50,041 nucleotides of DNA from a virus: positions 1 to 50,041 of IMG/VR virus record IMGVR_UViG_3300037200_000048; one strand, given 5' to 3'. The translations under genes and the position numbers were made by a program. Below are positions 1-50,041 of the stretch, one piece after another. Position 1 is the first letter of the stretch. Each line of letters begins with the position of its first letter. The notes below the pieces were generated by a model. It saw only the letters and a list, made by a program, of their open reading frames with translations. It had not been told where the DNA came from and searched no databases.

Positions 1-94
1 CGCATTGCCTCCACGAGCATAAGCAGTGCGGTTTCTTACAACTCCGACAGTAGGTTTCGCGGCCATAGCAAGCTGCGCAGTACTTCACTGTCAT
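1..94 (-). CDS. partial left copy of 48-aa Cys-rich protein gene (complete at 49862-50008)
   Basis: This is the 5' part of the small Cys-rich gene, cut by the contig edge because the terminal repeat duplicates it. The ATG at 94 overlaps the TGA of the upstream gene (91-183) as ATGA. The intact gene, including its 3' end, is seen at the other end of the contig. It is one gene in the circular genome. Confidence 0.6.
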   Translation of the reverse strand, partial: MTVKYCAACYGRETYCRSCKKPHCLCSWRQC

Positions 95-127
95 AAGACC
101 CTTTTCAGACCCTGATACCCGCAATTG
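1..127. repeat. direct terminal repeat, left copy (assembly overlap)
   Basis: Bases 1-127 are identical to 49915-50041. A repeat of exactly 127 bases equals a k-mer size commonly used by short-read assemblers, so it most likely marks a circular contig and not a biological terminal redundancy. Genes read continuously across the joint, which supports circularity. Confidence 0.95.
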
Positions 128-183
128 CTAAAGGCAGCGGAAACGGAATACGAACTTCGACCTAAGCCCGTCTTATTGTTCAT
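91..183 (-). CDS. 30-aa small protein in repressor operon
   Basis: The ORF begins MNNKTGLGRSSYSV and has no recognised domain. Its ATG at 183 overlaps the TGA of the 38-aa gene (ATGA) and is preceded by a GAGGAG Shine-Dalgarno. Its own TGA overlaps the ATG of the Cys-rich gene that runs across the contig junction. This perfect chain of 4-base overlaps is the main reason to believe that so short an ORF is translated. Function unknown. Confidence 0.5.
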   Translation of the reverse strand: MNNKTGLGRSSYSVSAAFSNCGYQGLKRVL

Positions 184-296
184 CGCCTTCTCCTCAACCA
201 GCATAGGAACCCACGCCACAGGCTCCGGTGCCTCAACCCATGCTTCACCCAATCCGTCGGCTCGCCGCAGTGGTAGCAGTAGTGTTGTTCTTTCAT
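180..296 (-). CDS. 38-aa small basic protein with CxxC motif
   Basis: The protein begins MKEQHYCYHCGEPTDW, with a CYHC knuckle at residues 7-10, and ends in an Arg-rich tail (WLRRRR). The ATG overlaps the TGA of the HTH repressor gene (ATGA), with GGGGAAGG just upstream, and its TGA overlaps the next ATG. A single CxxC pair cannot form a full zinc site, so it may dimerise or bind metal with a partner. It sits second in the leftward repressor operon. Function unknown. Confidence 0.5.
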   Translation of the reverse strand: MKEQHYCYHCGEPTDWVKHGLRHRSLWRGFLCWLRRRR

Positions 297-526
297 ACCT
301 TCCCCTTCCCGGCACAGAGGCCGATGCTCACGAATCGCACCGAAATTTTTCTCTCGCGGGAGAATCCCATCTGCTTCGCCAGAGTTGGCCCCGCATCACG
401 CCGACTCAAATACACGTCGGACAGATAGCCTACCGTTACATTCAGGGATTTCGCATATTCACGGAGCGAGCGCGTCCCTTGCTTGGATTTGATGAGGCTA
501 ACGAATTGCTCGTGGGTCAGTATCAT
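293..526 (-). CDS. HTH (Cro/CI-type) transcriptional repressor
   Basis: A 77-residue protein whose first 60 residues read as a Cro/CI helix-turn-helix: SLREYAKSLNVTVGYLSDVY (residues about 20-39) has the helix-turn-helix spacing, with the recognition helix at VGYLSDVY. Small single-domain HTH proteins of this size act as phage repressors or Cro proteins. The gene is transcribed leftward from a promoter whose -10 box lies 6 bases before the ATG, so the mRNA is probably leaderless, as known for lambda cI from PRM. It faces the early operon across a shared inverted repeat, which makes autoregulation plus early-gene control likely. The basic C-terminal tail (KGK) is unusual but short. Confidence 0.8.
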   Translation of the reverse strand: MILTHEQFVSLIKSKQGTRSLREYAKSLNVTVGYLSDVYLSRRDAGPTLAKQMGFSRERKISVRFVSIGLCAGKGKV

Positions 527-532
527 GAGAGC

Positions 533-561
533 ATATTAGTGCTCCCCGTCCGCCATGTCAA
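533..561 (-). promoter_or_regulatory. leftward sigma70-type promoter of the HTH repressor
   Basis: Read on the minus strand: TTGACA (561-556), a 17-base spacer, then TAATAT (538-533). Transcription would start about at the ATG of the repressor at 526, giving a leaderless mRNA. Confidence 0.75.
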
Positions 562-596
562 CTATTTTCGCAATGTCCGCAAAATAAGAGTTGACA
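556..596. promoter_or_regulatory. operator-like inverted repeat between divergent promoters
   Basis: TGTCAACT at 556-563 and AGTTGACA at 589-596 are perfect reverse complements; inside them ATTTT and AAAAT also pair. Each arm contains the -35 box of one of the two facing promoters. One repressor bound here could shut both, the layout of a phage switch. Binding by the neighbouring HTH protein is inferred. Confidence 0.7.
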
Positions 597-619
597 CGCT
601 CCGGCGCACAGTGCATACT
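591..619 (+). promoter_or_regulatory. rightward sigma70-type promoter of the early operon
   Basis: TTGACA at 591-596, 17-base spacer, CATACT at 614-619 (4 of 6 consensus). It points at the early operon that begins at 696 and leaves a leader of about 70 bases without an obvious gene. Confidence 0.65.
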
Positions 620-695
620 CGCTTCAGTTCGATATTCGCAAGGCCGCCGCCGCAACCCACTATTGCCCGCAATGCGCGGAGAAAGGAATCAAACT

Positions 696-917
696 ATGAC
701 TAGCTTAGCCCACAGCAAGCCGCGGCGTTACCTTGGGGAGTTGAGGGTTGGGGCTGTTTACCAGTCGTGCATCCGCCCGCGCATAACCCGCCGAGTCGCG
801 CGGGTTGCCCACGACAACGTTTACTACGTCTACATGGAGACCGGGAAATGCCCAAGGGAATGTGTCGCGACGGAAGATACGTTTCGAGAGTTTACCTCGC
901 ACGAGGTGAAGCCGTGA
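696..917 (+). CDS. early hypothetical protein, 73 aa
   Basis: First gene of the rightward operon. The ATG at 696 is chosen over upstream in-frame starts because AAAGGA lies 9 bases before it and upstream codons fall in the promoter region. The protein is small and basic (IRPRITRRVARVAHD in the middle), with a CPREC element near residue 52; it could bind nucleic acid but no family was recognised. Its TGA overlaps the GTG of the next gene. Confidence 0.6.
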   Translation: MTSLAHSKPRRYLGELRVGAVYQSCIRPRITRRVARVAHDNVYYVYMETGKCPRECVATEDTFREFTSHEVKP

Positions 918-1060
918 ACCAACCCGACTTCAACGGATCGAAGAACCTCAGCGCCGAGGACAGACGAACCCTCTTCACCATTGGCTGCGTCTGCGCGTTA
1001 GCCTTCATCCTGGGCGTTGTCCTCTTCATTGTGAATTTTCCTACGCTGGTGGGACCATGA
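914..1060 (+). CDS. small single-span membrane protein, 48 aa
   Basis: GTG start overlapping the previous TGA (GTGA). After about 20 polar residues there is one hydrophobic segment (FTIGCVCALAFILGVVLFIV, about 22-41) ending in a short polar tail. One-span early phage proteins are often inner-membrane effectors, but nothing shows a specific role here. It is translationally coupled to neighbours on both sides. Confidence 0.6.
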   Translation: MNQPDFNGSKNLSAEDRRTLFTIGCVCALAFILGVVLFIVNFPTLVGP

Positions 1061-1302
1061 TCCGCCAATTCCTCACCTCTCCCGGCTGCATCTTCGTGGT
1101 GGCCATGCTTCTTCTTGCTCTGGCTGCATGGATCGTCGAGCGCCCAAGCAAACCGAAGCACCGGATTACCGGGGTGATCCATATATGGGGCGACTATTGG
1201 GCTTGCTGCGCTTGCGGATGGCAGACCGTAGGTTTCTCCTCTGAGGCGAACGCCCGCACCGCGCTCGACAACCATATCGCAGAACCCTGGAGGGAACAAT
1301 GA
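1057..1302 (+). CDS. membrane-anchored protein with Cys-rich cytoplasmic domain, 81 aa
   Basis: ATGA overlap with the preceding gene. Residues 12-26 form an N-terminal membrane span, followed by a basic stretch (ERPSKPKHR) and a CCACGW motif with a downstream SEANARTALDNH helix. The CxxC plus downstream His pattern resembles small phage zinc-binding domains. Following another one-span protein, it may act with it in the membrane; this is inference. Function unknown. Confidence 0.65.
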   Translation: MIRQFLTSPGCIFVVAMLLLALAAWIVERPSKPKHRITGVIHIWGDYWACCACGWQTVGFSSEANARTALDNHIAEPWREQ

Positions 1303-1463
1303 CACCCGACGGCCTGGAAGCTGCCTCCGAACGAGTCCGCCTAGCCGAGTTGGGACTCAAGGGGGCAAATGAGTATGCGCGTCTCGCCGCCGAAGACCTC
1401 GACCGAGCACGGCAGGCTCTCGAACTGGAAATCAAGAACGCACCGAACAGGATGGGGCAGTAA
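1299..1463 (+). CDS. small helical protein, 54 aa
   Basis: The ATG overlaps the previous TGA (ATGA). The product is a predicted amphipathic helix rich in Ala, Leu and Glu (LAELGLKGANEYARLAAEDL), likely a coiled coil. Its last codons (NRMGQ-stop) lie in a sequence, GGATGGGGCAGTAA, that recurs after the next gene. No family recognised. Confidence 0.55.
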   Translation: MTPDGLEAASERVRLAELGLKGANEYARLAAEDLDRARQALELEIKNAPNRMGQ

Positions 1464-1508
1464 CCATCCCTCAACCCGCACCAAACGCGCTGGGAGGCGC
1501 ACAATACA

Positions 1509-1862
1509 ATGCCATTCGCCAAAGAAATCGCCGCTGAACTCCGCAAGATTGCAGACGCACTCGACCTCAACCCTGAAGTTGAAACCATCAAGCCAACCCT
1601 GTCCTTCTTCTTCTTCTATGCAGAAGAGAAAGAGAAGTTTATGGCGACTGCCCGCCTCCTGCCGCGGCCAGTCCAAAAGCAGTACCCCGAGGACGATGAC
1701 CATTTCTCTCGTGTGCGCGTTGTGCATTCTGCGGATGCGGTTGACGTGGAGACTAGCATCTACCGCACAGCCATCTGCACCATCGTCAAGCCAGCGCAGC
1801 CAGCCGAGTACGATTGCAGCCTCACCCTGCTCGACCACGAAGACGCTTCGCTCACCGCATAG
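1509..1862 (+). CDS. hypothetical early phage protein, 117 aa
   Basis: The ATG is preceded by GCTGGGAGGCGCACAATACA, a strong Shine-Dalgarno. The N-terminus (MPFAKEIAAELRKIADALDL) is an amphipathic helix. The middle has the run FFFFYAEEKEKF and then a beta-rich region. Similar N-termini occur in uncharacterised phage proteins. Separated from both neighbours by 30-45 bases carrying a repeated leader motif, so it may be translated independently. Function unknown. Confidence 0.7.
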   Translation: MPFAKEIAAELRKIADALDLNPEVETIKPTLSFFFFYAEEKEKFMATARLLPRPVQKQYPEDDDHFSRVRVVHSADAVDVETSIYRTAICTIVKPAQPAEYDCSLTLLDHEDASLTA

Positions 1863-1895
1863 GATGGGGCAGTAAACCGCGCTAGGAGGCCAACA

Positions 1896-2402
1896 ATGGC
1901 AACATGTGTAGCATTACACGCGCACCACGAAGCGAAACTCCCAATAGAGTTTTTGTATGAGTCCTATGAGTCGCGCCTCAAAACCATCAACACAACGAAG
2001 GCCGCGGAAGAGCCGTCTTGGAAGGTCGAACTTCGCAAGAAACTCTTCCGCGAGATAACCCCAGAGGAGATGCCGGACTGGTTCGCCGACCTGCGGAAGC
2101 AGATCGCCGACCTGCGGAAGCAGCGCGCCGACCTATTGAAGCAGAGCGCCGACCTGGGGAAGCAGCGCGCCGACCTGGGGAAGCAGCGCGCCGACCTATT
2201 GAAGCAGAGCGACGACCTGGGGAAGCAGAGCGACGACCTGGGGAAGCAGCGCGCCGACCTATTGAAGCAGAGCGACAACCTGTGGAAGCAGCGCGCCGAC
2301 CTGTGGAAGCAGCGCGCCGACGACATCATCGCGTTCCACGACTCCATCTGCCGTTGCGGATGGACGCGCGAGAACAACAACATCTTCAATTTCCCACGCT
2401 AA
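1896..2402 (+). CDS. coiled-coil protein built of 11 tandem heptads, 168 aa
   Basis: Shine-Dalgarno CTAGGAGG before ATG. Residues 64-140 are eleven near-identical seven-residue units of the form (A/D)DLxKQ(R/S), with Leu at a fixed heptad position, so the protein should form one long coiled coil. It is flanked by an N-terminal domain of about 60 residues and a short C-terminal segment (CRCGWTRENNN). The 21-bp DNA units make copy number easily variable by slippage. The family resembles generic phage or adhesin coiled-coil spacers; the role (scaffold, oligomeriser) is unknown. Confidence 0.75.
   Translation: MATCVALHAHHEAKLPIEFLYESYESRLKTINTTKAAEEPSWKVELRKKLFREITPEEMPDWFADLRKQIADLRKQRADLLKQSADLGKQRADLGKQRADLLKQSDDLGKQSDDLGKQRADLLKQSDNLWKQRADLWKQRADDIIAFHDSICRCGWTRENNNIFNFPR
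2085..2315 (+). repeat. 11 x 21-bp in-frame tandem repeat
   Basis: Units follow GCCGACCTGxGGAAGCAGCGC with a few substitutions (for example CTATTGAAG). Every unit keeps the frame and encodes one heptad of the coiled coil at 1896-2402. There are no spacers, so it is not a CRISPR array. Confidence 0.95.
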
Positions 2403-2485
2403 GCGTAATTGCTGCGTTGAGAGCCGCTGTCTAGGCCTAGACTATTTCGCTCGATTTTATGTCCCCGCGCTAGGAGGCGCACCGC

Positions 2486-3778
2486 ATGTCCAGTGAATTT
2501 ACACCCAAGAAGGCTCAGAAAGCCGCCGTCAAGCTGAAGATGGCGATACAGGGGCCAAGCGGTTCCGGCAAGACCGAGGGCGCGCTTGCGCTGGCGAAGA
2601 ACTTTATGCCGAACGCCAAGATTCTCCTGATCGACACCGAGAACTCTTCAGCTTCGCTCTACGCGGATCGCTACGACTTTGACACAATACCTCTGACCGC
2701 ACCGTACACGTCCCAGCGATACGTCAACGCCATGCGCGAAGCCGTGACAGGCGGTTACGACGTGCTGATCGTGGACTCTATCACCCAGCAGTGGGATGGC
2801 GAGGGTGGTATCCTCCGGCGGAAAGAAGAGAAGGATCGAAGCGGCGGAAATAGCTTCACCAATTGGGCATCGTTCACGCCGGAGCATACGAGGTTCATGG
2901 AGTTTATCAAGCAACTCCCCGTGCATACCATCGTAACGATGCGTTCCAAGCAGGCATACATCTTGGAGAAGAACGACAAAGGCAAGGAGGCACCGCGCAA
3001 GGTCGGACTTGACCCCATCCAGCGCGAGGGTACGGAGTACGAGTACACCATCGTATTCGAGGTCAACATGGCCCACCGCGCCACTACATCGAAGAATCGC
3101 ACCACGCTATTCCAAACCGACGAACTGATTGACTTGACCAGCCCAAAGGTCGCCGAAGAACTCAAGGCGTGGCTGGCAAACGGAATCCTGCTCCCGCGTC
3201 CGGCGGAGGATGTGGTGGGTCAGGTGGTAGACGAGGTTGAACGCCAGCAGGCCGTACATGCTCCCGCTACGATTGCAGAGGCGGTTCTGGCCAACGTGAA
3301 ACCGAAGGAGGAAGGATACGTTCCCCCCGAACTCGAATGGAGCTACCAGAAGACCACCGGCATCCTCATCTGCCGGATCACCGACGTCCAGAAGAAGACC
3401 AAAAAGGGCAGTAAGGATGAGTTCCTTGCCGTGAAAATCAATCAGCCCATCGAAGGCAAGTGGATCATCTTCTACTGGCACAAAACGCACATCGACCTGC
3501 TGCTGGCTTCGATAGGTAAGATAGTCAAACTGGAGACGGACGTAAAGGGAGGCTTCGCCAACATCAATGCCGTTCTGGAGATCGATGGAGAAAAAGTGGA
3601 GGAGTCCACTGAGGACTTCGAGATGCAGGCTAGGTGGTTGGCAGGAGTACTCGAATTCACCGAACCTGAACTGACCGAGCTTCACCAGCGATGGAATCGT
3701 GGGTCGTGGAAGGACACGCTGGCCGCACTGCAAGGCGAGAAGCTGCGCCGGGAATCCCTGGAAGGAGAGCCAGCATGA
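2486..3778 (+). CDS. AAA+ (RecA-like) phage nucleotide-binding protein with C-terminal extension
   Basis: A 430-residue protein. Walker A GPSGSGKT is at 23-30 and Walker B YDVLIVDS at 91-98, followed by IVTMRSKQAY (sensor-like). This pattern matches the phage AAA_24/Sak4-like ATPases that work with single-strand annealing proteins and SSB in phage recombination. Residues from about 265 form a separate, beta-rich segment (TGILICRITDVQKKTKKGSK, about 289-308) that could be an OB-like DNA-binding domain; this is inference. A strong CTAGGAGGCG Shine-Dalgarno precedes the ATG. It is the largest early protein and the main candidate for replication or recombination. Its TGA overlaps the next ATG. 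Confidence 0.8.
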   Translation: MSSEFTPKKAQKAAVKLKMAIQGPSGSGKTEGALALAKNFMPNAKILLIDTENSSASLYADRYDFDTIPLTAPYTSQRYVNAMREAVTGGYDVLIVDSITQQWDGEGGILRRKEEKDRSGGNSFTNWASFTPEHTRFMEFIKQLPVHTIVTMRSKQAYILEKNDKGKEAPRKVGLDPIQREGTEYEYTIVFEVNMAHRATTSKNRTTLFQTDELIDLTSPKVAEELKAWLANGILLPRPAEDVVGQVVDEVERQQAVHAPATIAEAVLANVKPKEEGYVPPELEWSYQKTTGILICRITDVQKKTKKGSKDEFLAVKINQPIEGKWIIFYWHKTHIDLLLASIGKIVKLETDVKGGFANINAVLEIDGEKVEESTEDFEMQARWLAGVLEFTEPELTELHQRWNRGSWKDTLAALQGEKLRRESLEGEPA

Positions 3779-4083
3779 CCGAGACCCACCGCCAAAACCT
3801 ACTCATGGCCTGCGCTTACGCAGAAGTGTTTATCAGAAATGCGGACATGGAGATTCGCGCGTGTCAACTGGTTGCGTCCAGCAAGTTGAAGGACGCCACA
3901 CCGTGGCCTCAGGCTCGCCAGAGAGCCGCAGAGCAGTTGCAAGCCGCCCTCCGTGCGCTGGACGATCCGTCTCCGGATGTGCCTGTTGTGGACTGGAGAA
4001 CACTGCGCGACACAGCCAAGTCCGTCGAGGACCTTCGGGCTTTGGGCGACGAGTTCAGGAAGGAGCGTGATTCATGGACCTAA
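3775..4083 (+). CDS. hypothetical helical protein, 102 aa
   Basis: Starts at an ATGA overlap with the ATPase gene, so production is probably coupled to it. The protein is mostly helical (LLMACAYAEVFIRNADMEIR near the N-terminus; RQRAAEQLQAALRALDD in the middle). It has no recognised motif. Its position right behind the recombination ATPase suggests a partner protein, which is only context. Confidence 0.6.
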   Translation: MTETHRQNLLMACAYAEVFIRNADMEIRACQLVASSKLKDATPWPQARQRAAEQLQAALRALDDPSPDVPVVDWRTLRDTAKSVEDLRALGDEFRKERDSWT

Positions 4084-4271
4084 GCTACATGGACAACCTG
4101 GGCGTTCTGAGTTGGTATCACGCTTCCGAGGACAAGAGCTACGCATACGCCGAGTTGGAGAAGAGGGGCTTGCTGGAGTGGCTAGAGGATGATGGCTCCA
4201 TTGAGTGGTTGTTGGAGCAGTGCGGGGTTGAACCGATGACGCAAGAGATTGGAAGTAGCTTCACAGCATGA
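4074..4271 (+). CDS. small acidic protein, 65 aa
   Basis: Shine-Dalgarno GGAAGGAG precedes the ATG; the gene overlaps its neighbour by 10 bases. The protein is acidic and aromatic (YAELEKRGLLEWLEDDGSIE). Its last codons (MTQEIG) are the same DNA as the start of the gene at 4434, pointing to a local duplication. Small acidic early phage proteins often inhibit host proteins, but nothing specific supports that here. Confidence 0.6.
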   Translation: MDLSYMDNLGVLSWYHASEDKSYAYAELEKRGLLEWLEDDGSIEWLLEQCGVEPMTQEIGSSFTA

Positions 4272-4688
4272 ACCTGTTGGATGAAGTGGGACGCTCTAGG
4301 GACATCGGCGCGACTCGGGATATAAATGCGTGGGAGACGCACCTACGTATCCGCCCCCACGATGGACGACCTGCAATCCTAGCTTAGAGCGTTCCACCTG
4401 ATCCAGCACAGAATGAACCTATTGGAGGACACCATGACGCAAGAGATTGATGTAGAAATTCTGGTGACGGTAACGGTGGATGAGAGCAAGTTTACGCCGG
4501 AGTTCCTCGCGGAATTTAGGGAGCACTTCTTTCCGTTTGAAACCGTTGAAGACCACATTCGCCATATCGCTTTTCTTGCAGCTACGGGACAGCTAGGCGA
4601 TTTGCCTCGGTTTGTCGAAGGCTATGGCCAATCGCAGGATTTTGGGATCGAGGTTTCAATAGGCCGCTGATCCAACACAGCATGAACC
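4236..4688 (+). repeat. dispersed short direct repeats of a start region
   Basis: ATGACGCAAGAGATTG occurs at 4236-4251 and 4434-4449. A related block, TGATCCARCACAGMATGAACC, occurs at 4399-4419 and 4668-4688, and AGCATGAACCTGTTGGA at 4265-4281 matches the block at 4409-4426. The copies lie around the 5' ends of consecutive small genes, as expected from tandem duplication of a gene start. Confidence 0.75.
4434..4670 (+). CDS. hypothetical protein, 78 aa
   Basis: The ATG at 4434 is preferred to one 21 bases upstream because TTGGAGG sits 6 bases before it. The protein starts MTQEIDVEILVTVTVDESKF, a beta-strand-rich N-terminus, and continues with a helical, acidic part. The 5' end repeats sequence from the 3' end of the previous gene. 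Function unknown. Confidence 0.65.
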   Translation: MTQEIDVEILVTVTVDESKFTPEFLAEFREHFFPFETVEDHIRHIAFLAATGQLGDLPRFVEGYGQSQDFGIEVSIGR

Positions 4689-4707
4689 AGGAGAGGATTT
4701 AGAGAAA

Positions 4708-4926
4708 ATGGCTAAATATCGTGTAAGGCTGTTTGGATCACTACCTTGCAGCGCAAAGATGATCGTAAAAGCTGATTCTCCCAAAGAAGCGGAAGACTGG
4801 GCAATCGAAAACTCTGACAAGTTCCCTTGGGACGGGTCAGACTACTCTAGACCGGATGGTTCTCAGATCGAGGGAGCCGAAATTGTTGAGGAAATCGAGG
4901 AGCCCAAAGATGCCCAACCTGAATGA
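4708..4926 (+). CDS. small acidic protein, 72 aa
   Basis: Weak AGGAGAGG Shine-Dalgarno about 14 bases upstream. The fold suggested by MAKYRVRLFG and ADSPKEAEDWAIENSDKF is a beta strand followed by a helix, a common small phage arrangement. The C-terminus is strongly acidic (EEIEEPKD). It overlaps the methyltransferase gene by 17 bases, so the two are probably co-translated. Function unknown. Confidence 0.65.
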   Translation: MAKYRVRLFGSLPCSAKMIVKADSPKEAEDWAIENSDKFPWDGSDYSRPDGSQIEGAEIVEEIEEPKDAQPE

Positions 4927-5497
4927 GAGAGAGATAGCCGCCTACGAATATGGCGACGTGATTGTTCCTAACGGGAAGTCGGGCGACTGGGAGGTTTCCG
5001 AGCGCACCGTTAGCAAGTTTGAGTCGATGATGTCGAGTATTCGCGGCGGGTCGCTGTTCCACTGTCCCGAGGGGACGTATAAGACGCTTACCTGCGGCTT
5101 CGATTGCGTGATGTCGAATACTCCAATGGAGTTGCGTACCAACCGCGCGTTTGTCCGGGCCGCTGAAGGGCATGTTCACATAAATGGGCTGGGCCTCGGA
5201 GTTGTTCTGCTGGCTGTCCTGATGAAGCTTGAGGTTGAGTCTGTAACGGTAGTTGAGAAGTCGCCGGACGTGATTTCCTTGGTCGCGCCGTCGTTCGCTA
5301 GCTTCGACAAGTTGACCATAATTCAGGGCGATGCGCTCGAATATAAGCCGCCATCCAAGAAGAGGTTCGGAGCCGTTTGGCACGATATTTGGAATGGGAT
5401 ATGCGAAGACAATCTAGACGACATGCGCTTGCTGCACCGCCGATGGGGACGAAAAACTCAATGGCAGGGCAGCTGGGCGCGGGAGCTAATCCGATGA
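4910..5497 (+). CDS. class I SAM-dependent methyltransferase-like protein
   Basis: A 195-residue Rossmann-type protein. NGLGLG at 92-97 is the SAM-binding loop (motif I), followed by a strand ending in an acidic residue (VTVVEKSPD, E116), as expected for ribose contact, and IIQGDALEY as the motif III region. No DPPY-type motif is seen, so base methylation of DNA is not shown; similar phage proteins are annotated only as methyltransferases or spermidine-synthase-like. The start at 4910 follows GAGGAG with 7-base spacing. It ends in an ATGA overlap with the next gene. The short, basic C-terminus is unusual. Confidence 0.7.
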   Translation: MPNLNEREIAAYEYGDVIVPNGKSGDWEVSERTVSKFESMMSSIRGGSLFHCPEGTYKTLTCGFDCVMSNTPMELRTNRAFVRAAEGHVHINGLGLGVVLLAVLMKLEVESVTVVEKSPDVISLVAPSFASFDKLTIIQGDALEYKPPSKKRFGAVWHDIWNGICEDNLDDMRLLHRRWGRKTQWQGSWARELIR

Positions 5498-5835
5498 CAA
5501 TGCCAAATGAGAAGACAGCGCACACGCCTTGGAGCGCGGAACAGAGAGCGCAGGCCATCCGTGACACTGAGGCGATGGTAGCTGTATCCCAACGCGCTAC
5601 AGCCGTGGAGGCCTATAACGACATGGCCATCGAACTTGCTTGCCAGCGCAACCGGCTTCTACAGGCTCTCCAATTGCTACTGAAGGACGAACTCCAAGCG
5701 AAGCGCAACGAAGCGGCACGATGGGGAATAGTGGGTACGGACGCTGCACTCGAGGCGCGATTTCCAGACGGCCCCTATGACAATATCAATCAGGCCCGCG
5801 CAGCCATCGCCCTAGCCACAGGAGGGAAGCCATGA
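5494..5835 (+). CDS. hypothetical helical protein, 113 aa
   Basis: ATGA overlap with the methyltransferase gene. The sequence is helical (QRAQAIRDTEAMVAVSQRAT; LACQRNRLLQALQLLLKDEL), with an ARFPDGPYDNINQARAAIAL end. It is conserved-looking in style but not recognised. Its stop again overlaps the following ATG. Confidence 0.6.
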   Translation: MTMPNEKTAHTPWSAEQRAQAIRDTEAMVAVSQRATAVEAYNDMAIELACQRNRLLQALQLLLKDELQAKRNEAARWGIVGTDAALEARFPDGPYDNINQARAAIALATGGKP

Positions 5836-5999
5836 GAGCCTCTGAGGTGCTCGCCCCCAAGCCCGTGCCCACGCCTCAAGACGAGCGATGCGCGACATGC
5901 GCACACACGCTATTCGATCACGAGGGCATGACGGGAGGATTTTGTTTAGTGCCTGGATGTCTGTGCGGCATGTTCATGGAAACTCATGGCGAAGTGTAA
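5832..5999 (+). CDS. small zinc-ribbon protein, 55 aa
   Basis: ATGA overlap at its start. It carries RCATCAHTLFDHEG and then CLVPGCLCGMF: two pairs of cysteines plus His, a likely four-ligand zinc site. Such very small ribbon proteins are frequent in this genome and in actinobacterial and acidobacterial phages. It overlaps the next gene by 14 bases. Role unknown. Confidence 0.6.
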   Translation: MRASEVLAPKPVPTPQDERCATCAHTLFDHEGMTGGFCLVPGCLCGMFMETHGEV

Positions 6000-6399
6000 C
6001 GCCGTAGACAGGGCGTGGTTCGGTAGGAGGCAGTTGTGGCTACTGTGTTCTTACGAGAGATGGCACGAAGGGCCTCACCGTGATTCTCGACACAAGGAGC
6101 ATTACTGGTCAGAGACTTTCTATGAGGAGGAAATTGAACGAGGGCGACCGATAAAGGTTCCAACGAAGAAGGTTCGGCTGTGCAAGAAGTGCGGCAAGGA
6201 GCGACGGACTGACGGGGCCAACGATGCCTGCGTATGCAAGGAAACCGGGGCGAACAAGCGGCAATCTATCATGTTCGCGGATGAGCGGGAGAAGCTGTAT
6301 CGGCAAGCGGCACTCAGAGATTTGGAAGACGACATCGCATGGCTGATGGATCGGTGGAAGAAAGAGGCTGATGAAGATGGATACCACGGAGCTTTTTGA
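5986..6399 (+). CDS. zinc-finger-like basic protein, 137 aa
   Basis: The N-terminal half is rich in Trp, His and Arg; the centre holds CKKCGKERRTDGANDACVC (about 72-90), a CxxC...CxC cluster; the C-terminal half is a charged helix (REKLYRQAALRDLEDDIAWL). The start codon lies inside the 3' end of the previous gene, which suggests coupling. Nucleic-acid binding is plausible but unproven. Confidence 0.6.
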   Translation: MAKCNAVDRAWFGRRQLWLLCSYERWHEGPHRDSRHKEHYWSETFYEEEIERGRPIKVPTKKVRLCKKCGKERRTDGANDACVCKETGANKRQSIMFADEREKLYRQAALRDLEDDIAWLMDRWKKEADEDGYHGAF

Positions 6400-6622
6400 G
6401 GACATAGCGAACAGCGTCTACCGGCTCTATAGGGCCGTCGGGATGTTTCTTGACATGATCTTCCGCAATGGGGAGGGAAATTGGTTCCACCGCTATCCAG
6501 ACGGATGCAATGGGGCTAGGTTCATGCCCCGCGATACGTGGGAACTGGCTTGGGGATTCTGGAAGACGTGGGAGCCGAGGAGTCGATACCGGCGAGTATG
6601 GTGGATGCGGAGGGGACGATGA
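6371..6622 (+). CDS. hypothetical aromatic-rich protein, 83 aa
   Basis: Overlaps the preceding gene by 29 bases. The start could be the ATG at 6371 or 6377; AGAGG gives better spacing to 6377. Residues 10-35 form a helix (FEDIANSVYRLYRAVGMFLD) and the C-terminus is rich in Trp and Arg (SRYRRVWWMRRGR). No family recognised. Confidence 0.55.
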   Translation: MKMDTTELFEDIANSVYRLYRAVGMFLDMIFRNGEGNWFHRYPDGCNGARFMPRDTWELAWGFWKTWEPRSRYRRVWWMRRGR

Positions 6623-6870
6623 AAGTCGGGAGAACTGGAGACAGCATGGCGTTCAATCCATACACGGTAGACCGTTTCGAGCGCGGGAATGCGGAATTTC
6701 CAGATCAGACCGTAGTGGACTCCGCCGACTACGATGCCCTGCTAGACCTGTTCAAGAGCGTTGTTTGCTTCAAATGCAAGCGTTCCGAAGAGATTGACGC
6801 CGAGGGTAGGTGCATCCGGCACAACCTAATGGCCTACCCAACCCAAGAGCCATTTCATAAGCGTTTCTAA
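6619..6870 (+). CDS. small zinc-knuckle protein, 83 aa
   Basis: The start at 6619 is the ATGA overlap; an internal ATG at 6646 with GGAG is an alternative. It contains SADYDALLDLFKSVVCFKCK, with a CFKC knuckle near residue 50 and a downstream Cys-x3-His. The phrase DYDALLDL recurs in the leftward gene at 11504-11746, so the two may share a domain. Confidence 0.6.
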   Translation: MKVGRTGDSMAFNPYTVDRFERGNAEFPDQTVVDSADYDALLDLFKSVVCFKCKRSEEIDAEGRCIRHNLMAYPTQEPFHKRF

Positions 6871-6886
6871 TGAGAAAAAGTACTCC

Positions 6887-7012
6887 ATGAATAATTCTTA
6901 TAAGGCTGGCAATTCGTCATTTCACACGTTACGCTCAAGCAGCGCGAGCGCGATGCGAGCTTGCTCGACAGCGCACGAGCCTCTTGAGCGGTCTAGTGAA
7001 GGGACAGCATGA
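6887..7012 (+). CDS. possible 41-aa small protein
   Basis: The ORF begins MNNSYKAGNSSF and ends in an ATGA overlap with the next gene. Its Shine-Dalgarno is weak (GAGAAAAAG) and most of it lies in a large inverted repeat (6932-6990), so the region may instead be a structured leader. Low confidence. Confidence 0.3.
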   Translation: MNNSYKAGNSSFHTLRSSSASAMRACSTAHEPLERSSEGTA

Positions 7013-7167
7013 TTCGAGAATACAGTTTGGAGCGTGACGGAAATGGGAGGCCAACTAAGCTCTGTTGGTTGGGCGACCGAGAGATTCCCCGTCCCAATTC
7101 CAAAGCCGAGACGGATGCCGCTAAACTTGCCGAATATGAATCAATATATGGGAAGAGGACGACCTAA
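7009..7167 (+). CDS. small hypothetical protein, 52 aa
   Basis: The ATG follows GAAGGGACAGC (good Shine-Dalgarno). The short product begins MIREYSLERDGNGRPTKLCW. It is directly abutted by the GTG of the next gene (stop TAA then GTG), so the two are likely co-translated. Function unknown. Confidence 0.55.
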   Translation: MIREYSLERDGNGRPTKLCWLGDREIPRPNSKAETDAAKLAEYESIYGKRTT

Positions 7168-7758
7168 GTGACCGCGCCTGAGATGGCTTCACGCTTCGGC
7201 GCACGTGGCCCCAGCCGTGGCCCATGGAGGGCCAGATGCCCCGTCCACGGCTCACGGGGACTCACGCTGGCCATCTATCCAAAGGCAGACCGTACCTGTC
7301 TAGTCTGCTTCGCTGGGTGCGCCTCCGATGACGTGCTGATAGCCGTGGGGCTGACGTGGAAGGACTGCTACTACCAGCCGCGCACAAAGATCGATGCGAA
7401 GGCGCAGCAAGAGTATCGCAGGGAGCGGGAAGTAGCAGAGAAGAGGGCAAGCGACATCCGCATCGGCGTCTGGATCATTCGCTTCGCTCGGCGGGGATAT
7501 ACCCGCGAAGACCGCGACCTTGACATCAGTGCTCTATGCGCCTGCGCCATCGTTCTGACCAATAAGGCCATCCCCACGTGGGAATCGATTCTGCGGAGGC
7601 ACAATGAGCGAATCCTTGCCGCTGAACATTGCATGGAACGGGGTATGCTGCCAGAAGTGGTGCATACAAGGCCGAGTTTTCCCTGCGGCGACTGGAACCC
7701 ACCTTTGACAATGGAGCATTTCAACCCGCCGTATCCGACGAATCCGAGGACAGCATGA
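7168..7758 (+). CDS. primase-type (CHC2-like) zinc-binding protein, no polymerase domain
   Basis: GTG start immediately after the previous stop, with GGAAGAGG upstream. Residues 24-51 (CPVH ... CLVCFAGC) fit the N-terminal zinc ribbon of bacterial and phage DNA primases, including the hydrophobic strand LTLAIYP before the second cysteine pair and the helix DDVLIAVGL after it. At 196 residues there is no room for a TOPRIM catalytic domain, and the remainder is a charged helix region. It may recruit host primase or be a template-recognition stub. It overlaps the following ATG. Confidence 0.65.
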   Translation: MTAPEMASRFGARGPSRGPWRARCPVHGSRGLTLAIYPKADRTCLVCFAGCASDDVLIAVGLTWKDCYYQPRTKIDAKAQQEYRREREVAEKRASDIRIGVWIIRFARRGYTREDRDLDISALCACAIVLTNKAIPTWESILRRHNERILAAEHCMERGMLPEVVHTRPSFPCGDWNPPLTMEHFNPPYPTNPRTA

Positions 7759-7934
7759 GCACACGGAGCACCATCTACTATCACAAGGCTGACGCAACAG
7801 CTCCCCACATCCACATCTTCACAGATGTGGCGCTCGAAGATGGGGACGACCCGATCCGGATGGAGATTCAGACGGAGTATGCGTTGATCGACGTTCCACT
7901 CCCGAAAGACCTCTGTGAAAGGTTCGGACTATGA
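7755..7934 (+). CDS. small hypothetical protein, 59 aa
   Basis: ATGA overlaps at both ends. Starts MSTRSTIYYHKADATAPHIH and has two His residues and an acidic turn (EDGDDPIRMEIQ), suggesting a small beta-sheet fold. No family recognised; widely distributed phage proteins with a similar beginning exist without known function. Confidence 0.6.
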   Translation: MSTRSTIYYHKADATAPHIHIFTDVALEDGDDPIRMEIQTEYALIDVPLPKDLCERFGL

Positions 7935-8542
7935 CCGATTGGAATACCCTCCCCGACCCAGAAGCCGAGTCTACCATCTGGAACCAACTCAAGGTCTACG
8001 CCGAGATCGACCGCGTGAAGTGGGGAACCATCGGCCTTATGGCCCATGAAGTCCGTAAGCGCGGCCTGTGGAAGGCCAGAACAGACCCCGAAGACGGCTT
8101 CCCATGCCGCAGCTTCAACCGCTGGGTGCAGATATGCCCCTACCCTCACTCGACCGTACGCGCAGCCCTAGCGGATGTGGATGAACTGAAGGGCGACGTG
8201 TCTGCGGCGGACTTGGCAGAAATCCCACAGTCGAACTTCTCCACCATGAAGCTAATAAGCACAGACTATCGCAAGCGTCCCGACGTGCTGAAAGCGGCGA
8301 AAAGTCTGGGCCTGGACAAGTTCATGGCGAAGACCTACCCGGAGCAGCACCTCAGCGACCGTTCTCCCTTTCGCCTCACCCCAACCGATGAGCAGCGGGC
8401 GGAGATTGAGGAGGCTATCGAACTGGCCATCCAGTGCGGCGATGCTACCAGCAAAGAGGAGGCTATCTTCATGTGGGCAATCAATTACCGGCAGGAGCGC
8501 CAGCAACGCATCATGGACTCAGGGGAGTGCGCCCATGCCTAA
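7931..8542 (+). CDS. hypothetical protein, 203 aa, possibly DNA-binding
   Basis: Translationally coupled to the gene before it. The central part (FNRWVQICPYPHSTVRAALA, about 62-81) could contain a helix-turn-helix, followed by a helical segment (RKRPDVLKAAKSLGLDKFMA) reminiscent of phage ParB-like or replication accessory proteins. The match is by eye only. It lies between a primase-like zinc protein and nucleases, so a DNA-processing role fits. The stop overlaps the nuclease start by 8 bases. Confidence 0.6.
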   Translation: MTDWNTLPDPEAESTIWNQLKVYAEIDRVKWGTIGLMAHEVRKRGLWKARTDPEDGFPCRSFNRWVQICPYPHSTVRAALADVDELKGDVSAADLAEIPQSNFSTMKLISTDYRKRPDVLKAAKSLGLDKFMAKTYPEQHLSDRSPFRLTPTDEQRAEIEEAIELAIQCGDATSKEEAIFMWAINYRQERQQRIMDSGECAHA

Positions 8543-9212
8543 GCTACCGAAGAAACTTAGTCCCGGTGAAGAAGAATTCGCCTTGCACTGCTCCATCTAT
8601 AAGCTCACCCCGGAGCGCGAGTACGTATTCCATCCTGGACGCCAGTGGAGATTCGACTTCGCTTGGCCTGGGGAGAAGGTGGCCGTTGAGATCGAGGGTG
8701 GAACGGCCTTCGGGAAGTCGCGCCATAGTCGGGGCGCAGGGTTCGTCGGGGACTGTCGAAAATATAATGCGGCGGCTCTGCTCGAATGGTTGGTGTTCAG
8801 GTTCACGACAGAGATGGTCCATTCTGGAGAGGGGATAGATACTATTCGGCAAGCATTGGGTGTAAGAACGGAGATGGTGACTACTGGGGAATCCTTCGAC
8901 CCCATAACGGAAGGCTCTGGCATGATCCGACCGAGAAGCAAGCCCCGACCGGGAAGACTAAAAGGTGCGGCGTTACAGGCGCTCCGAACTTCATGCTGGT
9001 TGCGCGATAGAGGTTGCTGCGTCAGGTGCGGAGTGGACGTTTGGCAGGAGTTGCCGCATACCAAAGATAACGCCTTCCATATGGCTCACAAGCGCAACAA
9101 ACGGATGTGGGGCGATACGCTGGAGAACGTGCAAACCGAGTGCGGTGCCTGCCATCGTGCATGGCATTTGAACGGCCCTACCATGAAAAAGCCTTGCCCT
9201 CCCAAGGTTTAG
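8535..9212 (+). CDS. PD-(D/E)XK and HNH fusion endonuclease
   Basis: A 225-residue two-domain protein. Residues 37-56 (RQWRFDFAWPGEKVAVEIEG) show the PD-(D/E)XK core of DUF559/VSR-like nucleases (D41, E52 or E54). Residues 158-211 form an HNH fold: CCVRC (161-165), HMAH (182-185), GDTLENVQ (193-200), CGACH (203-207). Each core alone would be a nuclease; fusion suggests a DNA-repair, branch-cutting or anti-competitor enzyme. The start at 8535 is the first ATG after the previous coding region. A second HNH gene follows two bases after the stop. Confidence 0.75.
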   Translation: MPKLPKKLSPGEEEFALHCSIYKLTPEREYVFHPGRQWRFDFAWPGEKVAVEIEGGTAFGKSRHSRGAGFVGDCRKYNAAALLEWLVFRFTTEMVHSGEGIDTIRQALGVRTEMVTTGESFDPITEGSGMIRPRSKPRPGRLKGAALQALRTSCWLRDRGCCVRCGVDVWQELPHTKDNAFHMAHKRNKRMWGDTLENVQTECGACHRAWHLNGPTMKKPCPPKV

Positions 9213-9213
9213 C

Positions 9214-9789
9214 ATGTATGCTATGGCAATGACACCACTCCACGTAGAACGGTTTTGGACTAGAGTTCAGAAGCTCAACGGGTGTTGGCCTTGGACGGGT
9301 TCTTTAGACCACTACGGCTATGGTCGTTGCGCCATTGAAGGCAAGCACTACAAGGCGCATCGCCTGGCATTTTTGCTAACAACAGGGGATCTGCCGAATG
9401 GTAAAGAACTGCACCACACTTGCGAAAACAAGCGGTGCTGTAATCCTAATCATCTTGTCCCACTGACGCGCAGGGAGCATATCGCAGTAACCAAATATAC
9501 CCGCTCCACACACTGCAAGAATGGGCATCCTTTTGATGCAGAGAATACCTACGTTTGGCGAGGTATGAGGTGTTGCCGGACGTGCAATTTGATGTATACC
9601 CGTCTACGCCGAAAGGTTGATCTAGACCCTATTCGCTATCCGCAGGAGTGTTGGAAGTGCGGTCATAAATGGATTGCAAGACTTCCATCGCCGAAGCAAT
9701 GCGTCAACCTGAAATGCAAGGTGAGACAGAAACACGCCCAAGGCCCCAGTTACACCAAACCAGTTCCACCCAAGGACGTATCCCGATGA
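9214..9789 (+). CDS. HNH homing-type endonuclease with zinc-ribbon tail
   Basis: A 191-residue protein. Residues 44-81 (KHYKAHRLAF ... HHTCENKRCCNPNHL) match the HNH_3 family with its His-Cys metal site. STHCKNGHPFDAENTYVWRG (about 98-117) and CCRTCN form the second metal site usual in phage homing enzymes. The C-terminal 60 residues add another ribbon (CWKCGHKW ... CVNLKC). ATG at 9214 has CAAGG upstream, but ATGs at 9223 and 9229 are also possible. It may be a free-standing homing endonuclease that inserted after the fusion nuclease. Confidence 0.8.
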   Translation: MYAMAMTPLHVERFWTRVQKLNGCWPWTGSLDHYGYGRCAIEGKHYKAHRLAFLLTTGDLPNGKELHHTCENKRCCNPNHLVPLTRREHIAVTKYTRSTHCKNGHPFDAENTYVWRGMRCCRTCNLMYTRLRRKVDLDPIRYPQECWKCGHKWIARLPSPKQCVNLKCKVRQKHAQGPSYTKPVPPKDVSR

Positions 9790-9965
9790 GCAAGCCCGAT
9801 GCAGTACCCGCCAAGCCGAAATTTTCCTGCACTGAGTGTGGCGGCGATGCCCTCGTTGGTTATGGAAATGGATGGGAAGGTCGCGTGAAGAAAGGCGAGC
9901 GGCTTTGCACTCGCTGCTTCCAGAAGCGCGGCGGTGAGAACTTTTTTGGAGGTAAGAGAAAATGA
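9786..9965 (+). CDS. zinc-ribbon protein, 59 aa
   Basis: ATGA overlap with the HNH gene. CTECGGDALVGYG and LCTRCFQKRGG provide four cysteines in two CxxC pairs about 26 residues apart, a typical zinc ribbon. Basic C-terminus. Possibly nucleic-acid binding. Coupled to the following gene by another 4-base overlap. Confidence 0.65.
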   Translation: MSKPDAVPAKPKFSCTECGGDALVGYGNGWEGRVKKGERLCTRCFQKRGGENFFGGKRK

Positions 9966-10360
9966 CCACCGGACAGTCCGAAGTTCTGGGTACTTGCGAC
10001 AAACATTTCGGCGAACACGAGTTCGATTTCCGTGGCCAATCCCGCTGCGTCAACTGGAAGCCCGTTGCTGCGCCAGAGAAGCAGGAGGATGGGTGCCCTA
10101 ACTGTGGCCGTTCAGATGGATGGCACAAGGCTGAAGGTCATCCCCCTCCGCCTGTAGGTGACTGCCGCAAAATCGTGTGGTTGTCTGACGGTCAGATGGA
10201 GTGGTGGGGCATACGCGCTTACGGGAATCATGGCGGGACTGGTTACGATTCAGACTATTGCTGGATGAACAATGGAGCAAAGGAAAGCGCAACAGTTCTG
10301 TTTTGGATGGATGGGCCGCATAACCCGAACTACCCCGCACCACCGGAGGCATCCAAATGA
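9962..10360 (+). CDS. hypothetical protein with Cys knuckle, 132 aa
   Basis: Coupled to both neighbours by ATGA overlaps. The N-terminal half contains TCDKHFGEHEFDFRGQSRC and GCPNCGRSDGWH, probable metal ligands; the C-terminal half is aromatic and Gly-rich (WWGIRAYGNHGGTGYDSDY). No family recognised. Confidence 0.6.
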   Translation: MTTGQSEVLGTCDKHFGEHEFDFRGQSRCVNWKPVAAPEKQEDGCPNCGRSDGWHKAEGHPPPPVGDCRKIVWLSDGQMEWWGIRAYGNHGGTGYDSDYCWMNNGAKESATVLFWMDGPHNPNYPAPPEASK

Positions 10361-10590
10361 CCACCCCAAGCGATCCCGAACCGGTTCATTGCACAGGATG
10401 CGCCAAGCCGGATGGATTCAACGGCGAGACGCATCAGCACGGAACTATTGAGCATCCAGACGCCCCGCCCAGACAATCCGCCGCCGAGCGCGATAGGGAC
10501 GCGGCAATCGCGATGCTGCGACGGTTGTACGAGGACGGCGACAAGCGTGGAGTGTGGGACTTTCTTGCCGCGCAGAAGGTGAAGGTATGA
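10357..10590 (+). CDS. last early-operon gene, 77-aa zinc-knuckle protein
   Basis: ATGA overlap at start. VHCTGCAKPDGFNGETHQHG (about 10-29) supplies a Cys/His cluster, followed by a helical tail (RDAAIAMLRRLYEDGDKRGV). The rightward operon ends here; the leftward late genes end 40 bases further on, so the two transcripts converge. Confidence 0.6.
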   Translation: MTTPSDPEPVHCTGCAKPDGFNGETHQHGTIEHPDAPPRQSAAERDRDAAIAMLRRLYEDGDKRGVWDFLAAQKVKV

Positions 10591-10629
10591 CGGGCCACGC
10601 TCTATCGCAGTACGGCAGCGCGGGAAGGG

Positions 10630-11235
10630 TCAGACCCTCTTCGCCTTCGCCAGAGCCGCATCGATTGTTGCGTCTCCGGTAGGGGAAAGCAAGGCATTCA
10701 CCTTGGCCTTTGTCTCCGCCTTGGTAAGCGGCGTGGTCACAGTGAAAGTCTCTCCCGCCGCAGCCTTGAGGCCGGGGATGAGGCTTCCCCACGCGGTAAG
10801 CTGCTGAAGCACCACGGCCACGATCCCAGCAATAACATTCAGCACATTCGCCGGCAGACCGAGATTCGAGAAGTCGGTCGCCAGGTTCGCCTGCACGTCA
10901 GCCAGCGCGGACTCGATTGCGGTCAGGAGCGTGGGACTGGGAGCGGCGCTGTACTCGTCGAGCAACTTCTCCAAGTCGGAGATGCCGGTCTGCACTTTGT
11001 CGATCCATGCGGTCACGACAGCCAGGCCAGCTTCGAGCGACGTGTCGCCCGTAAGGCCCGCGATAAAACTGCCGATGGACGTAATACTTGCCCCGGCGAG
11101 GGTAATGATTGAGGATGCATCGGTGAGCCATGTCGGGGCCGCGCAGCCCACCATGAGCATCGCAATGCCGCCGATGAGCAGCACGAGGGAGAGCATCTTG
11201 AGGGCGTGACGGTAGCGAATAAGAATCTTGCGCAT
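10630..11235 (-). CDS. lipoprotein of the lysis-like module, 201 aa
   Basis: The start at 11235 gives a lipoprotein signal: basic N-terminus (MRKILIRYRHALK), hydrophobic core, and lipobox MVGC with Cys31. An outer- or inner-membrane lipoprotein is expected. The mature part is helical with an inner hydrophobic stretch (LNVIAGIVAVVLQQLTAWGS). ATG shares one base with the TAA of the holin-like gene. Position suggests a role in lysis, perhaps a spanin-like function, but no spanin family match is claimed. Confidence 0.7.
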   Translation of the reverse strand: MRKILIRYRHALKMLSLVLLIGGIAMLMVGCAAPTWLTDASSIITLAGASITSIGSFIAGLTGDTSLEAGLAVVTAWIDKVQTGISDLEKLLDEYSAAPSPTLLTAIESALADVQANLATDFSNLGLPANVLNVIAGIVAVVLQQLTAWGSLIPGLKAAAGETFTVTTPLTKAETKAKVNALLSPTGDATIDAALAKAKRV

Positions 11236-11507
11236 TATGATTTCTCCGGTTCTGGTTTGGGGTCGATGACGACCGATTCGGTTGTGACTGTCTGCTTGAT
11301 GCCGAGTATCCCCTCGACTTCGGGATTGTGGAGCAGGCCAACTATGCCGGTGATGACGCCCAGCGCCGCCGAGACATGCGGATGGAGTTTGGCGAAGGCG
11401 AACACCGGGGCGCTCACGGCAGGGATTTGGAGCAGGCTTCCCAACCCAAGAAGGAACGCAACAATCGATTTCGTGCTCACCTTGAGGCGGGACAGGTCGA
11501 TAGTCAT
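11235..11507 (-). CDS. holin-like small membrane protein, 90 aa
   Basis: GGAGGAATCG precedes the ATG. Two hydrophobic segments (SIVAFLLGLGSLLQIPAVSA, about 14-33; SAALGVITGIVGLLHN, about 46-61) separated by a short loop, and a charged C-terminus (PKPEPEKS), fit two-span phage holins. No endolysin was recognised nearby, so holin is a topology-based call. Confidence 0.6.
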   Translation of the reverse strand: MTIDLSRLKVSTKSIVAFLLGLGSLLQIPAVSAPVFAFAKLHPHVSAALGVITGIVGLLHNPEVEGILGIKQTVTTESVVIDPKPEPEKS

Positions 11508-11746
11508 CGATTCCTCCGGTCTTCAACTGGCGGCAGGCTTGGAGTAGCTTGCCCTCCATTCTCTCTTCCCGCCCAGTAGAGCGTCGTGGCATCGTCTACA
11601 AGTGCTCTGTACAGATCCAGCAAGGCATCATAGTCGGATGCCGAAACCCAATAGCCGTCAGGAAGCAACTCCATCCCTACAGCACAACCAACTTCGAGGG
11701 ATATAGGTTTAGGCGTCCTGCGCTCCACGTTTTCCGGGTCAAACAT
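11504..11746 (-). CDS. hypothetical protein, 80 aa
   Basis: ATG at 11746 chosen over longer in-frame options because GGTGAG lies 6 bases upstream and the upstream region has poor start signals. Contains SASDYDALLDLYRALVDDA, echoing the early gene at 6619-6870. Its TGA overlaps the holin-like ATG. Function unknown. Confidence 0.55.
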   Translation of the reverse strand: MFDPENVERRTPKPISLEVGCAVGMELLPDGYWVSASDYDALLDLYRALVDDATTLYWAGRENGGQATPSLPPVEDRRNR

Positions 11747-11883
11747 AGGTTGCTCACCGATCACCCAATTCGTTATCCAGTCAAATAAGAACGTGCTTAG
11801 AATCAATGATTTATAGCGGTTAGCCGTTTGCCAGTCAAACGAAACCTGTCCAGAGAATAGTCGCCGATTGCTCTCTCCTCCAT

Positions 11884-12117
11884 CTAATACCGTCCAGCAG
11901 TGAATCGGTACTCGCCCCAAGGCCAGTGCCATCCAGCAACATCGTCCGCAAACTCCCCGGCGGTCAAGTATCCAAAACGACGCCATCCCGACTGAATCGA
12001 GAAAATCCAGCGTCGGTCGCATTGAAGCGTGTGATACATCAGGTTGATGCGAAGATGACCGATGTTCCACTGCCATCCGCCGAAGATGCTGTCAGGAACT
12101 CTAATCGAAATTTCCAT
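11884..12117 (-). CDS. hypothetical Trp-rich protein, 77 aa
   Basis: ATG 8 bases after GGGAG, sharing a base with the preceding stop (TGATG). The sequence is rich in Trp and Arg (FGGWQWNIGHLRIN; WHWPWGEYRF), suggesting a compact beta fold. A stretch of about 137 bases with no convincing gene separates it from 11746. Function unknown. Confidence 0.5.
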   Translation of the reverse strand: MEISIRVPDSIFGGWQWNIGHLRINLMYHTLQCDRRWIFSIQSGWRRFGYLTAGEFADDVAGWHWPWGEYRFTAGRY

Positions 12118-12212
12118 CAATCGATCTCCCACCTGATTTGCGCGGGGCAGGCACGATCCGCCGCCCGCTTCCAGGCCTTCAGTTTGCTCACGATTTTACG
12201 CAGCCAAGCCAT
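12117..12212 (-). CDS. possible 31-aa basic small protein
   Basis: Short, strongly basic ORF (MAWLRKIVSKLKAWKRAADR) joined by TGATG to the following gene. The N-terminal stretch would form an amphipathic cationic helix. The Shine-Dalgarno is weak, so translation is uncertain. Confidence 0.35.
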   Translation of the reverse strand: MAWLRKIVSKLKAWKRAADRACPAQIRWEID

Positions 12213-12255
12213 GCGGGGATTGTACCTCACCTAACCGTCTGGTTCCACCATAAAT

Positions 12256-12534
12256 TCAGAGCGGTCGTTCTGCGCGATTCGCACTGTCTCGCCCTCCCCG
12301 TTCGTCCCTCACACCTTGCTGGTAGGAGCCGTCGATGCGGGCTGTGGTAAGTGCTTCCCGCATCTGCCTCAAGTCGTCCGTCATTTTGTCCATCTTCCCA
12401 TCCACTTTGCCGTCAACCGATGTGATCTTACCGCGGTTCAGGTAAGAGAAAATCGCCCCCAGCAGCGCTGCCAGCGCGATTATGTCGTCGGGCAGTTTAT
12501 TGATGAGGGCGACGATTACGGATGGGTCGCTCAT
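12256..12534 (-). CDS. single-span membrane protein with coiled coil (hemolysin/XhlA-like topology), 92 aa
   Basis: Hydrophobic segment DIIALAALLGAIFSYLN (about 17-33), then a charged helix (VDGKVDGKMDKMTDDLRQMR) with heptad-like spacing. This topology is used by holin-associated phage proteins. It is followed by the lysis-like genes and preceded by another membrane protein with a coiled coil. Holin function is inferred from context only. Confidence 0.55.
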   Translation of the reverse strand: MSDPSVIVALINKLPDDIIALAALLGAIFSYLNRGKITSVDGKVDGKMDKMTDDLRQMREALTTARIDGSYQQGVRDERGGRDSANRAERPL

Positions 12535-12537
12535 GGG

Positions 12538-12843
12538 TCACGCGGTGGGCTTTCGGGAGTAGGCGCTGTAGGCGAGATTGATGAGCGTGAGGACGGAAAT
12601 AAGGTAGCCGACCGCCTTCACCGATCCCGTCAACTGATCCATCGACGTTCTCAAGTCCCTTATGTCCGCTGAGTTCTGGGCCAACTGTGTTTCGGCGGTT
12701 CCAAGTCTCGCATGGTCAACTGCAACCTCAGTCGCGGTGGACTCGCGGCCCCCTTGCGCATATAGCCAGTAGCCCACAGCAGAGGAGATGGCGAGCACTA
12801 CCCAGAAGATGAGCCGACGCGCACCACTGCGCCAATGCGTCAT
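12538..12843 (-). CDS. two-span membrane protein with coiled coil, 101 aa
   Basis: The start at 12843 follows CGGAGGACTCC. Residues 11-29 (LIFWVVLAISSAVGYWLYA) and a C-terminal segment (VGYLISVLTLINLAYSAYS) are membrane spans; between them lies a helical region (TAETQLAQNSADIRDLRTSM). Likely part of the lysis set with its neighbour. No family name can be assigned. Confidence 0.55.
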   Translation of the reverse strand: MTHWRSGARRLIFWVVLAISSAVGYWLYAQGGRESTATEVAVDHARLGTAETQLAQNSADIRDLRTSMDQLTGSVKAVGYLISVLTLINLAYSAYSRKPTA

Positions 12844-12977
12844 GGAGTCCTCCGTGTTCTGCCCGACATTGCACATACTCCTCTAGGATGCCAACCAGCG
12901 ACAGCCCGTGTGCCCCAGGCTTGCGGGTATTACTCCCCAGCCGCTGCGCTACAACTAAATGCTACCACCGCCTAGAT

Positions 12978-13508
12978 TTACGACTCCAACGTAAAACTGC
13001 TAGATTTGTACGCCGCCTGCGAAACGGGAACCACCGCCGCGCCTGAGAAGATGAGTCGAACAACCGTCCACACCTTTGCACATATGTCTTGAATGTCACA
13101 GTTTACAGATTCGTAGCTCATCCCCAAGTCAGGCGCGGCCAACTTCTTCATCAAATCGGGAAAGTCTCTGGAGTAGATGTACCCGCCCACCCACAACAGA
13201 TTCTTACACACTTTGGCCTCAGTTATGATGCCGCATTTATGTTGTACCTGATGTTTTCCCGACTCGCTGCCATAGTTGATGCCCATGCACAGCAAACTGG
13301 GCAGAGCCTTGATGGCCGCTTCACGCGTAACGATAATGGTATGCCCGCGCGCTCCGCTCGGCGCTTTGTCACTGGGTTGACCGACGGTGCATAGCGCTCC
13401 GCTGAACCGCCGCAGGTTGGGATGGTGCGGCGTGGGATGAGACGCAAAGAGTCGTTGAACTGTTTTAGGTCGTGGCATCTTGAACTCAAGTCTACGCGGA
13501 TCGACCAT
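12978..13508 (-). CDS. prohead-protease-like protein, 176 aa
   Basis: The central part resembles the capsid-maturation protease-like family: ITREAA-type entry, LPSLLCMGINYG (about 70-81), HKCGIITEAKV, LWVGGYIYSRDFPDLMKKL (about 104-122), LGMSYESVNCDI, and FSGAAVVPVSQAAYKSSS at the end. This pattern (GxIT, oGYIY...DFP, GMSYE, FxGAA) is known to me from phage prohead protease-like proteins. The start may be 13508 or 13478 (MPRPKTV); neither has a good Shine-Dalgarno. The gene is about 17 kb away from the capsid genes, between lysis-like and tail genes. Confidence 0.5.
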   Translation of the reverse strand: MVDPRRLEFKMPRPKTVQRLFASHPTPHHPNLRRFSGALCTVGQPSDKAPSGARGHTIIVTREAAIKALPSLLCMGINYGSESGKHQVQHKCGIITEAKVCKNLLWVGGYIYSRDFPDLMKKLAAPDLGMSYESVNCDIQDICAKVWTVVRLIFSGAAVVPVSQAAYKSSSFTLES

Positions 13509-13647
13509 CGGATGCCAAGAGTTTCCATCGGGCTAATTCTTCTTTGAGGGCCTCAATCTCTTCCTGTTGCTTCCGCAGGTACTCATTCATCGAACGCAGA
13601 TCGTAGTAGCAGAACAGCCCTTTTTGCACTGGCTTGGGACGTTCCAT
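13492..13647 (-). CDS. small coiled-coil protein, 51 aa
   Basis: ATG 5 bases after GGGGTG. The C-terminal two thirds is a helix with heptad spacing (LRKQQEEIEALKEELARWKL). It overlaps the protease-like gene by 17 bases and follows the lectin-like protein gene by 14 bases. Could be an oligomerising accessory. Function unknown. Confidence 0.6.
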   Translation of the reverse strand: MERPKPVQKGLFCYYDLRSMNEYLRKQQEEIEALKEELARWKLLASDGRSA

Positions 13648-13661
13648 AATTTCACCCCATT

Positions 13662-15455
13662 CTAGTGTCCTATGGCTCCTCCGGCCATCACTCCGCCCGA
13701 AAAGGTACTGCCTCCGCCAAGCACAATTGTAAACGTCCCCTGCACCAGAGAGCTCGGCAGGCTTGCATAACTCACTCCAGCCATCGCATAGAGATTTTGC
13801 GTGAACGAAACCGCAATCGGCCCCGTATAGAGCGTGGCGTTTGGGCACCCGCCCTGATTGTCTGGCTGGGGAAGGAACGTCGGCAGAGTTGAGGACAGGA
13901 CGTAGCAGATGTAAGGCGTAGCCGATCCTGTGGCAGTCGTCGAGAGCGTGACCATCTGTGTACCCGAATAAGTTCCGGGGACGGGAGACATCGTGGGCGA
14001 GTTCGCGGGAGCTTGGCCGGATGGAGAACTGCCATCCCAGAACGGGTTGACTATATAGGCCACCGATCCAACCGCGCTATCGCTGAGACCCGTTCCGCCA
14101 GCGACAGCGTAAATGGGGCCGTTCGATGTCACGGGAATTGGGGCCGTGTACAGCGTCCCAGTCGCGCATCCGGTCGATCCGTTGGTTGCCGGAGCGCCTG
14201 TCGTGTTCCAACAGGTTGTCCCTCCGTGTGCAGCCGTAAGTTGAACCGTCTGGTAACCGTTGTAGTAGATTTCTCCGGGCTGGTTGAATATCGGGATTGA
14301 ACCTGTGCCTGTGATGTTGAGGGCCACGCTAGCTACCGTGCTATCCCCTGCTGCACCTGCGACCGCTGCGACCGCATAGACGTTGCGCCCAGACGGAATG
14401 GATATAGGCCCCGTATAGAGCGTCCCGTTCGGGCAACCTCCAATTCCATCGGAGAATACACCGCCGGTGAAGTTGTAGCAGATGTAGCTTCCACCCGTAG
14501 AGTCGGAGAGCGTGAGCGACTGGGTTCCTGAGTAAGTTCCAGATGCCAGAGAAAATGTGGGAGCAGCCGCTGGCGAAAGGCTGCTGTAAGTCCACGAGTT
14601 GATCCAGGTCGAGCCGGGAAGGTTGGCATTGTTGCCCTCGACGAGTCCTACGTATGCCGTAGTCCCGCTCACAACGGATGGGATATAGATTGGCCAAGTA
14701 TGAGTGAAGCAGTTTGCGCTTGGGCAGGAATAACCGAGAGTCTGGTCGTACATCTGCATCGTGATGTGCGAGCCGGTGTAGGTCAGCGTAACCACGTAGA
14801 CGTCGCCAGTGGTCGAGAACTGCACCGGAGAGGCCTGCTGGGGGACTGGGTAGGTGCTGATCCTGTTTGTGGCTACATACGGGAACGGAGAGCTTCCGCC
14901 CTGAGTGGGCAGACACGGCTCTATTGCGGATATGAACATCTGTACAGTCGAGTAGTTGTAGGTGTAGATCGCGGGGTAGTTGATCGAGTCCTGCATGTCC
15001 GCAACCTGCAATGCAAACACGTTATTCGGAGGGTACGAGGTTGGGGGAATCCCGTCCGCTTGGAAAAATCCACCTTCACACCCGGCCCCGCCGAGGAAGA
15101 TGTTTCCCTGGTAACCCGGACTGTTCGTCGTGTTGTTGAAGACGAAGGCCAGGTTCTGCCCGTTCGGGATAAAGGCAAAGGTGGACGTGAATGCAGTTAC
15201 GTTCACCGGGACGTAGTAGTTCAGCGCAACCGGCTGATGCCCGGCGTTGGGCGGCGACAACTGGACTTGAGGCTGGGTCGTCCCGATAGGGCTAGGAAAC
15301 CCATAGATGATAAGCTGCCCTGACCCTATGGCGGTCGCGTTGGTCACAGAGCAAGGGCCGCTCCCCGAAGCATTGAAGCCGGACGAGCAGTTGATTTGGG
15401 CGTGGAGTGCCGCAGCGCTCAGCAGAGCAAGGATGGAGAGTAAGCGCTTTATCAC
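13662..15455 (-). CDS. secreted L-type-lectin-like adhesin with chitobiase C-terminal-like repeats, 597 aa
   Basis: GTG at 15455 overlaps the previous TGA (GTGA) and yields a signal peptide (IKRLLSILALLSAAALHAQ). Residues up to about 300 look like an L-type (legume) lectin-like beta sandwich: FAFIPNGQNLAFVFNNTTNS, ANSVFALQVADM-type phrase, and AYVGLVEGNNANLPGSTWIN. The rest holds three repeats of about 80-100 residues (YSGTQSLTLSDSTGG ... YTGPISIPSGRNVYAVA) like the CHB_HEX_C_1 (chitobiase C-terminal) module. Carbohydrate binding is likely. It may be a receptor-binding tail protein or an exported adhesin. Confidence 0.7.
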   Translation of the reverse strand: MIKRLLSILALLSAAALHAQINCSSGFNASGSGPCSVTNATAIGSGQLIIYGFPSPIGTTQPQVQLSPPNAGHQPVALNYYVPVNVTAFTSTFAFIPNGQNLAFVFNNTTNSPGYQGNIFLGGAGCEGGFFQADGIPPTSYPPNNVFALQVADMQDSINYPAIYTYNYSTVQMFISAIEPCLPTQGGSSPFPYVATNRISTYPVPQQASPVQFSTTGDVYVVTLTYTGSHITMQMYDQTLGYSCPSANCFTHTWPIYIPSVVSGTTAYVGLVEGNNANLPGSTWINSWTYSSLSPAAAPTFSLASGTYSGTQSLTLSDSTGGSYICYNFTGGVFSDGIGGCPNGTLYTGPISIPSGRNVYAVAAVAGAAGDSTVASVALNITGTGSIPIFNQPGEIYYNGYQTVQLTAAHGGTTCWNTTGAPATNGSTGCATGTLYTAPIPVTSNGPIYAVAGGTGLSDSAVGSVAYIVNPFWDGSSPSGQAPANSPTMSPVPGTYSGTQMVTLSTTATGSATPYICYVLSSTLPTFLPQPDNQGGCPNATLYTGPIAVSFTQNLYAMAGVSYASLPSSLVQGTFTIVLGGGSTFSGGVMAGGAIGH

Positions 15456-18400
15456 TTGCACCACCATGTAGCAGTCGCCAAGATGTAGTAGAAATTCATA
15501 ACTCCCGTCGCGGAGCATACATTGGCTATGTTCCCGCTGGTAACGGTCGTCCCGTTGACTCCTATAAGAGTGATCTCGCCTGTAAGCCCTGTAGTCGTGA
15601 ATGCAGAGGTAGAAGGCACTGTTATAGTTGCTAGAGCCGACATTGGGAGGGTTCCGGTGGTGTAGACGACCGGACTCAACGGGGTAAACGTCGTTTGCCC
15701 AGCCGTCACTGCTTGCGTGGTGGTGTTGTAGCCGTACACCCCGGATGAGTCGATATTTCCGACCTGTGACAGAGACCCTACGGCACTGTAAATAGCAATG
15801 ACGTTGTTGTTTCCCCCTAGCCCCATGTTGTAGGGAGAGTTTCCCATCGCAAGACTAGAAGCGACGATTCCCTGACCGAAGAACGATCCTGTATAGCCGC
15901 CCTGGAGCGCTTTGTTCCAATCGTTGTTGTCCGGGAAGTGCAATTCAGAGCCGTTCCATAACACGGCCAATGCGGGAGAGTTACCCGCCCCATTCGAGAG
16001 TTCAAAAGCAATCAGCGTTACCGGGGTGCCGCCGCTCTGCGTGTTCGTCGGCGTCCCATAAATTCCCCAAGTCAAGCCAGAGATGGTTGTGCCGCTAGCT
16101 CCCGTATAGGTCACGACCGATTCAGTGCCGCCAGCGTTTCCGCCGAAGAGAAGCGTCCCGACTGGAGGCAATCCAGTCGTGCCGCTCACGGTGCAACTGC
16201 TCGCGCCTCCGGTGCATGTGCCGCTTATGGTGATGGCTGTCGTATTTCCGTTTCCATAGTGGTTCTCGTTGCCCGCGAAATCGAACTGCGCCAGAGGAGA
16301 AGCGACATTGAAGCCAAGCGGCGATCCTGCCGTCGCCCCAGTGTGAATGATGTCGCTGGTCGCCGTTCCTGTCGTGCCGGGAGCCGCGTAGTAGATGCCT
16401 TGCCCAGTAGTTCCGGATGGCAGACCTCCACCACCCGCATAATTGGGTATATTTAGGACTCCTCCAGTATATGTAGCTGCACCGCTGCTTCCTGTTGTAG
16501 TCAGCGATAAAGGTGGGCCACCATTCTGTAAATCTATACCATTGGCCTTGAATACTGCATAATTTCCCGATGTACCTGCTGTAGGAACCAGCGCTCTAGG
16601 TGCTACCGCACCATTGTTATATGAATCTAATATCCTGTGAGTTGCGGAATCGCATATAGAATAATCGACTCCGGGCGCAGGCACACCAGCCGTGCTCGAT
16701 TCATCGCAGGCCCAACCGTGAGCGCCGGTTGGAAGAGCAGCGAGAGCGCCGGAAGAAGGGGTGCCGGCAATCAGGGTTGGCGAGCTGAAAGGCAACGTCG
16801 TGCCTGCCATGCCTCCAACTTCGGTAAAGCTCGAAGGCCCAATCAGCGCCCCTCCCAGAAACTTCGGCAGCGCGTTCGCCGCAGCGGTGTTCGACCCCAT
16901 CACGGTAGAGTCCGTCCCGCTGTTGTTCATGTGCCAGCTGTGGGTTACGGTCGCGGCGTACATCTGGTCGAAGCCCGATGATCCGCCGGCTGCCGTGCCT
17001 TCCGTGCCGGTCACAATGCCGCCGACGCCGCCTATCCCGGTCAAAGACAGCGACGTGCCCGATGCCGCACCCAGGGTTGGCGTCACGAAGGTCGGCGAGT
17101 TGGTCAGGGCGACGCTGCCCGTCCCGCTCGTCCCGTAGCTCGTCCCCCAGGCCGATCCAGTCGAGAGCGGTATCCCTGCTCCGGGGTAGGAGGCGCATCC
17201 TGCTCCAGTGCAAGTCCCTCCGATGTTCAAGTTGTGCAGGTTCAGCGTACCGAGACCGTTGCCTCCCGTTGTCGTGTCGAGACTGAATACACCCGGAGAT
17301 GGCTGAGTGATGCCAGCAGTCTGTCCGCCATTCTTCCAAGTGATCGCGCCTAAATAATTGAGGTTGACCGCACCCCCGGCATTTCCGAAGAACAGAGATC
17401 CGTTGAATCCACCGCCGCCGATTGTTATATTGCCCTGTGGAACACTAAAGTTTGAAGCGTATAAGTCCCACGACGGGGTTGTCCCAATCCCGTTGAGTTC
17501 AAGCTGAGTACCTCCGACGTTGAATATCTCTAAAGATGTCTGTCCGGGGAACGTATTTGTGAAGCAGATTACGCAAGTCAGCGGCGTGAAATTGCTTACC
17601 ATCAAATTCTGGTAGTACCCGAATGAGTCACCCAGACCTTGCTCATTGACTCCGAAGGCAAATAATGGAGGCAGCATATTCGGGATAGTCCCTGAGCAAG
17701 CCGTGTAGTAGCTGCAAGGATTGTCGTTCTCCACTTCAAGAGAGAAAGAATTGCCAGCAAACCCTGCGCCAGACGCTCTTATCTCTAGTGGCTGGAGTAT
17801 GTTTCCAGAACCTCCGGATGGAGTTTGCATCTGAGCCCCAATCAGCAGACCTGAAATATCGTTCTCAGGGAATCCGGGCGCTTCGAGTGTATGTCCTACC
17901 GTTCCCATCCCGGCGCACCCCGGACTGAGAACGGGGAGATAAGCGTTGGTTGCAAGCTCCTTCAGGATTTGGGCAGCGCAGAATGTTTGGAATCCAGCGT
18001 CGGACGATCCATCCGTCGTCGCAGCTTCAGAACCGGGCTGAGGGATGGAAATTGCCCCATTCGTGCCTCTAAGGGGAACGGAGTAGATCAAATACCCGCC
18101 AATCGAGCCAGGAGATAGATAATTAGTTCGATGACCGAGATGCGTGGATGGGCCGTTCAAGGAAATTCCCTGACAGCTTCCTTGAAAGACCGCGATGTTA
18201 GTGTTCGCGTTGTAAAGCGGCAGAGTCAAGGTCTGAGTGCCGGCAGACCCGCTCACGGCGCTCAAAACACTTTCTTCAGAATAGTTAGAGCCAATGACAC
18301 ACACAGTCGATCCAGACGTGAGCGATCCCACCCCGCCTTGCAACGTGAAGGTCTGAGATACAGGAGCATCAGGTGTAGTGGTCTGCACAAGGTTTACGCC

Positions 18401-19561
18401 CAGTTTGTAACCCCACACCGAGACGACCGGCACCGTGCCAGTGAACGGGAGTTGCTGTATCCACGGCAACGATATGGAGCTTTGATTGAAGGCTGCACTC
18501 GTACCGGTAAGCACTCCAGACCCGGTAGCGGTCGTGGTGTCTATCATCCACGACGGGGGTGGGGGAATGCACGTATCGCTTACACTGCTGCTCAGGCAGG
18601 CGGAAAGCGACGTGCTAGAAAATGTAGGCTGGGTCGCAGTGCCACCGCCCACCGTGCCGTGAAACCAATAGGCTCCTTCTCCGCCATAAATGGCTTCCTC
18701 AACGTGTCCTTCGTCCGATGGAAATGCTACCCCTTGATGGCCGAAGTCGTAGATGCGAATAAACCCGCCATCGCCAGCCGCATTCTGGTTGATCGATCCT
18801 CCGATGCCCGTGAAGATTTCAGATGTAGCGATGTTGTCGTTGATGGACAGTCCATAGCCTGTCTTATAACCTCCCTGCGCCCATCCCGGCCCTTGCGCAG
18901 AGTATTCCTGCGTTCTCAGAATCTGGGGAGCAGTCGTAGCATATGTGTAGTTATTGAAATTGACTTCATCTAGGTTGCAAGCCAAACCGCCAAGTGTCGC
19001 CCCCGGAGTTATGCAACTGGCGTCGGCAGAGTAGCTAAGAGACTGAGACCCTTCAAGGACGTTCGGAGTGGTAGTCCCGATAGGGCCGGGCGACGGCATC
19101 GACAACCCGTTTATCGCTGTAGTCGTGCTGCTGGCGGGAACCGAAGTCGAGCCAATAGTGATAGGAAATCCGCTACTTCCCCCCGTCGAGCCTACCTGAA
19201 CGTAATTGGCCCCGTCCGGGCAGTTCACCATAACCGTCGCTCCCGCTGCGATGGCGACTGTCGTTCCCGTTGACCCCCCAACAGTGATTGTCCCGCTCTC
19301 TGAATTGGTGACGGTATACGTCTGACCGATGTTCTTCGGAGCGACAATCGTAGTCGCCGTCCCAGAAATCTTGATGGAATAGTGCCACCATTCGTTCGCC
19401 GCAAGCGTATACGTCGATCCCGTCGTCGTGACCGAGTATCCGCCTAGCAAAGCTAGCCCGCCCGTATTGCCCACTGTGCCAGGCAGAAGCGTGGTTGGTG
19501 GTGCGCCCTGTCCCCAGAAAGCCGATGCAACGAGAAGGGCGAGTACGATTAGCTTCTTCAT
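15452..19561 (-). CDS. giant Ser/Thr/Gly-rich tail-fibre-like protein with signal peptide, 1369 aa
   Basis: The N-terminus (MKKLIVLALLVASAFWGQG) is a textbook signal peptide. The rest is low-complexity beta-rich sequence full of Gly, Ser and Thr, with many short strands such as TLAANEWWHYSIKI and tail-fibre phrases (TGTEGTAAGGSSGFDQMYAA; TGSVALTNSPTF). The last 600 residues look like a phage tail-fibre shaft and tip. It is the longest gene in the genome and is translationally coupled (ATGA, GTGA) to neighbours that also carry signal peptides. Likely host attachment. An export signal on a phage fibre is unexpected. Confidence 0.65.
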   Translation of the reverse strand: MKKLIVLALLVASAFWGQGAPPTTLLPGTVGNTGGLALLGGYSVTTTGSTYTLAANEWWHYSIKISGTATTIVAPKNIGQTYTVTNSESGTITVGGSTGTTVAIAAGATVMVNCPDGANYVQVGSTGGSSGFPITIGSTSVPASSTTTAINGLSMPSPGPIGTTTPNVLEGSQSLSYSADASCITPGATLGGLACNLDEVNFNNYTYATTAPQILRTQEYSAQGPGWAQGGYKTGYGLSINDNIATSEIFTGIGGSINQNAAGDGGFIRIYDFGHQGVAFPSDEGHVEEAIYGGEGAYWFHGTVGGGTATQPTFSSTSLSACLSSSVSDTCIPPPPSWMIDTTTATGSGVLTGTSAAFNQSSISLPWIQQLPFTGTVPVVSVWGYKLGVNLVQTTTPDAPVSQTFTLQGGVGSLTSGSTVCVIGSNYSEESVLSAVSGSAGTQTLTLPLYNANTNIAVFQGSCQGISLNGPSTHLGHRTNYLSPGSIGGYLIYSVPLRGTNGAISIPQPGSEAATTDGSSDAGFQTFCAAQILKELATNAYLPVLSPGCAGMGTVGHTLEAPGFPENDISGLLIGAQMQTPSGGSGNILQPLEIRASGAGFAGNSFSLEVENDNPCSYYTACSGTIPNMLPPLFAFGVNEQGLGDSFGYYQNLMVSNFTPLTCVICFTNTFPGQTSLEIFNVGGTQLELNGIGTTPSWDLYASNFSVPQGNITIGGGGFNGSLFFGNAGGAVNLNYLGAITWKNGGQTAGITQPSPGVFSLDTTTGGNGLGTLNLHNLNIGGTCTGAGCASYPGAGIPLSTGSAWGTSYGTSGTGSVALTNSPTFVTPTLGAASGTSLSLTGIGGVGGIVTGTEGTAAGGSSGFDQMYAATVTHSWHMNNSGTDSTVMGSNTAAANALPKFLGGALIGPSSFTEVGGMAGTTLPFSSPTLIAGTPSSGALAALPTGAHGWACDESSTAGVPAPGVDYSICDSATHRILDSYNNGAVAPRALVPTAGTSGNYAVFKANGIDLQNGGPPLSLTTTGSSGAATYTGGVLNIPNYAGGGGLPSGTTGQGIYYAAPGTTGTATSDIIHTGATAGSPLGFNVASPLAQFDFAGNENHYGNGNTTAITISGTCTGGASSCTVSGTTGLPPVGTLLFGGNAGGTESVVTYTGASGTTISGLTWGIYGTPTNTQSGGTPVTLIAFELSNGAGNSPALAVLWNGSELHFPDNNDWNKALQGGYTGSFFGQGIVASSLAMGNSPYNMGLGGNNNVIAIYSAVGSLSQVGNIDSSGVYGYNTTTQAVTAGQTTFTPLSPVVYTTGTLPMSALATITVPSTSAFTTTGLTGEITLIGVNGTTVTSGNIANVCSATGVMNFYYILATATWWCK

Positions 19562-20733
19562 CCTGTCACCACCACTGAATAAACTCCCGTCCCGTAGGTC
19601 GGCCCAACGTAAAGATTCATGCTGACCGTCACTCCATACTCATTGACAAAGCTAACCGGAATTGAGGCCAGAGTCGCGGGAAATCCATTTACATTGAACG
19701 TATGCCCCGCCCCAATGAGGAGCATGTAGAAATAGTTTCCGCTCAGCGTGAAATTGAACGTCGTCCCAACCGTCTCCGCACCCAACTGAAACGATGGCAG
19801 TGTGCCTGTGTCGCCCACCAGCACCGCACTTGTGCCGCTGGCGGTCGCTCCAGTAGCTCCACCGGATGTTCCCGTTCCACTGAAGATTCTAGGCGCGCAC
19901 GAGATAGACTGAGTGGCCGTCAAGGTAGTCCCCAAAGTTGCCGATAGAGTGAAAGTTACGAGAGTTCCCGGCGTCGATGCGCATGTATAACTATGGGCCA
20001 GACTCCAACTGGTAAACGGCGTGGTCAACGTGTCTACATTTGTCCCGTCTGAGACGTTGGCGCTGGCGGGAAGAGTCGAATAGCTTGCCGTCCCACTCAC
20101 CGGAGGCCCGACCGTCTGCCCCAACTCAACCGTGCCGCACTGTGTACAAACGAAGGAGTCGATAGCGAACGGAACGGTAAGGAAGATGTTGATGTTGCGG
20201 CCTACAGACGAAATTCCCAGTCCAGACCCTACCGTGATGGTGAGGATGCCCTGCTCTCCATTGACAGAGATTACCCCGCCGCTCGGCCCTCCGCATGTAA
20301 CGACTGGAGCCAATGCCGAGAGCGCAGTGCTTAGGTTGAGCGTCGTCCCCGTAACGGTAAAGATGCCGTTGAACGACCGCTGCGGGCAGACATTCGGAGG
20401 GCTTGCCTGTGACTGAATAGAGAAGTTGTACTGCGTCCCCGTGGGGTTGGGCGAGGCCGGGGCGGTAAAGGACGTGTTCGACAGCACCGGCACGGAAAAG
20501 TACCCGGCAGCGTTGCAATTTCCGGTTACAGGGTAATTGTTGAACGGTATCCCACCGATGAAAACAGGGGATGTCGAAATGTCCTGCCCGGTCGAGGAGA
20601 CGAGCGAGATGTTGTAGACACAATTGGAGATTTGAGTGCCGTTGGCGTCCGTAAGCGATGCGCTGACCTGGGTGTTCTGGGCCAGTACGGGCGATGCAAG
20701 AAGCACGAGCAGGATGGAGAGGAGTCGCTTCAT
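19558..20733 (-). CDS. secreted beta-rich tail protein, 391 aa
   Basis: Signal peptide MKRLLSILLVLLASPVLAQ, nearly the same as that of the lectin-like gene. The mature part starts with a domain (QVSASLTDANGTQISNCVYN) resembling tail-fibre N-terminal attachment or carboxypeptidase-regulatory-like domains, followed by beta-rich Ser/Thr sequence. ATGA overlaps at both ends. Probably forms one assembly with the next two proteins. Confidence 0.65.
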   Translation of the reverse strand: MKRLLSILLVLLASPVLAQNTQVSASLTDANGTQISNCVYNISLVSSTGQDISTSPVFIGGIPFNNYPVTGNCNAAGYFSVPVLSNTSFTAPASPNPTGTQYNFSIQSQASPPNVCPQRSFNGIFTVTGTTLNLSTALSALAPVVTCGGPSGGVISVNGEQGILTITVGSGLGISSVGRNINIFLTVPFAIDSFVCTQCGTVELGQTVGPPVSGTASYSTLPASANVSDGTNVDTLTTPFTSWSLAHSYTCASTPGTLVTFTLSATLGTTLTATQSISCAPRIFSGTGTSGGATGATASGTSAVLVGDTGTLPSFQLGAETVGTTFNFTLSGNYFYMLLIGAGHTFNVNGFPATLASIPVSFVNEYGVTVSMNLYVGPTYGTGVYSVVVTG

Positions 20734-22874
20734 TGCGATGCCCCCTGTAGCTTTTCCGACACTTGCGGATATGTTCCGATAGACAGACCGATACCCAGCG
20801 CGGCTGCGGCGGCGGGAGGAATCTTGATCCCCTTCGCTTGGGCTTGCTTTGCGAGGTTGGTGAATCCAGTGCGCTGCTCTGGCGGGAGTCGCATGACTTG
20901 GCTTACATCTTCCGGGGTCAAGTTGGAGAGCGCGTTGACCACACTGCGATGCTCCAGCATCCTCGCGAACTGTTCCTTTCCGGCTGCATATCCAGCCCGA
21001 CCCGCTACATCTAGCGCCACTTCGCCCGGATTTCCTGAGAAGATTCCTCGCAGTCCATCAAGCACAGCGATAAAGGTAGCGATGTGGCCCGACGAACTTC
21101 GAACACGGTCTGCCTTGTCCAAGACGCGGTCTGCCTTGAACTGCTGTACGTCCTGAGGGCGCACAACACTAACATCTGGCGTGACTGGCTTGGCGGTCAG
21201 AGGAGTGGGTTCCTTTGGCAGCGGCTTGACTTGTGGAGCAACACTCGATACCTGCCCATCCTTCAGTGGCGAGGTGCGCTGCGGAACACGCGGAGATTCC
21301 AAAGCCTCGGCCTTCTTTCCCAACTGGCGATAGCGATTCAGGATGTCCGGGTTCGCCCCACGGTTTCGGTACTTCGCCGCCCGCTCCAAAAGCAAGTCTC
21401 CATACTTTCCTTTTAGAACGCTTTCGAGGTCGGCAGGAATCTGAGCGCGTACCACTTGGGCGAGCGGAGAACCCCCAGCCGTGCGGACGCTGCTGAGGTC
21501 GTCGAAGTCGTCCTTGTAATGCGACCAGTCATTTTTCAGAGAGGTGTATTCCCCCTCCAAACCGCGCTCCTTTGCCGCCCCTCTGAGTTGCTCGTCTAGA
21601 GCGTCATGTACCTCTCGGAGGGCCTTCCAGACGTTGCCGGGGAGATTTCCTGAGTACATTTTGTCCGCGATGTTGCTGAAGTGGATACGGGCCTCTGACC
21701 AGCCAAGATTCTGTGCCATCGGCTTCACCCCAGCGGCAGTGTCCTGCGCTGGACCAGTCTCAATCCTGCCCATCAGGTCGTTGAATGCCTTTAGGTCTTC
21801 AGGAGAGCCGACAAGATACTTTGTCCGAGCGTCATCAATCGCATCCACGATGGGCCCTGCTTTGACTGGTCGCATGTCGATGCCCTTGTCTGTGATGCTG
21901 GGACGCTCCATCTTCGCGCGAAGCGAATTCCAACGTGCATTGAGAGCAGTATTCGCAGATTCTTTAGCTTTCTTCAGATTGTCGAGTGCGAGACGGGCGT
22001 ACTCCCCTTGAGCGCGGGTGATTACTTCCTTCTTTGCCTCGACTTCCTGTGCGGCGCGTTCCGCCTGCCGAACACTATGCTCTTTTTCGGCCCATGTAGT
22101 ACGGTCGGCGGCGAGTTTTTCCCGTTGTTCCGCTTGTTTTGCCGAAAACTGCTCCGCCATCGCCCGGTTCTTCTCCTCAACTGCCGCTTTGCGGGTCTGG
22201 TATACCTCGTTTCTTCGAGCGTTGAGGTCGTCCACCCGCTCTTTATTGACACGTGTCTTATCCGCCGCCACCCTCACGGCATCCGCGTTTTCCTTGGCGG
22301 TCTTGGCGACAAACTCTCCTATATCTTCTCCCGTGGTTTTCGTGAGACGCCGTAGCGCATTCGTGGCGGCCCCTTTCGGGGATGTAACTCCATGAATCAA
22401 TCCAGCCCCAACTTCTCCCGCAATCGCCCCCGCAGCGATCCCCGATCCTTTCTCGGAAATATAGTCCGTAACATCGTCTTTAGTGATCGGCTTCTTTGGA
22501 TCGAAGGGAACACCGCCTTGGGCACGTTCCTGCATTCTCTGTGCCGACTGCCGTGGGGTCAGAGGCCCTTTGAACCAATCGGCAATCGCAGCAGGCATAG
22601 CTCCTAGATCGCTGACTGTGCCTGTAGCTAAATTGACGGCCCCGCGAGACAGGTAGGGGTGCTGTTTCGCGGCATCGTATTGCCCAAACTTGTCTTGGAA
22701 CTCCTGCGGAGAGTACTGAGGACTCTTCTTCGCAACCCACGCCGCAAACGAGTCGAGGGGATGAAAGCCTGAACTTTTAGGCAGAGGAGTCTTTACCACA
22801 GGAGGTGCGTCCTCAACGGAGTATCCGGAGGGAGCGTCTTCGATAGTGTATCCGCTTGCTATGGCGCTACCCAC
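20730..22874 (-). CDS. internal virion (ejection) protein, 714 aa
   Basis: A long helical, charged protein. Residues about 195-300 are a coiled coil (KERVDDLNARRNEVYQTRKA; EKLAADRTTWAEKEHSVRQA), and the C-terminus holds a hydrophobic helix (PPAAAAALGIGLSIGTY). Size, composition and place right after the nozzle and smaller ejection-type genes match the large internal virion proteins of podoviruses, which enter the cell envelope ahead of the DNA. It overlaps the next upstream gene by 16 bases. Confidence 0.6.
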   Translation of the reverse strand: MGSAIASGYTIEDAPSGYSVEDAPPVVKTPLPKSSGFHPLDSFAAWVAKKSPQYSPQEFQDKFGQYDAAKQHPYLSRGAVNLATGTVSDLGAMPAAIADWFKGPLTPRQSAQRMQERAQGGVPFDPKKPITKDDVTDYISEKGSGIAAGAIAGEVGAGLIHGVTSPKGAATNALRRLTKTTGEDIGEFVAKTAKENADAVRVAADKTRVNKERVDDLNARRNEVYQTRKAAVEEKNRAMAEQFSAKQAEQREKLAADRTTWAEKEHSVRQAERAAQEVEAKKEVITRAQGEYARLALDNLKKAKESANTALNARWNSLRAKMERPSITDKGIDMRPVKAGPIVDAIDDARTKYLVGSPEDLKAFNDLMGRIETGPAQDTAAGVKPMAQNLGWSEARIHFSNIADKMYSGNLPGNVWKALREVHDALDEQLRGAAKERGLEGEYTSLKNDWSHYKDDFDDLSSVRTAGGSPLAQVVRAQIPADLESVLKGKYGDLLLERAAKYRNRGANPDILNRYRQLGKKAEALESPRVPQRTSPLKDGQVSSVAPQVKPLPKEPTPLTAKPVTPDVSVVRPQDVQQFKADRVLDKADRVRSSSGHIATFIAVLDGLRGIFSGNPGEVALDVAGRAGYAAGKEQFARMLEHRSVVNALSNLTPEDVSQVMRLPPEQRTGFTNLAKQAQAKGIKIPPAAAAALGIGLSIGTYPQVSEKLQGASQ

Positions 22875-24151
22875 TTTCCATTCTCGCTCTTAGCGACTAC
22901 CTGACCGTTTTTCTTGAGCAGTTTATTGTTCTCTTGTGGGGCCGGTGGGGCGTCGGCGGGTACGACAAACGCTCCTCCGCCGACCGTATGAACAACACCC
23001 TGCTCCTGGATATTCTTTGCGGCCTTCTCCATCTGCTCAATCGCCGCAATCGCCGCCTCCGGATTGGTTCGATTGTTGCCGATAACCGTTTTGATGTCCT
23101 TCAGTTTAGCGTCGCTAGTTCCACCGAACACCCCCGCAAGATGGCCAGCGACCGTGACAGCAGCCGAGCGGAGGCGGGCAGCGTCCGGGTCTTGCGATCC
23201 CCACCACGTCTCGAAGTCTGTGAGCGTACCGGCAGCGGGGCCGAACTCATCTGCACGCCGAGTGAGAATTTCTTTCATGTCCGCCATCTGCTCAAGCGAA
23301 CTTCCGGCAAGATTGCTCCTCTGGCGTTGCATTCCGGTCGGACGGACATTGGGAGCGTTGGCCGAACCCACGGGTTTCCCCCTATCGCTAACCATCGATC
23401 CCTCGATAGGCTCTCCGTTGTACGTGCCCAGATATCTTCCCTGCGAGTTGAGCGAGGACGCCTGAGCTTTCTCGTATTCCGCCTGAGCGCGAAGCACCGC
23501 CGCTTTAGTTGCCGGGTTGTTAGGGTCCTTGGACGCTTCAAATTTAGCCGTTTGCAAGGCAAGTGCTTTCGTGCGCAAGTCGGTCTGCTCTTTCATGGCG
23601 GTTGCCCGTCCAATCCCCGCCTGCTCCGTCTTGAACTCCTCGAAAGTACCAGTAAATTCCGGGTGGGCCTGCTTGTAGTCTTCGTAGTCTTGACGCGCCC
23701 TGGTATCGTTATTGCTTCCCCCAGAAGCCCCTCTTGCAAGTACAGATGCTTGGGCTGATGGGACGCCAATCGCCATTGCCCGCAGCATCTCTTTGTACCC
23801 CGGAGACAGGTTGGCAGCGTCTCCGCCGGAGTTTTTATACAGTTCGTCGTAGGACGGTCGAGCGGGCTTCTCCACAATGTCCTGATGCCCAGTGGGGGTC
23901 ATATAGATTTGGTGGACTTCTCCATTAGCCAGAGTGCGCGGATCGCCTACCTTGATCCACCCCTCGGCGGTGCGCTTCTGCTGGTCGATGCTGCCTTGCT
24001 GAATCTGCTGCTGAAGCGCCTGCGTCCTCCGGTCGGCAGAGAATTTCTGCTTTTGCTGGAGGTCGAGCAACGCTTTCTGGCGCGCCGCGTCCATCTCCGG
24101 GGCGACTGTCCCGGCAGCGGTAAGTCCGGCTCCGAAGTCGAAAGCCATCAC
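22859..24151 (-). CDS. internal virion (ejection) protein, 430 aa
   Basis: Starts MMAFDFGAGLTAAGTVAPEM. Helical and Gln/Ala-rich at the N-terminus (LLDLQQKQKFSADRRTQALQ), with a central region of mixed charge and the C-terminal phrase LKKNGQVVAKSENGKWVAP. No enzyme motif was seen. Second of three consecutive ejection-type genes; co-translated with its neighbours. Confidence 0.6.
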   Translation of the reverse strand: MMAFDFGAGLTAAGTVAPEMDAARQKALLDLQQKQKFSADRRTQALQQQIQQGSIDQQKRTAEGWIKVGDPRTLANGEVHQIYMTPTGHQDIVEKPARPSYDELYKNSGGDAANLSPGYKEMLRAMAIGVPSAQASVLARGASGGSNNDTRARQDYEDYKQAHPEFTGTFEEFKTEQAGIGRATAMKEQTDLRTKALALQTAKFEASKDPNNPATKAAVLRAQAEYEKAQASSLNSQGRYLGTYNGEPIEGSMVSDRGKPVGSANAPNVRPTGMQRQRSNLAGSSLEQMADMKEILTRRADEFGPAAGTLTDFETWWGSQDPDAARLRSAAVTVAGHLAGVFGGTSDAKLKDIKTVIGNNRTNPEAAIAAIEQMEKAAKNIQEQGVVHTVGGGAFVVPADAPPAPQENNKLLKKNGQVVAKSENGKWVAP

Positions 24152-24696
24152 GCGAACGCTCCCTGATCGAAGCCAAAATTCGTAAGGTCAACCGGCCCAA
24201 GACCAGGAGGCGTCAACCCGCCAGCGTCGTTTGCCCCTTCGTCGCCCGCAGGTACGGGATTGTTCACTTGAGCGCCCGGTGTAGCGCCGCCCTTCTTGAG
24301 CAGGGCAAGAAGAGCTTGGATGCCAGTACCGGCACCGGCCCCGGACGTGGGACTCGCTCCGCCGCCAAGACCCAGCGACGCGAGAGCCTGCTGAAAGGCC
24401 GTCTGCTGCTGATTCTGAATGATTGGAGCGATGGTTTGATTTTGAATCTGCTGCTGTTGGGCCGGAGAAGTCCCCAGCCCGCGCTCTGCCGCGTATGCCT
24501 GGGAAGCGTTGTTTACCCCAGCCTCAGTCCCGGCGGTGAGCGGCTGGACAAACTGACGAACATAGGCTTCCATCTGGCTGGGATTCTCTGCCAGTTTACG
24601 GAGCATGTCCTGATACTGCTGATTTTTATAGGAGTTGTAGAGTCCAGACCCTATCTCGGCTACATCGGCCCCGCCAGCAACTATGTCCGGCATCAC
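24148..24696 (-). CDS. Gln/Gly-rich internal virion protein, 182 aa
   Basis: Begins with a short membrane-prone segment (MMPDIVAGGADVAEIGSGLY), then a Gln-rich stretch (SPAQQQQIQNQTIAPIIQNQ, about 78-97) and a Gly/Pro-rich tail. Such small flexible proteins occur among podovirus internal virion proteins. ATGA overlap with both neighbours. Confidence 0.55.
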   Translation of the reverse strand: MMPDIVAGGADVAEIGSGLYNSYKNQQYQDMLRKLAENPSQMEAYVRQFVQPLTAGTEAGVNNASQAYAAERGLGTSPAQQQQIQNQTIAPIIQNQQQTAFQQALASLGLGGGASPTSGAGAGTGIQALLALLKKGGATPGAQVNNPVPAGDEGANDAGGLTPPGLGPVDLTNFGFDQGAFA

Positions 24697-25118
24697 TCAC
24701 CATCCTTGTAGAGTTGCACCACGGCGAGTGCTCCTGTCCACGGCTGCACCAATGCCCCGGCCCGCTGCATGATGCGGTTGAGTTTAGCCTCCAGTGGGCG
24801 GTCGTCATGCAGGAACGCCGCATACGAGACGCAGCCCCGCTGCTTGGCAGTATCTAGGATAGCGGGCATCGAAGCAAGCAACCAGTTCGCCGCTGACTTC
24901 GCCGATGCGGTTGAAAGAATGCGCCAAATGAACAACATGCCGTGCGCCTGCGAAGTAACAATCAGGGCAATAGGCTCTCCACTCGACTCAACGACCCAGC
25001 ACCAATCCGGCATGAGGTAGGAGAATTTGTACTGGCGCAGTTCGTGGGGGAGGAGTTGCGGAGTAGAGGCTTCGAGTTGGGTCAACTGGCGAAGCGAGAG
25101 TGTGCTAGTGAGGGTCAC
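24693..25118 (-). CDS. internal virion protein with acetyltransferase-like fold, 141 aa
   Basis: The sequence (PIALIVTSQAHGMLFIWRIL then SAKSAANWLLASMPAILDTA then KLNRIMQRAGA) follows the strand-helix-strand order of GNAT-like folds, and T7-type gp13 internal virion proteins are known to use such a fold. The active-site motif is not clear, so it may be structural only. Sits directly behind the nozzle gene, the same order as in other podoviruses. Confidence 0.5.
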   Translation of the reverse strand: MTLTSTLSLRQLTQLEASTPQLLPHELRQYKFSYLMPDWCWVVESSGEPIALIVTSQAHGMLFIWRILSTASAKSAANWLLASMPAILDTAKQRGCVSYAAFLHDDRPLEAKLNRIMQRAGALVQPWTGALAVVQLYKDGE

Positions 25119-28100
25119 CCAATCATTATCTCCCCACCCTTTTTCGGAACGACCTCGAAGTCCATTCCGTCGATAGTTACCGGCCCTACGCCAGAAACGG
25201 CGATGTTCACGATTTGCGCGGTGAACATGAGATCGATGTCGAGTTGAAACTGTCCTGAGAACGGCTGAGGCTGAAGGTACGTCTGGAAAGTGGCAACTGG
25301 GTTACCGTCTGCCCTCACGCCAACTGCGATGAGAGATGCGGCAGTCTGCGTCGAGTACCCCCGGATCGTGACTTTACGGTAGAAGATGCGCCGCGAACTG
25401 CCTTCCTCGTAGACGTAGGTGCATTGGAATCCCCATGCAATCGGCGTGGCCGTTGCGGGCAATCCGCCAACCAGCGATGCAGCGTCCCACGAAGCGTCTC
25501 CAGCAAAGAACCTCTCCAGCGCCCCCGTGCCGTCTCCACGGAAGCCTATTGTTAGAGGGTTGCCTTCCCCAGTCCGGGCCTGTAAAAGAACGGTAATCGA
25601 CCAGGGAAGATCGATGATCGTCCACGCTTTGAGCACAAGGTCGAACAGGAACAGCCGGGTCATGGTCCCGAATACCGTAGGCGTTCCCGGTGTCCCTCCC
25701 GGAGCTTCACCGCCAATCGGCAACGCCCCATTGAATGAACTCGCCTGGACGTAAGTGTTTTCTCCCCCCGGCGTCGTACCCCAGTAAGCGCGATACTGGA
25801 CACCCGCTTGCGCTTCCGGTGTAAATACTCCTACCCCCTGCAAGATGGACGTTGTGGTGACAATCATCTCCGGGGTGATGGCCACTTCGGTATACACTCC
25901 CGCCCCATTTGGAACGAGTTTCGTTACGAGGATATAGAAGGTCAGGTGAGACCCTGTATCTCCAGGTACGGCACCCGACGTGACTCCGGTGAGTGTCGTT
26001 GCGACTAAAGGGCAGGCACAGAGATATTGCGGAGGTCTGGAAGTCTGGGCGCTCTGGGCCAGATAGCAGAACGTGAAATCGATCCCAACGATGTCTGCGT
26101 TGAGTCCAGTCCCTCCGTAAAGATACGGCCTGATTTCTTCGCTGATGAGCTTGTCGTTGACTCCGTTGAACAGGCCGAAACCCTCGTGCGTCAGGCGGAC
26201 AATCCCGTACCCCGCAAGAAACTGGATAGAGAATTTGGCAATGCAGCCGAGGTCGGTCTGCGCTTGAATGATTTGGAAGTCTGCCGCCCCGAATATTCCG
26301 AGAACCTGATATGTCTGAAATTCCTTGAAGCACACCAGCGACTCGGTAGGAGTAACGCCTACCTGGGCGATGCTGAACGTCGTCATGCCCGTTCCCTGTG
26401 TCCCGTCGTCTTTACCGAGGAAGGCGATGTTGGCCGGGTTCCATGAATTAGGGTTGCCGGAGTCGGACATCTTGAGGCAGGTTGGGCCGTCGATCTGGTC
26501 TTGGGTGGTCTGAGGGGCAGTATTGTAGAGCCACAGCGATCCTCCATAGACGATCCCATGCGCTGCTCCACGTGGAGCAATGCTTCCAGGCAATGTCCCG
26601 GTGTTTTTCCATACTGCCTGCCCATCGTCCACCGCCACGCCAAGAGTTGCGGGGAAGGTAGGCTCCGACGCGGCGCTTAGGCCAGCCTGGGTACAGAGGA
26701 AAGTATATGTAGTGCCTGAGACTGTTACGGCAATGATGTCGTTCAGTGCCCAGTTGACCGACGCCTGCCATCCCGGATAGAGCGACGTAAAAGTGTTGGT
26801 AAGGGCCGTGCAGGTGGACGAGCCTAGCAGTGTAGGGTCGAACTGCTGCGGAGCGTATCCGTTGCCGAGGATGAGGATAGCAACCGTGATTGGGAGAGCC
26901 GGGATTCCGGTGGTGACTGCGGCGAACTGGAGGATTTGCGGGATAGGGTCGGCGTACCCTAGAGACCCGCCGTAGGGCGTGAAGGAGTAGCCTGTCGTCA
27001 CCGTGACAGAGCTGGCGGAGATAAGCGCGTCGGCAATCGTCACGGCAGAACTGGTGGCGGTGGTGGTGATAGTAATGGCGATCTTCAGGTCGCTTAGATT
27101 GGTTAGGCCGGTGATGATTTGCGAAAGGGGGAAGGCTGGGTAGTCGTAGCCGCCGGGGATGGATGTAGAGATGGAGTAGATAGTGTTCCACGTCGCGCCG
27201 CCATCGGTGGAGTATTGAAATTCGATCAAGAACGATCCAGTTCCATCGTTATCGACGATAGCTCCACTCGCCCCGGCGGTGAGTTCGAGAATGACGGTTT
27301 GCGATCCGCTGATGGCGAGGGAGGGGTATCCCCCGGCGGTGTTTTGAACAGTATCGTTGCCAACGACCTCAAAGATCGGAATGTCGGCACCGGTGTAGGT
27401 ATTGACGTTCTGGAATCCCTCTTGAAATTGAAAGTTAGGATCGCCCGGAGCTACCTGCGCAGGTTGAGGGAGAGCCGCCGGAAACGTGTTGGCGGTCGGG
27501 GTGAACCAGACCCGCTTCGAGGGAGGCTGGATATTTCCTATTTGCAACTGATACAGGAACGTATTGTTTCCCACTGGAAGCTCGACCAGCGGCGTCGCAG
27601 GAATGTGGCCGATGAAGTTGAACCCTCCACCGGTGGAAGTCCCAAGCAGGACTCCTTCGGTAGACCCTGGCCCGCCCGGTAGGTAGTATATGGAGTAAGA
27701 CGTTGCCGAAGCGTCCATAGTCCATGTAAACGCCGCTCCGTTGAACGCAATTCCGGGGCTAATTGAGATAGTGGCAAGCTGCGGGTCTGAGTGCTGACTG
27801 CCGTTGGTAGCGCAGAGAGCAAAGAGGTAAGTCCCCGCCGGGTTGGACGGCGATCCAGACACCGCCGCCGCTGTAACTCCCGTGAGGTTGGGGAGAAGAT
27901 ACCCCACCGTAGAGGACAGCGCAAGATAGTACGGATATTGCCCTGAGACGAAACTGGAGAACGTCCCAAGTGCCGCCGCCTGCGTGTTTGGGGAGACAAG
28001 TTGCCCAATGACCGCCGAGCCGTCAATCGTCTGTAGCGAGCCGCGCTGCGTGAAGTTCAGGTTGGAGATGCGCACAACCGTTCCGGGCGGCTGGGACAGA

Positions 28101-28165
28101 ATGCCAGTCGCCGCGTTGACGCCCTTGACAAACTTTTTCAGCGGTTCGATCTTTCCTTTGCCCAT
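25115..28165 (-). CDS. tail nozzle / tubular protein B-like protein, 1016 aa
   Basis: A very large beta-rich protein. Typical phrases are NLNFTQRGSLQTIDGSAVIG at the N-terminus, GFGLFNGVNDKLISEEIRPY in the centre, and LFDLVLKAWTIIDLPWSITV and SRRIFYRKVTIRGYSTQ near the C-terminus; these recall the nozzle/hub proteins of podoviruses (T7 gp12-like, P22 gp10-like). The length exceeds those relatives because of apparent inserts of fibronectin-like character (about 95-230). ATGA overlap with the acetyltransferase-like gene. Confidence 0.65.
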   Translation of the reverse strand: MGKGKIEPLKKFVKGVNAATGILSQPPGTVVRISNLNFTQRGSLQTIDGSAVIGQLVSPNTQAAALGTFSSFVSGQYPYYLALSSTVGYLLPNLTGVTAAAVSGSPSNPAGTYLFALCATNGSQHSDPQLATISISPGIAFNGAAFTWTMDASATSYSIYYLPGGPGSTEGVLLGTSTGGGFNFIGHIPATPLVELPVGNNTFLYQLQIGNIQPPSKRVWFTPTANTFPAALPQPAQVAPGDPNFQFQEGFQNVNTYTGADIPIFEVVGNDTVQNTAGGYPSLAISGSQTVILELTAGASGAIVDNDGTGSFLIEFQYSTDGGATWNTIYSISTSIPGGYDYPAFPLSQIITGLTNLSDLKIAITITTTATSSAVTIADALISASSVTVTTGYSFTPYGGSLGYADPIPQILQFAAVTTGIPALPITVAILILGNGYAPQQFDPTLLGSSTCTALTNTFTSLYPGWQASVNWALNDIIAVTVSGTTYTFLCTQAGLSAASEPTFPATLGVAVDDGQAVWKNTGTLPGSIAPRGAAHGIVYGGSLWLYNTAPQTTQDQIDGPTCLKMSDSGNPNSWNPANIAFLGKDDGTQGTGMTTFSIAQVGVTPTESLVCFKEFQTYQVLGIFGAADFQIIQAQTDLGCIAKFSIQFLAGYGIVRLTHEGFGLFNGVNDKLISEEIRPYLYGGTGLNADIVGIDFTFCYLAQSAQTSRPPQYLCACPLVATTLTGVTSGAVPGDTGSHLTFYILVTKLVPNGAGVYTEVAITPEMIVTTTSILQGVGVFTPEAQAGVQYRAYWGTTPGGENTYVQASSFNGALPIGGEAPGGTPGTPTVFGTMTRLFLFDLVLKAWTIIDLPWSITVLLQARTGEGNPLTIGFRGDGTGALERFFAGDASWDAASLVGGLPATATPIAWGFQCTYVYEEGSSRRIFYRKVTIRGYSTQTAASLIAVGVRADGNPVATFQTYLQPQPFSGQFQLDIDLMFTAQIVNIAVSGVGPVTIDGMDFEVVPKKGGEIMIG

Positions 28166-28196
28166 TTACTTCCACTTCGATCCATGACTTATTTTG

Positions 28197-28246
28197 TGAA
28201 CTTCACGCTGAACTTTCAAAAGTTCACTGAACTTTAGCATGAACTT
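28197..28246. promoter_or_regulatory. TGAACTT repeat cluster between adaptor and nozzle genes
   Basis: TGAACTT occurs as direct copies at 28197, 28209, 28228 and 28240 (spacing 12, 19, 12), with one inverted copy at 28220-28226. The second copy and the inverted copy form the palindrome TGAACTTTCAAAAGTTCA. The site lies in the only sizeable gap of the tail operon. Could be a binding site, terminator element or recombination site; no T-run follows on the transcribed strand. Confidence 0.5.
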
Positions 28247-29575
28247 TTACCCTATTATAGACCCATATAAACAACACAAAACAAACAAGATAGGCAAAAT
28301 TACGCCCCCAAAATAACCACCGAGGCCGACACAAATTTCCGTTCCCCCACCGCCTCCAACTTGCACTTGCCTGGGCCCGTTGGGTTGCTGCATCCCTTTG
28401 ATGTCCATGCAGAGTTTCGTCATGCGGTCGAACTCCGCTTTCGCTCCCGCGTCGTCCTGCTCGGCCAGTTTGAAGCGATGGGTTAGGTAGGTACGGATAG
28501 CGTCCTCGAAAGCTGGCGGGCATGTGAATAAAAAGTTGGCCTGCCCTTTCTGGTAGAGTTGCGGCATTCGCAGCCCGGTCATGTAGACGTTGCACTCGTA
28601 CACGGGAGTCATTGCAGGCCACGCCTGCGGCTGAGTTCCTCCCAGCCCTCGTGTGAGCGCCGAGATGGTTGTCCCTGAGAGTTGCGAGTAGTAGACCAGT
28701 TCGCACGACCCCGGCCCCACCAGAGCAGTAGGAGGATACGTCCCTATGAGGATGAGGCCGAATCCGAGAACGAAACCGTTCGCTCCGAACATCACGGTTA
28801 TTGACGTGTCGGTGATCGCTGCCGGATCGGAGAGGATAGCCTGCCCCGAAGTCCTGTCGGGCTGGGGCCACAGTTCTACGATCTGCCGGTCGGAGGATGT
28901 GTTTACGACTATCACTCCTGAGAGTCCGGTCACGTTGGAGTGGCGGAAGACCTGCTGTTTTGTTCCTGCTGCCACAGGGTAGCCATCGTAGAAGTTATTG
29001 TCGATACGCCGCCACTGACCCACCAAAGCATACTGCGCCGTTCCCTGCGTAGAAGGTACGGCGGTAATATCCCTTATCCCCCCGGTCATCTGTCCGATGA
29101 GCTTCAGCCCGTCGTTCAACCAGCGGTACACTAGCGCCGCGGAGAGGATATTGCCATCCGAGTCGGGGACGAACGCGCGAGAGATGTTGGGAGGGAAGTT
29201 CTGGATAGGTGTGGATGTCCCGTTTATGGCGATAGAAACCGAGTTGGTTGGAGTTGTAATCGCAAACTCAATGTACTGGTCTTCCCCGCCGGGGACGAGA
29301 GAGAAGTAAATCCGCGCGAAACTGGCAAGGTACGATACCGCAATCGTTGCGACCACATTGAAGGCCGCTGCGTTGGTGACGCTCTGTTCTACCGTCGCTG
29401 CCGTCTCGCCCCATAGGGTACTCTGCGTTGCCTTGAGGTACACTGTGGCCCCGGCAGCAAACAGCGTAGGCGCGACAACGTTCGTAGTCGCCGCGAAGGA
29501 TGGCGTCTGGAGTGTCATGGCCGGGTCGGGAGCCAATTCTCTCAATCCCTGGATTAAATCCCCTACAAGACTCAT
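28247..29575 (-). CDS. head-tail adaptor-like protein with hydrophobic C-terminus, 442 aa
   Basis: ATG at 29575 follows AGGGGGAGC; the ORF extends upstream only into overlap with other signals. The N-terminal part (MSLVGDLIQGLREL) and NILSAALVYRWLNDGLKLIG (about 147-166) are typical of podovirus adaptor or tubular protein A relatives. Unusually, the protein ends in a membrane-like segment (ILPILFVLCCLYGSIIG) behind a Gly run, so it might also interact with membrane. Adaptor is a context-supported guess. Confidence 0.55.
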   Translation of the reverse strand: MSLVGDLIQGLRELAPDPAMTLQTPSFAATTNVVAPTLFAAGATVYLKATQSTLWGETAATVEQSVTNAAAFNVVATIAVSYLASFARIYFSLVPGGEDQYIEFAITTPTNSVSIAINGTSTPIQNFPPNISRAFVPDSDGNILSAALVYRWLNDGLKLIGQMTGGIRDITAVPSTQGTAQYALVGQWRRIDNNFYDGYPVAAGTKQQVFRHSNVTGLSGVIVVNTSSDRQIVELWPQPDRTSGQAILSDPAAITDTSITVMFGANGFVLGFGLILIGTYPPTALVGPGSCELVYYSQLSGTTISALTRGLGGTQPQAWPAMTPVYECNVYMTGLRMPQLYQKGQANFLFTCPPAFEDAIRTYLTHRFKLAEQDDAGAKAEFDRMTKLCMDIKGMQQPNGPRQVQVGGGGGTEICVGLGGYFGGVILPILFVLCCLYGSIIG

Positions 29576-29645
29576 GCTCCCCCTAAACTGCAATGGCCCC
29601 GCCCCCGAAGGGAACAGGGCCATGAACGTCCACCGGTGCAAAACT

Positions 29646-30065
29646 CTAATTCATGCTGACTTCAAGCTCCATCGTGGCTGCCTGCGTCCCGCCCGCCAAA
29701 GTTACCACTGCCGATACCGAGGTAATCGAGAGATCGGTGTTGAACTCCTTCGTGTAGTCCAATCCAGTACCCGCCGCCGTTGTCCCGATAGACTCGATTT
29801 GGAGGGTGTTGGTTCCGTCCGTCACCGTAAGTAGGGCGGCGAGAGTGGTCGCTCCATTGACTGAAGTGGCCCGCAAGCGAATCTTTCCCCGGCTAGGCGC
29901 TGGGCCTCCGTTTGCGTTGAACGGGATGCCGTTGGTCGAAGGCGTGGTGGTCGTGGCCGCGATGGTGAGCGTCCCCGTCGCGGTAAGCGCGGAGACGGCA
30001 TACCCGTAGTTTGAGCCAGAGCCGTACCCCGGCATTACCTGTGCTACCGAGTTGGCAAACGACAT
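29646..30065 (-). CDS. capsid-associated (decoration-like) protein, 139 aa
   Basis: Strong Shine-Dalgarno TAAGGAGATTGCT. Beta-rich, Gly/Thr-rich sequence (SALTATGTLTIAATTTTPST) immediately after the major capsid gene, as expected for a small head decoration or tail-accessory protein. No catalytic motif. Confidence 0.5.
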   Translation of the reverse strand: MSFANSVAQVMPGYGSGSNYGYAVSALTATGTLTIAATTTTPSTNGIPFNANGGPAPSRGKIRLRATSVNGATTLAALLTVTDGTNTLQIESIGTTAAGTGLDYTKEFNTDLSITSVSAVVTLAGGTQAATMELEVSMN

Positions 30066-30075
30066 AGCAATCTCC

Positions 30076-31062
30076 TTAGTTCGGAAGGCCCGTGATGGTG
30101 ATATTCATGCGAGGCGAGATGCACGACAAGTTCCACGTCAGGTACATCGTCGAGACCAACACGCGCTGGTTGCTCGGCTTCACGAACGGATCGACGTTGA
30201 AGTAGTCGGCCTCGTGGAAGACGGGGAAGATGTACTTCGAGTTCAGGAACATCGCAATCCCGGTTGGGCAGAAGTAGTCCGGCACCGTGACGGCATTGTT
30301 GAACAGGAAGTGGTTGCGGAAGCCAACCTGCAACGCCTCATCGTCCTGCATTCCTTGACCGAAGCGGACTTCGGTGGTGAAGTTTGCCTTGAACGCGGCG
30401 TAATTCAGCCGGTTCATCACGCAGAGGTCAGGCTCGTCGTACCCCCAGGTCACGTTCTGGTAGGCAGGCTCGAAGATTGCCGGAGTGACCGCTCCGCCCG
30501 AAGCGTAGTTTGCAGCGGGCAGCCAGAAGGCGTTGGCGGCAGTCGAGCGGTTGATGCCGGCGATGGTGTTGGTGGTGGTCTGCACCCACGACACAAGATC
30601 GTCGATGTCGAGCGAAGTGTTCTGCGGAGCGGTGTGCCAGATGGCGCGGGAGAGCTTCTGGAGGAACGACGCAGAGGCCGTCTGGTACTTCGCCTTGATG
30701 AGGTCGAGGTTCCCAGCCCCGCCCCGGTTGAGAATGATGTCCGTTACCGGAATCACGATGGGCTGGCGGTAGGGCTTCCACTGCTGGTTCGCAGGCTGAA
30801 TCGAGTCAACCACGGAGGTATCGAGCAGTTGGTCGCCATAGTAGGCACCGCCCGGAAGCTCCTCTTGGTAGATTTCGGGGAAGACAAGCTCGCCTGCACC
30901 GAACTTCTTACCTTCGCGGGTCAGTGCCCAGAACACCGGAGAGGGCTTGAAGACGTTATCGCCGAGTACCGGGACGATGTACTTCTGGCTGATTGCGTTG
31001 ACCGTGTTGGAAAGTTGTACCGGGGGAGACGCAAGCCCCAGACCAACGACTGAATTTGCCAT
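30076..31062 (-). CDS. major capsid protein (HK97-type)
   Basis: A 328-residue protein lying directly after the scaffold gene, with the normal length for podovirus capsid proteins. ELVFPEIYQEELPGGAYYG near residue 57 (E-loop region), QWKPYRQPIVIPVTDIILNR (spine helix entry) and FNVDPFVKPSNQRVLVSTMY (P-domain and A-domain strands) fit the HK97 fold. TAAGGAG lies before its ATG. It would form the icosahedral head around the scaffold. Confidence 0.75.
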   Translation of the reverse strand: MANSVVGLGLASPPVQLSNTVNAISQKYIVPVLGDNVFKPSPVFWALTREGKKFGAGELVFPEIYQEELPGGAYYGDQLLDTSVVDSIQPANQQWKPYRQPIVIPVTDIILNRGGAGNLDLIKAKYQTASASFLQKLSRAIWHTAPQNTSLDIDDLVSWVQTTTNTIAGINRSTAANAFWLPAANYASGGAVTPAIFEPAYQNVTWGYDEPDLCVMNRLNYAAFKANFTTEVRFGQGMQDDEALQVGFRNHFLFNNAVTVPDYFCPTGIAMFLNSKYIFPVFHEADYFNVDPFVKPSNQRVLVSTMYLTWNLSCISPRMNITITGLPN

Positions 31063-31073
31063 GCTCTATCTCC

Positions 31074-31892
31074 TTAGTTCGCCCACTGCTTCCCAACTGT
31101 GTTCCAAAGTTCGCTGTCTTGGCCCGCCGCTGCAATTGCCTCATCGAGCGAGAGCGTCTTGCCTTTGTCGTCCGTCCCTTTGAATCCGGTGTCGAGGATA
31201 CGCGGCCCGTGGACGCCGGGGCGCTGCATGGCTGCAAGAGCCTCACGATCCTTGGTGAGTTCCGTCTTCTTCGCTGTCACTTCGGCAAGCTCGGCTTCTT
31301 TACGGGCGTCCCACGTCAAGCGGTCAACCGCAGCGTGGATATCGAGCCGTCCATGCTCATCCAGCAGTTTCCGATCGGTCGCAAACTTGATAGCCTGCTC
31401 CAGTTTCACCTGGTTGCGAATGCCCTCTGGGAGTGCCGCCTGTTCACGGGCAAAGACAGAGTTGTAGTTGTCGTCCAGGTAGCCCTTCATGGCCTGCTGG
31501 GTGACGGTACGAACCTGAGCCACCTGCCCTTTGACTTCCTCCACGACGGCTTGTATCTTGGCCATCTCTGCGCGGACTTCTTTTACCATCGGGCCGAAGA
31601 GAGGATCGTTCTCGTCCATGCCGGTCGTCTCGCGGACATGATCGGCAACCTGCCTCCGGCTGGGAACCACAACTTCCATCTTGTCGTCCAGCAGACCGGC
31701 GGTACGGAGCTTGGTCACGCGCTCCAATACTCCCTGCTCGGCAAGTTCCAGTTGCTGCTGACGGGCCAATAGAGCCTGCCGCTCCGAAGTGGCCAACTGC
31801 CGCATCTCTCCAACTGTGGCCGACGAACCATCGGGCAATGCGATAACCAGATCGTCGGCGTAGGTTCCTGTCGTCAGAATGTCTTTCAGCAT
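31074..31892 (-). CDS. capsid scaffolding protein, 272 aa
   Basis: Highly charged helical protein with a long coiled coil (RQALLARQQQLELAEQGVLE; VKGQVAQVRTVTQQAMKGYL) and an acidic/basic C-terminus, sitting immediately before the capsid gene. This position and composition are standard for scaffold proteins that guide capsid assembly and are lost on packaging. No protease domain is fused to it. Confidence 0.7.
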   Translation of the reverse strand: MLKDILTTGTYADDLVIALPDGSSATVGEMRQLATSERQALLARQQQLELAEQGVLERVTKLRTAGLLDDKMEVVVPSRRQVADHVRETTGMDENDPLFGPMVKEVRAEMAKIQAVVEEVKGQVAQVRTVTQQAMKGYLDDNYNSVFAREQAALPEGIRNQVKLEQAIKFATDRKLLDEHGRLDIHAAVDRLTWDARKEAELAEVTAKKTELTKDREALAAMQRPGVHGPRILDTGFKGTDDKGKTLSLDEAIAAAGQDSELWNTVGKQWAN

Positions 31893-32315
31893 TTATGCTG
31901 CTCCTTGGGCGAACTGCTGTAGGTTTTGCTGTCCCTGTGGCGGCTGGCCCGCGCCGTTGGCGATGGGGGCCGCTACCGTGGATGCAACCTCAGCCGCCTT
32001 TTGGCAGGCTTTGATTGCCGCATCGCAATACTTCTGGGCCTGCGCTACCGGGGTCGCTACGTCGGGCATGGCAAACGCCGCGCGGGGGTAAATTGCGACC
32101 AATTGGCTCTTGATCTGATTGAGAATCTTCATCATCGAATTGGGGTCGGCACCCTGCAATTCGGCAAGCTGCGTCTGAATCTGCTGTCCCGCTTCGTCTC
32201 CCCCCGGAGGCTGACCCTGACCCGGTTGACCTCCGCCCGGAGGCTGACCCTGCGGAGCCAGTTTCGATAGAAGCTGACGCGCCATGATCCCCGCAATTGG
32301 ACTGCCTGCGCTCAT
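31893..32315 (-). CDS. Gln/Pro/Gly-rich head protein, 140 aa
   Basis: The N-terminal third is low complexity (APQGQPPGGGQPGQGQPPGG, about 20-39), followed by a helical part (NSMMKILNQIKSQLVAIYPR; PVAQAQKYCDAAIKACQKAA). Its ATG overlaps the TGA of the 33-aa basic ORF. Part of the head module between the portal and scaffold genes; may cooperate with scaffold. Function unknown. Confidence 0.6.
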   Translation of the reverse strand: MSAGSPIAGIMARQLLSKLAPQGQPPGGGQPGQGQPPGGDEAGQQIQTQLAELQGADPNSMMKILNQIKSQLVAIYPRAAFAMPDVATPVAQAQKYCDAAIKACQKAAEVASTVAAPIANGAGQPPQGQQNLQQFAQGAA

Positions 32316-32413
32316 CGCGCCCCTTTGCGCTGCGGCGTGTTGCGGAAAGAGTTCTTGGGAACCTTCGTATGCGAGGACTTCAAACCCTTCGACTTCAGAC
32401 CCTTCATCTTCAT
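32312..32413 (-). CDS. 33-aa Lys/Arg-rich basic peptide
   Basis: ATGA overlaps at both ends, strong support for translation. 11 of 33 residues are Lys or Arg (MKMKGLKSKGLKSSHTKVPK at the start) and none is acidic, so it should bind nucleic acid. One of several basic mini-ORFs in the head module; possibly packaged with DNA, but unproven. Confidence 0.55.
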   Translation of the reverse strand: MKMKGLKSKGLKSSHTKVPKNSFRNTPQRKGAR

Positions 32414-32577
32414 TCGCGGCCCGCTTTCTTCGAGTTGCCCGGAATTAGCCTCAGCGGATCGGTTGGCATGGCTACGGGGTTGTTACGCACATCGGGGCCA
32501 GGCTCGTTGGAAGGACGGCCAACGGTGAGGGGACTCTTAAGTATTTTGTCGTCAAATGCCTTGCCGCCAAATTCCAT
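32410..32577 (-). CDS. small hypothetical protein, 55 aa
   Basis: Shine-Dalgarno CTGGAGAAGATC. Proline-rich and mostly disordered by composition (VGRPSNEPGPDVRNNPVAMP). Its end is coupled to the 33-aa basic ORF. Function unknown. Confidence 0.55.
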   Translation of the reverse strand: MEFGGKAFDDKILKSPLTVGRPSNEPGPDVRNNPVAMPTDPLRLIPGNSKKAGRE

Positions 32578-32647
32578 GATCTTCTCCAGAGTGGTACACC
32601 GGGAGTCCCGTCAGGAACCCCCGGCTAGGGAGTGCAAGAGGGGAGTC

Positions 32648-32698
32648 CTAACGGCGAGTGCTGAGTTTGGGCTTGCGCCGTCCACCGCGTCTCGGCAT
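32648..32698 (-). CDS. 16-aa Arg-rich basic peptide
   Basis: The complete product is MPRRGGRRKPKLSTRR: 8 of 16 residues are Arg or Lys, similar in style to protamine-like peptides. AGAGG lies 6 bases before the ATG. An ORF this short could be chance; its support is the Shine-Dalgarno, composition and neighbours. Confidence 0.4.
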   Translation of the reverse strand: MPRRGGRRKPKLSTRR

Positions 32699-32786
32699 AA
32701 GAACCTCTTTCGCTCTGCTGGTAACGCCAGCAAATCGTCTAAGAGCGGCGGGCGCGAAAGCCAGCAACAGCACCGCTCGTTTTCAG

Positions 32787-32891
32787 CTATTTGGAACTGC
32801 CTCGTTGAGAGGAGTTCTTCTTAGCCAGAGCGCGCGCGTCGGAGAGAAATTTCTTCGGATTTTTGAAGTCCTTGATTATCTTCTTCGGCAC
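32787..32891 (-). CDS. 34-aa Lys-rich basic peptide
   Basis: GTG start 5 bases after a perfect GAGGAG. The sequence begins MPKKIIKDFKNPKKFLSDAR (with fMet), 11 basic of 34. Likely a cationic helix. In the row of basic mini-genes downstream of the portal. Confidence 0.5.
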   Translation of the reverse strand: MPKKIIKDFKNPKKFLSDARALAKKNSSQRGSSK

Positions 32892-32905
32892 ACTTGCTCC
32901 TCAAA

Positions 32906-32965
32906 CTACTTCCGCTTGCTGTGCTTCTTGCCGTGACGCTTGTGCTTTACGCGGGTCTCGAACAT
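32906..32965 (-). CDS. 19-aa Lys/Arg/His-rich basic peptide
   Basis: Complete product MFETRVKHKRHGKKHSKRK, 9 basic plus 3 His of 19. AGAGGAGGGC precedes the ATG with good spacing, and its ATG begins two bases after the previous stop (TAATATG). Probable nucleic-acid binding. Confidence 0.5.
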   Translation of the reverse strand: MFETRVKHKRHGKKHSKRK

Positions 32966-32966
32966 A

Positions 32967-33224
32967 TTAGAAGCCCTCCTCTTGCCTCTTCAGGATTTCG
33001 TCCATCGGAAGCGGATTGCGAGCGTCGCCGTAAATATGGATCAGAACCTCAGACTGACGGGCGATGTAGGCCAGATAGCCTTTGTCCGTCAGGCACTCAG
33101 GAAGTTCCCTTGTGCTCTTGTGATCGTCGATAGCCGGGGCCAAAATGCCATTGACGGCAACCTGAACCTGAATATCTCCGTTCCCAAGGTCTGTGTAGCG
33201 AACCAACTCTACGGCAGCCTGCAT
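32967..33224 (-). CDS. hypothetical head-module protein, 85 aa
   Basis: The ATG at 33224 is the first canonical start in this frame but its Shine-Dalgarno is poor, and upstream codons (TNPLAATLKGYTLSN) read as plausible protein, so the true start may lie further up. The product (VELVRYTDLGNGDIQVQVAV) is beta-rich. Stop TAA is immediately followed by the ATG of the 19-aa peptide. Function unknown. Confidence 0.5.
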   Translation of the reverse strand: MQAAVELVRYTDLGNGDIQVQVAVNGILAPAIDDHKSTRELPECLTDKGYLAYIARQSEVLIHIYGDARNPLPMDEILKRQEEGF

Positions 33225-33283
33225 ATTGGAAAGCGTATAGCCTTTTAGGGTTGCGGCAAGAGGGTTGGTTCGCCGCTGACATC

Positions 33284-33514
33284 CTACAGAAGGGAAGATG
33301 GCACGAGGAAATACAGACGGCAACGGTCTCCACTTGACCCGCCGCGCCTGCCTCTTCCCATTTTTCTCCCCTCGAAACGCAATGACTCGTCCATCAGAAC
33401 AAGGATGCCAAAGTTGGAGAAATGCCCTGTCTTTGCGTATTTCTGCGCCCAACGGCGAGTCCTTCCCATGATCAAGGCGAACTCTTCCGAAGTGATCCAG
33501 ACATGATCGTTCAT
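33284..33514 (-). CDS. Mu-type winged-helix-like DNA-binding protein, 76 aa
   Basis: ATGA overlap with the portal gene. HVWITSEEFALIMGRTRRWA then KYAKTGHF, and GRKMGRGRRGG before RLYFLVPSSLL, follow the pattern of Mu repressor-type or excisionase-type DNA-binding domains (W-T-x-x-E, Gly turn, Arg-rich wing, YLVxxLP end). By-eye assignment. Its place behind the portal gene is unusual for a regulator; it may bind phage DNA during packaging. Confidence 0.45.
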   Translation of the reverse strand: MNDHVWITSEEFALIMGRTRRWAQKYAKTGHFSNFGILVLMDESLRFEGRKMGRGRRGGSSGDRCRLYFLVPSSLL

Positions 33515-35112
33515 CGCTTCTTGCCCTTCATGATTCCCGCCAAAGCCTGTAACTGAAGCTGCTCTTTCTGCTCCTCCGCAATCTTCTCCGCGTGAGGGAT
33601 TCCGAGCATTTGCAGCCCGCGCTCGGTGTTGAGGACTCCCGTCTTCATCAGTTCCGGGACCATGCGGCGCAACGCCAGCTCGCTCAACGGCTGGATTGAA
33701 TCTTCGTCCAGCATGAGGTCGTAGTTGTGCGGGTCGAGGATGCCTTCCCACTGCACTACATCGGTAGACTTGTCTCCCCGGAACGGCATGGAGAAGCGCC
33801 CCATATAGCGCCCCATCGTGTAGAACATGCAGGTTGCGAGTTGGGAAATAGTGAACGATTGAAGCCTTCCCGCAAGCTGCAACATCCCTGAAGATTGCAG
33901 GATGGACGACTCGAACAGAGAGGTCGAAACATTGCCCTGCCCAGGGTTTCCCTGCTTGGCTTCCGTCTGGCCTTGAAGCCGCTGCTGGATTTTTAGCAGA
34001 TCGGCTGGCAGTTGGTATGCCTGCGAAGAGAGAGCGGGTGCCGTCCGGCATTCGGGGATTCTTGAATTTGGATTGATCGACTGGACTTCTCCAGGCATCC
34101 CGCCGAACGCTTCTACGTCGATTCCCGTGCTTTGGTCGATGAACCACGTTCCATTGTTGAGCCGGACGGCATTTTCGTACAGTTGCGTGTATAGTTTTTC
34201 TCCCATAGTTTGCAGAGACTCGGAAAAGCGCGTAACTGGGATGCCCCAAGGCCCGTAGAGCGGCGGCAGCGCCCACATCGGGAACAGAGGAAAGAATGGC
34301 GATGGAATGTCTGTCCGCTTCGGGTAAGGGTTCGACCCATCCGACAGGATAAAGCCTTCGCACTCTACCAGGTATCTTCCGTTGGGGTACTTCCACTTGA
34401 ACTCAGGATCGGTCAGCGCCCCATCTGGGATATTCTTTTCATCCACGATTTCGCGCGTGTAGTCCTTGCAAAAAACGTGCCGGACGCGAAGCCGGGTATC
34501 CGAGTTTGTCCTCCCAAGCTGGGAAGAAATACCCGGCATACCCGGCATTGAAGTCATGGGGCCGTTCGGCATCTGGAAACCGTACCCCGATCCGGTCTGC
34601 TGAAGAGACGCCGTGGACGACCCCGCTCCGACAATCTTGATGCTCTTCGAGGTGTGAGGCCATCGCTGGCGAATCTCCTCGACATGCATCCAGTCCTCAA
34701 AATACAGGTAGCTGGGATCGAACTCGTAATCGGTCGTAGGGTCGAACCCCACCGTCCGAGGGTCGCGCGACTTGACCCATAGACCGCCTTTGCCATTTCT
34801 CAGGTCGGGCGAGTAGCAGAGTTGCAGAAATCCCGTTCCAGTGTAACGCGAGGCCGTCGTAGCGAAGAGAGAGTGATAATTGACCCGCGCCTGCTGCCAC
34901 TGGGCCTGCAACGCTTTCTCGCGCCCCTCCGCTCTCTCCCCATCGTTGAAGATGTAAACCTGCGGCGAGATGTCGGAGATGCGGTTTGAGTCTTCGAGGA
35001 TGATCTTTTGCAGTTCGGGAATATTGATAGCCGGGCGGAAAGACGGCACTTCCCCGGTCGGCCCCTTGAGGCTGTAAAGCGCCTCCGCAGCAGCAAAAGC
35101 GTTCTCTCCCAA
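33511..35112 (-). CDS. portal protein (open reading frame continues upstream of first start)
   Basis: A protein of at least 533 residues. Early phrases ISDISPQVYIFNDGERAEG and TTASRYTGTGFLQL, the long helix region, and the C-terminal LALRRMVPELMKTGVLNTER are typical of podovirus portals, and it lies between terminase and scaffold genes. The first codon given (TTG, 35112) has no good Shine-Dalgarno. The same frame continues 42 codons upstream with protein-like sequence (SDPDQYRDPRCKHIENWVEQ) until an amber codon at 35239-35241, so the true start is non-canonical or the amber is read through. Confidence 0.75.
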   Translation of the reverse strand: MGENAFAAAEALYSLKGPTGEVPSFRPAINIPELQKIILEDSNRISDISPQVYIFNDGERAEGREKALQAQWQQARVNYHSLFATTASRYTGTGFLQLCYSPDLRNGKGGLWVKSRDPRTVGFDPTTDYEFDPSYLYFEDWMHVEEIRQRWPHTSKSIKIVGAGSSTASLQQTGSGYGFQMPNGPMTSMPGMPGISSQLGRTNSDTRLRVRHVFCKDYTREIVDEKNIPDGALTDPEFKWKYPNGRYLVECEGFILSDGSNPYPKRTDIPSPFFPLFPMWALPPLYGPWGIPVTRFSESLQTMGEKLYTQLYENAVRLNNGTWFIDQSTGIDVEAFGGMPGEVQSINPNSRIPECRTAPALSSQAYQLPADLLKIQQRLQGQTEAKQGNPGQGNVSTSLFESSILQSSGMLQLAGRLQSFTISQLATCMFYTMGRYMGRFSMPFRGDKSTDVVQWEGILDPHNYDLMLDEDSIQPLSELALRRMVPELMKTGVLNTERGLQMLGIPHAEKIAEEQKEQLQLQALAGIMKGKKR

Positions 35113-35238
35113 CGCCTGCTTACGGGCGCTGTCCGACTGCTCTACCCAGTTCTCGATATGCTTGCATCGAGGGTCTCGGTACTGGTCGGGATCGGACTTT
35201 TTTCTGTCCGAGCGAATTGTGACGATGTTGGCGATGGC

Positions 35239-35418
35239 CTAGTCCCTGTATCCATCGCGGAACGTGCTTACCCGCTTCGACTTCACTTTTCCTTTGCCCG
35301 ACTTGCCTTTCGGCTTGGCATGGCGTCCGTGGGCATGGCGTCGCGGGTTCTCCATCGCCATTGCCTTCGATTCGTCGTCCGGTGCGGTTGTCTGATACTT
35401 CGCTCTGGCTGTACCCAT
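35239..35418 (-). CDS. 59-aa basic protein upstream of portal
   Basis: GGAGGG 7 bases before the ATG at 35418. N-terminal half mixed (MGTARAKYQTTAPDDESKAM), C-terminal half very rich in Lys, Arg and His (RRHAHGRHAKPKGKSGKGKV). It ends in TAG, and the portal frame continues in register after that TAG. It may be a separate nucleic-acid-binding head peptide or, by readthrough, the N-terminal extension of the portal. Confidence 0.6.
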   Translation of the reverse strand: MGTARAKYQTTAPDDESKAMAMENPRRHAHGRHAKPKGKSGKGKVKSKRVSTFRDGYRD

Positions 35419-35437
35419 GATAAGTCCCTCCAAACGC

Positions 35438-35467
35438 TATAGAAACGCGCGGATTCGCTTATGTCAA
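35438..35467 (-). promoter_or_regulatory. possible promoter before portal operon
   Basis: TTGACA (minus strand, 35467-35462), 18-base spacer, TCTATA (35443-35438; 3 of 6). It would start transcription about 15-20 bases before the 59-aa gene. Weak -10, so tentative. Confidence 0.35.
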
Positions 35468-35495
35468 CCTGCATTTGTATGTTAGATAAGAGTTG

Positions 35496-35516
35496 GCAAT
35501 AAGTTCGCAATAAGTT
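35496..35516. repeat. tandem GCAATAAGTT direct repeat, 11-bp period
   Basis: GCAATAAGTT occurs at 35496-35505 and 35507-35516, one helical turn apart, next to the possible portal-operon promoter and ending within the stop codon of the gene at 35515. Could be a regulator site. Confidence 0.5.
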
Positions 35517-36015
35517 ATGCAGACTGTAGAGCGTCTCCGCCGCGCAACCATTCGGCCAGCAGGGTAGCTGGCGTCTTCCCGCTCTCGCTCGACCGCTTGC
35601 GAAACTCTTCCAACTTCATCAGCAATTCGCTCAACTCTTTCATGCTCATCACTCCACCGAGGATGAGGTACTGGGCATTGTTCGCCAAGTCGCGCTGGTA
35701 GACCTCGTAGGCCTGAGACTGGCTTATCTTGCGGTTCTCGGCAAACTCTTTACCGATGGATTCGAGTATTCCTTTGGCGTAGTCGCGGTCTTGCGGTGTG
35801 ACGTTAGGAGGCAATTCGCGGTCTACTGCTGACGCCACGGGAAGATCGGCCCTGCGTTCCTCTGCACTCTTTCCTCGACGCTTGTACGGTCGGCGAGTCT
35901 TTCTTCCCTTTCCCTCTCCAATGACAATAACTTGGCCTCCGTTGGACGGACGCTGCGGTGAGTTGATGGAGGAGAAGTCGAAACCGTTTCCGAGAAAACT
36001 TTCGTCAGTAGCCAT
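35515..36015 (-). CDS. hypothetical head-region protein, 166 aa
   Basis: GGAGG 7 bases before the ATG. Basic centre (GKGRKTRRPYKRRGKSAEER) and helical C-terminus (ELSELLMKLEEFRKRSSESG). It overlaps the next gene by 193 bases in a different frame, which is long for this genome; both frames have start signals, so both may be real. Function unknown. Confidence 0.6.
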   Translation of the reverse strand: MATDESFLGNGFDFSSINSPQRPSNGGQVIVIGEGKGRKTRRPYKRRGKSAEERRADLPVASAVDRELPPNVTPQDRDYAKGILESIGKEFAENRKISQSQAYEVYQRDLANNAQYLILGGVMSMKELSELLMKLEEFRKRSSESGKTPATLLAEWLRGGDALQSA

Positions 36016-36086
36016 TCAATTGCCTCCGCCTTCGCCTCGTCGGGAAGTTCGATCACGATTCGGTTTTTGTCGCGCAGGATCGTCAT
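35823..36086 (-). CDS. overlapping hypothetical protein, 87 aa
   Basis: Starts at an ATGA overlap with the 250-aa gene. The first 35 residues (MTILRDKNRIVIELPDEAKA) look like a real fold; the rest, which lies over the 166-aa gene in another frame, is charged and low in information. Either the two genes truly overlap or this product is partly shadow. Confidence 0.45.
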   Translation of the reverse strand: MTILRDKNRIVIELPDEAKAEAIEWLLTKVFSETVSTSPPSTHRSVRPTEAKLLSLEREREERLADRTSVEERVQRNAGPIFPWRQQ

Positions 36087-36835
36087 TTGCAATCCAGCAT
36101 CCGATCGATGAGTGCCGGAATAGTAGCTTGTATCCCATCCACCGTGGGATTTAGTTTTTCCAAAGCCCATTCCCCATCAGCGGTCAAAGCTGCGGTCAAA
36201 GCAGCATCAAAAGAACAGCCCCAAGCAACTTCCCCATGAGCAGTCAAAGCAGCGGCCCAAGTAGCTTTAAAACCAGCGTCCCGAAGAGCACTTCCCCCAG
36301 TAGCGGCCCAAGCAGCGACCCCATCAGCCATCCTGGCATCCGCCCAATCATCGTCCCTACCATAGTCCCTAGAAGCGTTCAAAGCAGCGTACACAGCATC
36401 TGACGCGCTATCGTGCGCTTCCTCAATCAGGTTTTTTGTAGATAGGACTTGCGCCAACGACGTAATCTCGGGTAGGGACGATAGCGCATCGGATTGAGAG
36501 GTAAGGCCGCACAACCTCAACCATGCAGGCGTATGGGTTCTTATAAGCCAGTCAGCCGCGATGAGCTCCCGGCGCTCTTCGATGGCGTTATCTCCAGCCG
36601 TACCGATAAGGTGTACGATGTACGGCTTGAGCGTCTGCCTCACCTCGTAGCTCACCGAGTCGTTGTAATGCCGCATGAACGCGCTGATTACGGGCGAGGC
36701 GCATTGGGGGCGATCCGACCAGGTCTCTCCCGCCATCATTGCGACCGCTTCCATGAAGCACATTTCGTGGCTGTAGGGTTCATGCACTCCCTGCTTGAGT
36801 TCCAATGTTTCGAGGTCTAGCGTCTTGATTTCCAT
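36083..36835 (-). CDS. Ala/Trp-rich hypothetical protein, 250 aa
   Basis: ATG 4 bases after GGGAGAACACA. The N-terminal domain (HEPYSHEMCFMEAVAMMAGE; DRPQCASPVISAFMRHYNDS) is a phrase that recurs in actinobacteriophage proteins of unknown function. The C-terminal 120 residues are degenerate Ala/Trp repeats (AAWAATGGSALRDAGFKATW), mirrored in the DNA by short imperfect repeats. Function unknown. Confidence 0.65.
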   Translation of the reverse strand: MEIKTLDLETLELKQGVHEPYSHEMCFMEAVAMMAGETWSDRPQCASPVISAFMRHYNDSVSYEVRQTLKPYIVHLIGTAGDNAIEERRELIAADWLIRTHTPAWLRLCGLTSQSDALSSLPEITSLAQVLSTKNLIEEAHDSASDAVYAALNASRDYGRDDDWADARMADGVAAWAATGGSALRDAGFKATWAAALTAHGEVAWGCSFDAALTAALTADGEWALEKLNPTVDGIQATIPALIDRMLDCK

Positions 36836-36874
36836 TGTGTTCTCCCAATCTCTCGATAGCTCGGTCACGCAATA

Positions 36875-37141
36875 TCATGCTACATCGCCAATCTCTTTGG
36901 CCCAACGATCTAGGCATCCCAAGCAAGTGTATGCGCTTGCCATCTTTCCATCACATCGCGCAGTCTCTCTTACAGCGTAAGAACCGATGGGGATTGGGTG
37001 CGTCTCGCCATTACAGTTTCCGGGGCACGAGTGCATCTTTCTGGTTCTCACTACTTCGGTGGAGTAGAGTTGCACGTCATCTGATCCATCCCAAAAACAA
37101 CCCGCTAGACTGATGTACCGAGATTTTTTCTGTTCGTTCAT
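36875..37141 (-). CDS. zinc-ribbon protein behind terminase, 88 aa
   Basis: ATGA overlap with the terminase stop. Contains MHSCPGNCNGETHPIPIGSY and ARCDGKMASAYTCLGCLDRW: about five cysteines and a His, a common phage zinc ribbon. Translationally coupled to terL, so it may be made with it. Role unknown. Confidence 0.65.
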   Translation of the reverse strand: MNEQKKSRYISLAGCFWDGSDDVQLYSTEVVRTRKMHSCPGNCNGETHPIPIGSYAVRETARCDGKMASAYTCLGCLDRWAKEIGDVA

Positions 37142-38862
37142 ATTCCCGCCAATCTGTTAGGAGTCTTCTTCCTCTGGTTGTATTTCTCCAGCATCCGCAG
37201 ATGGTCGTTGGAGTTGGAGAGCAGCGCCCCGAACGCTGTAGTGGTGGAGTCTAGAGTCCATGATAGAGCAGCCTGTTCCGCGTTCCCAGCCCGCCCGGTC
37301 AACATGATCTGAGCCGCCGCTAGCTCTTCCGAAGTGAGCATAACATTCCGGCTCTGCTTTCGAGTGCAGACCAGCGGGTGAAACTGCTCTTTCGCAATCC
37401 ACCCCAGCAACCCTGCCATGAACACGTCGTCTTTGCCCACCGCAATGTCCCAGCGAAATCCTTCCATCTGGGCGCTTACCATCTGGCCGACGAACACTTT
37501 GTCCTTCGGTGTTGCCTCTTTGCGATAGAGGCTAGTCCTGAAGATGTTGAACATCATGGCCCGATATCGCGAGGTCGTCTCGAAGCCGAATGCCGTGCCC
37601 GGTTTGCCGTCGAACTTGTCGTCACGGCCCTTCCAGCGGTACTGATTCGGGTAGTGGTGACGGTCGCGCAGGTCTCGCATCACGACATACCCTAGCCCGT
37701 TCAATTCGACATTCAGGCAAGCATTGTTGTAGAACCTGCCAATCAATCCTGCGTACCCAGCCAGTGTCTCAGGGGAGACTCGGCTCATATACCGCGCGGC
37801 CATGTGGCCGGTCTCGGCGTTCCACATCACGATTGCGGCATAGTCGCCGGGCCGTACGTTCTCTGCATCCCCTCTGGCCGTGTCCACTCCGGCAAAGTAA
37901 TGGTGCCCAGGCTGAGGGTACTCCCAGATTTGCAGCATGGACTCGTCCGGGTGGGAAGACGCATGGAACTCAGGCTTGAAGGTCAAAGTGTTCGCCACAA
38001 TCTCCCCGCAATGGATGGGTTTGCACTTGGCGTTCTCGGCAAACTGGATTTCCTCATGCGAGAAGGCTGGCTGACCGGAAGCTACGAACGCCTCATTCGG
38101 AGTGCTGGGGAATTCAGCCCGCCATGAGTCGATAGACGACTCGCACTTCGTAGCAAGGGTCTGGCGAAACCATGCAATACGGTCTTTTCCCAGCTTGACC
38201 CCTGTGCCGGTGATAGGGTCTTGCAGATCGTTCATCAGCCATTTTTCGTAGTCGTCTCGCGGAGCGTCTTCGGCCTCCGAGGGGTCGCGGACGTAGTTGT
38301 CGTCTTGAAACCACGGCAGAAAAATTGGCAGAAATTCGTTTTCCCCATCCACCGCTCCCTGCCAATACTGGTAGTACGCTTCTCCGTCGCCCTCCATGCC
38401 GTTCGCCGTCGTCTCGATCAGACACACGTTGTCGGGATCGCTCGAAAGCGTGTTGAGGATGGCTTTGTACGCCCCTTCGTACGGGTAGAACGCCGCTTCG
38501 GTCATGTGGACGCTGGAGAGCGTCATGCCGCGCTGCCCGTGAACTGTGGCGGCAGTGTAACTCTTGAGGTCGGAAGGCTCCGCCGACTGGTGCGGGTAGT
38601 CGATCTTCTTCGATACGAAGGCGATGTTGGGGTTGATATGTTTCAAGTCTTTGGCCATCGACTTTGCCTGGGCGAAGATAGTGTTTCCCACCTCTACGTT
38701 CTGCGCGATGATGGCAGCGTGAGCATCCGACCGCGAGGCTATATGGGCTATCTGGAAGAGGTTGGCGATGGTTGAAATTCCAAGACGCCGCCCTTTGAGA
38801 AAGATGATGAACGGGCGGCGTTTCCTGGCAATATGGGCCTTGGCCTGCTCAATTACCTGCAT
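37138..38862 (-). CDS. terL: terminase large subunit (real N-terminus probably upstream)
   Basis: Packaging motor. ATPase: Walker A variant FLKGRRLGIST (about 21-31), Walker B region VHMTEAAFY, coupling motif CLIETTANG. Nuclease: FAGVDTARGD, LNVELNGLG and KDDVFMAGLLGW carry the three acidic residues of the RNase H-like centre. The first ATG (38862) is too late: the same frame upstream reads ASRLSIRDRDSGQRIPFRLR, the usual terminase N-terminus, back to an amber codon at 38974-38976. That TAG is part of TAGGAGG, so a non-AUG start (ACG at 38964) is one option. The gene should be about 34 codons longer than given. Confidence 0.85.
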   Translation of the reverse strand: MQVIEQAKAHIARKRRPFIIFLKGRRLGISTIANLFQIAHIASRSDAHAAIIAQNVEVGNTIFAQAKSMAKDLKHINPNIAFVSKKIDYPHQSAEPSDLKSYTAATVHGQRGMTLSSVHMTEAAFYPYEGAYKAILNTLSSDPDNVCLIETTANGMEGDGEAYYQYWQGAVDGENEFLPIFLPWFQDDNYVRDPSEAEDAPRDDYEKWLMNDLQDPITGTGVKLGKDRIAWFRQTLATKCESSIDSWRAEFPSTPNEAFVASGQPAFSHEEIQFAENAKCKPIHCGEIVANTLTFKPEFHASSHPDESMLQIWEYPQPGHHYFAGVDTARGDAENVRPGDYAAIVMWNAETGHMAARYMSRVSPETLAGYAGLIGRFYNNACLNVELNGLGYVVMRDLRDRHHYPNQYRWKGRDDKFDGKPGTAFGFETTSRYRAMMFNIFRTSLYRKEATPKDKVFVGQMVSAQMEGFRWDIAVGKDDVFMAGLLGWIAKEQFHPLVCTRKQSRNVMLTSEELAAAQIMLTGRAGNAEQAALSWTLDSTTTAFGALLSNSNDHLRMLEKYNQRKKTPNRLAGI

Positions 38863-39007
38863 CTGCTGGGGGCGCAGACGGAAAGGAATACGCTGGCCGG
38901 AGTCGCGGTCGCGGATCGACAGGCGGGACGCCAGTGTGACTACTCTATCGAGGTCGAGTGGCGTAACAACCTCCTACCGCGATTCCATGATGCGCAGAAA
39001 TCCACGA

Positions 39008-39490
39008 CTACTTGATGTCTCCCGGTATCCCTGCATGTTCCGCTCCGGCAAGTCCCATGCGCTGCTTGTTGCGCTGCTGGACACACGCGATAGAGCACAG
39101 CACCTTGGTCTGGGCTGTCCCGGTAGCAGGGTCTCTCTCAATTACCATCTGGATCGGCTTTCCACCCGGAGGCATTGGCTTCAAACACACCATGCACTTA
39201 TCCTCTTCCGGCTGGAGGCGCTGATTGATCTCCTCCGACGCCATCTGAGAGATGTGGCGGAGCTGGGCCAGTTCTTCAAGCGCCTGCGTTTTGGTCAACT
39301 GCTCCCGGTAACGGAGGCGCAGTGCAGCATCGCGAGTGGCCAGAAACTCGGCAAGAGTCGGCCCTAGCAGGGACACATCGCCATTCGATTCGGCCCGATA
39401 AACAGGGTGGGCCAGAAGGTTGTTCTTACGAGGACGGCCACCTCGGCGGGGCAGAGTTTCAAGATCGTCTACGACTGGCGATATACTCAT
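39008..39490 (-). CDS. putative terminase small subunit with AT-hook-like motif, 160 aa
   Basis: Located directly before terL, the normal place for terS. The N-terminus holds RRGGRPRKN, an AT-hook-like basic element; the middle is helical (RYREQLTKTQALEELAQLRH) and CMVCLKPMPPGGKP plus CSIACVQQRNK form a zinc site. Size fits TerS. Not matched to a known TerS family, so the call rests on position and DNA-binding character. Confidence 0.5.
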   Translation of the reverse strand: MSISPVVDDLETLPRRGGRPRKNNLLAHPVYRAESNGDVSLLGPTLAEFLATRDAALRLRYREQLTKTQALEELAQLRHISQMASEEINQRLQPEEDKCMVCLKPMPPGGKPIQMVIERDPATGTAQTKVLCSIACVQQRNKQRMGLAGAEHAGIPGDIK

Positions 39491-39828
39491 GCGGGTCTCC
39501 TTATGTGGAACTGCTTTTGGTGGGACTTCTTCGACTCTTCAAACTTCCGCCTGCCAGCCATCTCTTCCCGCAACGACGAGTCCATGTCGATACGATTCAT
39601 GCGCGGCGGAGGCGCTTCGAGAAGCCTGTTCTGCGCCGCCATATCTCTGCGGCTCCTGTCCCGCAACCATGCCTTCGTCTTGACTTGAATGGCCTGCACC
39701 TTCAGCACGTCCCGACACGTCTTGCAGTAGAAAACGAAACAGTCTTCCCGCTCCTCCGCGCAAACCATCGTGTTCCGGTTGGCGCCGGGATGGTCCGGGT
39801 TGCGGCACTCAGGCAGTTTTCTTCCCAT
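39487..39828 (-). CDS. zinc-binding basic protein, 113 aa
   Basis: ATGA overlap with the terS candidate. N-terminal CRNPDHPGANRNTMVC and FYCKTCRDVLK form a Cys/His site; the rest is strongly basic (KTKAWLRDRSRRDMAAQNRL). Nucleic-acid binding is likely. It may help start-site recognition with the neighbouring gene; context only. Confidence 0.6.
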   Translation of the reverse strand: MGRKLPECRNPDHPGANRNTMVCAEEREDCFVFYCKTCRDVLKVQAIQVKTKAWLRDRSRRDMAAQNRLLEAPPPRMNRIDMDSSLREEMAGRRKFEESKKSHQKQFHIRRPA

Positions 39829-40348
39829 TGAACACTCTCAGGTCTCGGATCGGTTGTACATCGAGATAAGGCTTCAACCCTACCACGCGCGGCATCGTCC
39901 CGCAGTAGGACTCCCGCTTCCACCGCTTCATCTGCTCAAAAGTGGCATCGATGTTGGGCTTTATGCGGTCGAGGTCGGGGACAGGATACTTTGGCTTGCG
40001 GGTTTCTTCCGCATAGGGGAAAAACCCTGTATCGCTTGCCCAAGCCCGGTACAAACTGACCCTCACCGAAGTCTCCTGCTTCAGGAAGTACGTCTTGTAG
40101 GCTTGGCGGGCCTCTTCATAGCAAATAGAACAGACGTTGACTCCGGCGCGAGAGATGAAGGCATACTTGCAACGGGAGCAAATGCGGCAATCGACGTGCA
40201 TCGTAAGCCGCAGACGCCACTTACGAGTGGCAACGGCTCCTCGTGTCATCGAGAGCGGCTTGACGTTCTGCTGGTAATACCTGCACACCCCTCCATAAAG
40301 AACAGTCTTGATGCGGCGGTGAGCGCAATCCGGTCGTCTTCGGGTCAT
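39809..40348 (-). CDS. zinc-ribbon protein, 179 aa
   Basis: The start at 40348 is an ATGA overlap. Basic N-terminus (MTRRRPDCAHRRIKTV), ribbon CRICSRCKYAF ... NVCSICYEEARQ (about 54-83), then a C-terminal domain without recognised motif. This two-CxxC ribbon with a following helix resembles recombination endonuclease VII-like zinc elements, but no catalytic signature was found. Confidence 0.6.
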   Translation of the reverse strand: MTRRRPDCAHRRIKTVLYGGVCRYYQQNVKPLSMTRGAVATRKWRLRLTMHVDCRICSRCKYAFISRAGVNVCSICYEEARQAYKTYFLKQETSVRVSLYRAWASDTGFFPYAEETRKPKYPVPDLDRIKPNIDATFEQMKRWKRESYCGTMPRVVGLKPYLDVQPIRDLRVFNGKKTA

Positions 40349-40863
40349 CTCGCCCCCCACTTCACAATCGAACCCTTCCCATGGCAGACCGGGCAACTCC
40401 CTCCGGCGGCGAGCGTTCCCGACCCGGAACAACGTCCACAGGCCGATGGAGTCCCTGGAGGCCGAGCAGCCCGCTTGCGGCGGACTCGCTCCGGCTCCTC
40501 TACCTTTGGGAACTCGATTGGAGTCCGGTTCTCAGCGTCTATCTTGCGCTGCAATTCCTCAGCCTCTAACTGAGCTTCGTACTCTGCCATCTCAGCCGAG
40601 GGTGGGGCGGCAGGGTCGGGTATCTCAACAGGCATTGCCTTACGAGGTTCAGGGACAGTTTTGTGCCCGTTGCCGAACTTGAACACTTTGGTATCGGTTG
40701 GAGTAATGAGCGTTAGTTTGCGCGCTCCCGCCGTGGCCCCGATAGACTGAATCACCTGCGGAGACCACGCCTTCGCCATAGGTGAATCGGAGAGGCGGAC
40801 GGTGAACTCTCCATCGTCCTCGTACACGGCAAGCATGGGGGACAACTGAACAGGATCGCTCAA
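40345..40863 (-). CDS. protein with DnaJ-type CxxCxGxG zinc repeats, 172 aa
   Basis: The C-terminal part has CGRCSGSGTLAAGGSCPVCH (about 142-161), two CxxCxGxG-like motifs as in DnaJ zinc fingers. The N-terminal 80 residues are a beta-rich unknown domain, linked by a charged helix (MAEYEAQLEAEELQRKIDAE). It might hold unfolded or DNA-bound proteins, but it lacks a J-domain. Coupled by ATGA overlaps at both ends. Confidence 0.6.
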   Translation of the reverse strand: MSDPVQLSPMLAVYEDDGEFTVRLSDSPMAKAWSPQVIQSIGATAGARKLTLITPTDTKVFKFGNGHKTVPEPRKAMPVEIPDPAAPPSAEMAEYEAQLEAEELQRKIDAENRTPIEFPKVEEPERVRRKRAARPPGTPSACGRCSGSGTLAAGGSCPVCHGKGSIVKWGAR

Positions 40864-41180
40864 AGCGCCACTACCCTTTCTCCTTCGATCAGGTCAACCC
40901 TGCGAGAAAGCGTTCGCAAGGACTCAAGGGCGCAGTGAAGGCACTCCACATGAGGGCAATGCGCATGAGGGTGGACTTCACAAGGCTCCCTCCCCCCAGC
41001 CTTGCAGACGCAGCGGTCATCCAGGTAGGAGTGGAGGCGGAGCACAGCGTCGGATTTTCCGTCCACGTTGGTGTAGAACTCCTCTCCATCGCTTCGCCTC
41101 CCAAAATACTGCGCGACGATGCCTAACTCAGGTACAGCATGTTCCTCACGAGATGGGCCGTCGATCCAGGTTCTACTCAA
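40860..41180 (-). CDS. Cys/His-rich protein, 106 aa
   Basis: DRCVCKAGGREPCEVHPHAH then CPHVECLHC provide many Cys and His ligands near residues 55-82. The other parts are mixed. One of several small metal-binding proteins in this strand. Function unknown. Confidence 0.6.
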   Translation of the reverse strand: MSRTWIDGPSREEHAVPELGIVAQYFGRRSDGEEFYTNVDGKSDAVLRLHSYLDDRCVCKAGGREPCEVHPHAHCPHVECLHCALESLRTLSRRVDLIEGERVVAL

Positions 41181-41583
41181 AACGGACTCCCTCCGACTTC
41201 ACAAACCCTTCGATGTCGCGGTCGAGGTCGCGCAGTTCCGTTGCCAAGCCTTCGGGATCGTCTGGATACACAATGAACTCATCCGCCGCCTGAGATGCTA
41301 GGGCGACCGACTCTGAGGTAATCTGACCCGCTCCCGGTAACTTGTGCTTTCCGACAGCGACCCCAAACTTCCTACCCTCGGCGTTCTCCCATCCAAGCAC
41401 GTCAGAACAAAGAGTTCTTGAGCCATCAGGCCCATCGAAATTCATCGTTCTCATTTCTCCACGCACAGGCTCTGGGATTCCCTCATAAGCGTACATTCTC
41501 CGCTTGCCTTCTTCCTTCTGCTTCAGGAATTCAGCATCTAGCGATGCTTCTTGCACCATGCGGCCAAATTTATCACTCGCCAT
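41173..41583 (-). CDS. hypothetical protein, 136 aa
   Basis: Overlaps both neighbours by 8-11 bases. Charged N-terminal helix and a beta-rich middle (DGPDGSRTLCSDVLGWENAE). Ends in TAG. No motif found. Confidence 0.6.
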   Translation of the reverse strand: MASDKFGRMVQEASLDAEFLKQKEEGKRRMYAYEGIPEPVRGEMRTMNFDGPDGSRTLCSDVLGWENAEGRKFGVAVGKHKLPGAGQITSESVALASQAADEFIVYPDDPEGLATELRDLDRDIEGFVKSEGVRFE

Positions 41584-41872
41584 TATTCACCTCGCTCGTC
41601 CAGCCGTTCAGTTCGACCATAAGCTCGTTGATCCTCCGCATGACGTAATCGACCGCCGCCGGAGTCTTGCACACCAGAGTAGGGGCCGATCCCAGGACTG
41701 CGTAGTACCGAGGCTTCGGCTTGTTCTGCGTCCCTGGAGCGTACATCCCAATGTTGACCCGTATCCGGCACTGCCGCATCGCCCCAAACGCCGCCCGCGC
41801 GACATTGCGATTGTCTTCCATGTCGGAAGGCGATGGGGTACTCATGCTGATAAGGATTTCAGGAGGAGTCAT
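41573..41872 (-). CDS. hypothetical protein, 99 aa
   Basis: The start at 41872 is an ATGA overlap. Beta-rich with KPRYYAVLGSAPTLVCKTPA near the centre and a helical end (VDYVMRRINELMVELNGW). Part of the terminase-side small-gene operon. Function unknown. Confidence 0.55.
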   Translation of the reverse strand: MTPPEILISMSTPSPSDMEDNRNVARAAFGAMRQCRIRVNIGMYAPGTQNKPKPRYYAVLGSAPTLVCKTPAAVDYVMRRINELMVELNGWTSEVNNGE

Positions 41873-42138
41873 ACAATCATCTTCGCCTCGAACATGTGCC
41901 ACGAGAGCCGCCAGACCTTCTTCATCGTCCGCCTGTCCCCAACGCACTCCCAGCACTGAATCTCGTCCGTATACCGGGGAGGGTCGGGTAACACGCCTCC
42001 GGAAAAAGCCCCGCTAAACCATTCATCGAAGTCGTCCTCGCTGGGCACTGTCCCCAACTCAACCGGCTTATCGCCCTGCCGTACCAACACAATGCTCCAG
42101 AAGGTAGAGGCGATGGCTTCATGCTCCGAAACTTGCAT
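41869..42138 (-). CDS. hypothetical protein, 89 aa
   Basis: ATG at 42138 follows TTGGGAG. Acidic middle (SEDDFDEWFSGAFSGG) and CWECVGDRRTMKKVW near the end. Starts 21 bases from the start of a rightward gene at 42160, so the two are divergent. Function unknown. Confidence 0.55.
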   Translation of the reverse strand: MQVSEHEAIASTFWSIVLVRQGDKPVELGTVPSEDDFDEWFSGAFSGGVLPDPPRYTDEIQCWECVGDRRTMKKVWRLSWHMFEAKMIV

Positions 42139-42159
42139 CCAATCTCCCAAGGAGTCCTT

Positions 42160-42306
42160 ATGCTCATCTTGCTAATCGTTCTCATCCTGCTCTTCGGATT
42201 CGGCGGCAACTTCTACAACGGAGGAGCCTACCGAGGCACAGGCTTCGGCATCGGTGGACTCCTCGTTGCAGTGATCCTCGTCCTGCTTCTGATGCACCGG
42301 CTCTAG
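42160..42306 (+). CDS. DUF3309-like tiny membrane protein, 48 aa
   Basis: CAAGGAG before the ATG. The product is almost all hydrophobic: LILLIVLILLFGFGG, a Gly/Tyr linker, and GIGGLLVAVILVLLLMHRL, as in the DUF3309 membrane proteins common in soil bacteria. It is the only rightward gene inside this leftward operon, and its stop overlaps the opposite gene's stop by 4 bases. No promoter was clear. Either an acquired gene or a membrane protein with its own regulation. Confidence 0.6.
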   Translation: MLILLIVLILLFGFGGNFYNGGAYRGTGFGIGGLLVAVILVLLLMHRL

Positions 42307-42740
42307 ACGCCTTGAGGCTGTCCCCAAACAATCTCCACGTTCGTAGCCGGGTCGGGAACCGCCACCACCGTCAGAACGTCGGTCGCGCTAAGGTTCGTCG
42401 CCGGATCGGTGCAGGTTACGTTCACGGAGCCGACAGCGACCCCGGTAAAAACAACGCCCTCACCCGTCCCCACCACCGAAGCAACGGTCGGGTCGGAAGA
42501 AGTCCAGTTCAACGAACCCGGATCGGAGATGTTGACTGGCTGAGAATTTGCGTCTGTTTCGGTCGCCGTCGCGGTGACGGTCTGGCCCACTTCAATCTGC
42601 ATTGGCATTGTGAATCCCTCATAGTGAATTTGCAGTGCTACCGGCACCTTCATCTGTACCAGCATAAGCCGTAGGATGCCCTTCTGTACCTCAAGGGAAT
42701 GCCTTAGAACTTCGATCAACTCGCGCTCTTCATCCCTCAT
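42303..42740 (-). CDS. Ig-like (Big2-type) domain protein, 145 aa
   Basis: ATG after AAAGGAGCG. Helical N-terminus (ELIEVLRHSLEVQKGILRLM), then a Big2-like domain (IEVGQTVTATATETDANSQP; LNWTSSDPTVASVVG; GSVNVTCTDPAT). Ig-like domains in phages usually sit on virion surfaces and bind cell surfaces weakly. Stop overlaps the opposite DUF3309-like gene. Confidence 0.65.
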   Translation of the reverse strand: MRDEERELIEVLRHSLEVQKGILRLMLVQMKVPVALQIHYEGFTMPMQIEVGQTVTATATETDANSQPVNISDPGSLNWTSSDPTVASVVGTGEGVVFTGVAVGSVNVTCTDPATNLSATDVLTVVAVPDPATNVEIVWGQPQGV

Positions 42741-42930
42741 TGATCGCTCCTTTGATTGCATCCGCCTCAGCCTGTGTCGGCACTGAGCGCGGTTGAACTA
42801 AACTGCATCCTCGAACGTCTCGATCCCCTCCGGACTTTCTCCATAACGTCTCCGCAACGTCCTGGTCAGCCGACTGCGCGGTATACTCAGAGACACCATA
42901 CGGGTCGCCGTCCTGTGAATAGTCTCTCAT
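42730..42930 (-). CDS. hypothetical protein, 66 aa
   Basis: Starts at ATGA after CTCTCCCG and overlaps the Ig-like gene by 11 bases. Acidic, mostly polar (MRDYSQDGDPYGVSEYTAQS). No motif. Confidence 0.5.
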   Translation of the reverse strand: MRDYSQDGDPYGVSEYTAQSADQDVAETLWRKSGGDRDVRGCSLVQPRSVPTQAEADAIKGAINEG

Positions 42931-43139
42931 CGGGAGAGTCCCCCCAAAAGCGTATCGCTGTCGATTGAAGCTGCTCGCAGTTCAGCCTCGAACAGCGCGC
43001 GGTCTTCAGGGTTGGGGATCGCAATGCGAGGGATCGTAGTGAAGACCTCGACCCCTCCTTCGGTCTTGCCCTCCCAAACGAGGTAGCGCTTGCCATAAGC
43101 CTCGACGAAGCGGCTGGTGCTCTCAAGCGTTATCTTCAT
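42927..43139 (-). CDS. hypothetical protein, 70 aa
   Basis: Start at 43139 by ATGA overlap with the preceding gene. Beta-rich (MKITLESTSRFVEAYGKRYL) with a charged C-terminal helix. It ends GLSR-stop inside the repeated CTCTCCCGATGA sequence that also ends the gene before it. Confidence 0.55.
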   Translation of the reverse strand: MKITLESTSRFVEAYGKRYLVWEGKTEGGVEVFTTIPRIAIPNPEDRALFEAELRAASIDSDTLLGGLSR

Positions 43140-43324
43140 CGGGAGAGGCCCGCACACTGCGCCATCTCAACCCATAGGGTTTTAGGAACGGCCAGACCCT
43201 CCCAAGGCAGGGCCGTTTCAGTATGCAGGCCAACCCAATTCTCCCACATCCGCTCTCCCGCAAGGCTCTCCCACCACCGCCCGCAAGCAGACCGCCGGAA
43301 CCCGTACTGGAGAAACCATTCCAT
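43136..43324 (-). CDS. Trp-rich hypothetical protein, 62 aa
   Basis: Start at 43324 after AGGTGAAGG. Trp-rich (FLQYGFRRSACGRWWESLAG), seven Trp in 62 residues. Ends GLSR-stop as the neighbour does. Function unknown. Confidence 0.5.
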   Translation of the reverse strand: MEWFLQYGFRRSACGRWWESLAGERMWENWVGLHTETALPWEGLAVPKTLWVEMAQCAGLSR

Positions 43325-43353
43325 AACCTTCACCTAGATGCCGTCTCCAGTTC

Positions 43354-43542
43354 CTATTCCCTAACGGAGGAGCCACATAGAAGTTCCCGACCATCTCTAC
43401 CGCAACCCATCCCATGTTCATGCCACTGTTGATTCTCTGGACTATACCGAGCGTCGCAGCAGGGGCATACGTAGACGTGAACCGCTCCAGACCAAGGCAA
43501 AATCTCGACCGGAGTTTCGCCTAGGCACATCTTGCAGATCAT
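43354..43542 (-). CDS. zinc-ribbon protein, 62 aa
   Basis: Strong Shine-Dalgarno GGGAGGGAGC. CKMCLGETPVEILPW and VCPCCDARYSPENQQWH make a two-pair zinc ribbon at residues 3-30. ATGA overlap with the upstream 45-aa gene. Confidence 0.6.
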   Translation of the reverse strand: MICKMCLGETPVEILPWSGAVHVYVCPCCDARYSPENQQWHEHGMGCGRDGRELLCGSSVRE

Positions 43543-43676
43543 GCTCCCTCCCGCTTCACATACACCCGAACCGAACGAAACCGCTTACTCTCCTCAGCAT
43601 GACACACCCGGCAAGTCTGTTGTCCAGGGCGCTTCACACCACGACCGCACCGGCAACCCTCAGTCCGCTTACGCAT
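43539..43676 (-). CDS. 45-aa basic zinc protein
   Basis: The ORF (MRKRTEGCRCGRGVKRPGQQ at the start, then TCRVCHAEESKRF) has CRC and CRVC cysteine pairs and 13 basic residues. Ends in an ATGA overlap with the next gene; Shine-Dalgarno GGGAG is close to the ATG. Typical of HNH-associated or phage zinc-ribbon proteins. Confidence 0.5.
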   Translation of the reverse strand: MRKRTEGCRCGRGVKRPGQQTCRVCHAEESKRFRSVRVYVKREGA

Positions 43677-43686
43677 ACTCCCTGCT

Positions 43687-43971
43687 TCATGAGACCGCTT
43701 TATTTGCCATAATCCCCAAGGTGAGAGCTTTCTCCGCTGCGCTCTGCATCCCGAAGTCGAGGGTCGTGACCACCAAACTGCATCCTTCCCTTGCGTTCAA
43801 ACCTATGACGACGCCCCGCACATCGCCATACTCCCCATTCTCAATGCGACGCGCCAGAGACCGCAGCCGCCCAGTGATGTCGTACCGTGTCCCCTGGTCG
43901 ATCCGCCTAAGCCCGCTACGTTTGATCTTCAGCTGCTGCTCTATCGCCTGCTTTGAAAGGATAATACTCAC
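43687..43971 (-). CDS. first gene of terminase-side operon, 94-aa basic protein
   Basis: GTG start 7 bases after AGGG. Basic and helical N-terminus (IEQQLKIKRSGLRRIDQGTR) followed by GVVIGLNAREGCSLVVTTLD. Upstream is an intergenic region of about 240 bases, so a promoter for the leftward late genes may lie there. Function unknown. Confidence 0.55.
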   Translation of the reverse strand: MSIILSKQAIEQQLKIKRSGLRRIDQGTRYDITGRLRSLARRIENGEYGDVRGVVIGLNAREGCSLVVTTLDFGMQSAAEKALTLGIMANKAVS

Positions 43972-44046
43972 CCCACAACCCTACTCCAGTTACTAAGAGT
44001 TGTAAACTGCAAAATTTGGAATATTTTGTGGATGGGCAATGTCAGA

Positions 44047-44093
44047 TCGAGCGACCCAACCCCTTGCCTGCGAAGGGTAGGCTCGACCTTTTT
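44047..44093 (+). terminator. possible rho-independent terminator (rightward)
   Basis: TCGAGC (44047) pairs with GCTCGA (44081), CCCTT (44061) with AAGGG (44073), and CCTTTTT follows. No rightward transcript is obvious just upstream, so it may insulate the leftward operon from stray transcription. Confidence 0.4.
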
Positions 44094-44210
44094 GCGTCCG
44101 GTACCCTATCGAGTTGCGGCGATGAGATTGATTGCATGTAGGTCAGGGTAAGATCAGCGCACTGACTCTAGACCCCATGAGGATTCATACGCGCTCCCCT
44201 GGACGGCACG

Positions 44211-44450
44211 TCACGCCGAGCACAGCGAACACTTGCAGCGCGGATGATGGCCCTCAGTCTTAGACTGCATGGAAACGGCTCGGATCAGCGCCTTGGGCAC
44301 GTCAGAAGGTTTGCGAATCACGGCTGGTGCTCCCCCATTCCATCGCCGACTCTTGCACTTGGCGCAGTGCTTTGGCGTAGACGCACCGACGACCAGCCAC
44401 TCGTGGGAGCACTGGTCGCAGTGAGCTACCTGGCGGGTTACGAAGCTCAC
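44211..44450 (-). CDS. zinc-ribbon protein, 79 aa
   Basis: GTG start overlapping the previous TGA. CDQCSHEWLVVG ... HCAKCKSRRWNGG (about 11-38) is a classical zinc ribbon, and the C-terminus adds CKCSLCSA. Found often in phage and plasmid genomes without known function. Leftward, coupled to the gene before it. Confidence 0.65.
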   Translation of the reverse strand: MSFVTRQVAHCDQCSHEWLVVGASTPKHCAKCKSRRWNGGAPAVIRKPSDVPKALIRAVSMQSKTEGHHPRCKCSLCSA

Positions 44451-44644
44451 AGCGACACCCAGCGATAGCGTTCGCCGGGTGCCCGGTTTGCGCTCGGTGC
44501 GTGGTATGCGACATGGATACCGCCATCAACCAACTTGACTCCGGTGCAATCGGTTACAAAGCGGATCGCCTCTTGCTTGGCAGTGCGTAGGGTGGTTGCG
44601 GTGAGATCGATTTTCTTGCCAGTGTCTAGCTTTGCCTGATACAT
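44447..44644 (-). CDS. small hypothetical protein, 65 aa
   Basis: GGAGGAAACAACA before ATG at 44644, and a TTGACA/TATGTT promoter directly upstream. The sequence (MYQAKLDTGKKIDLTATTLR; AKQEAIRFVTDCTGVKLVDG) is a small beta-alpha protein. No family recognised. Confidence 0.6.
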   Translation of the reverse strand: MYQAKLDTGKKIDLTATTLRTAKQEAIRFVTDCTGVKLVDGGIHVAYHAPSANRAPGERYRWVSL

Positions 44645-44665
44645 TGTTGTTTCCTCCATGTATCC

Positions 44666-44694
44666 AACATACACACATGCGTACCCAATGTCAA
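44666..44694 (-). promoter_or_regulatory. leftward sigma70-type promoter
   Basis: TTGACA (minus strand, 44694-44689), 17-base spacer, TATGTT (44671-44666). Directly upstream of the -35 box lies CAACTATTTG (plus strand 44695-44704), a motif shared with other promoters here. Confidence 0.6.
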
Positions 44695-44784
44695 CAACTA
44701 TTTGTGCCTATTGTATACAGGTTATGTGTGCGCGTGTCCCGACGGGGGCGGGTCAGGACTCATCATCCATGCTTTTGCCGGACT

Positions 44785-44994
44785 CTATAGGCGGATTAGG
44801 GAGGAGATTTTTCGCGTGGTCTGTGGCTGGGCATTGTTATAGCAGCCGAGAGTTATGTGCCATTCATATCGTTCGCGCGTAATGCGTCCGCACCGGCCCT
44901 GCTGGTCAACGTGAAACCACCTCTCTCCCGAAGGGTAAAGGAACAATACGATTTGGTCTCCACAACTGCGACAGATTCCGCGCGCATGGGTCAT
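44785..44994 (-). CDS. small zinc-knuckle protein, 69 aa
   Basis: ICRSCGDQIVLFLYPSGERW with a second Cys further on (GRCGRIT) resembles common phage zinc-knuckle proteins that keep the phrase CRSCGxxI. It overlaps the ORF at 44906-45097 in another frame; this one has the better motif but a weak Shine-Dalgarno. Confidence 0.5.
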   Translation of the reverse strand: MTHARGICRSCGDQIVLFLYPSGERWFHVDQQGRCGRITRERYEWHITLGCYNNAQPQTTRKISSLIRL

Positions 44995-45097
44995 CTATGC
45001 ATCTTACGCGCAGACTGGAGCGCCTCTCGTTTCCGAGGTCATTTCCTGGGAACTCTATTGAATCAAAGGGGAAATCGGCATGGAGTGGTGAATTCAT
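44906..45097 (-). CDS. possible 63-aa protein overlapping the zinc-knuckle gene
   Basis: Starts at an ATGA overlap with the 164-aa gene (CGGAGAAATGA), which supports translation, but the sequence (MNSPLHADFPFDSIEFPGND) has no motif and half of it overlaps a more convincing gene. Low confidence. Confidence 0.3.
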   Translation of the reverse strand: MNSPLHADFPFDSIEFPGNDLGNERRSSLRVRCIDDPCARNLSQLWRPNRIVPLPFGREVVSR

Positions 45098-45588
45098 TTC
45101 TCCGACGAGGCGCTTACCTGGTCGCTCTTCATGGCGATCTCCAGATTGCATACAGGATCGGCAGTTGCGATCTGCTTGGCGTCAGGTAGATGCACCTTGA
45201 CTACCTCGTATCCCACAATGGCCGCTAGGATACTATCGAAAGTCCCCTTGTTGAACTTCCCGTCGGGGAGATCGTTCCCGCGAGTGTATTCCTCACCTGC
45301 GCGCGGTTTGCGAGAACTAGCGATGCAGCCGAGGTAAGATTTGTCCTCGCCGACATGCTTCTCTGCCGTGATTCTATATCTGTTATTTTCGGTGTAGATT
45401 CGCAGACTGACTCGCTCTTTCTCTGCGGTCAACTCCTGACCCAATATCTGCACGTCTCGCGTCCAGATCAGGTAGGGGATGTCTAACCACTTCTGCAACT
45501 GTTCCATGACCATAACGGCCTCCCTTGGTGAATCGGTTTTAGTGTACACCATCTCCCATTTCCCTGTGGATAATGCATGTGTGTTCAT
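45094..45588 (-). CDS. hypothetical protein, 164 aa
   Basis: ATGA overlap with the GIY-YIG gene. Mixed alpha/beta (REAVMVMEQLQKWLDIPYLI; NNRYRITAEKHVGEDKSYLG). No enzyme motif. In the operon of the RHH regulator and GIY-YIG protein. Confidence 0.6.
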   Translation of the reverse strand: MNTHALSTGKWEMVYTKTDSPREAVMVMEQLQKWLDIPYLIWTRDVQILGQELTAEKERVSLRIYTENNRYRITAEKHVGEDKSYLGCIASSRKPRAGEEYTRGNDLPDGKFNKGTFDSILAAIVGYEVVKVHLPDAKQIATADPVCNLEIAMKSDQVSASSEK

Positions 45589-45782
45589 CTCGATTCCACT
45601 AGTCTAGTGGCAAAAAGATCGCAATCCACAAGATCATCGGGCGGAAACTCGAACATTTCAACGCGGGCGGCGAGTTTCCGGTGCTTATTGGTTCGGACTC
45701 GGCCACGCATGTCGATAGAGCTTCCCACGTAGAGGCACTCGCCAGACACACCCCAAAACACGTAGATTCCAGAGATTCTCAT
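45585..45782 (-). CDS. minimal GIY-YIG domain protein, 65 aa
   Basis: MRISGIYVFWGVSGECLYVG has the GIY and the second YVG element of GIY-YIG nucleases, followed by RGRVRTNKHR as the Arg/His helix. At 65 residues it is shorter than a normal catalytic domain (about 90), and the late Glu/Asn residues are uncertain, so it may be a binding or stunted nuclease domain. ATGA overlap with the RHH gene. Confidence 0.6.
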   Translation of the reverse strand: MRISGIYVFWGVSGECLYVGSSIDMRGRVRTNKHRKLAARVEMFEFPPDDLVDCDLFATRLVESR

Positions 45783-45925
45783 TGTTGACGCTCCAAAGCC
45801 CGGAGAGCTATCCGAAACACCGCAGTGGGGCCAATCTCCCCAAAACGCTTCTGAAGCTCCGCAAGGATGGCAATGTCCTCTTTCGTGAGTGCGATCCCTA
45901 TGCGCTGCTCAGTCGTTTTCTTCAT
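45779..45925 (-). CDS. ribbon-helix-helix (CopG/Arc-like) transcriptional regulator, 48 aa
   Basis: The start at 45925 gives a protein of RHH size: RIGIALTKEDIAILAELQKR is the strand and helix A, GPTAVFRIALRALE the turn and helix B. The ATG lies only 7 bases after the -10 box (TATGCT), so the message is probably nearly leaderless, though TAGGGGC can serve as Shine-Dalgarno. A perfect palindrome in the divergent promoter region is the likely autoregulatory operator. Confidence 0.75.
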   Translation of the reverse strand: MKKTTEQRIGIALTKEDIAILAELQKRFGEIGPTAVFRIALRALERQQ

Positions 45926-45932
45926 GCCCCTA

Positions 45933-45961
45933 AGCATACCGCATAAAATAGTTGGCGTCAA
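45933..45961 (-). promoter_or_regulatory. leftward promoter of the RHH regulator
   Basis: TTGACG (minus strand, 45961-45956), 17-base spacer, TATGCT (45938-45933). Overlaps the operator-like palindrome and the motif AAAATAGTTG. Confidence 0.65.
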
Positions 45962-45980
45962 GCATAAAATAGTGCTTGAC
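45957..45980. promoter_or_regulatory. operator-like palindrome GTCAAGC-N10-GCTTGAC
   Basis: A perfect 7-bp inverted repeat centred between two diverging promoters; each arm overlaps one -35 box. GCATAAAATAGT also occurs as direct repeats at 45941-45952 and 45962-45973, 21 bp apart (two helical turns), as expected for RHH dimers. Binding by the adjacent RHH protein is inferred. Confidence 0.6.
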
Positions 45981-46004
45981 ATACCCCGTATGCTCTGTTA
46001 CTCT
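45976..46004 (+). promoter_or_regulatory. rightward promoter opposite the RHH gene
   Basis: TTGACA (45976-45981), 17-base spacer, TACTCT (45999-46004). Weak -10 (3 of 6) but a perfect -35 and a good Shine-Dalgarno (GGAGG) follow for the gene at 46032. Confidence 0.5.
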
Positions 46005-46031
46005 CTGTATATCGCTTGGAGGCGATTCCAA

Positions 46032-46208
46032 ATGAAGACATACATTCTGGCCGTCGCGGTGGTACTGGCGTTAGCCGTCCTTGTCGTCTCCAGGCTCAAC
46101 GCCGATCTCGCAGAGCATCGCGTGAATCCCTGCACTTACCGGGGGCAGATGCTCGAAGGTCAGTACGGAACTGCTCATGTCTGCACCGCCGACGAAGTTG
46201 CACACTAA
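46032..46208 (+). CDS. membrane-anchored small protein, 58 aa
   Basis: GGAGG 9 bases before the ATG. N-terminal signal anchor (MKTYILAVAVVLALAVLVVS), then a short polar region with two cysteines (PCTYRGQML; HVCTADEVAH) that could form a disulfide outside the cytoplasm. Its expression is probably repressed by the RHH protein. Confidence 0.6.
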   Translation: MKTYILAVAVVLALAVLVVSRLNADLAEHRVNPCTYRGQMLEGQYGTAHVCTADEVAH

Positions 46209-46234
46209 CCCAGATGCACTCAGGAGCTAAGACA

Positions 46235-46546
46235 ATGAAAGCCATACGCACAAGCTATGTAGGGCCAACGAATACTCGTGGGTCGAGAATCATCGCCAGT
46301 GACGCCGATGGGAACAAGGTGAGCATTGGCTATCCGCACCAGTTGTCATCCGATGAAGCGCACGAGCTGGCCGCGTATAGGTTGATGGAAAAAATGGGGT
46401 GGCCGAATCGGTTGGTTGGGGGAGGGTTTGGAGCGGAGAATTTCTGGGTCATGGTGCCAAGGGAGGATCGAACGGAGCCGCCGGCCTATTTGGCGGTTTT
46501 GGAAGGGCTGCCCGCGCTGCGGCCAGTCAAAAAGTGGCAAGCATGA
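46235..46546 (+). CDS. hypothetical protein, 103 aa
   Basis: CAGGAG before ATG. Sequence MKAIRTSYVGPTNTRGSRII then ASDADGNKVSIGYPHQLSSD is a beta-rich protein seen in bacterial mobile elements under hypothetical names. Ends with ATGA overlap. Confidence 0.6.
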   Translation: MKAIRTSYVGPTNTRGSRIIASDADGNKVSIGYPHQLSSDEAHELAAYRLMEKMGWPNRLVGGGFGAENFWVMVPREDRTEPPAYLAVLEGLPALRPVKKWQA

Positions 46547-46764
46547 GCTATACCTCGATGCGATTTATGCGGGACTGGCCGACTCCGATAGCTTGCTCTA
46601 AGTGTGGGCACATGGCTTGCGTGTGCAGCATCCTAGCCAACCACGCGCCCCACTGCAAGTTCCGAATATCTGCGACCTGCCCGGTCGGAATCGAATGCGA
46701 ACATGGACGCGACACTTGCCCCATCTGCGATCCATGCACATGCAAAACAGGAGCCACACAATGA
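46543..46764 (+). CDS. Cys-rich protein, 73 aa
   Basis: Eleven or more cysteines (CSKCGHMACVCSILANHAPH; TCPICDPCTC), arranged as CxxC and CPxC pairs, suggest two zinc sites or an iron-sulfur binding domain. ATGA overlap with both neighbours. Confidence 0.6.
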   Translation: MSYTSMRFMRDWPTPIACSKCGHMACVCSILANHAPHCKFRISATCPVGIECEHGRDTCPICDPCTCKTGATQ

Positions 46765-46898
46765 TGTCACTAGCCGTAGCAAAGCGAGCTGCACAGGATG
46801 CCAAGACGCGATTCAATGAGTCCAGCCGCCACGAGAGTCCTGCCGAGCCATGCGATTTTCAGTTTGACCGAGGACTTGCACCAGCAGATCAATCGTGA
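46761..46898 (+). CDS. small hypothetical protein, 45 aa
   Basis: Begins at an ATGA overlap (MMSLAVAKRAAQDAKTRFNE). Its 3' 86 bases overlap the leftward HigA-like gene on the opposite strand, so the two transcripts are antisense to each other. Function unknown. Confidence 0.45.
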   Translation: MMSLAVAKRAAQDAKTRFNESSRHESPAEPCDFQFDRGLAPADQS

Positions 46899-47151
46899 AC
46901 ACAATGAGATCGCGGGTATCGCTGCAATCTGGATCGCATATTTCCTTTGCTACCAAATCATTCCGGGCGTCAATCACGGCATCCTTCGCAACCTTTGCCA
47001 TCTGACGTGCCTGTGCAACTGCCTTTAGGGCGGTCAAAAAGGACTCTAGCGATTCCTCTAAGGCTTCGTTAAGGTAATGCTTTGCTACCTCGGGATTAGA
47101 TAAGCGATCCAAGAGTAAAGCCTGAAATGGACGTGATTTTTTAGTGGTCAT
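46813..47151 (-). CDS. HigA-like addiction-antidote / regulator protein, 112 aa
   Basis: NPEVAKHYLNEALEESLESF and LTALKAVAQARQMAKVAKDA (about 19-58) match the start of the COG3636-type addiction module antidote and phage regulator family. After the Ala-rich turn the sequence diverges (IDARNDLVAKEICD); the normal recognition helix is not clear and may be altered. A toxin partner is not visible nearby. It has its own promoter with a palindrome, so autoregulation is likely. Confidence 0.55.
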   Translation of the reverse strand: MTTKKSRPFQALLLDRLSNPEVAKHYLNEALEESLESFLTALKAVAQARQMAKVAKDAVIDARNDLVAKEICDPDCSDTRDLIVFTIDLLVQVLGQTENRMARQDSRGGWTH

Positions 47152-47162
47152 AGTTCACTCAT

Positions 47163-47191
47163 AGCATAGAATCATGCTCTACGGGCGTAAA
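47163..47191 (-). promoter_or_regulatory. promoter and palindrome of the HigA-like gene
   Basis: TTTACG (minus strand, 47191-47186), 17-base spacer, TATGCT (47168-47163). AGCAT-N6-ATGCT at 47163-47178 is a palindrome covering the -10 box, a likely autoregulatory site. The leader is only about 5 bases. Confidence 0.5.
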
Positions 47192-47217
47192 ACTCCTGTT
47201 AGTTGTCTAGCGCTGGA

Positions 47218-47373
47218 CTATTGGGCAAGCGCGGCCTGCAATTCAGCCCGGTCTTTCGCTAGGTCCAGAATGGCCTTGGCCAATATCTCGTCTCCATTGC
47301 CGAATCGCCACGGCTCAGCGAGCACATACTCAGCGACTTCGACGACATCGCGCACTTCTTTGTCGGTCATCAT
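47218..47373 (-). CDS. small helical protein, 51 aa
   Basis: ATGATG start overlapping the PP-loop protein stop. Helical and acidic (KEVRDVVEVAEYVLAEPWRF; LAKAILDLAKDRAELQAAL). Probably made with the PP-loop enzyme. Function unknown. Confidence 0.55.
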   Translation of the reverse strand: MMTDKEVRDVVEVAEYVLAEPWRFGNGDEILAKAILDLAKDRAELQAALAQ

Positions 47374-48230
47374 TCGCACAAACCATACTTCGACTCGCAG
47401 GACTCGCGCTCGTGAAATATCGGGAACAGTTCTTTCCGACCGCCCCTGGCCGTCTTCGACCATGCCACCACTTGATCGATCGTATTGTTCGCTTTCAGCC
47501 CTGGGACCATGGGCGGGAAATAGGTGTAGCCGGTTTCCGTTTCCCAATCGCGAATTTTATCGATCATGTCTGGTCTGCGCAGGACCCAGTTCAGAATGTC
47601 TTCCTTCCCGCTGTTCACGCACGGCGCACACCCGACACGGCCAAATCCCATCAGATACAGAGGATTGATCTTCTCGCCACGCTCGCGGGCACCAGCAAAG
47701 CATTCCACTTTCGCAAGGCCAGCGATGATATGGTTCACCCAGCAATCGAAGTAGTCATCCCATTCGCGGTCTGGATAATCTTTGCGTGCGTGGCTCTCGT
47801 CGCGGCGGACGCCCGTGTACCGCGCGTAGTCCTCGCCTTCGTACTTTCCGCCGACTCCGAACTCACGTTGCATCCATCGGCGTTGCGGGGCCAGCTTCAG
47901 AATCGACGTGCAGAACTGGACCTTCCTGCTCGGAGGCCGCTTCTTGATCCGGATCATGTCCCTGAACGTCAGGACGGCATTTCCGTCCAAGCCCTTATGG
48001 TCCTCAGCAAAGCCTTCGGTAATCCAGATATCAGATACGATAGCTTCAACGATTACAACAGGATGGACCGTAGCCGAGTAATCGGCTATGAACTCAACGG
48101 TAAGCGGGTCTTCGTTTCCACCCGCCTGCGAGTTCATCAGAATAGTGTCATCGTGGCCGTACAGCGCGATTACCCGCGCGGCGGCTTCCTGCGAATCGAT
48201 CCCGCCAGAGAATCCTACAATGTGCTTCAC
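47370..48230 (-). CDS. PP-loop ATPase (PAPS reductase-like) family protein, 286 aa
   Basis: GTG start by GTGA overlap. SGGIDS (8-13) is the PP-loop that binds and adenylates a substrate; FCTSILKLAPQRRW (about 106-119) and GFGRVGCAPCVNSG (about 196-209) have the cysteines of the PAPS reductase / DndC-like branch. In phages such enzymes are suggested to alter DNA or RNA bases or act in sulfur transfer; the substrate here is unknown. It forms an operon with four small genes from one promoter. Confidence 0.75.
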   Translation of the reverse strand: MKHIVGFSGGIDSQEAAARVIALYGHDDTILMNSQAGGNEDPLTVEFIADYSATVHPVVIVEAIVSDIWITEGFAEDHKGLDGNAVLTFRDMIRIKKRPPSRKVQFCTSILKLAPQRRWMQREFGVGGKYEGEDYARYTGVRRDESHARKDYPDREWDDYFDCWVNHIIAGLAKVECFAGARERGEKINPLYLMGFGRVGCAPCVNSGKEDILNWVLRRPDMIDKIRDWETETGYTYFPPMVPGLKANNTIDQVVAWSKTARGGRKELFPIFHERESCESKYGLCE

Positions 48231-48313
48231 GCGCCCACCTTCGCAATCAGCCGCTCATACGTAAGGCGCTTGCCGACGATGGATATGCCGCCGAACTCGA
48301 AATATGGCTTCAT
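48227..48313 (-). CDS. 28-aa small protein
   Basis: Starts at ATGA overlap with GGAG upstream, ends at GTGA overlap with the PP-loop gene. MKPYFEFGGISIVGKRLTYE begins a compact peptide. Supported by the chain of overlaps and its Shine-Dalgarno. Confidence 0.45.
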   Translation of the reverse strand: MKPYFEFGGISIVGKRLTYERLIAKVGA

Positions 48314-48495
48314 TCAGTCTCCAAGGGAGTCATGTATATAAGTCCCTTACAAATGCTTGATTCCAGAAGGCTCAGAGCAAAGCAAAAGCAGGGCAGGCCC
48401 CACTCTCGCCAGCGATTTGGAGACAGTATGCTGTCATCCGTCAGGTCGTCGCTTATGTCAGACAAGTCCCCGTTTGCGCTGCTCGCCTGGATCAC
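48310..48495 (-). CDS. small hypothetical protein, 61 aa
   Basis: GTG start overlapping the upstream TGA (GTGA) and ATGA overlap at the end. Polar N-terminus (ANGDLSDISDDLTDDSILSP), hydrophobic C-terminal third. Part of the PP-loop operon. Confidence 0.45.
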   Translation of the reverse strand: MIQASSANGDLSDISDDLTDDSILSPNRWREWGLPCFCFALSLLESSICKGLIYMTPLETE

Positions 48496-48656
48496 AAGTC
48501 AGTGCCCTTATCGACGCGGGGACGGGCATCTGCACCCATCGGGCCGCCGGTTACTCTCTCGGCGTACCGATTGAGCCGAATGCACGGGCCAAGACGCACG
48601 AAGTCTTTGGGGAGTTCAAGCCGAATTGTCGGGAGAATGTCCGCATAGAATTTCAC
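48492..48656 (-). CDS. small protein, 54 aa, first in PP-loop operon
   Basis: GTG start after AAGG at short spacing; product MKFYADILPTIRLELPKDFV, continuing with RLGPCIRLNRYAERVTGG. It begins soon after the promoter at 48672-48701 and ends in GTGA overlap. Function unknown. Confidence 0.5.
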   Translation of the reverse strand: MKFYADILPTIRLELPKDFVRLGPCIRLNRYAERVTGGPMGADARPRVDKGTDL

Positions 48657-48671
48657 TACCTTGGCGAACCC

Positions 48672-48701
48672 AGATTAGCGGTAGCAACGGGCCGATGTCA
48701 A
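48672..48701 (-). promoter_or_regulatory. leftward promoter of the PP-loop operon
   Basis: TTGACA (minus strand, 48701-48696), 18-base spacer, TAATCT (48677-48672). The -35 box is overlapped by GTCAAGTGTAAAAT (48697-48710), a near copy of a motif at the RHH operator. Confidence 0.6.
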
Positions 48702-48948
48702 GTGTAAAATAAGGGATGCCAGGCGTTGACGCGCCGGACTAGCCCAATCGTCTCAGGAGGACGATTGACGGTATTGAATGTCAACCTCTTTGTCAAGCAT
48801 AAAATTCATTATAACGCCCCGAAATTGATATGGAGGTGTTATTTAGTAGACTTACACTATTATCTGCGCTATAGTTGGTGTCAAGTCGCGTCTCTGAACC
48901 TATTGCCGGGCGTATACCCGCGACCCAAAAGCAGCATTGGAGGCGTTG
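48702..48948. promoter_or_regulatory. 247-base intergenic regulatory region
   Basis: No gene is visible. It holds GTCAAGCATAAAAT (48792-48805) and further TTGAC/GTCAA elements at about 48726, 48767, 48779 and 48880. A possible rightward promoter is TAGACT, 17-base spacer, TATAGT ending about 48874. TTGACA at 48884-48879 on the minus strand could form another leftward promoter. The small rightward gene at 48949 follows. Confidence 0.5.
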
Positions 48949-49101
48949 ATGGCTGACAGTAAAGAAATGCGGAGGCTTACGGGAAAGTGGGCGACTGGCA
49001 ACGATTCTCTTGCTTTTCCATATGAGGCAATGTATGATGTAATTGTTCGCGAGCTGCCTTGGCCGTCATCTCCGAATTTGCCTCCTGTCGTTTCAGTCTG
49101 A
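48949..49101 (+). CDS. small rightward protein, 50 aa
   Basis: GGAGGCGTTG before the ATG, and two terminator-like hairpins right after the stop, so it is a separate short transcription unit. Product begins MADSKEMRRLTGKWATGNDS and has no recognised motif. A monocistronic small gene between phage modules is a typical later-acquired or lysogeny-expressed gene; that is inference. Confidence 0.6.
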   Translation: MADSKEMRRLTGKWATGNDSLAFPYEAMYDVIVRELPWPSSPNLPPVVSV

Positions 49102-49123
49102 CCCCGCACAACGCGGGGTCTTT
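49100..49123 (+). terminator. strong rho-independent terminator
   Basis: GACCCCGC (49100-49107), loop ACAAC, GCGGGGTC (49113-49120), then TTTCT. Ends the monocistronic gene at 48949-49101; the stop codon is part of the stem. Confidence 0.85.
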
Positions 49124-49171
49124 CTGCGTTTGATATGCTGTTTTCAGTTGCAGACCGGCTAAGCGCAGAAC

Positions 49172-49202
49172 GGCCCACCTTGGATTGCCTCCTCGGTGGG
49201 CC
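49172..49202. terminator. second hairpin, possible terminator
   Basis: GGCCCACC (49172-49179) and GGTGGGCC (49195-49202) form a perfect 8-bp stem with a 15-base loop, followed by a pyrimidine-rich stretch (TCTCTGCTGCTCTGCG) but no clear T-run. It separates the rightward unit from the leftward genes that end at 49253. Confidence 0.5.
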
Positions 49203-49252
49203 TCTCTGCTGCTCTGCGTTTGTCCGCGTCCCTCCTTCCTCTAACGAAAAGT

Positions 49253-49447
49253 CTACTCCGGGTCGAGCGCCTTGATTGCGGCGTCCACTGCGTCTCGCTC
49301 AATCGTGAGGGCGAAGATGTTGACGTTCAGCTTGTCGCGGCGCTGCAAAAGGTGGTTTATGGCGATGCTGACGTGCCGGTTGAGTTTCTTGGGTTCGCCG
49401 AGCGGGAATTCTGCTATTGCTGCGTCCTCTGATACCTTTGCCATCAT
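49253..49447 (-). CDS. hypothetical protein, 64 aa
   Basis: AAGGAG 5 bases before the first of two ATGs (49447; ATGA overlap). Helical with charged ends (HVSIAINHLLQRRDKLNVNI). No motif. Last gene of the leftward chain that starts at the repressor. Confidence 0.6.
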   Translation of the reverse strand: MMAKVSEDAAIAEFPLGEPKKLNRHVSIAINHLLQRRDKLNVNIFALTIERDAVDAAIKALDPE

Positions 49448-49755
49448 TTCTTCTCCTTGGTTGCATCCGCCTTCGGTTTTTCCACACACGCCGGTTCCCC
49501 CGCAGCATCCATCGTAGGGGTGAATTCCTTGCCACATGCTTCGGTGATGGCCTTCGCAGCCTCTTGGAGAGCCGCCTGCTTCTGCTGGGCTACCTGGGAC
49601 GCTTGCTCGGCCTGAGACCGCGCCGTGAGGAATTCGGAGTTGGCCTTGAAGTAGGCGATCTTCAGCGCGTCCGTGATTGCCGGCGGTTTGGGTGGTTGCT
49701 GCTGCGCTCCAGCCATTGAGAGCGCGAGGTAGATGGGCCAGAATGACTTCTTCAT
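49444..49755 (-). CDS. exported coiled-coil protein, 103 aa
   Basis: The start at 49755 (AAAGGAACTCA) reveals a signal peptide MKKSFWPIYLALSMAGA. The mature part is a Gln/Ala-rich helix (TARSQAEQASQVAQQKQAAL), likely a periplasmic coiled coil, with two Cys near the C-terminus that could form a disulfide. Size and topology recall envelope-disrupting i-spanin partners, but no transmembrane anchor is seen. Function unknown. Confidence 0.65.
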   Translation of the reverse strand: MKKSFWPIYLALSMAGAQQQPPKPPAITDALKIAYFKANSEFLTARSQAEQASQVAQQKQAALQEAAKAITEACGKEFTPTMDAAGEPACVEKPKADATKEKK

Positions 49756-49768
49756 TGAGTTCCTTTCG

Positions 49769-49852
49769 CTATTGCCTCGGTAAAGCTCGGTAGAGCGTCT
49801 TGCATCCACAGTCGGGACACTCAGTTTTGTCTACAGGCTCTCCGCGCTGCAT
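49769..49852 (-). CDS. 27-aa CxxC protein
   Basis: MQRGEPVDKTECPDCGCKTL carries CPDCGC, half a zinc site. Lies between two small genes of the same strand with 9-13 base gaps; weak Shine-Dalgarno. Might pair with the neighbouring Cys-rich protein. Confidence 0.4.
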   Translation of the reverse strand: MQRGEPVDKTECPDCGCKTLYRALPRQ

Positions 49853-49861
49853 GGTTTTCCG

Positions 49862-50008
49862 TTACGACCGTTCTCTGTCAGTCTTATTTTCGTGCTTTAC
49901 TTTAACCTTCTTCTCGCATTGCCTCCACGAGCATAAGCAGTGCGGTTTCTTACAACTCCGACAGTAGGTTTCGCGGCCATAGCAAGCTGCGCAGTACTTC
50001 ACTGTCAT
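49862..50008 (-). CDS. 48-aa Cys-rich zinc-binding protein spanning the contig junction
   Basis: Eight cysteines in MTVKYCAACYGRETYCRSCK and PHCLCSWRQCEKK, fitting two zinc sites. AAAAGGG before the ATG. The 5' part is repeated at 1-94 because of the terminal overlap. In the circle the gene is coupled by ATGA to the 30-aa gene at 91-183, completing a chain from the HTH repressor. Confidence 0.6.
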   Translation of the reverse strand: MTVKYCAACYGRETYCRSCKKPHCLCSWRQCEKKVKVKHENKTDRERS

Positions 50009-50041
50009 AAGACCCTTTTCAGACCCTGATACCCGCAATTG
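49915..50041. repeat. direct terminal repeat, right copy (assembly overlap)
   Basis: Identical to bases 1-127; see the left copy. One copy should be removed before analysing the circular genome. Confidence 0.95.

Follow-up and report, generated by a model that had tools for sequence, protein, structure and literature searches.

Results

The stretch of DNA analyzed here (the window) is the complete 50,041-bp linear virus record IMGVR_UViG_3300037200_000048 of IMG/VR, the minus strand of which carries a head module. Read with profile matches, its genes run from the terminase large subunit (phrog_2, E 5e-20) through a gene of 166 aa, a basic gene of 59 aa, the portal protein (33511..35112; phrog_156, E 2.6e-5), a helix-turn-helix (HTH)-like gene, an 85-aa gene (g85) and a row of mini-ORFs to a Q/G/P-rich gene of 140 aa, a scaffold-like gene of 272 aa and the major capsid protein (30076..31062; phrog_9953, E 5e-21). 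The scaffold-like protein (31074..31892, minus strand, as are all features below) is named from its position and composition and is syntenic in nearly all related loci; it had no significant match among the Pfam and PHROGs families. The 140-aa gene (31893..32315), likewise present in nearly all loci, borders the row on the capsid side, and g85 (32967..33224), which is conserved and has tblastn matches in several clades, lies upstream of it. Elsewhere in the window, two structural-type proteins of 1369 aa (15452-19561) and 391 aa (19558-20733) have a Lys+Arg content of only about 1% (19 and 5 residues, respectively) and signal-peptide-like N-termini, MKKLIVLALLVASAFWGQG and MKRLLSILLVLLASPVLAQ.

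The row consists of five mini-ORFs of 19, 34, 16, 55 and 33 aa, here called m1 to m5, between the portal gene and the scaffold and capsid genes. Four are rich in Lys and Arg (16-34 aa, K+R 0.32-0.50). These are m1 (32906..32965; MFETRVKHKRHGKKHSKRK, 9 K/R, net +8), with the Shine-Dalgarno (SD) sequence AGGAGG 9 nt upstream; m2 (32787..32891; 11 K/R, net +9), which starts with GTG, has the SD GAGGAG and contains a conserved core, KDFxxPKKFLxDxRA; the Arg-rich m3 (32648..32698; MPRRGGRRKPKLSTRR, 8 K/R, net +8), which has an AGAGG SD region and lies behind a pseudoknot described below; and m5 (32312..32413; 11 K/R, net +11), which is joined by ATGA overlaps to m4 on one side and to the next gene on the other. 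The exception is m4 (32410..32577; SD GGAG), a conserved protein that is not basic (net +2) and for which an alignment of 18 sequences gave the consensus FDxxILKSPLTVGRPxNEPGPDVxNNPVAxPxDPLxxIPG. The initial annotation, made from the window alone, had described just such a row of five ORFs downstream of the portal, four of them strongly Lys/Arg-rich and several with strong SD sites or ATGA overlaps, and all of this was borne out, as was a sixth basic ORF of 59 aa upstream of the portal gene (35239..35418; net +10), which is conserved at 36-54% identity in many loci. It had also placed a DNA-binding-like protein in between; an HTH-like 76-aa ORF does follow the portal gene (33284..33514) and is conserved in many loci, although its match to Pfam HTH_17 is weak (E 0.054).

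Profile scans of the 34-, 33-, 55- and 59-aa ORFs against Pfam and PHROGs returned no significant match, m1 and m3 being below the 20-residue limit of the scan. The earlier claim that no known podovirus module is composed in this way holds for Pfam, PHROGs, Rfam and the isolates inspected.

To follow the row in relatives, viral contigs were searched with the capsid protein, which gave 71 loci at 58-94% identity, and with a profile, which added loci down to 56% capsid identity; querying with the 55-aa gene yielded 50 loci. The row was inspected in part of the 144 capsid relatives, all of which are metagenomic except for the isolates, and statistics were computed on 78 dereplicated related IMG/VR loci. 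The portal protein, used in the same way, found no matches in viral contigs and none among phage records, whereas the capsid query did work. From 91% down to about 56% capsid identity, the row or its core was found at the same place. Closer loci carry the complete row with its order kept and strong SDs, a large sister clade has the order m1-m2-m3-(another basic ORF)-m4, and a third clade has m1-m4-m5. Among distant viruses, nearly all have at least one short basic ORF in the same slot (locus L121 is an exception). The shortest peptides have 11 residues, as in MARRKRHSKRK, which lies behind an AGGAGG SD. An m1-type ORF of 9-24 aa is present in 73 of the 78 loci with a median K+R of 0.54, and it retains this K+R content while its sequence and length drift. 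Counterparts of m2 were found in 38 loci, of m3 in 41 (with the SD AGGAGG in 38) and of m4 in 60; 22 loci have m5 counterparts downstream of m4, and in the sister clade a different basic ORF lies upstream of m4 in 30 loci.

LAGLIDADG-like ORFs (DWARLAAYIDGEGC) lie within the minigene row of some loci (L021 5654-6199, L060 5999-6430, and the m1-m4 gaps of L024 and L051), which suggests that homing elements target the minigene slot. A separate observation concerns the terminase large subunit of two relatives, G003 (L031) and G004 (L050), where two matching pieces about 1 kb apart lie in a single long frame (965 and 937 aa), the pattern expected of an intein.

The abundance of tiny basic ORFs in the slot was compared with chance, counting ORFs of 12-24 aa with K+R of at least 0.38 and an SD of at least 5 nt. 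In the 78 loci the slot contained 119 such ORFs, compared to 0.65 expected from dinucleotide shuffles; the antisense strand contained none, and the rest of the same loci contained 8 in 1.82 Mb-strand. Eleven loci scored zero, mostly because their ORF is 11 aa long, exceeds 24 aa or has a weaker SD. Close pairs of relatives differ mainly at third codon positions, and in-frame pN/pS was 0.15 for m1, 0.34 for m2, 0.37 for m3, 0.18 for m4 and 0.16 for the m5 of the sister clade, compared to 1.1-4.2 out of frame (m1 4.2 and 3.1, m2 1.2-1.4, m3 1.1-2.1); these values are descriptive, the pairs being phylogenetically non-independent. The minigene families tested are under purifying selection, and, judged from their sequences, the mini-ORFs are real, previously unrecognized genes. 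Together with the synteny, these data establish the genes and the selection on them. The relatives thus support the earlier reading of the ORFs as genes that form a module with basic composition as its conserved feature, and the outcome that had been named as speaking against it, relatives that lack the ORFs or their basic character, is not what they display. The alternative that the mini-ORFs are chance ORFs without function draws on the fact that each, taken alone, is short enough to have arisen by chance; it is refuted by the 119 ORFs observed against 0.65 expected, the fixed order, the in-frame selection and the strong SDs, and we give it practically no credence.

The gaps between the minigenes are long for a phage. 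In the m2-m3 gap of the window, a hairpin begins 8 nt past the m2 stop codon with its 5′ arm GAGCGGTG (32771..32778), which is complementary to the 3′ arm CGCCGCTC (32743..32750). The loop between them carries the motif GCTGGCTTTCGCGC (32752..32765), recognized from its copies in relatives and a compensatory change, and includes the anti-SD sequence CTTTCGC (32754-32760), which pairs with GCGAAAG (32707..32713), the 3′ strand of a pseudoknot that runs into the m3 SD (GCGAAAGAGG). With both strands counted, 2.04 Mb of loci hold 47 copies of the motif, in the form GCTG-GCCTTCGCGC, and every one of them is in the slot before m3. It forms the loop of a hairpin whose arms vary in sequence while their complementarity is kept, as in GAGCGGTG/CGCCGCTC in the window, AGACAATG/CATTGTCT in L002, GGGAGTG/CACTCCC in L006 and CATCTCAG/CTGAGATG in L051. 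The loop sequence CCTTCGC complements GCGAAGG(AGG), which forms the SD region of the minigene that follows, and this second helix shows a compensatory change, being CTTTCGC/GCGAAAG in the window and L005 and CCTTCGC/GCGAAGG elsewhere.

In an alignment of 21 distinct sequences, 97.1% of the cells pair compared to 73.7% after shuffling, a percentage that is favored by the script-based extraction of the arms for best pairing; the informative part of the alignment is the many distinct pair types rather than the percentage paired. The covariation score was 0.633, compared to 0.157 ± 0.022 for shuffled alignments (0 of 500 reached it), and it collapsed when the pairing register was slid by one column. 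All eight pairs of the outer helix have changed on both sides; of the seven pseudoknot pairs five are invariant, a sixth has changed on one side, and the seventh carries a double change. Arms paired better with their own partner than with swapped arms (19.5 versus 7.0), and the unpaired loop bases GCTG and GCC are near-invariant while the stems vary freely. These covariation counts are limited to the motif-bearing set, because automated choice of the outer stem picked wrong helices in some loci.

The same layout in other sequence was found in loci without the motif (GGGCTCTCC/GGAGAGCCC in L132, AGTCTCC/GGAGACT in L128, TTTGCTC/GAGCAAA in L060 and CTTCTCTC/GAGAGGAG in the third clade); these layouts were read by eye, and several were also recovered by script. 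The position of the hairpin is regular: of 38 loci, 35 have it 6-8 nt past the m2 stop codon, the distance to the upstream stop codon being 7-8 nt in most loci, and in the third clade it directly follows the g85 stop codon in most loci with a g85 match. A scan of 2.9 million viral contigs for the exact RNA pattern alone gave 17 matches, all in viruses of this group; 16 of them are in known contigs, and the one new contig also has m2-m3-m4-m5. Per-locus pseudoknot scores of at least 38 were reached by 53% of the tiny genes, while shuffles and control genes did so in 4% and 2% of cases, respectively; this separation is moderate, and the case rests on the covariation. The minimum free energy of the m2-m3 gap was not unusual per locus (median z -0.6), as expected since a pseudoknot is not representable in such a calculation, which is why covariation was used instead. 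Searches of Rfam with the window and four related loci (L017, L029, L050 and L037) gave no match above the gathering threshold, and a relaxed threshold returned weak noise.

The covarying stem and the loop-SD helix are both supported across relatives, and covariation establishes the hairpin and the pseudoknot. The pseudoknot appears to hide the m3 SD region, with masking of the SD as its probable effect. This element over the SD region of the 16-aa gene had been overlooked in the initial annotation; it would add a layer of translational control, and RNA binding thereby becomes a serious candidate, as an alternative role or an additional one.

Other parts of the row are structured as well. A 12-bp hairpin without a U-tract, predicted by RNAfold, lies in the m3-m4 gap of the window (32598..32625), and the m3-m4 and m1-m4 classes of gap have median z values of -2.3 and -2.0. 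Strong hairpins of variable sequence, again without a U-tract, occur in many loci between the last tiny gene and m4 and are possibly mRNA processing or stability elements. In the sister clade, though absent from the window, a second conserved structured RNA occupies the m3-m5 gap, before the m5-type basic minigene. It has an invariant GGTGGGGGACTA-type loop and CGAAAGCGTTCGATGCGCAAGACAGGA, followed by a variable hairpin, and is aptamer-like, with a median fold z of -3.0; alignment A4 places it at L007:4479-4598 and in 29 other loci. A search for its core identified 46 contigs, and all eight of those previously unseen carry minigenes of the row. It had no Rfam match.

Tunturi 1 and 2 are cultured acidobacterial podoviruses whose host is Tunturiibacter (PMC11924767), and they provide a link to cultured viruses. 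Their capsid protein belongs to the same family (phrog_9953, E 5.8e-17; profile comparison E 4e-5), and their portal-capsid slot contains an unannotated 22-aa Lys-rich ORF, MAKESKKEMKKEELKKKKSGKK, with the SD AGGAGG, followed by a basic 43-aa ORF. The 22-aa ORFs, at 5736-5804 in Tunturi 1 (L226, PP887698) and 5167-5235 in Tunturi 2 (L230), are identical to each other, and the Tunturi-like contig L231 has, upstream of the capsid gene, a 27-aa ORF ending in FKHKGKKSRKRARK. Stenotrophomonas phage BUCT555, of the same capsid family, also has a gene between portal and capsid, which encodes a 52-aa basic protein (phrog_16759) that additionally matches families of virion structural proteins at their N-terminus; in contrast to the row, it is a single gene without evident similarity to m1-m5. 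The distant-capsid isolates Mx8, Mx9 and ppBjS10J-1 are without the row, as are CRP-7 and Vibrio 1.205. The row, used as a DNA query, had no match in the phage collection, and tblastn searches of phages with m2, m4 and the 140-aa protein were also negative. No relative was found in the collection of bacterial and archaeal genomes. The Tunturi link suggests a host among the Acidobacteriota.

Discussion

The explanation we favor, to which we give an even chance, is that the row comprises genuine and presumably late genes for short, probably disordered nucleic-acid-binding peptides, which are co-expressed with the head proteins and act at head filling, one of them being gated by an RNA switch. 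The peptides would be made together with the portal, scaffold and capsid proteins and would most likely act on the genome as the head is filled, like the J/VP8 peptide of phiX174 and other microviruses, through charge neutralization or condensation, and they may be packaged. The location of the row fits action during head assembly or packaging, and the conservation of charge and small size over sequence in m1 fits electrostatic binding of nucleic acid. The dosage of m3 would be set by the mRNA: with the hairpin loop paired to the SD region m3 would be silent, and a ribosome finishing the upstream gene would open the hairpin and allow m3 to be translated. Such translational coupling is the simplest trigger, since the 5′ arm of the hairpin is close enough to be reached by a ribosome that has halted at the end of the upstream gene. 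Alternatively, a ligand, perhaps the m3 peptide itself, might alter the fold, and the invariant unpaired loop bases leave room for one. We infer that m3 is regulated, by coupling or by autoregulation, and that the peptides bind nucleic acid and may be packaged. A packaged, protamine-like role is compatible with the position and composition of the genes, although a place in the head operon is no proof of packaging. Tailed phages normally use cations and polyamines, so a condensing function is not forced by precedent. A regulatory RNA is superfluous if the peptides merely condense DNA in bulk, and it would suit an RNA-binding regulator equally well. The stronger proposal, that these are a new class of tailed-phage micro-proteins, down to 11 residues, which organize or condense packaged dsDNA as a multi-gene protamine-like module and regulate themselves via an mRNA pseudoknot, is one that we advance tentatively and regard as doubtful.

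Several other readings were weighed. The basic peptides could be RNA-binding regulators of the arginine-rich-motif type, comparable to lambda N or autoregulating ribosomal proteins, that bind the structured RNAs adjacent to their genes, adjust late translation or transcription in this way and have no part in the virion. Two conserved RNA elements do precede two basic-peptide genes (the pseudoknot before m3 and the aptamer-like RNA before m5 in the sister clade), and near-invariant GCTG and GCC loop bases between freely varying stems are as expected of a recognized RNA. However, three to four different basic peptides per genome exceed the needs of a simple feedback loop, all of their genes sit in the head operon, and translational coupling explains the position of the hairpin after a stop codon without any ligand, so we consider a purely regulatory function rather improbable. 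A slot between portal and scaffold in every clade examined would equally suit peptides that assist assembly by attaching to acidic patches on the portal, scaffold or capsid, through protein-protein rather than nucleic-acid contacts, and the non-basic m4, which is the best conserved member of the row, resembles a docking peptide; yet m1 keeps little beyond positive charge and small size, which is unusual for a specific protein interface and leaves this possibility unlikely.

Host-takeover genes are usually early and variable, whereas the row keeps its place within the head module in all loci examined, which makes it very unlikely that the peptides are directed at the host, for example as cationic membrane-active or inhibitor peptides, and that their location is incidental, even though many phage-encoded small proteins do act on the host (review PMC11323111). 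Least probable among the readings in which the ORFs are functional, and in our view hardly credible, is that they are leader peptides, inert products whose translation controls downstream RNA structure. The short ORFs do adjoin hairpins, and stable hairpins follow m3 or m1 before m4. Nonetheless, synonymous exceed nonsynonymous changes per site, residues other than Arg and Lys are conserved, nearly every minigene has its own SD, and the hairpins inspected have no following U-tract. In a leader-peptide attenuator the peptide would be dispensable and only regulatory codons would matter, which does not fit the in-frame pN/pS values of 0.15-0.37.

The peptides of our preferred reading, which would act on nucleic acid at head filling, have analogs in other viruses. 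The microvirus peptide J/VP8 (phiX174 J, SpV4 VP8) guides the genome and lines the capsid interior, and SpV4 VP8 is ordered over residues 9-38 with its C-terminus docked in a capsid pocket (PMC11281519). The row shares with it very short Arg/Lys-rich peptides encoded with the capsid genes; J/VP8 differs in being longer and the product of one gene of a non-tailed ssDNA virus, whereas the row encodes several peptides, each about 11-45 aa long, and belongs to a tailed phage with a dsDNA genome. Similarity in sequence is not claimed. The adenovirus core peptide mu is protamine-like, condenses dsDNA and is cut from a precursor. Baculovirus P6.9 is also protamine-like and is regulated by phosphorylation (PMC12159748). 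Both resemble the row in their tiny protamine-like composition, with condensation of a dsDNA genome as their function, but they belong to eukaryotic viruses, whereas the row is made of separate minigenes with their own SDs.

For the RNA, the nearest parallel is the operator of T4 gene 32, an mRNA pseudoknot upstream of the ribosome-binding site that nucleates gp32 binding (PMC535899, PMC3014915). In both cases a phage mRNA pseudoknot lies upstream of a gene for a nucleic-acid-binding protein, in m3 a putative one; the m3 loop differs in pairing directly with the SD region, and its hairpin abuts the upstream stop codon. In plasmid repZ (ColIb-P9/IncI-alpha), a pseudoknot coupled to termination of a leader peptide promotes translation of the replication gene. 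There too a hairpin is opened by a ribosome terminating just upstream, but the repZ pseudoknot promotes translation while that of m3 would mask the SD. Homology to J/VP8, mu, P6.9 or T4 gene 32 was neither found nor is it expected at such lengths. Fremin et al. 2022, as cited in PMC11323111, made genome-wide predictions of many small genes in phages, and some ORFs of the row may sit unnamed in small-gene catalogs of this type.

In a virus group without a close isolate in the phage collection searched, these data reveal several conserved micro-genes, each about 11-45 codons long, that form a cassette together with a new and probably regulatory RNA. Such micro-genes escape annotation, and the deposited annotation of Tunturi 1 and 2 is also without theirs. 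Since these cultured phages carry an ORF in the slot, the idea can be tested in culture; the packaging and RNA-binding readings are both testable with a cultured phage and a simple reporter. If the peptides bind RNA, they would be among the smallest candidate autoregulators. If they are packaged, tailed phages would be using a protamine-like strategy that has until now been known from microviruses and from DNA viruses of eukaryotes.
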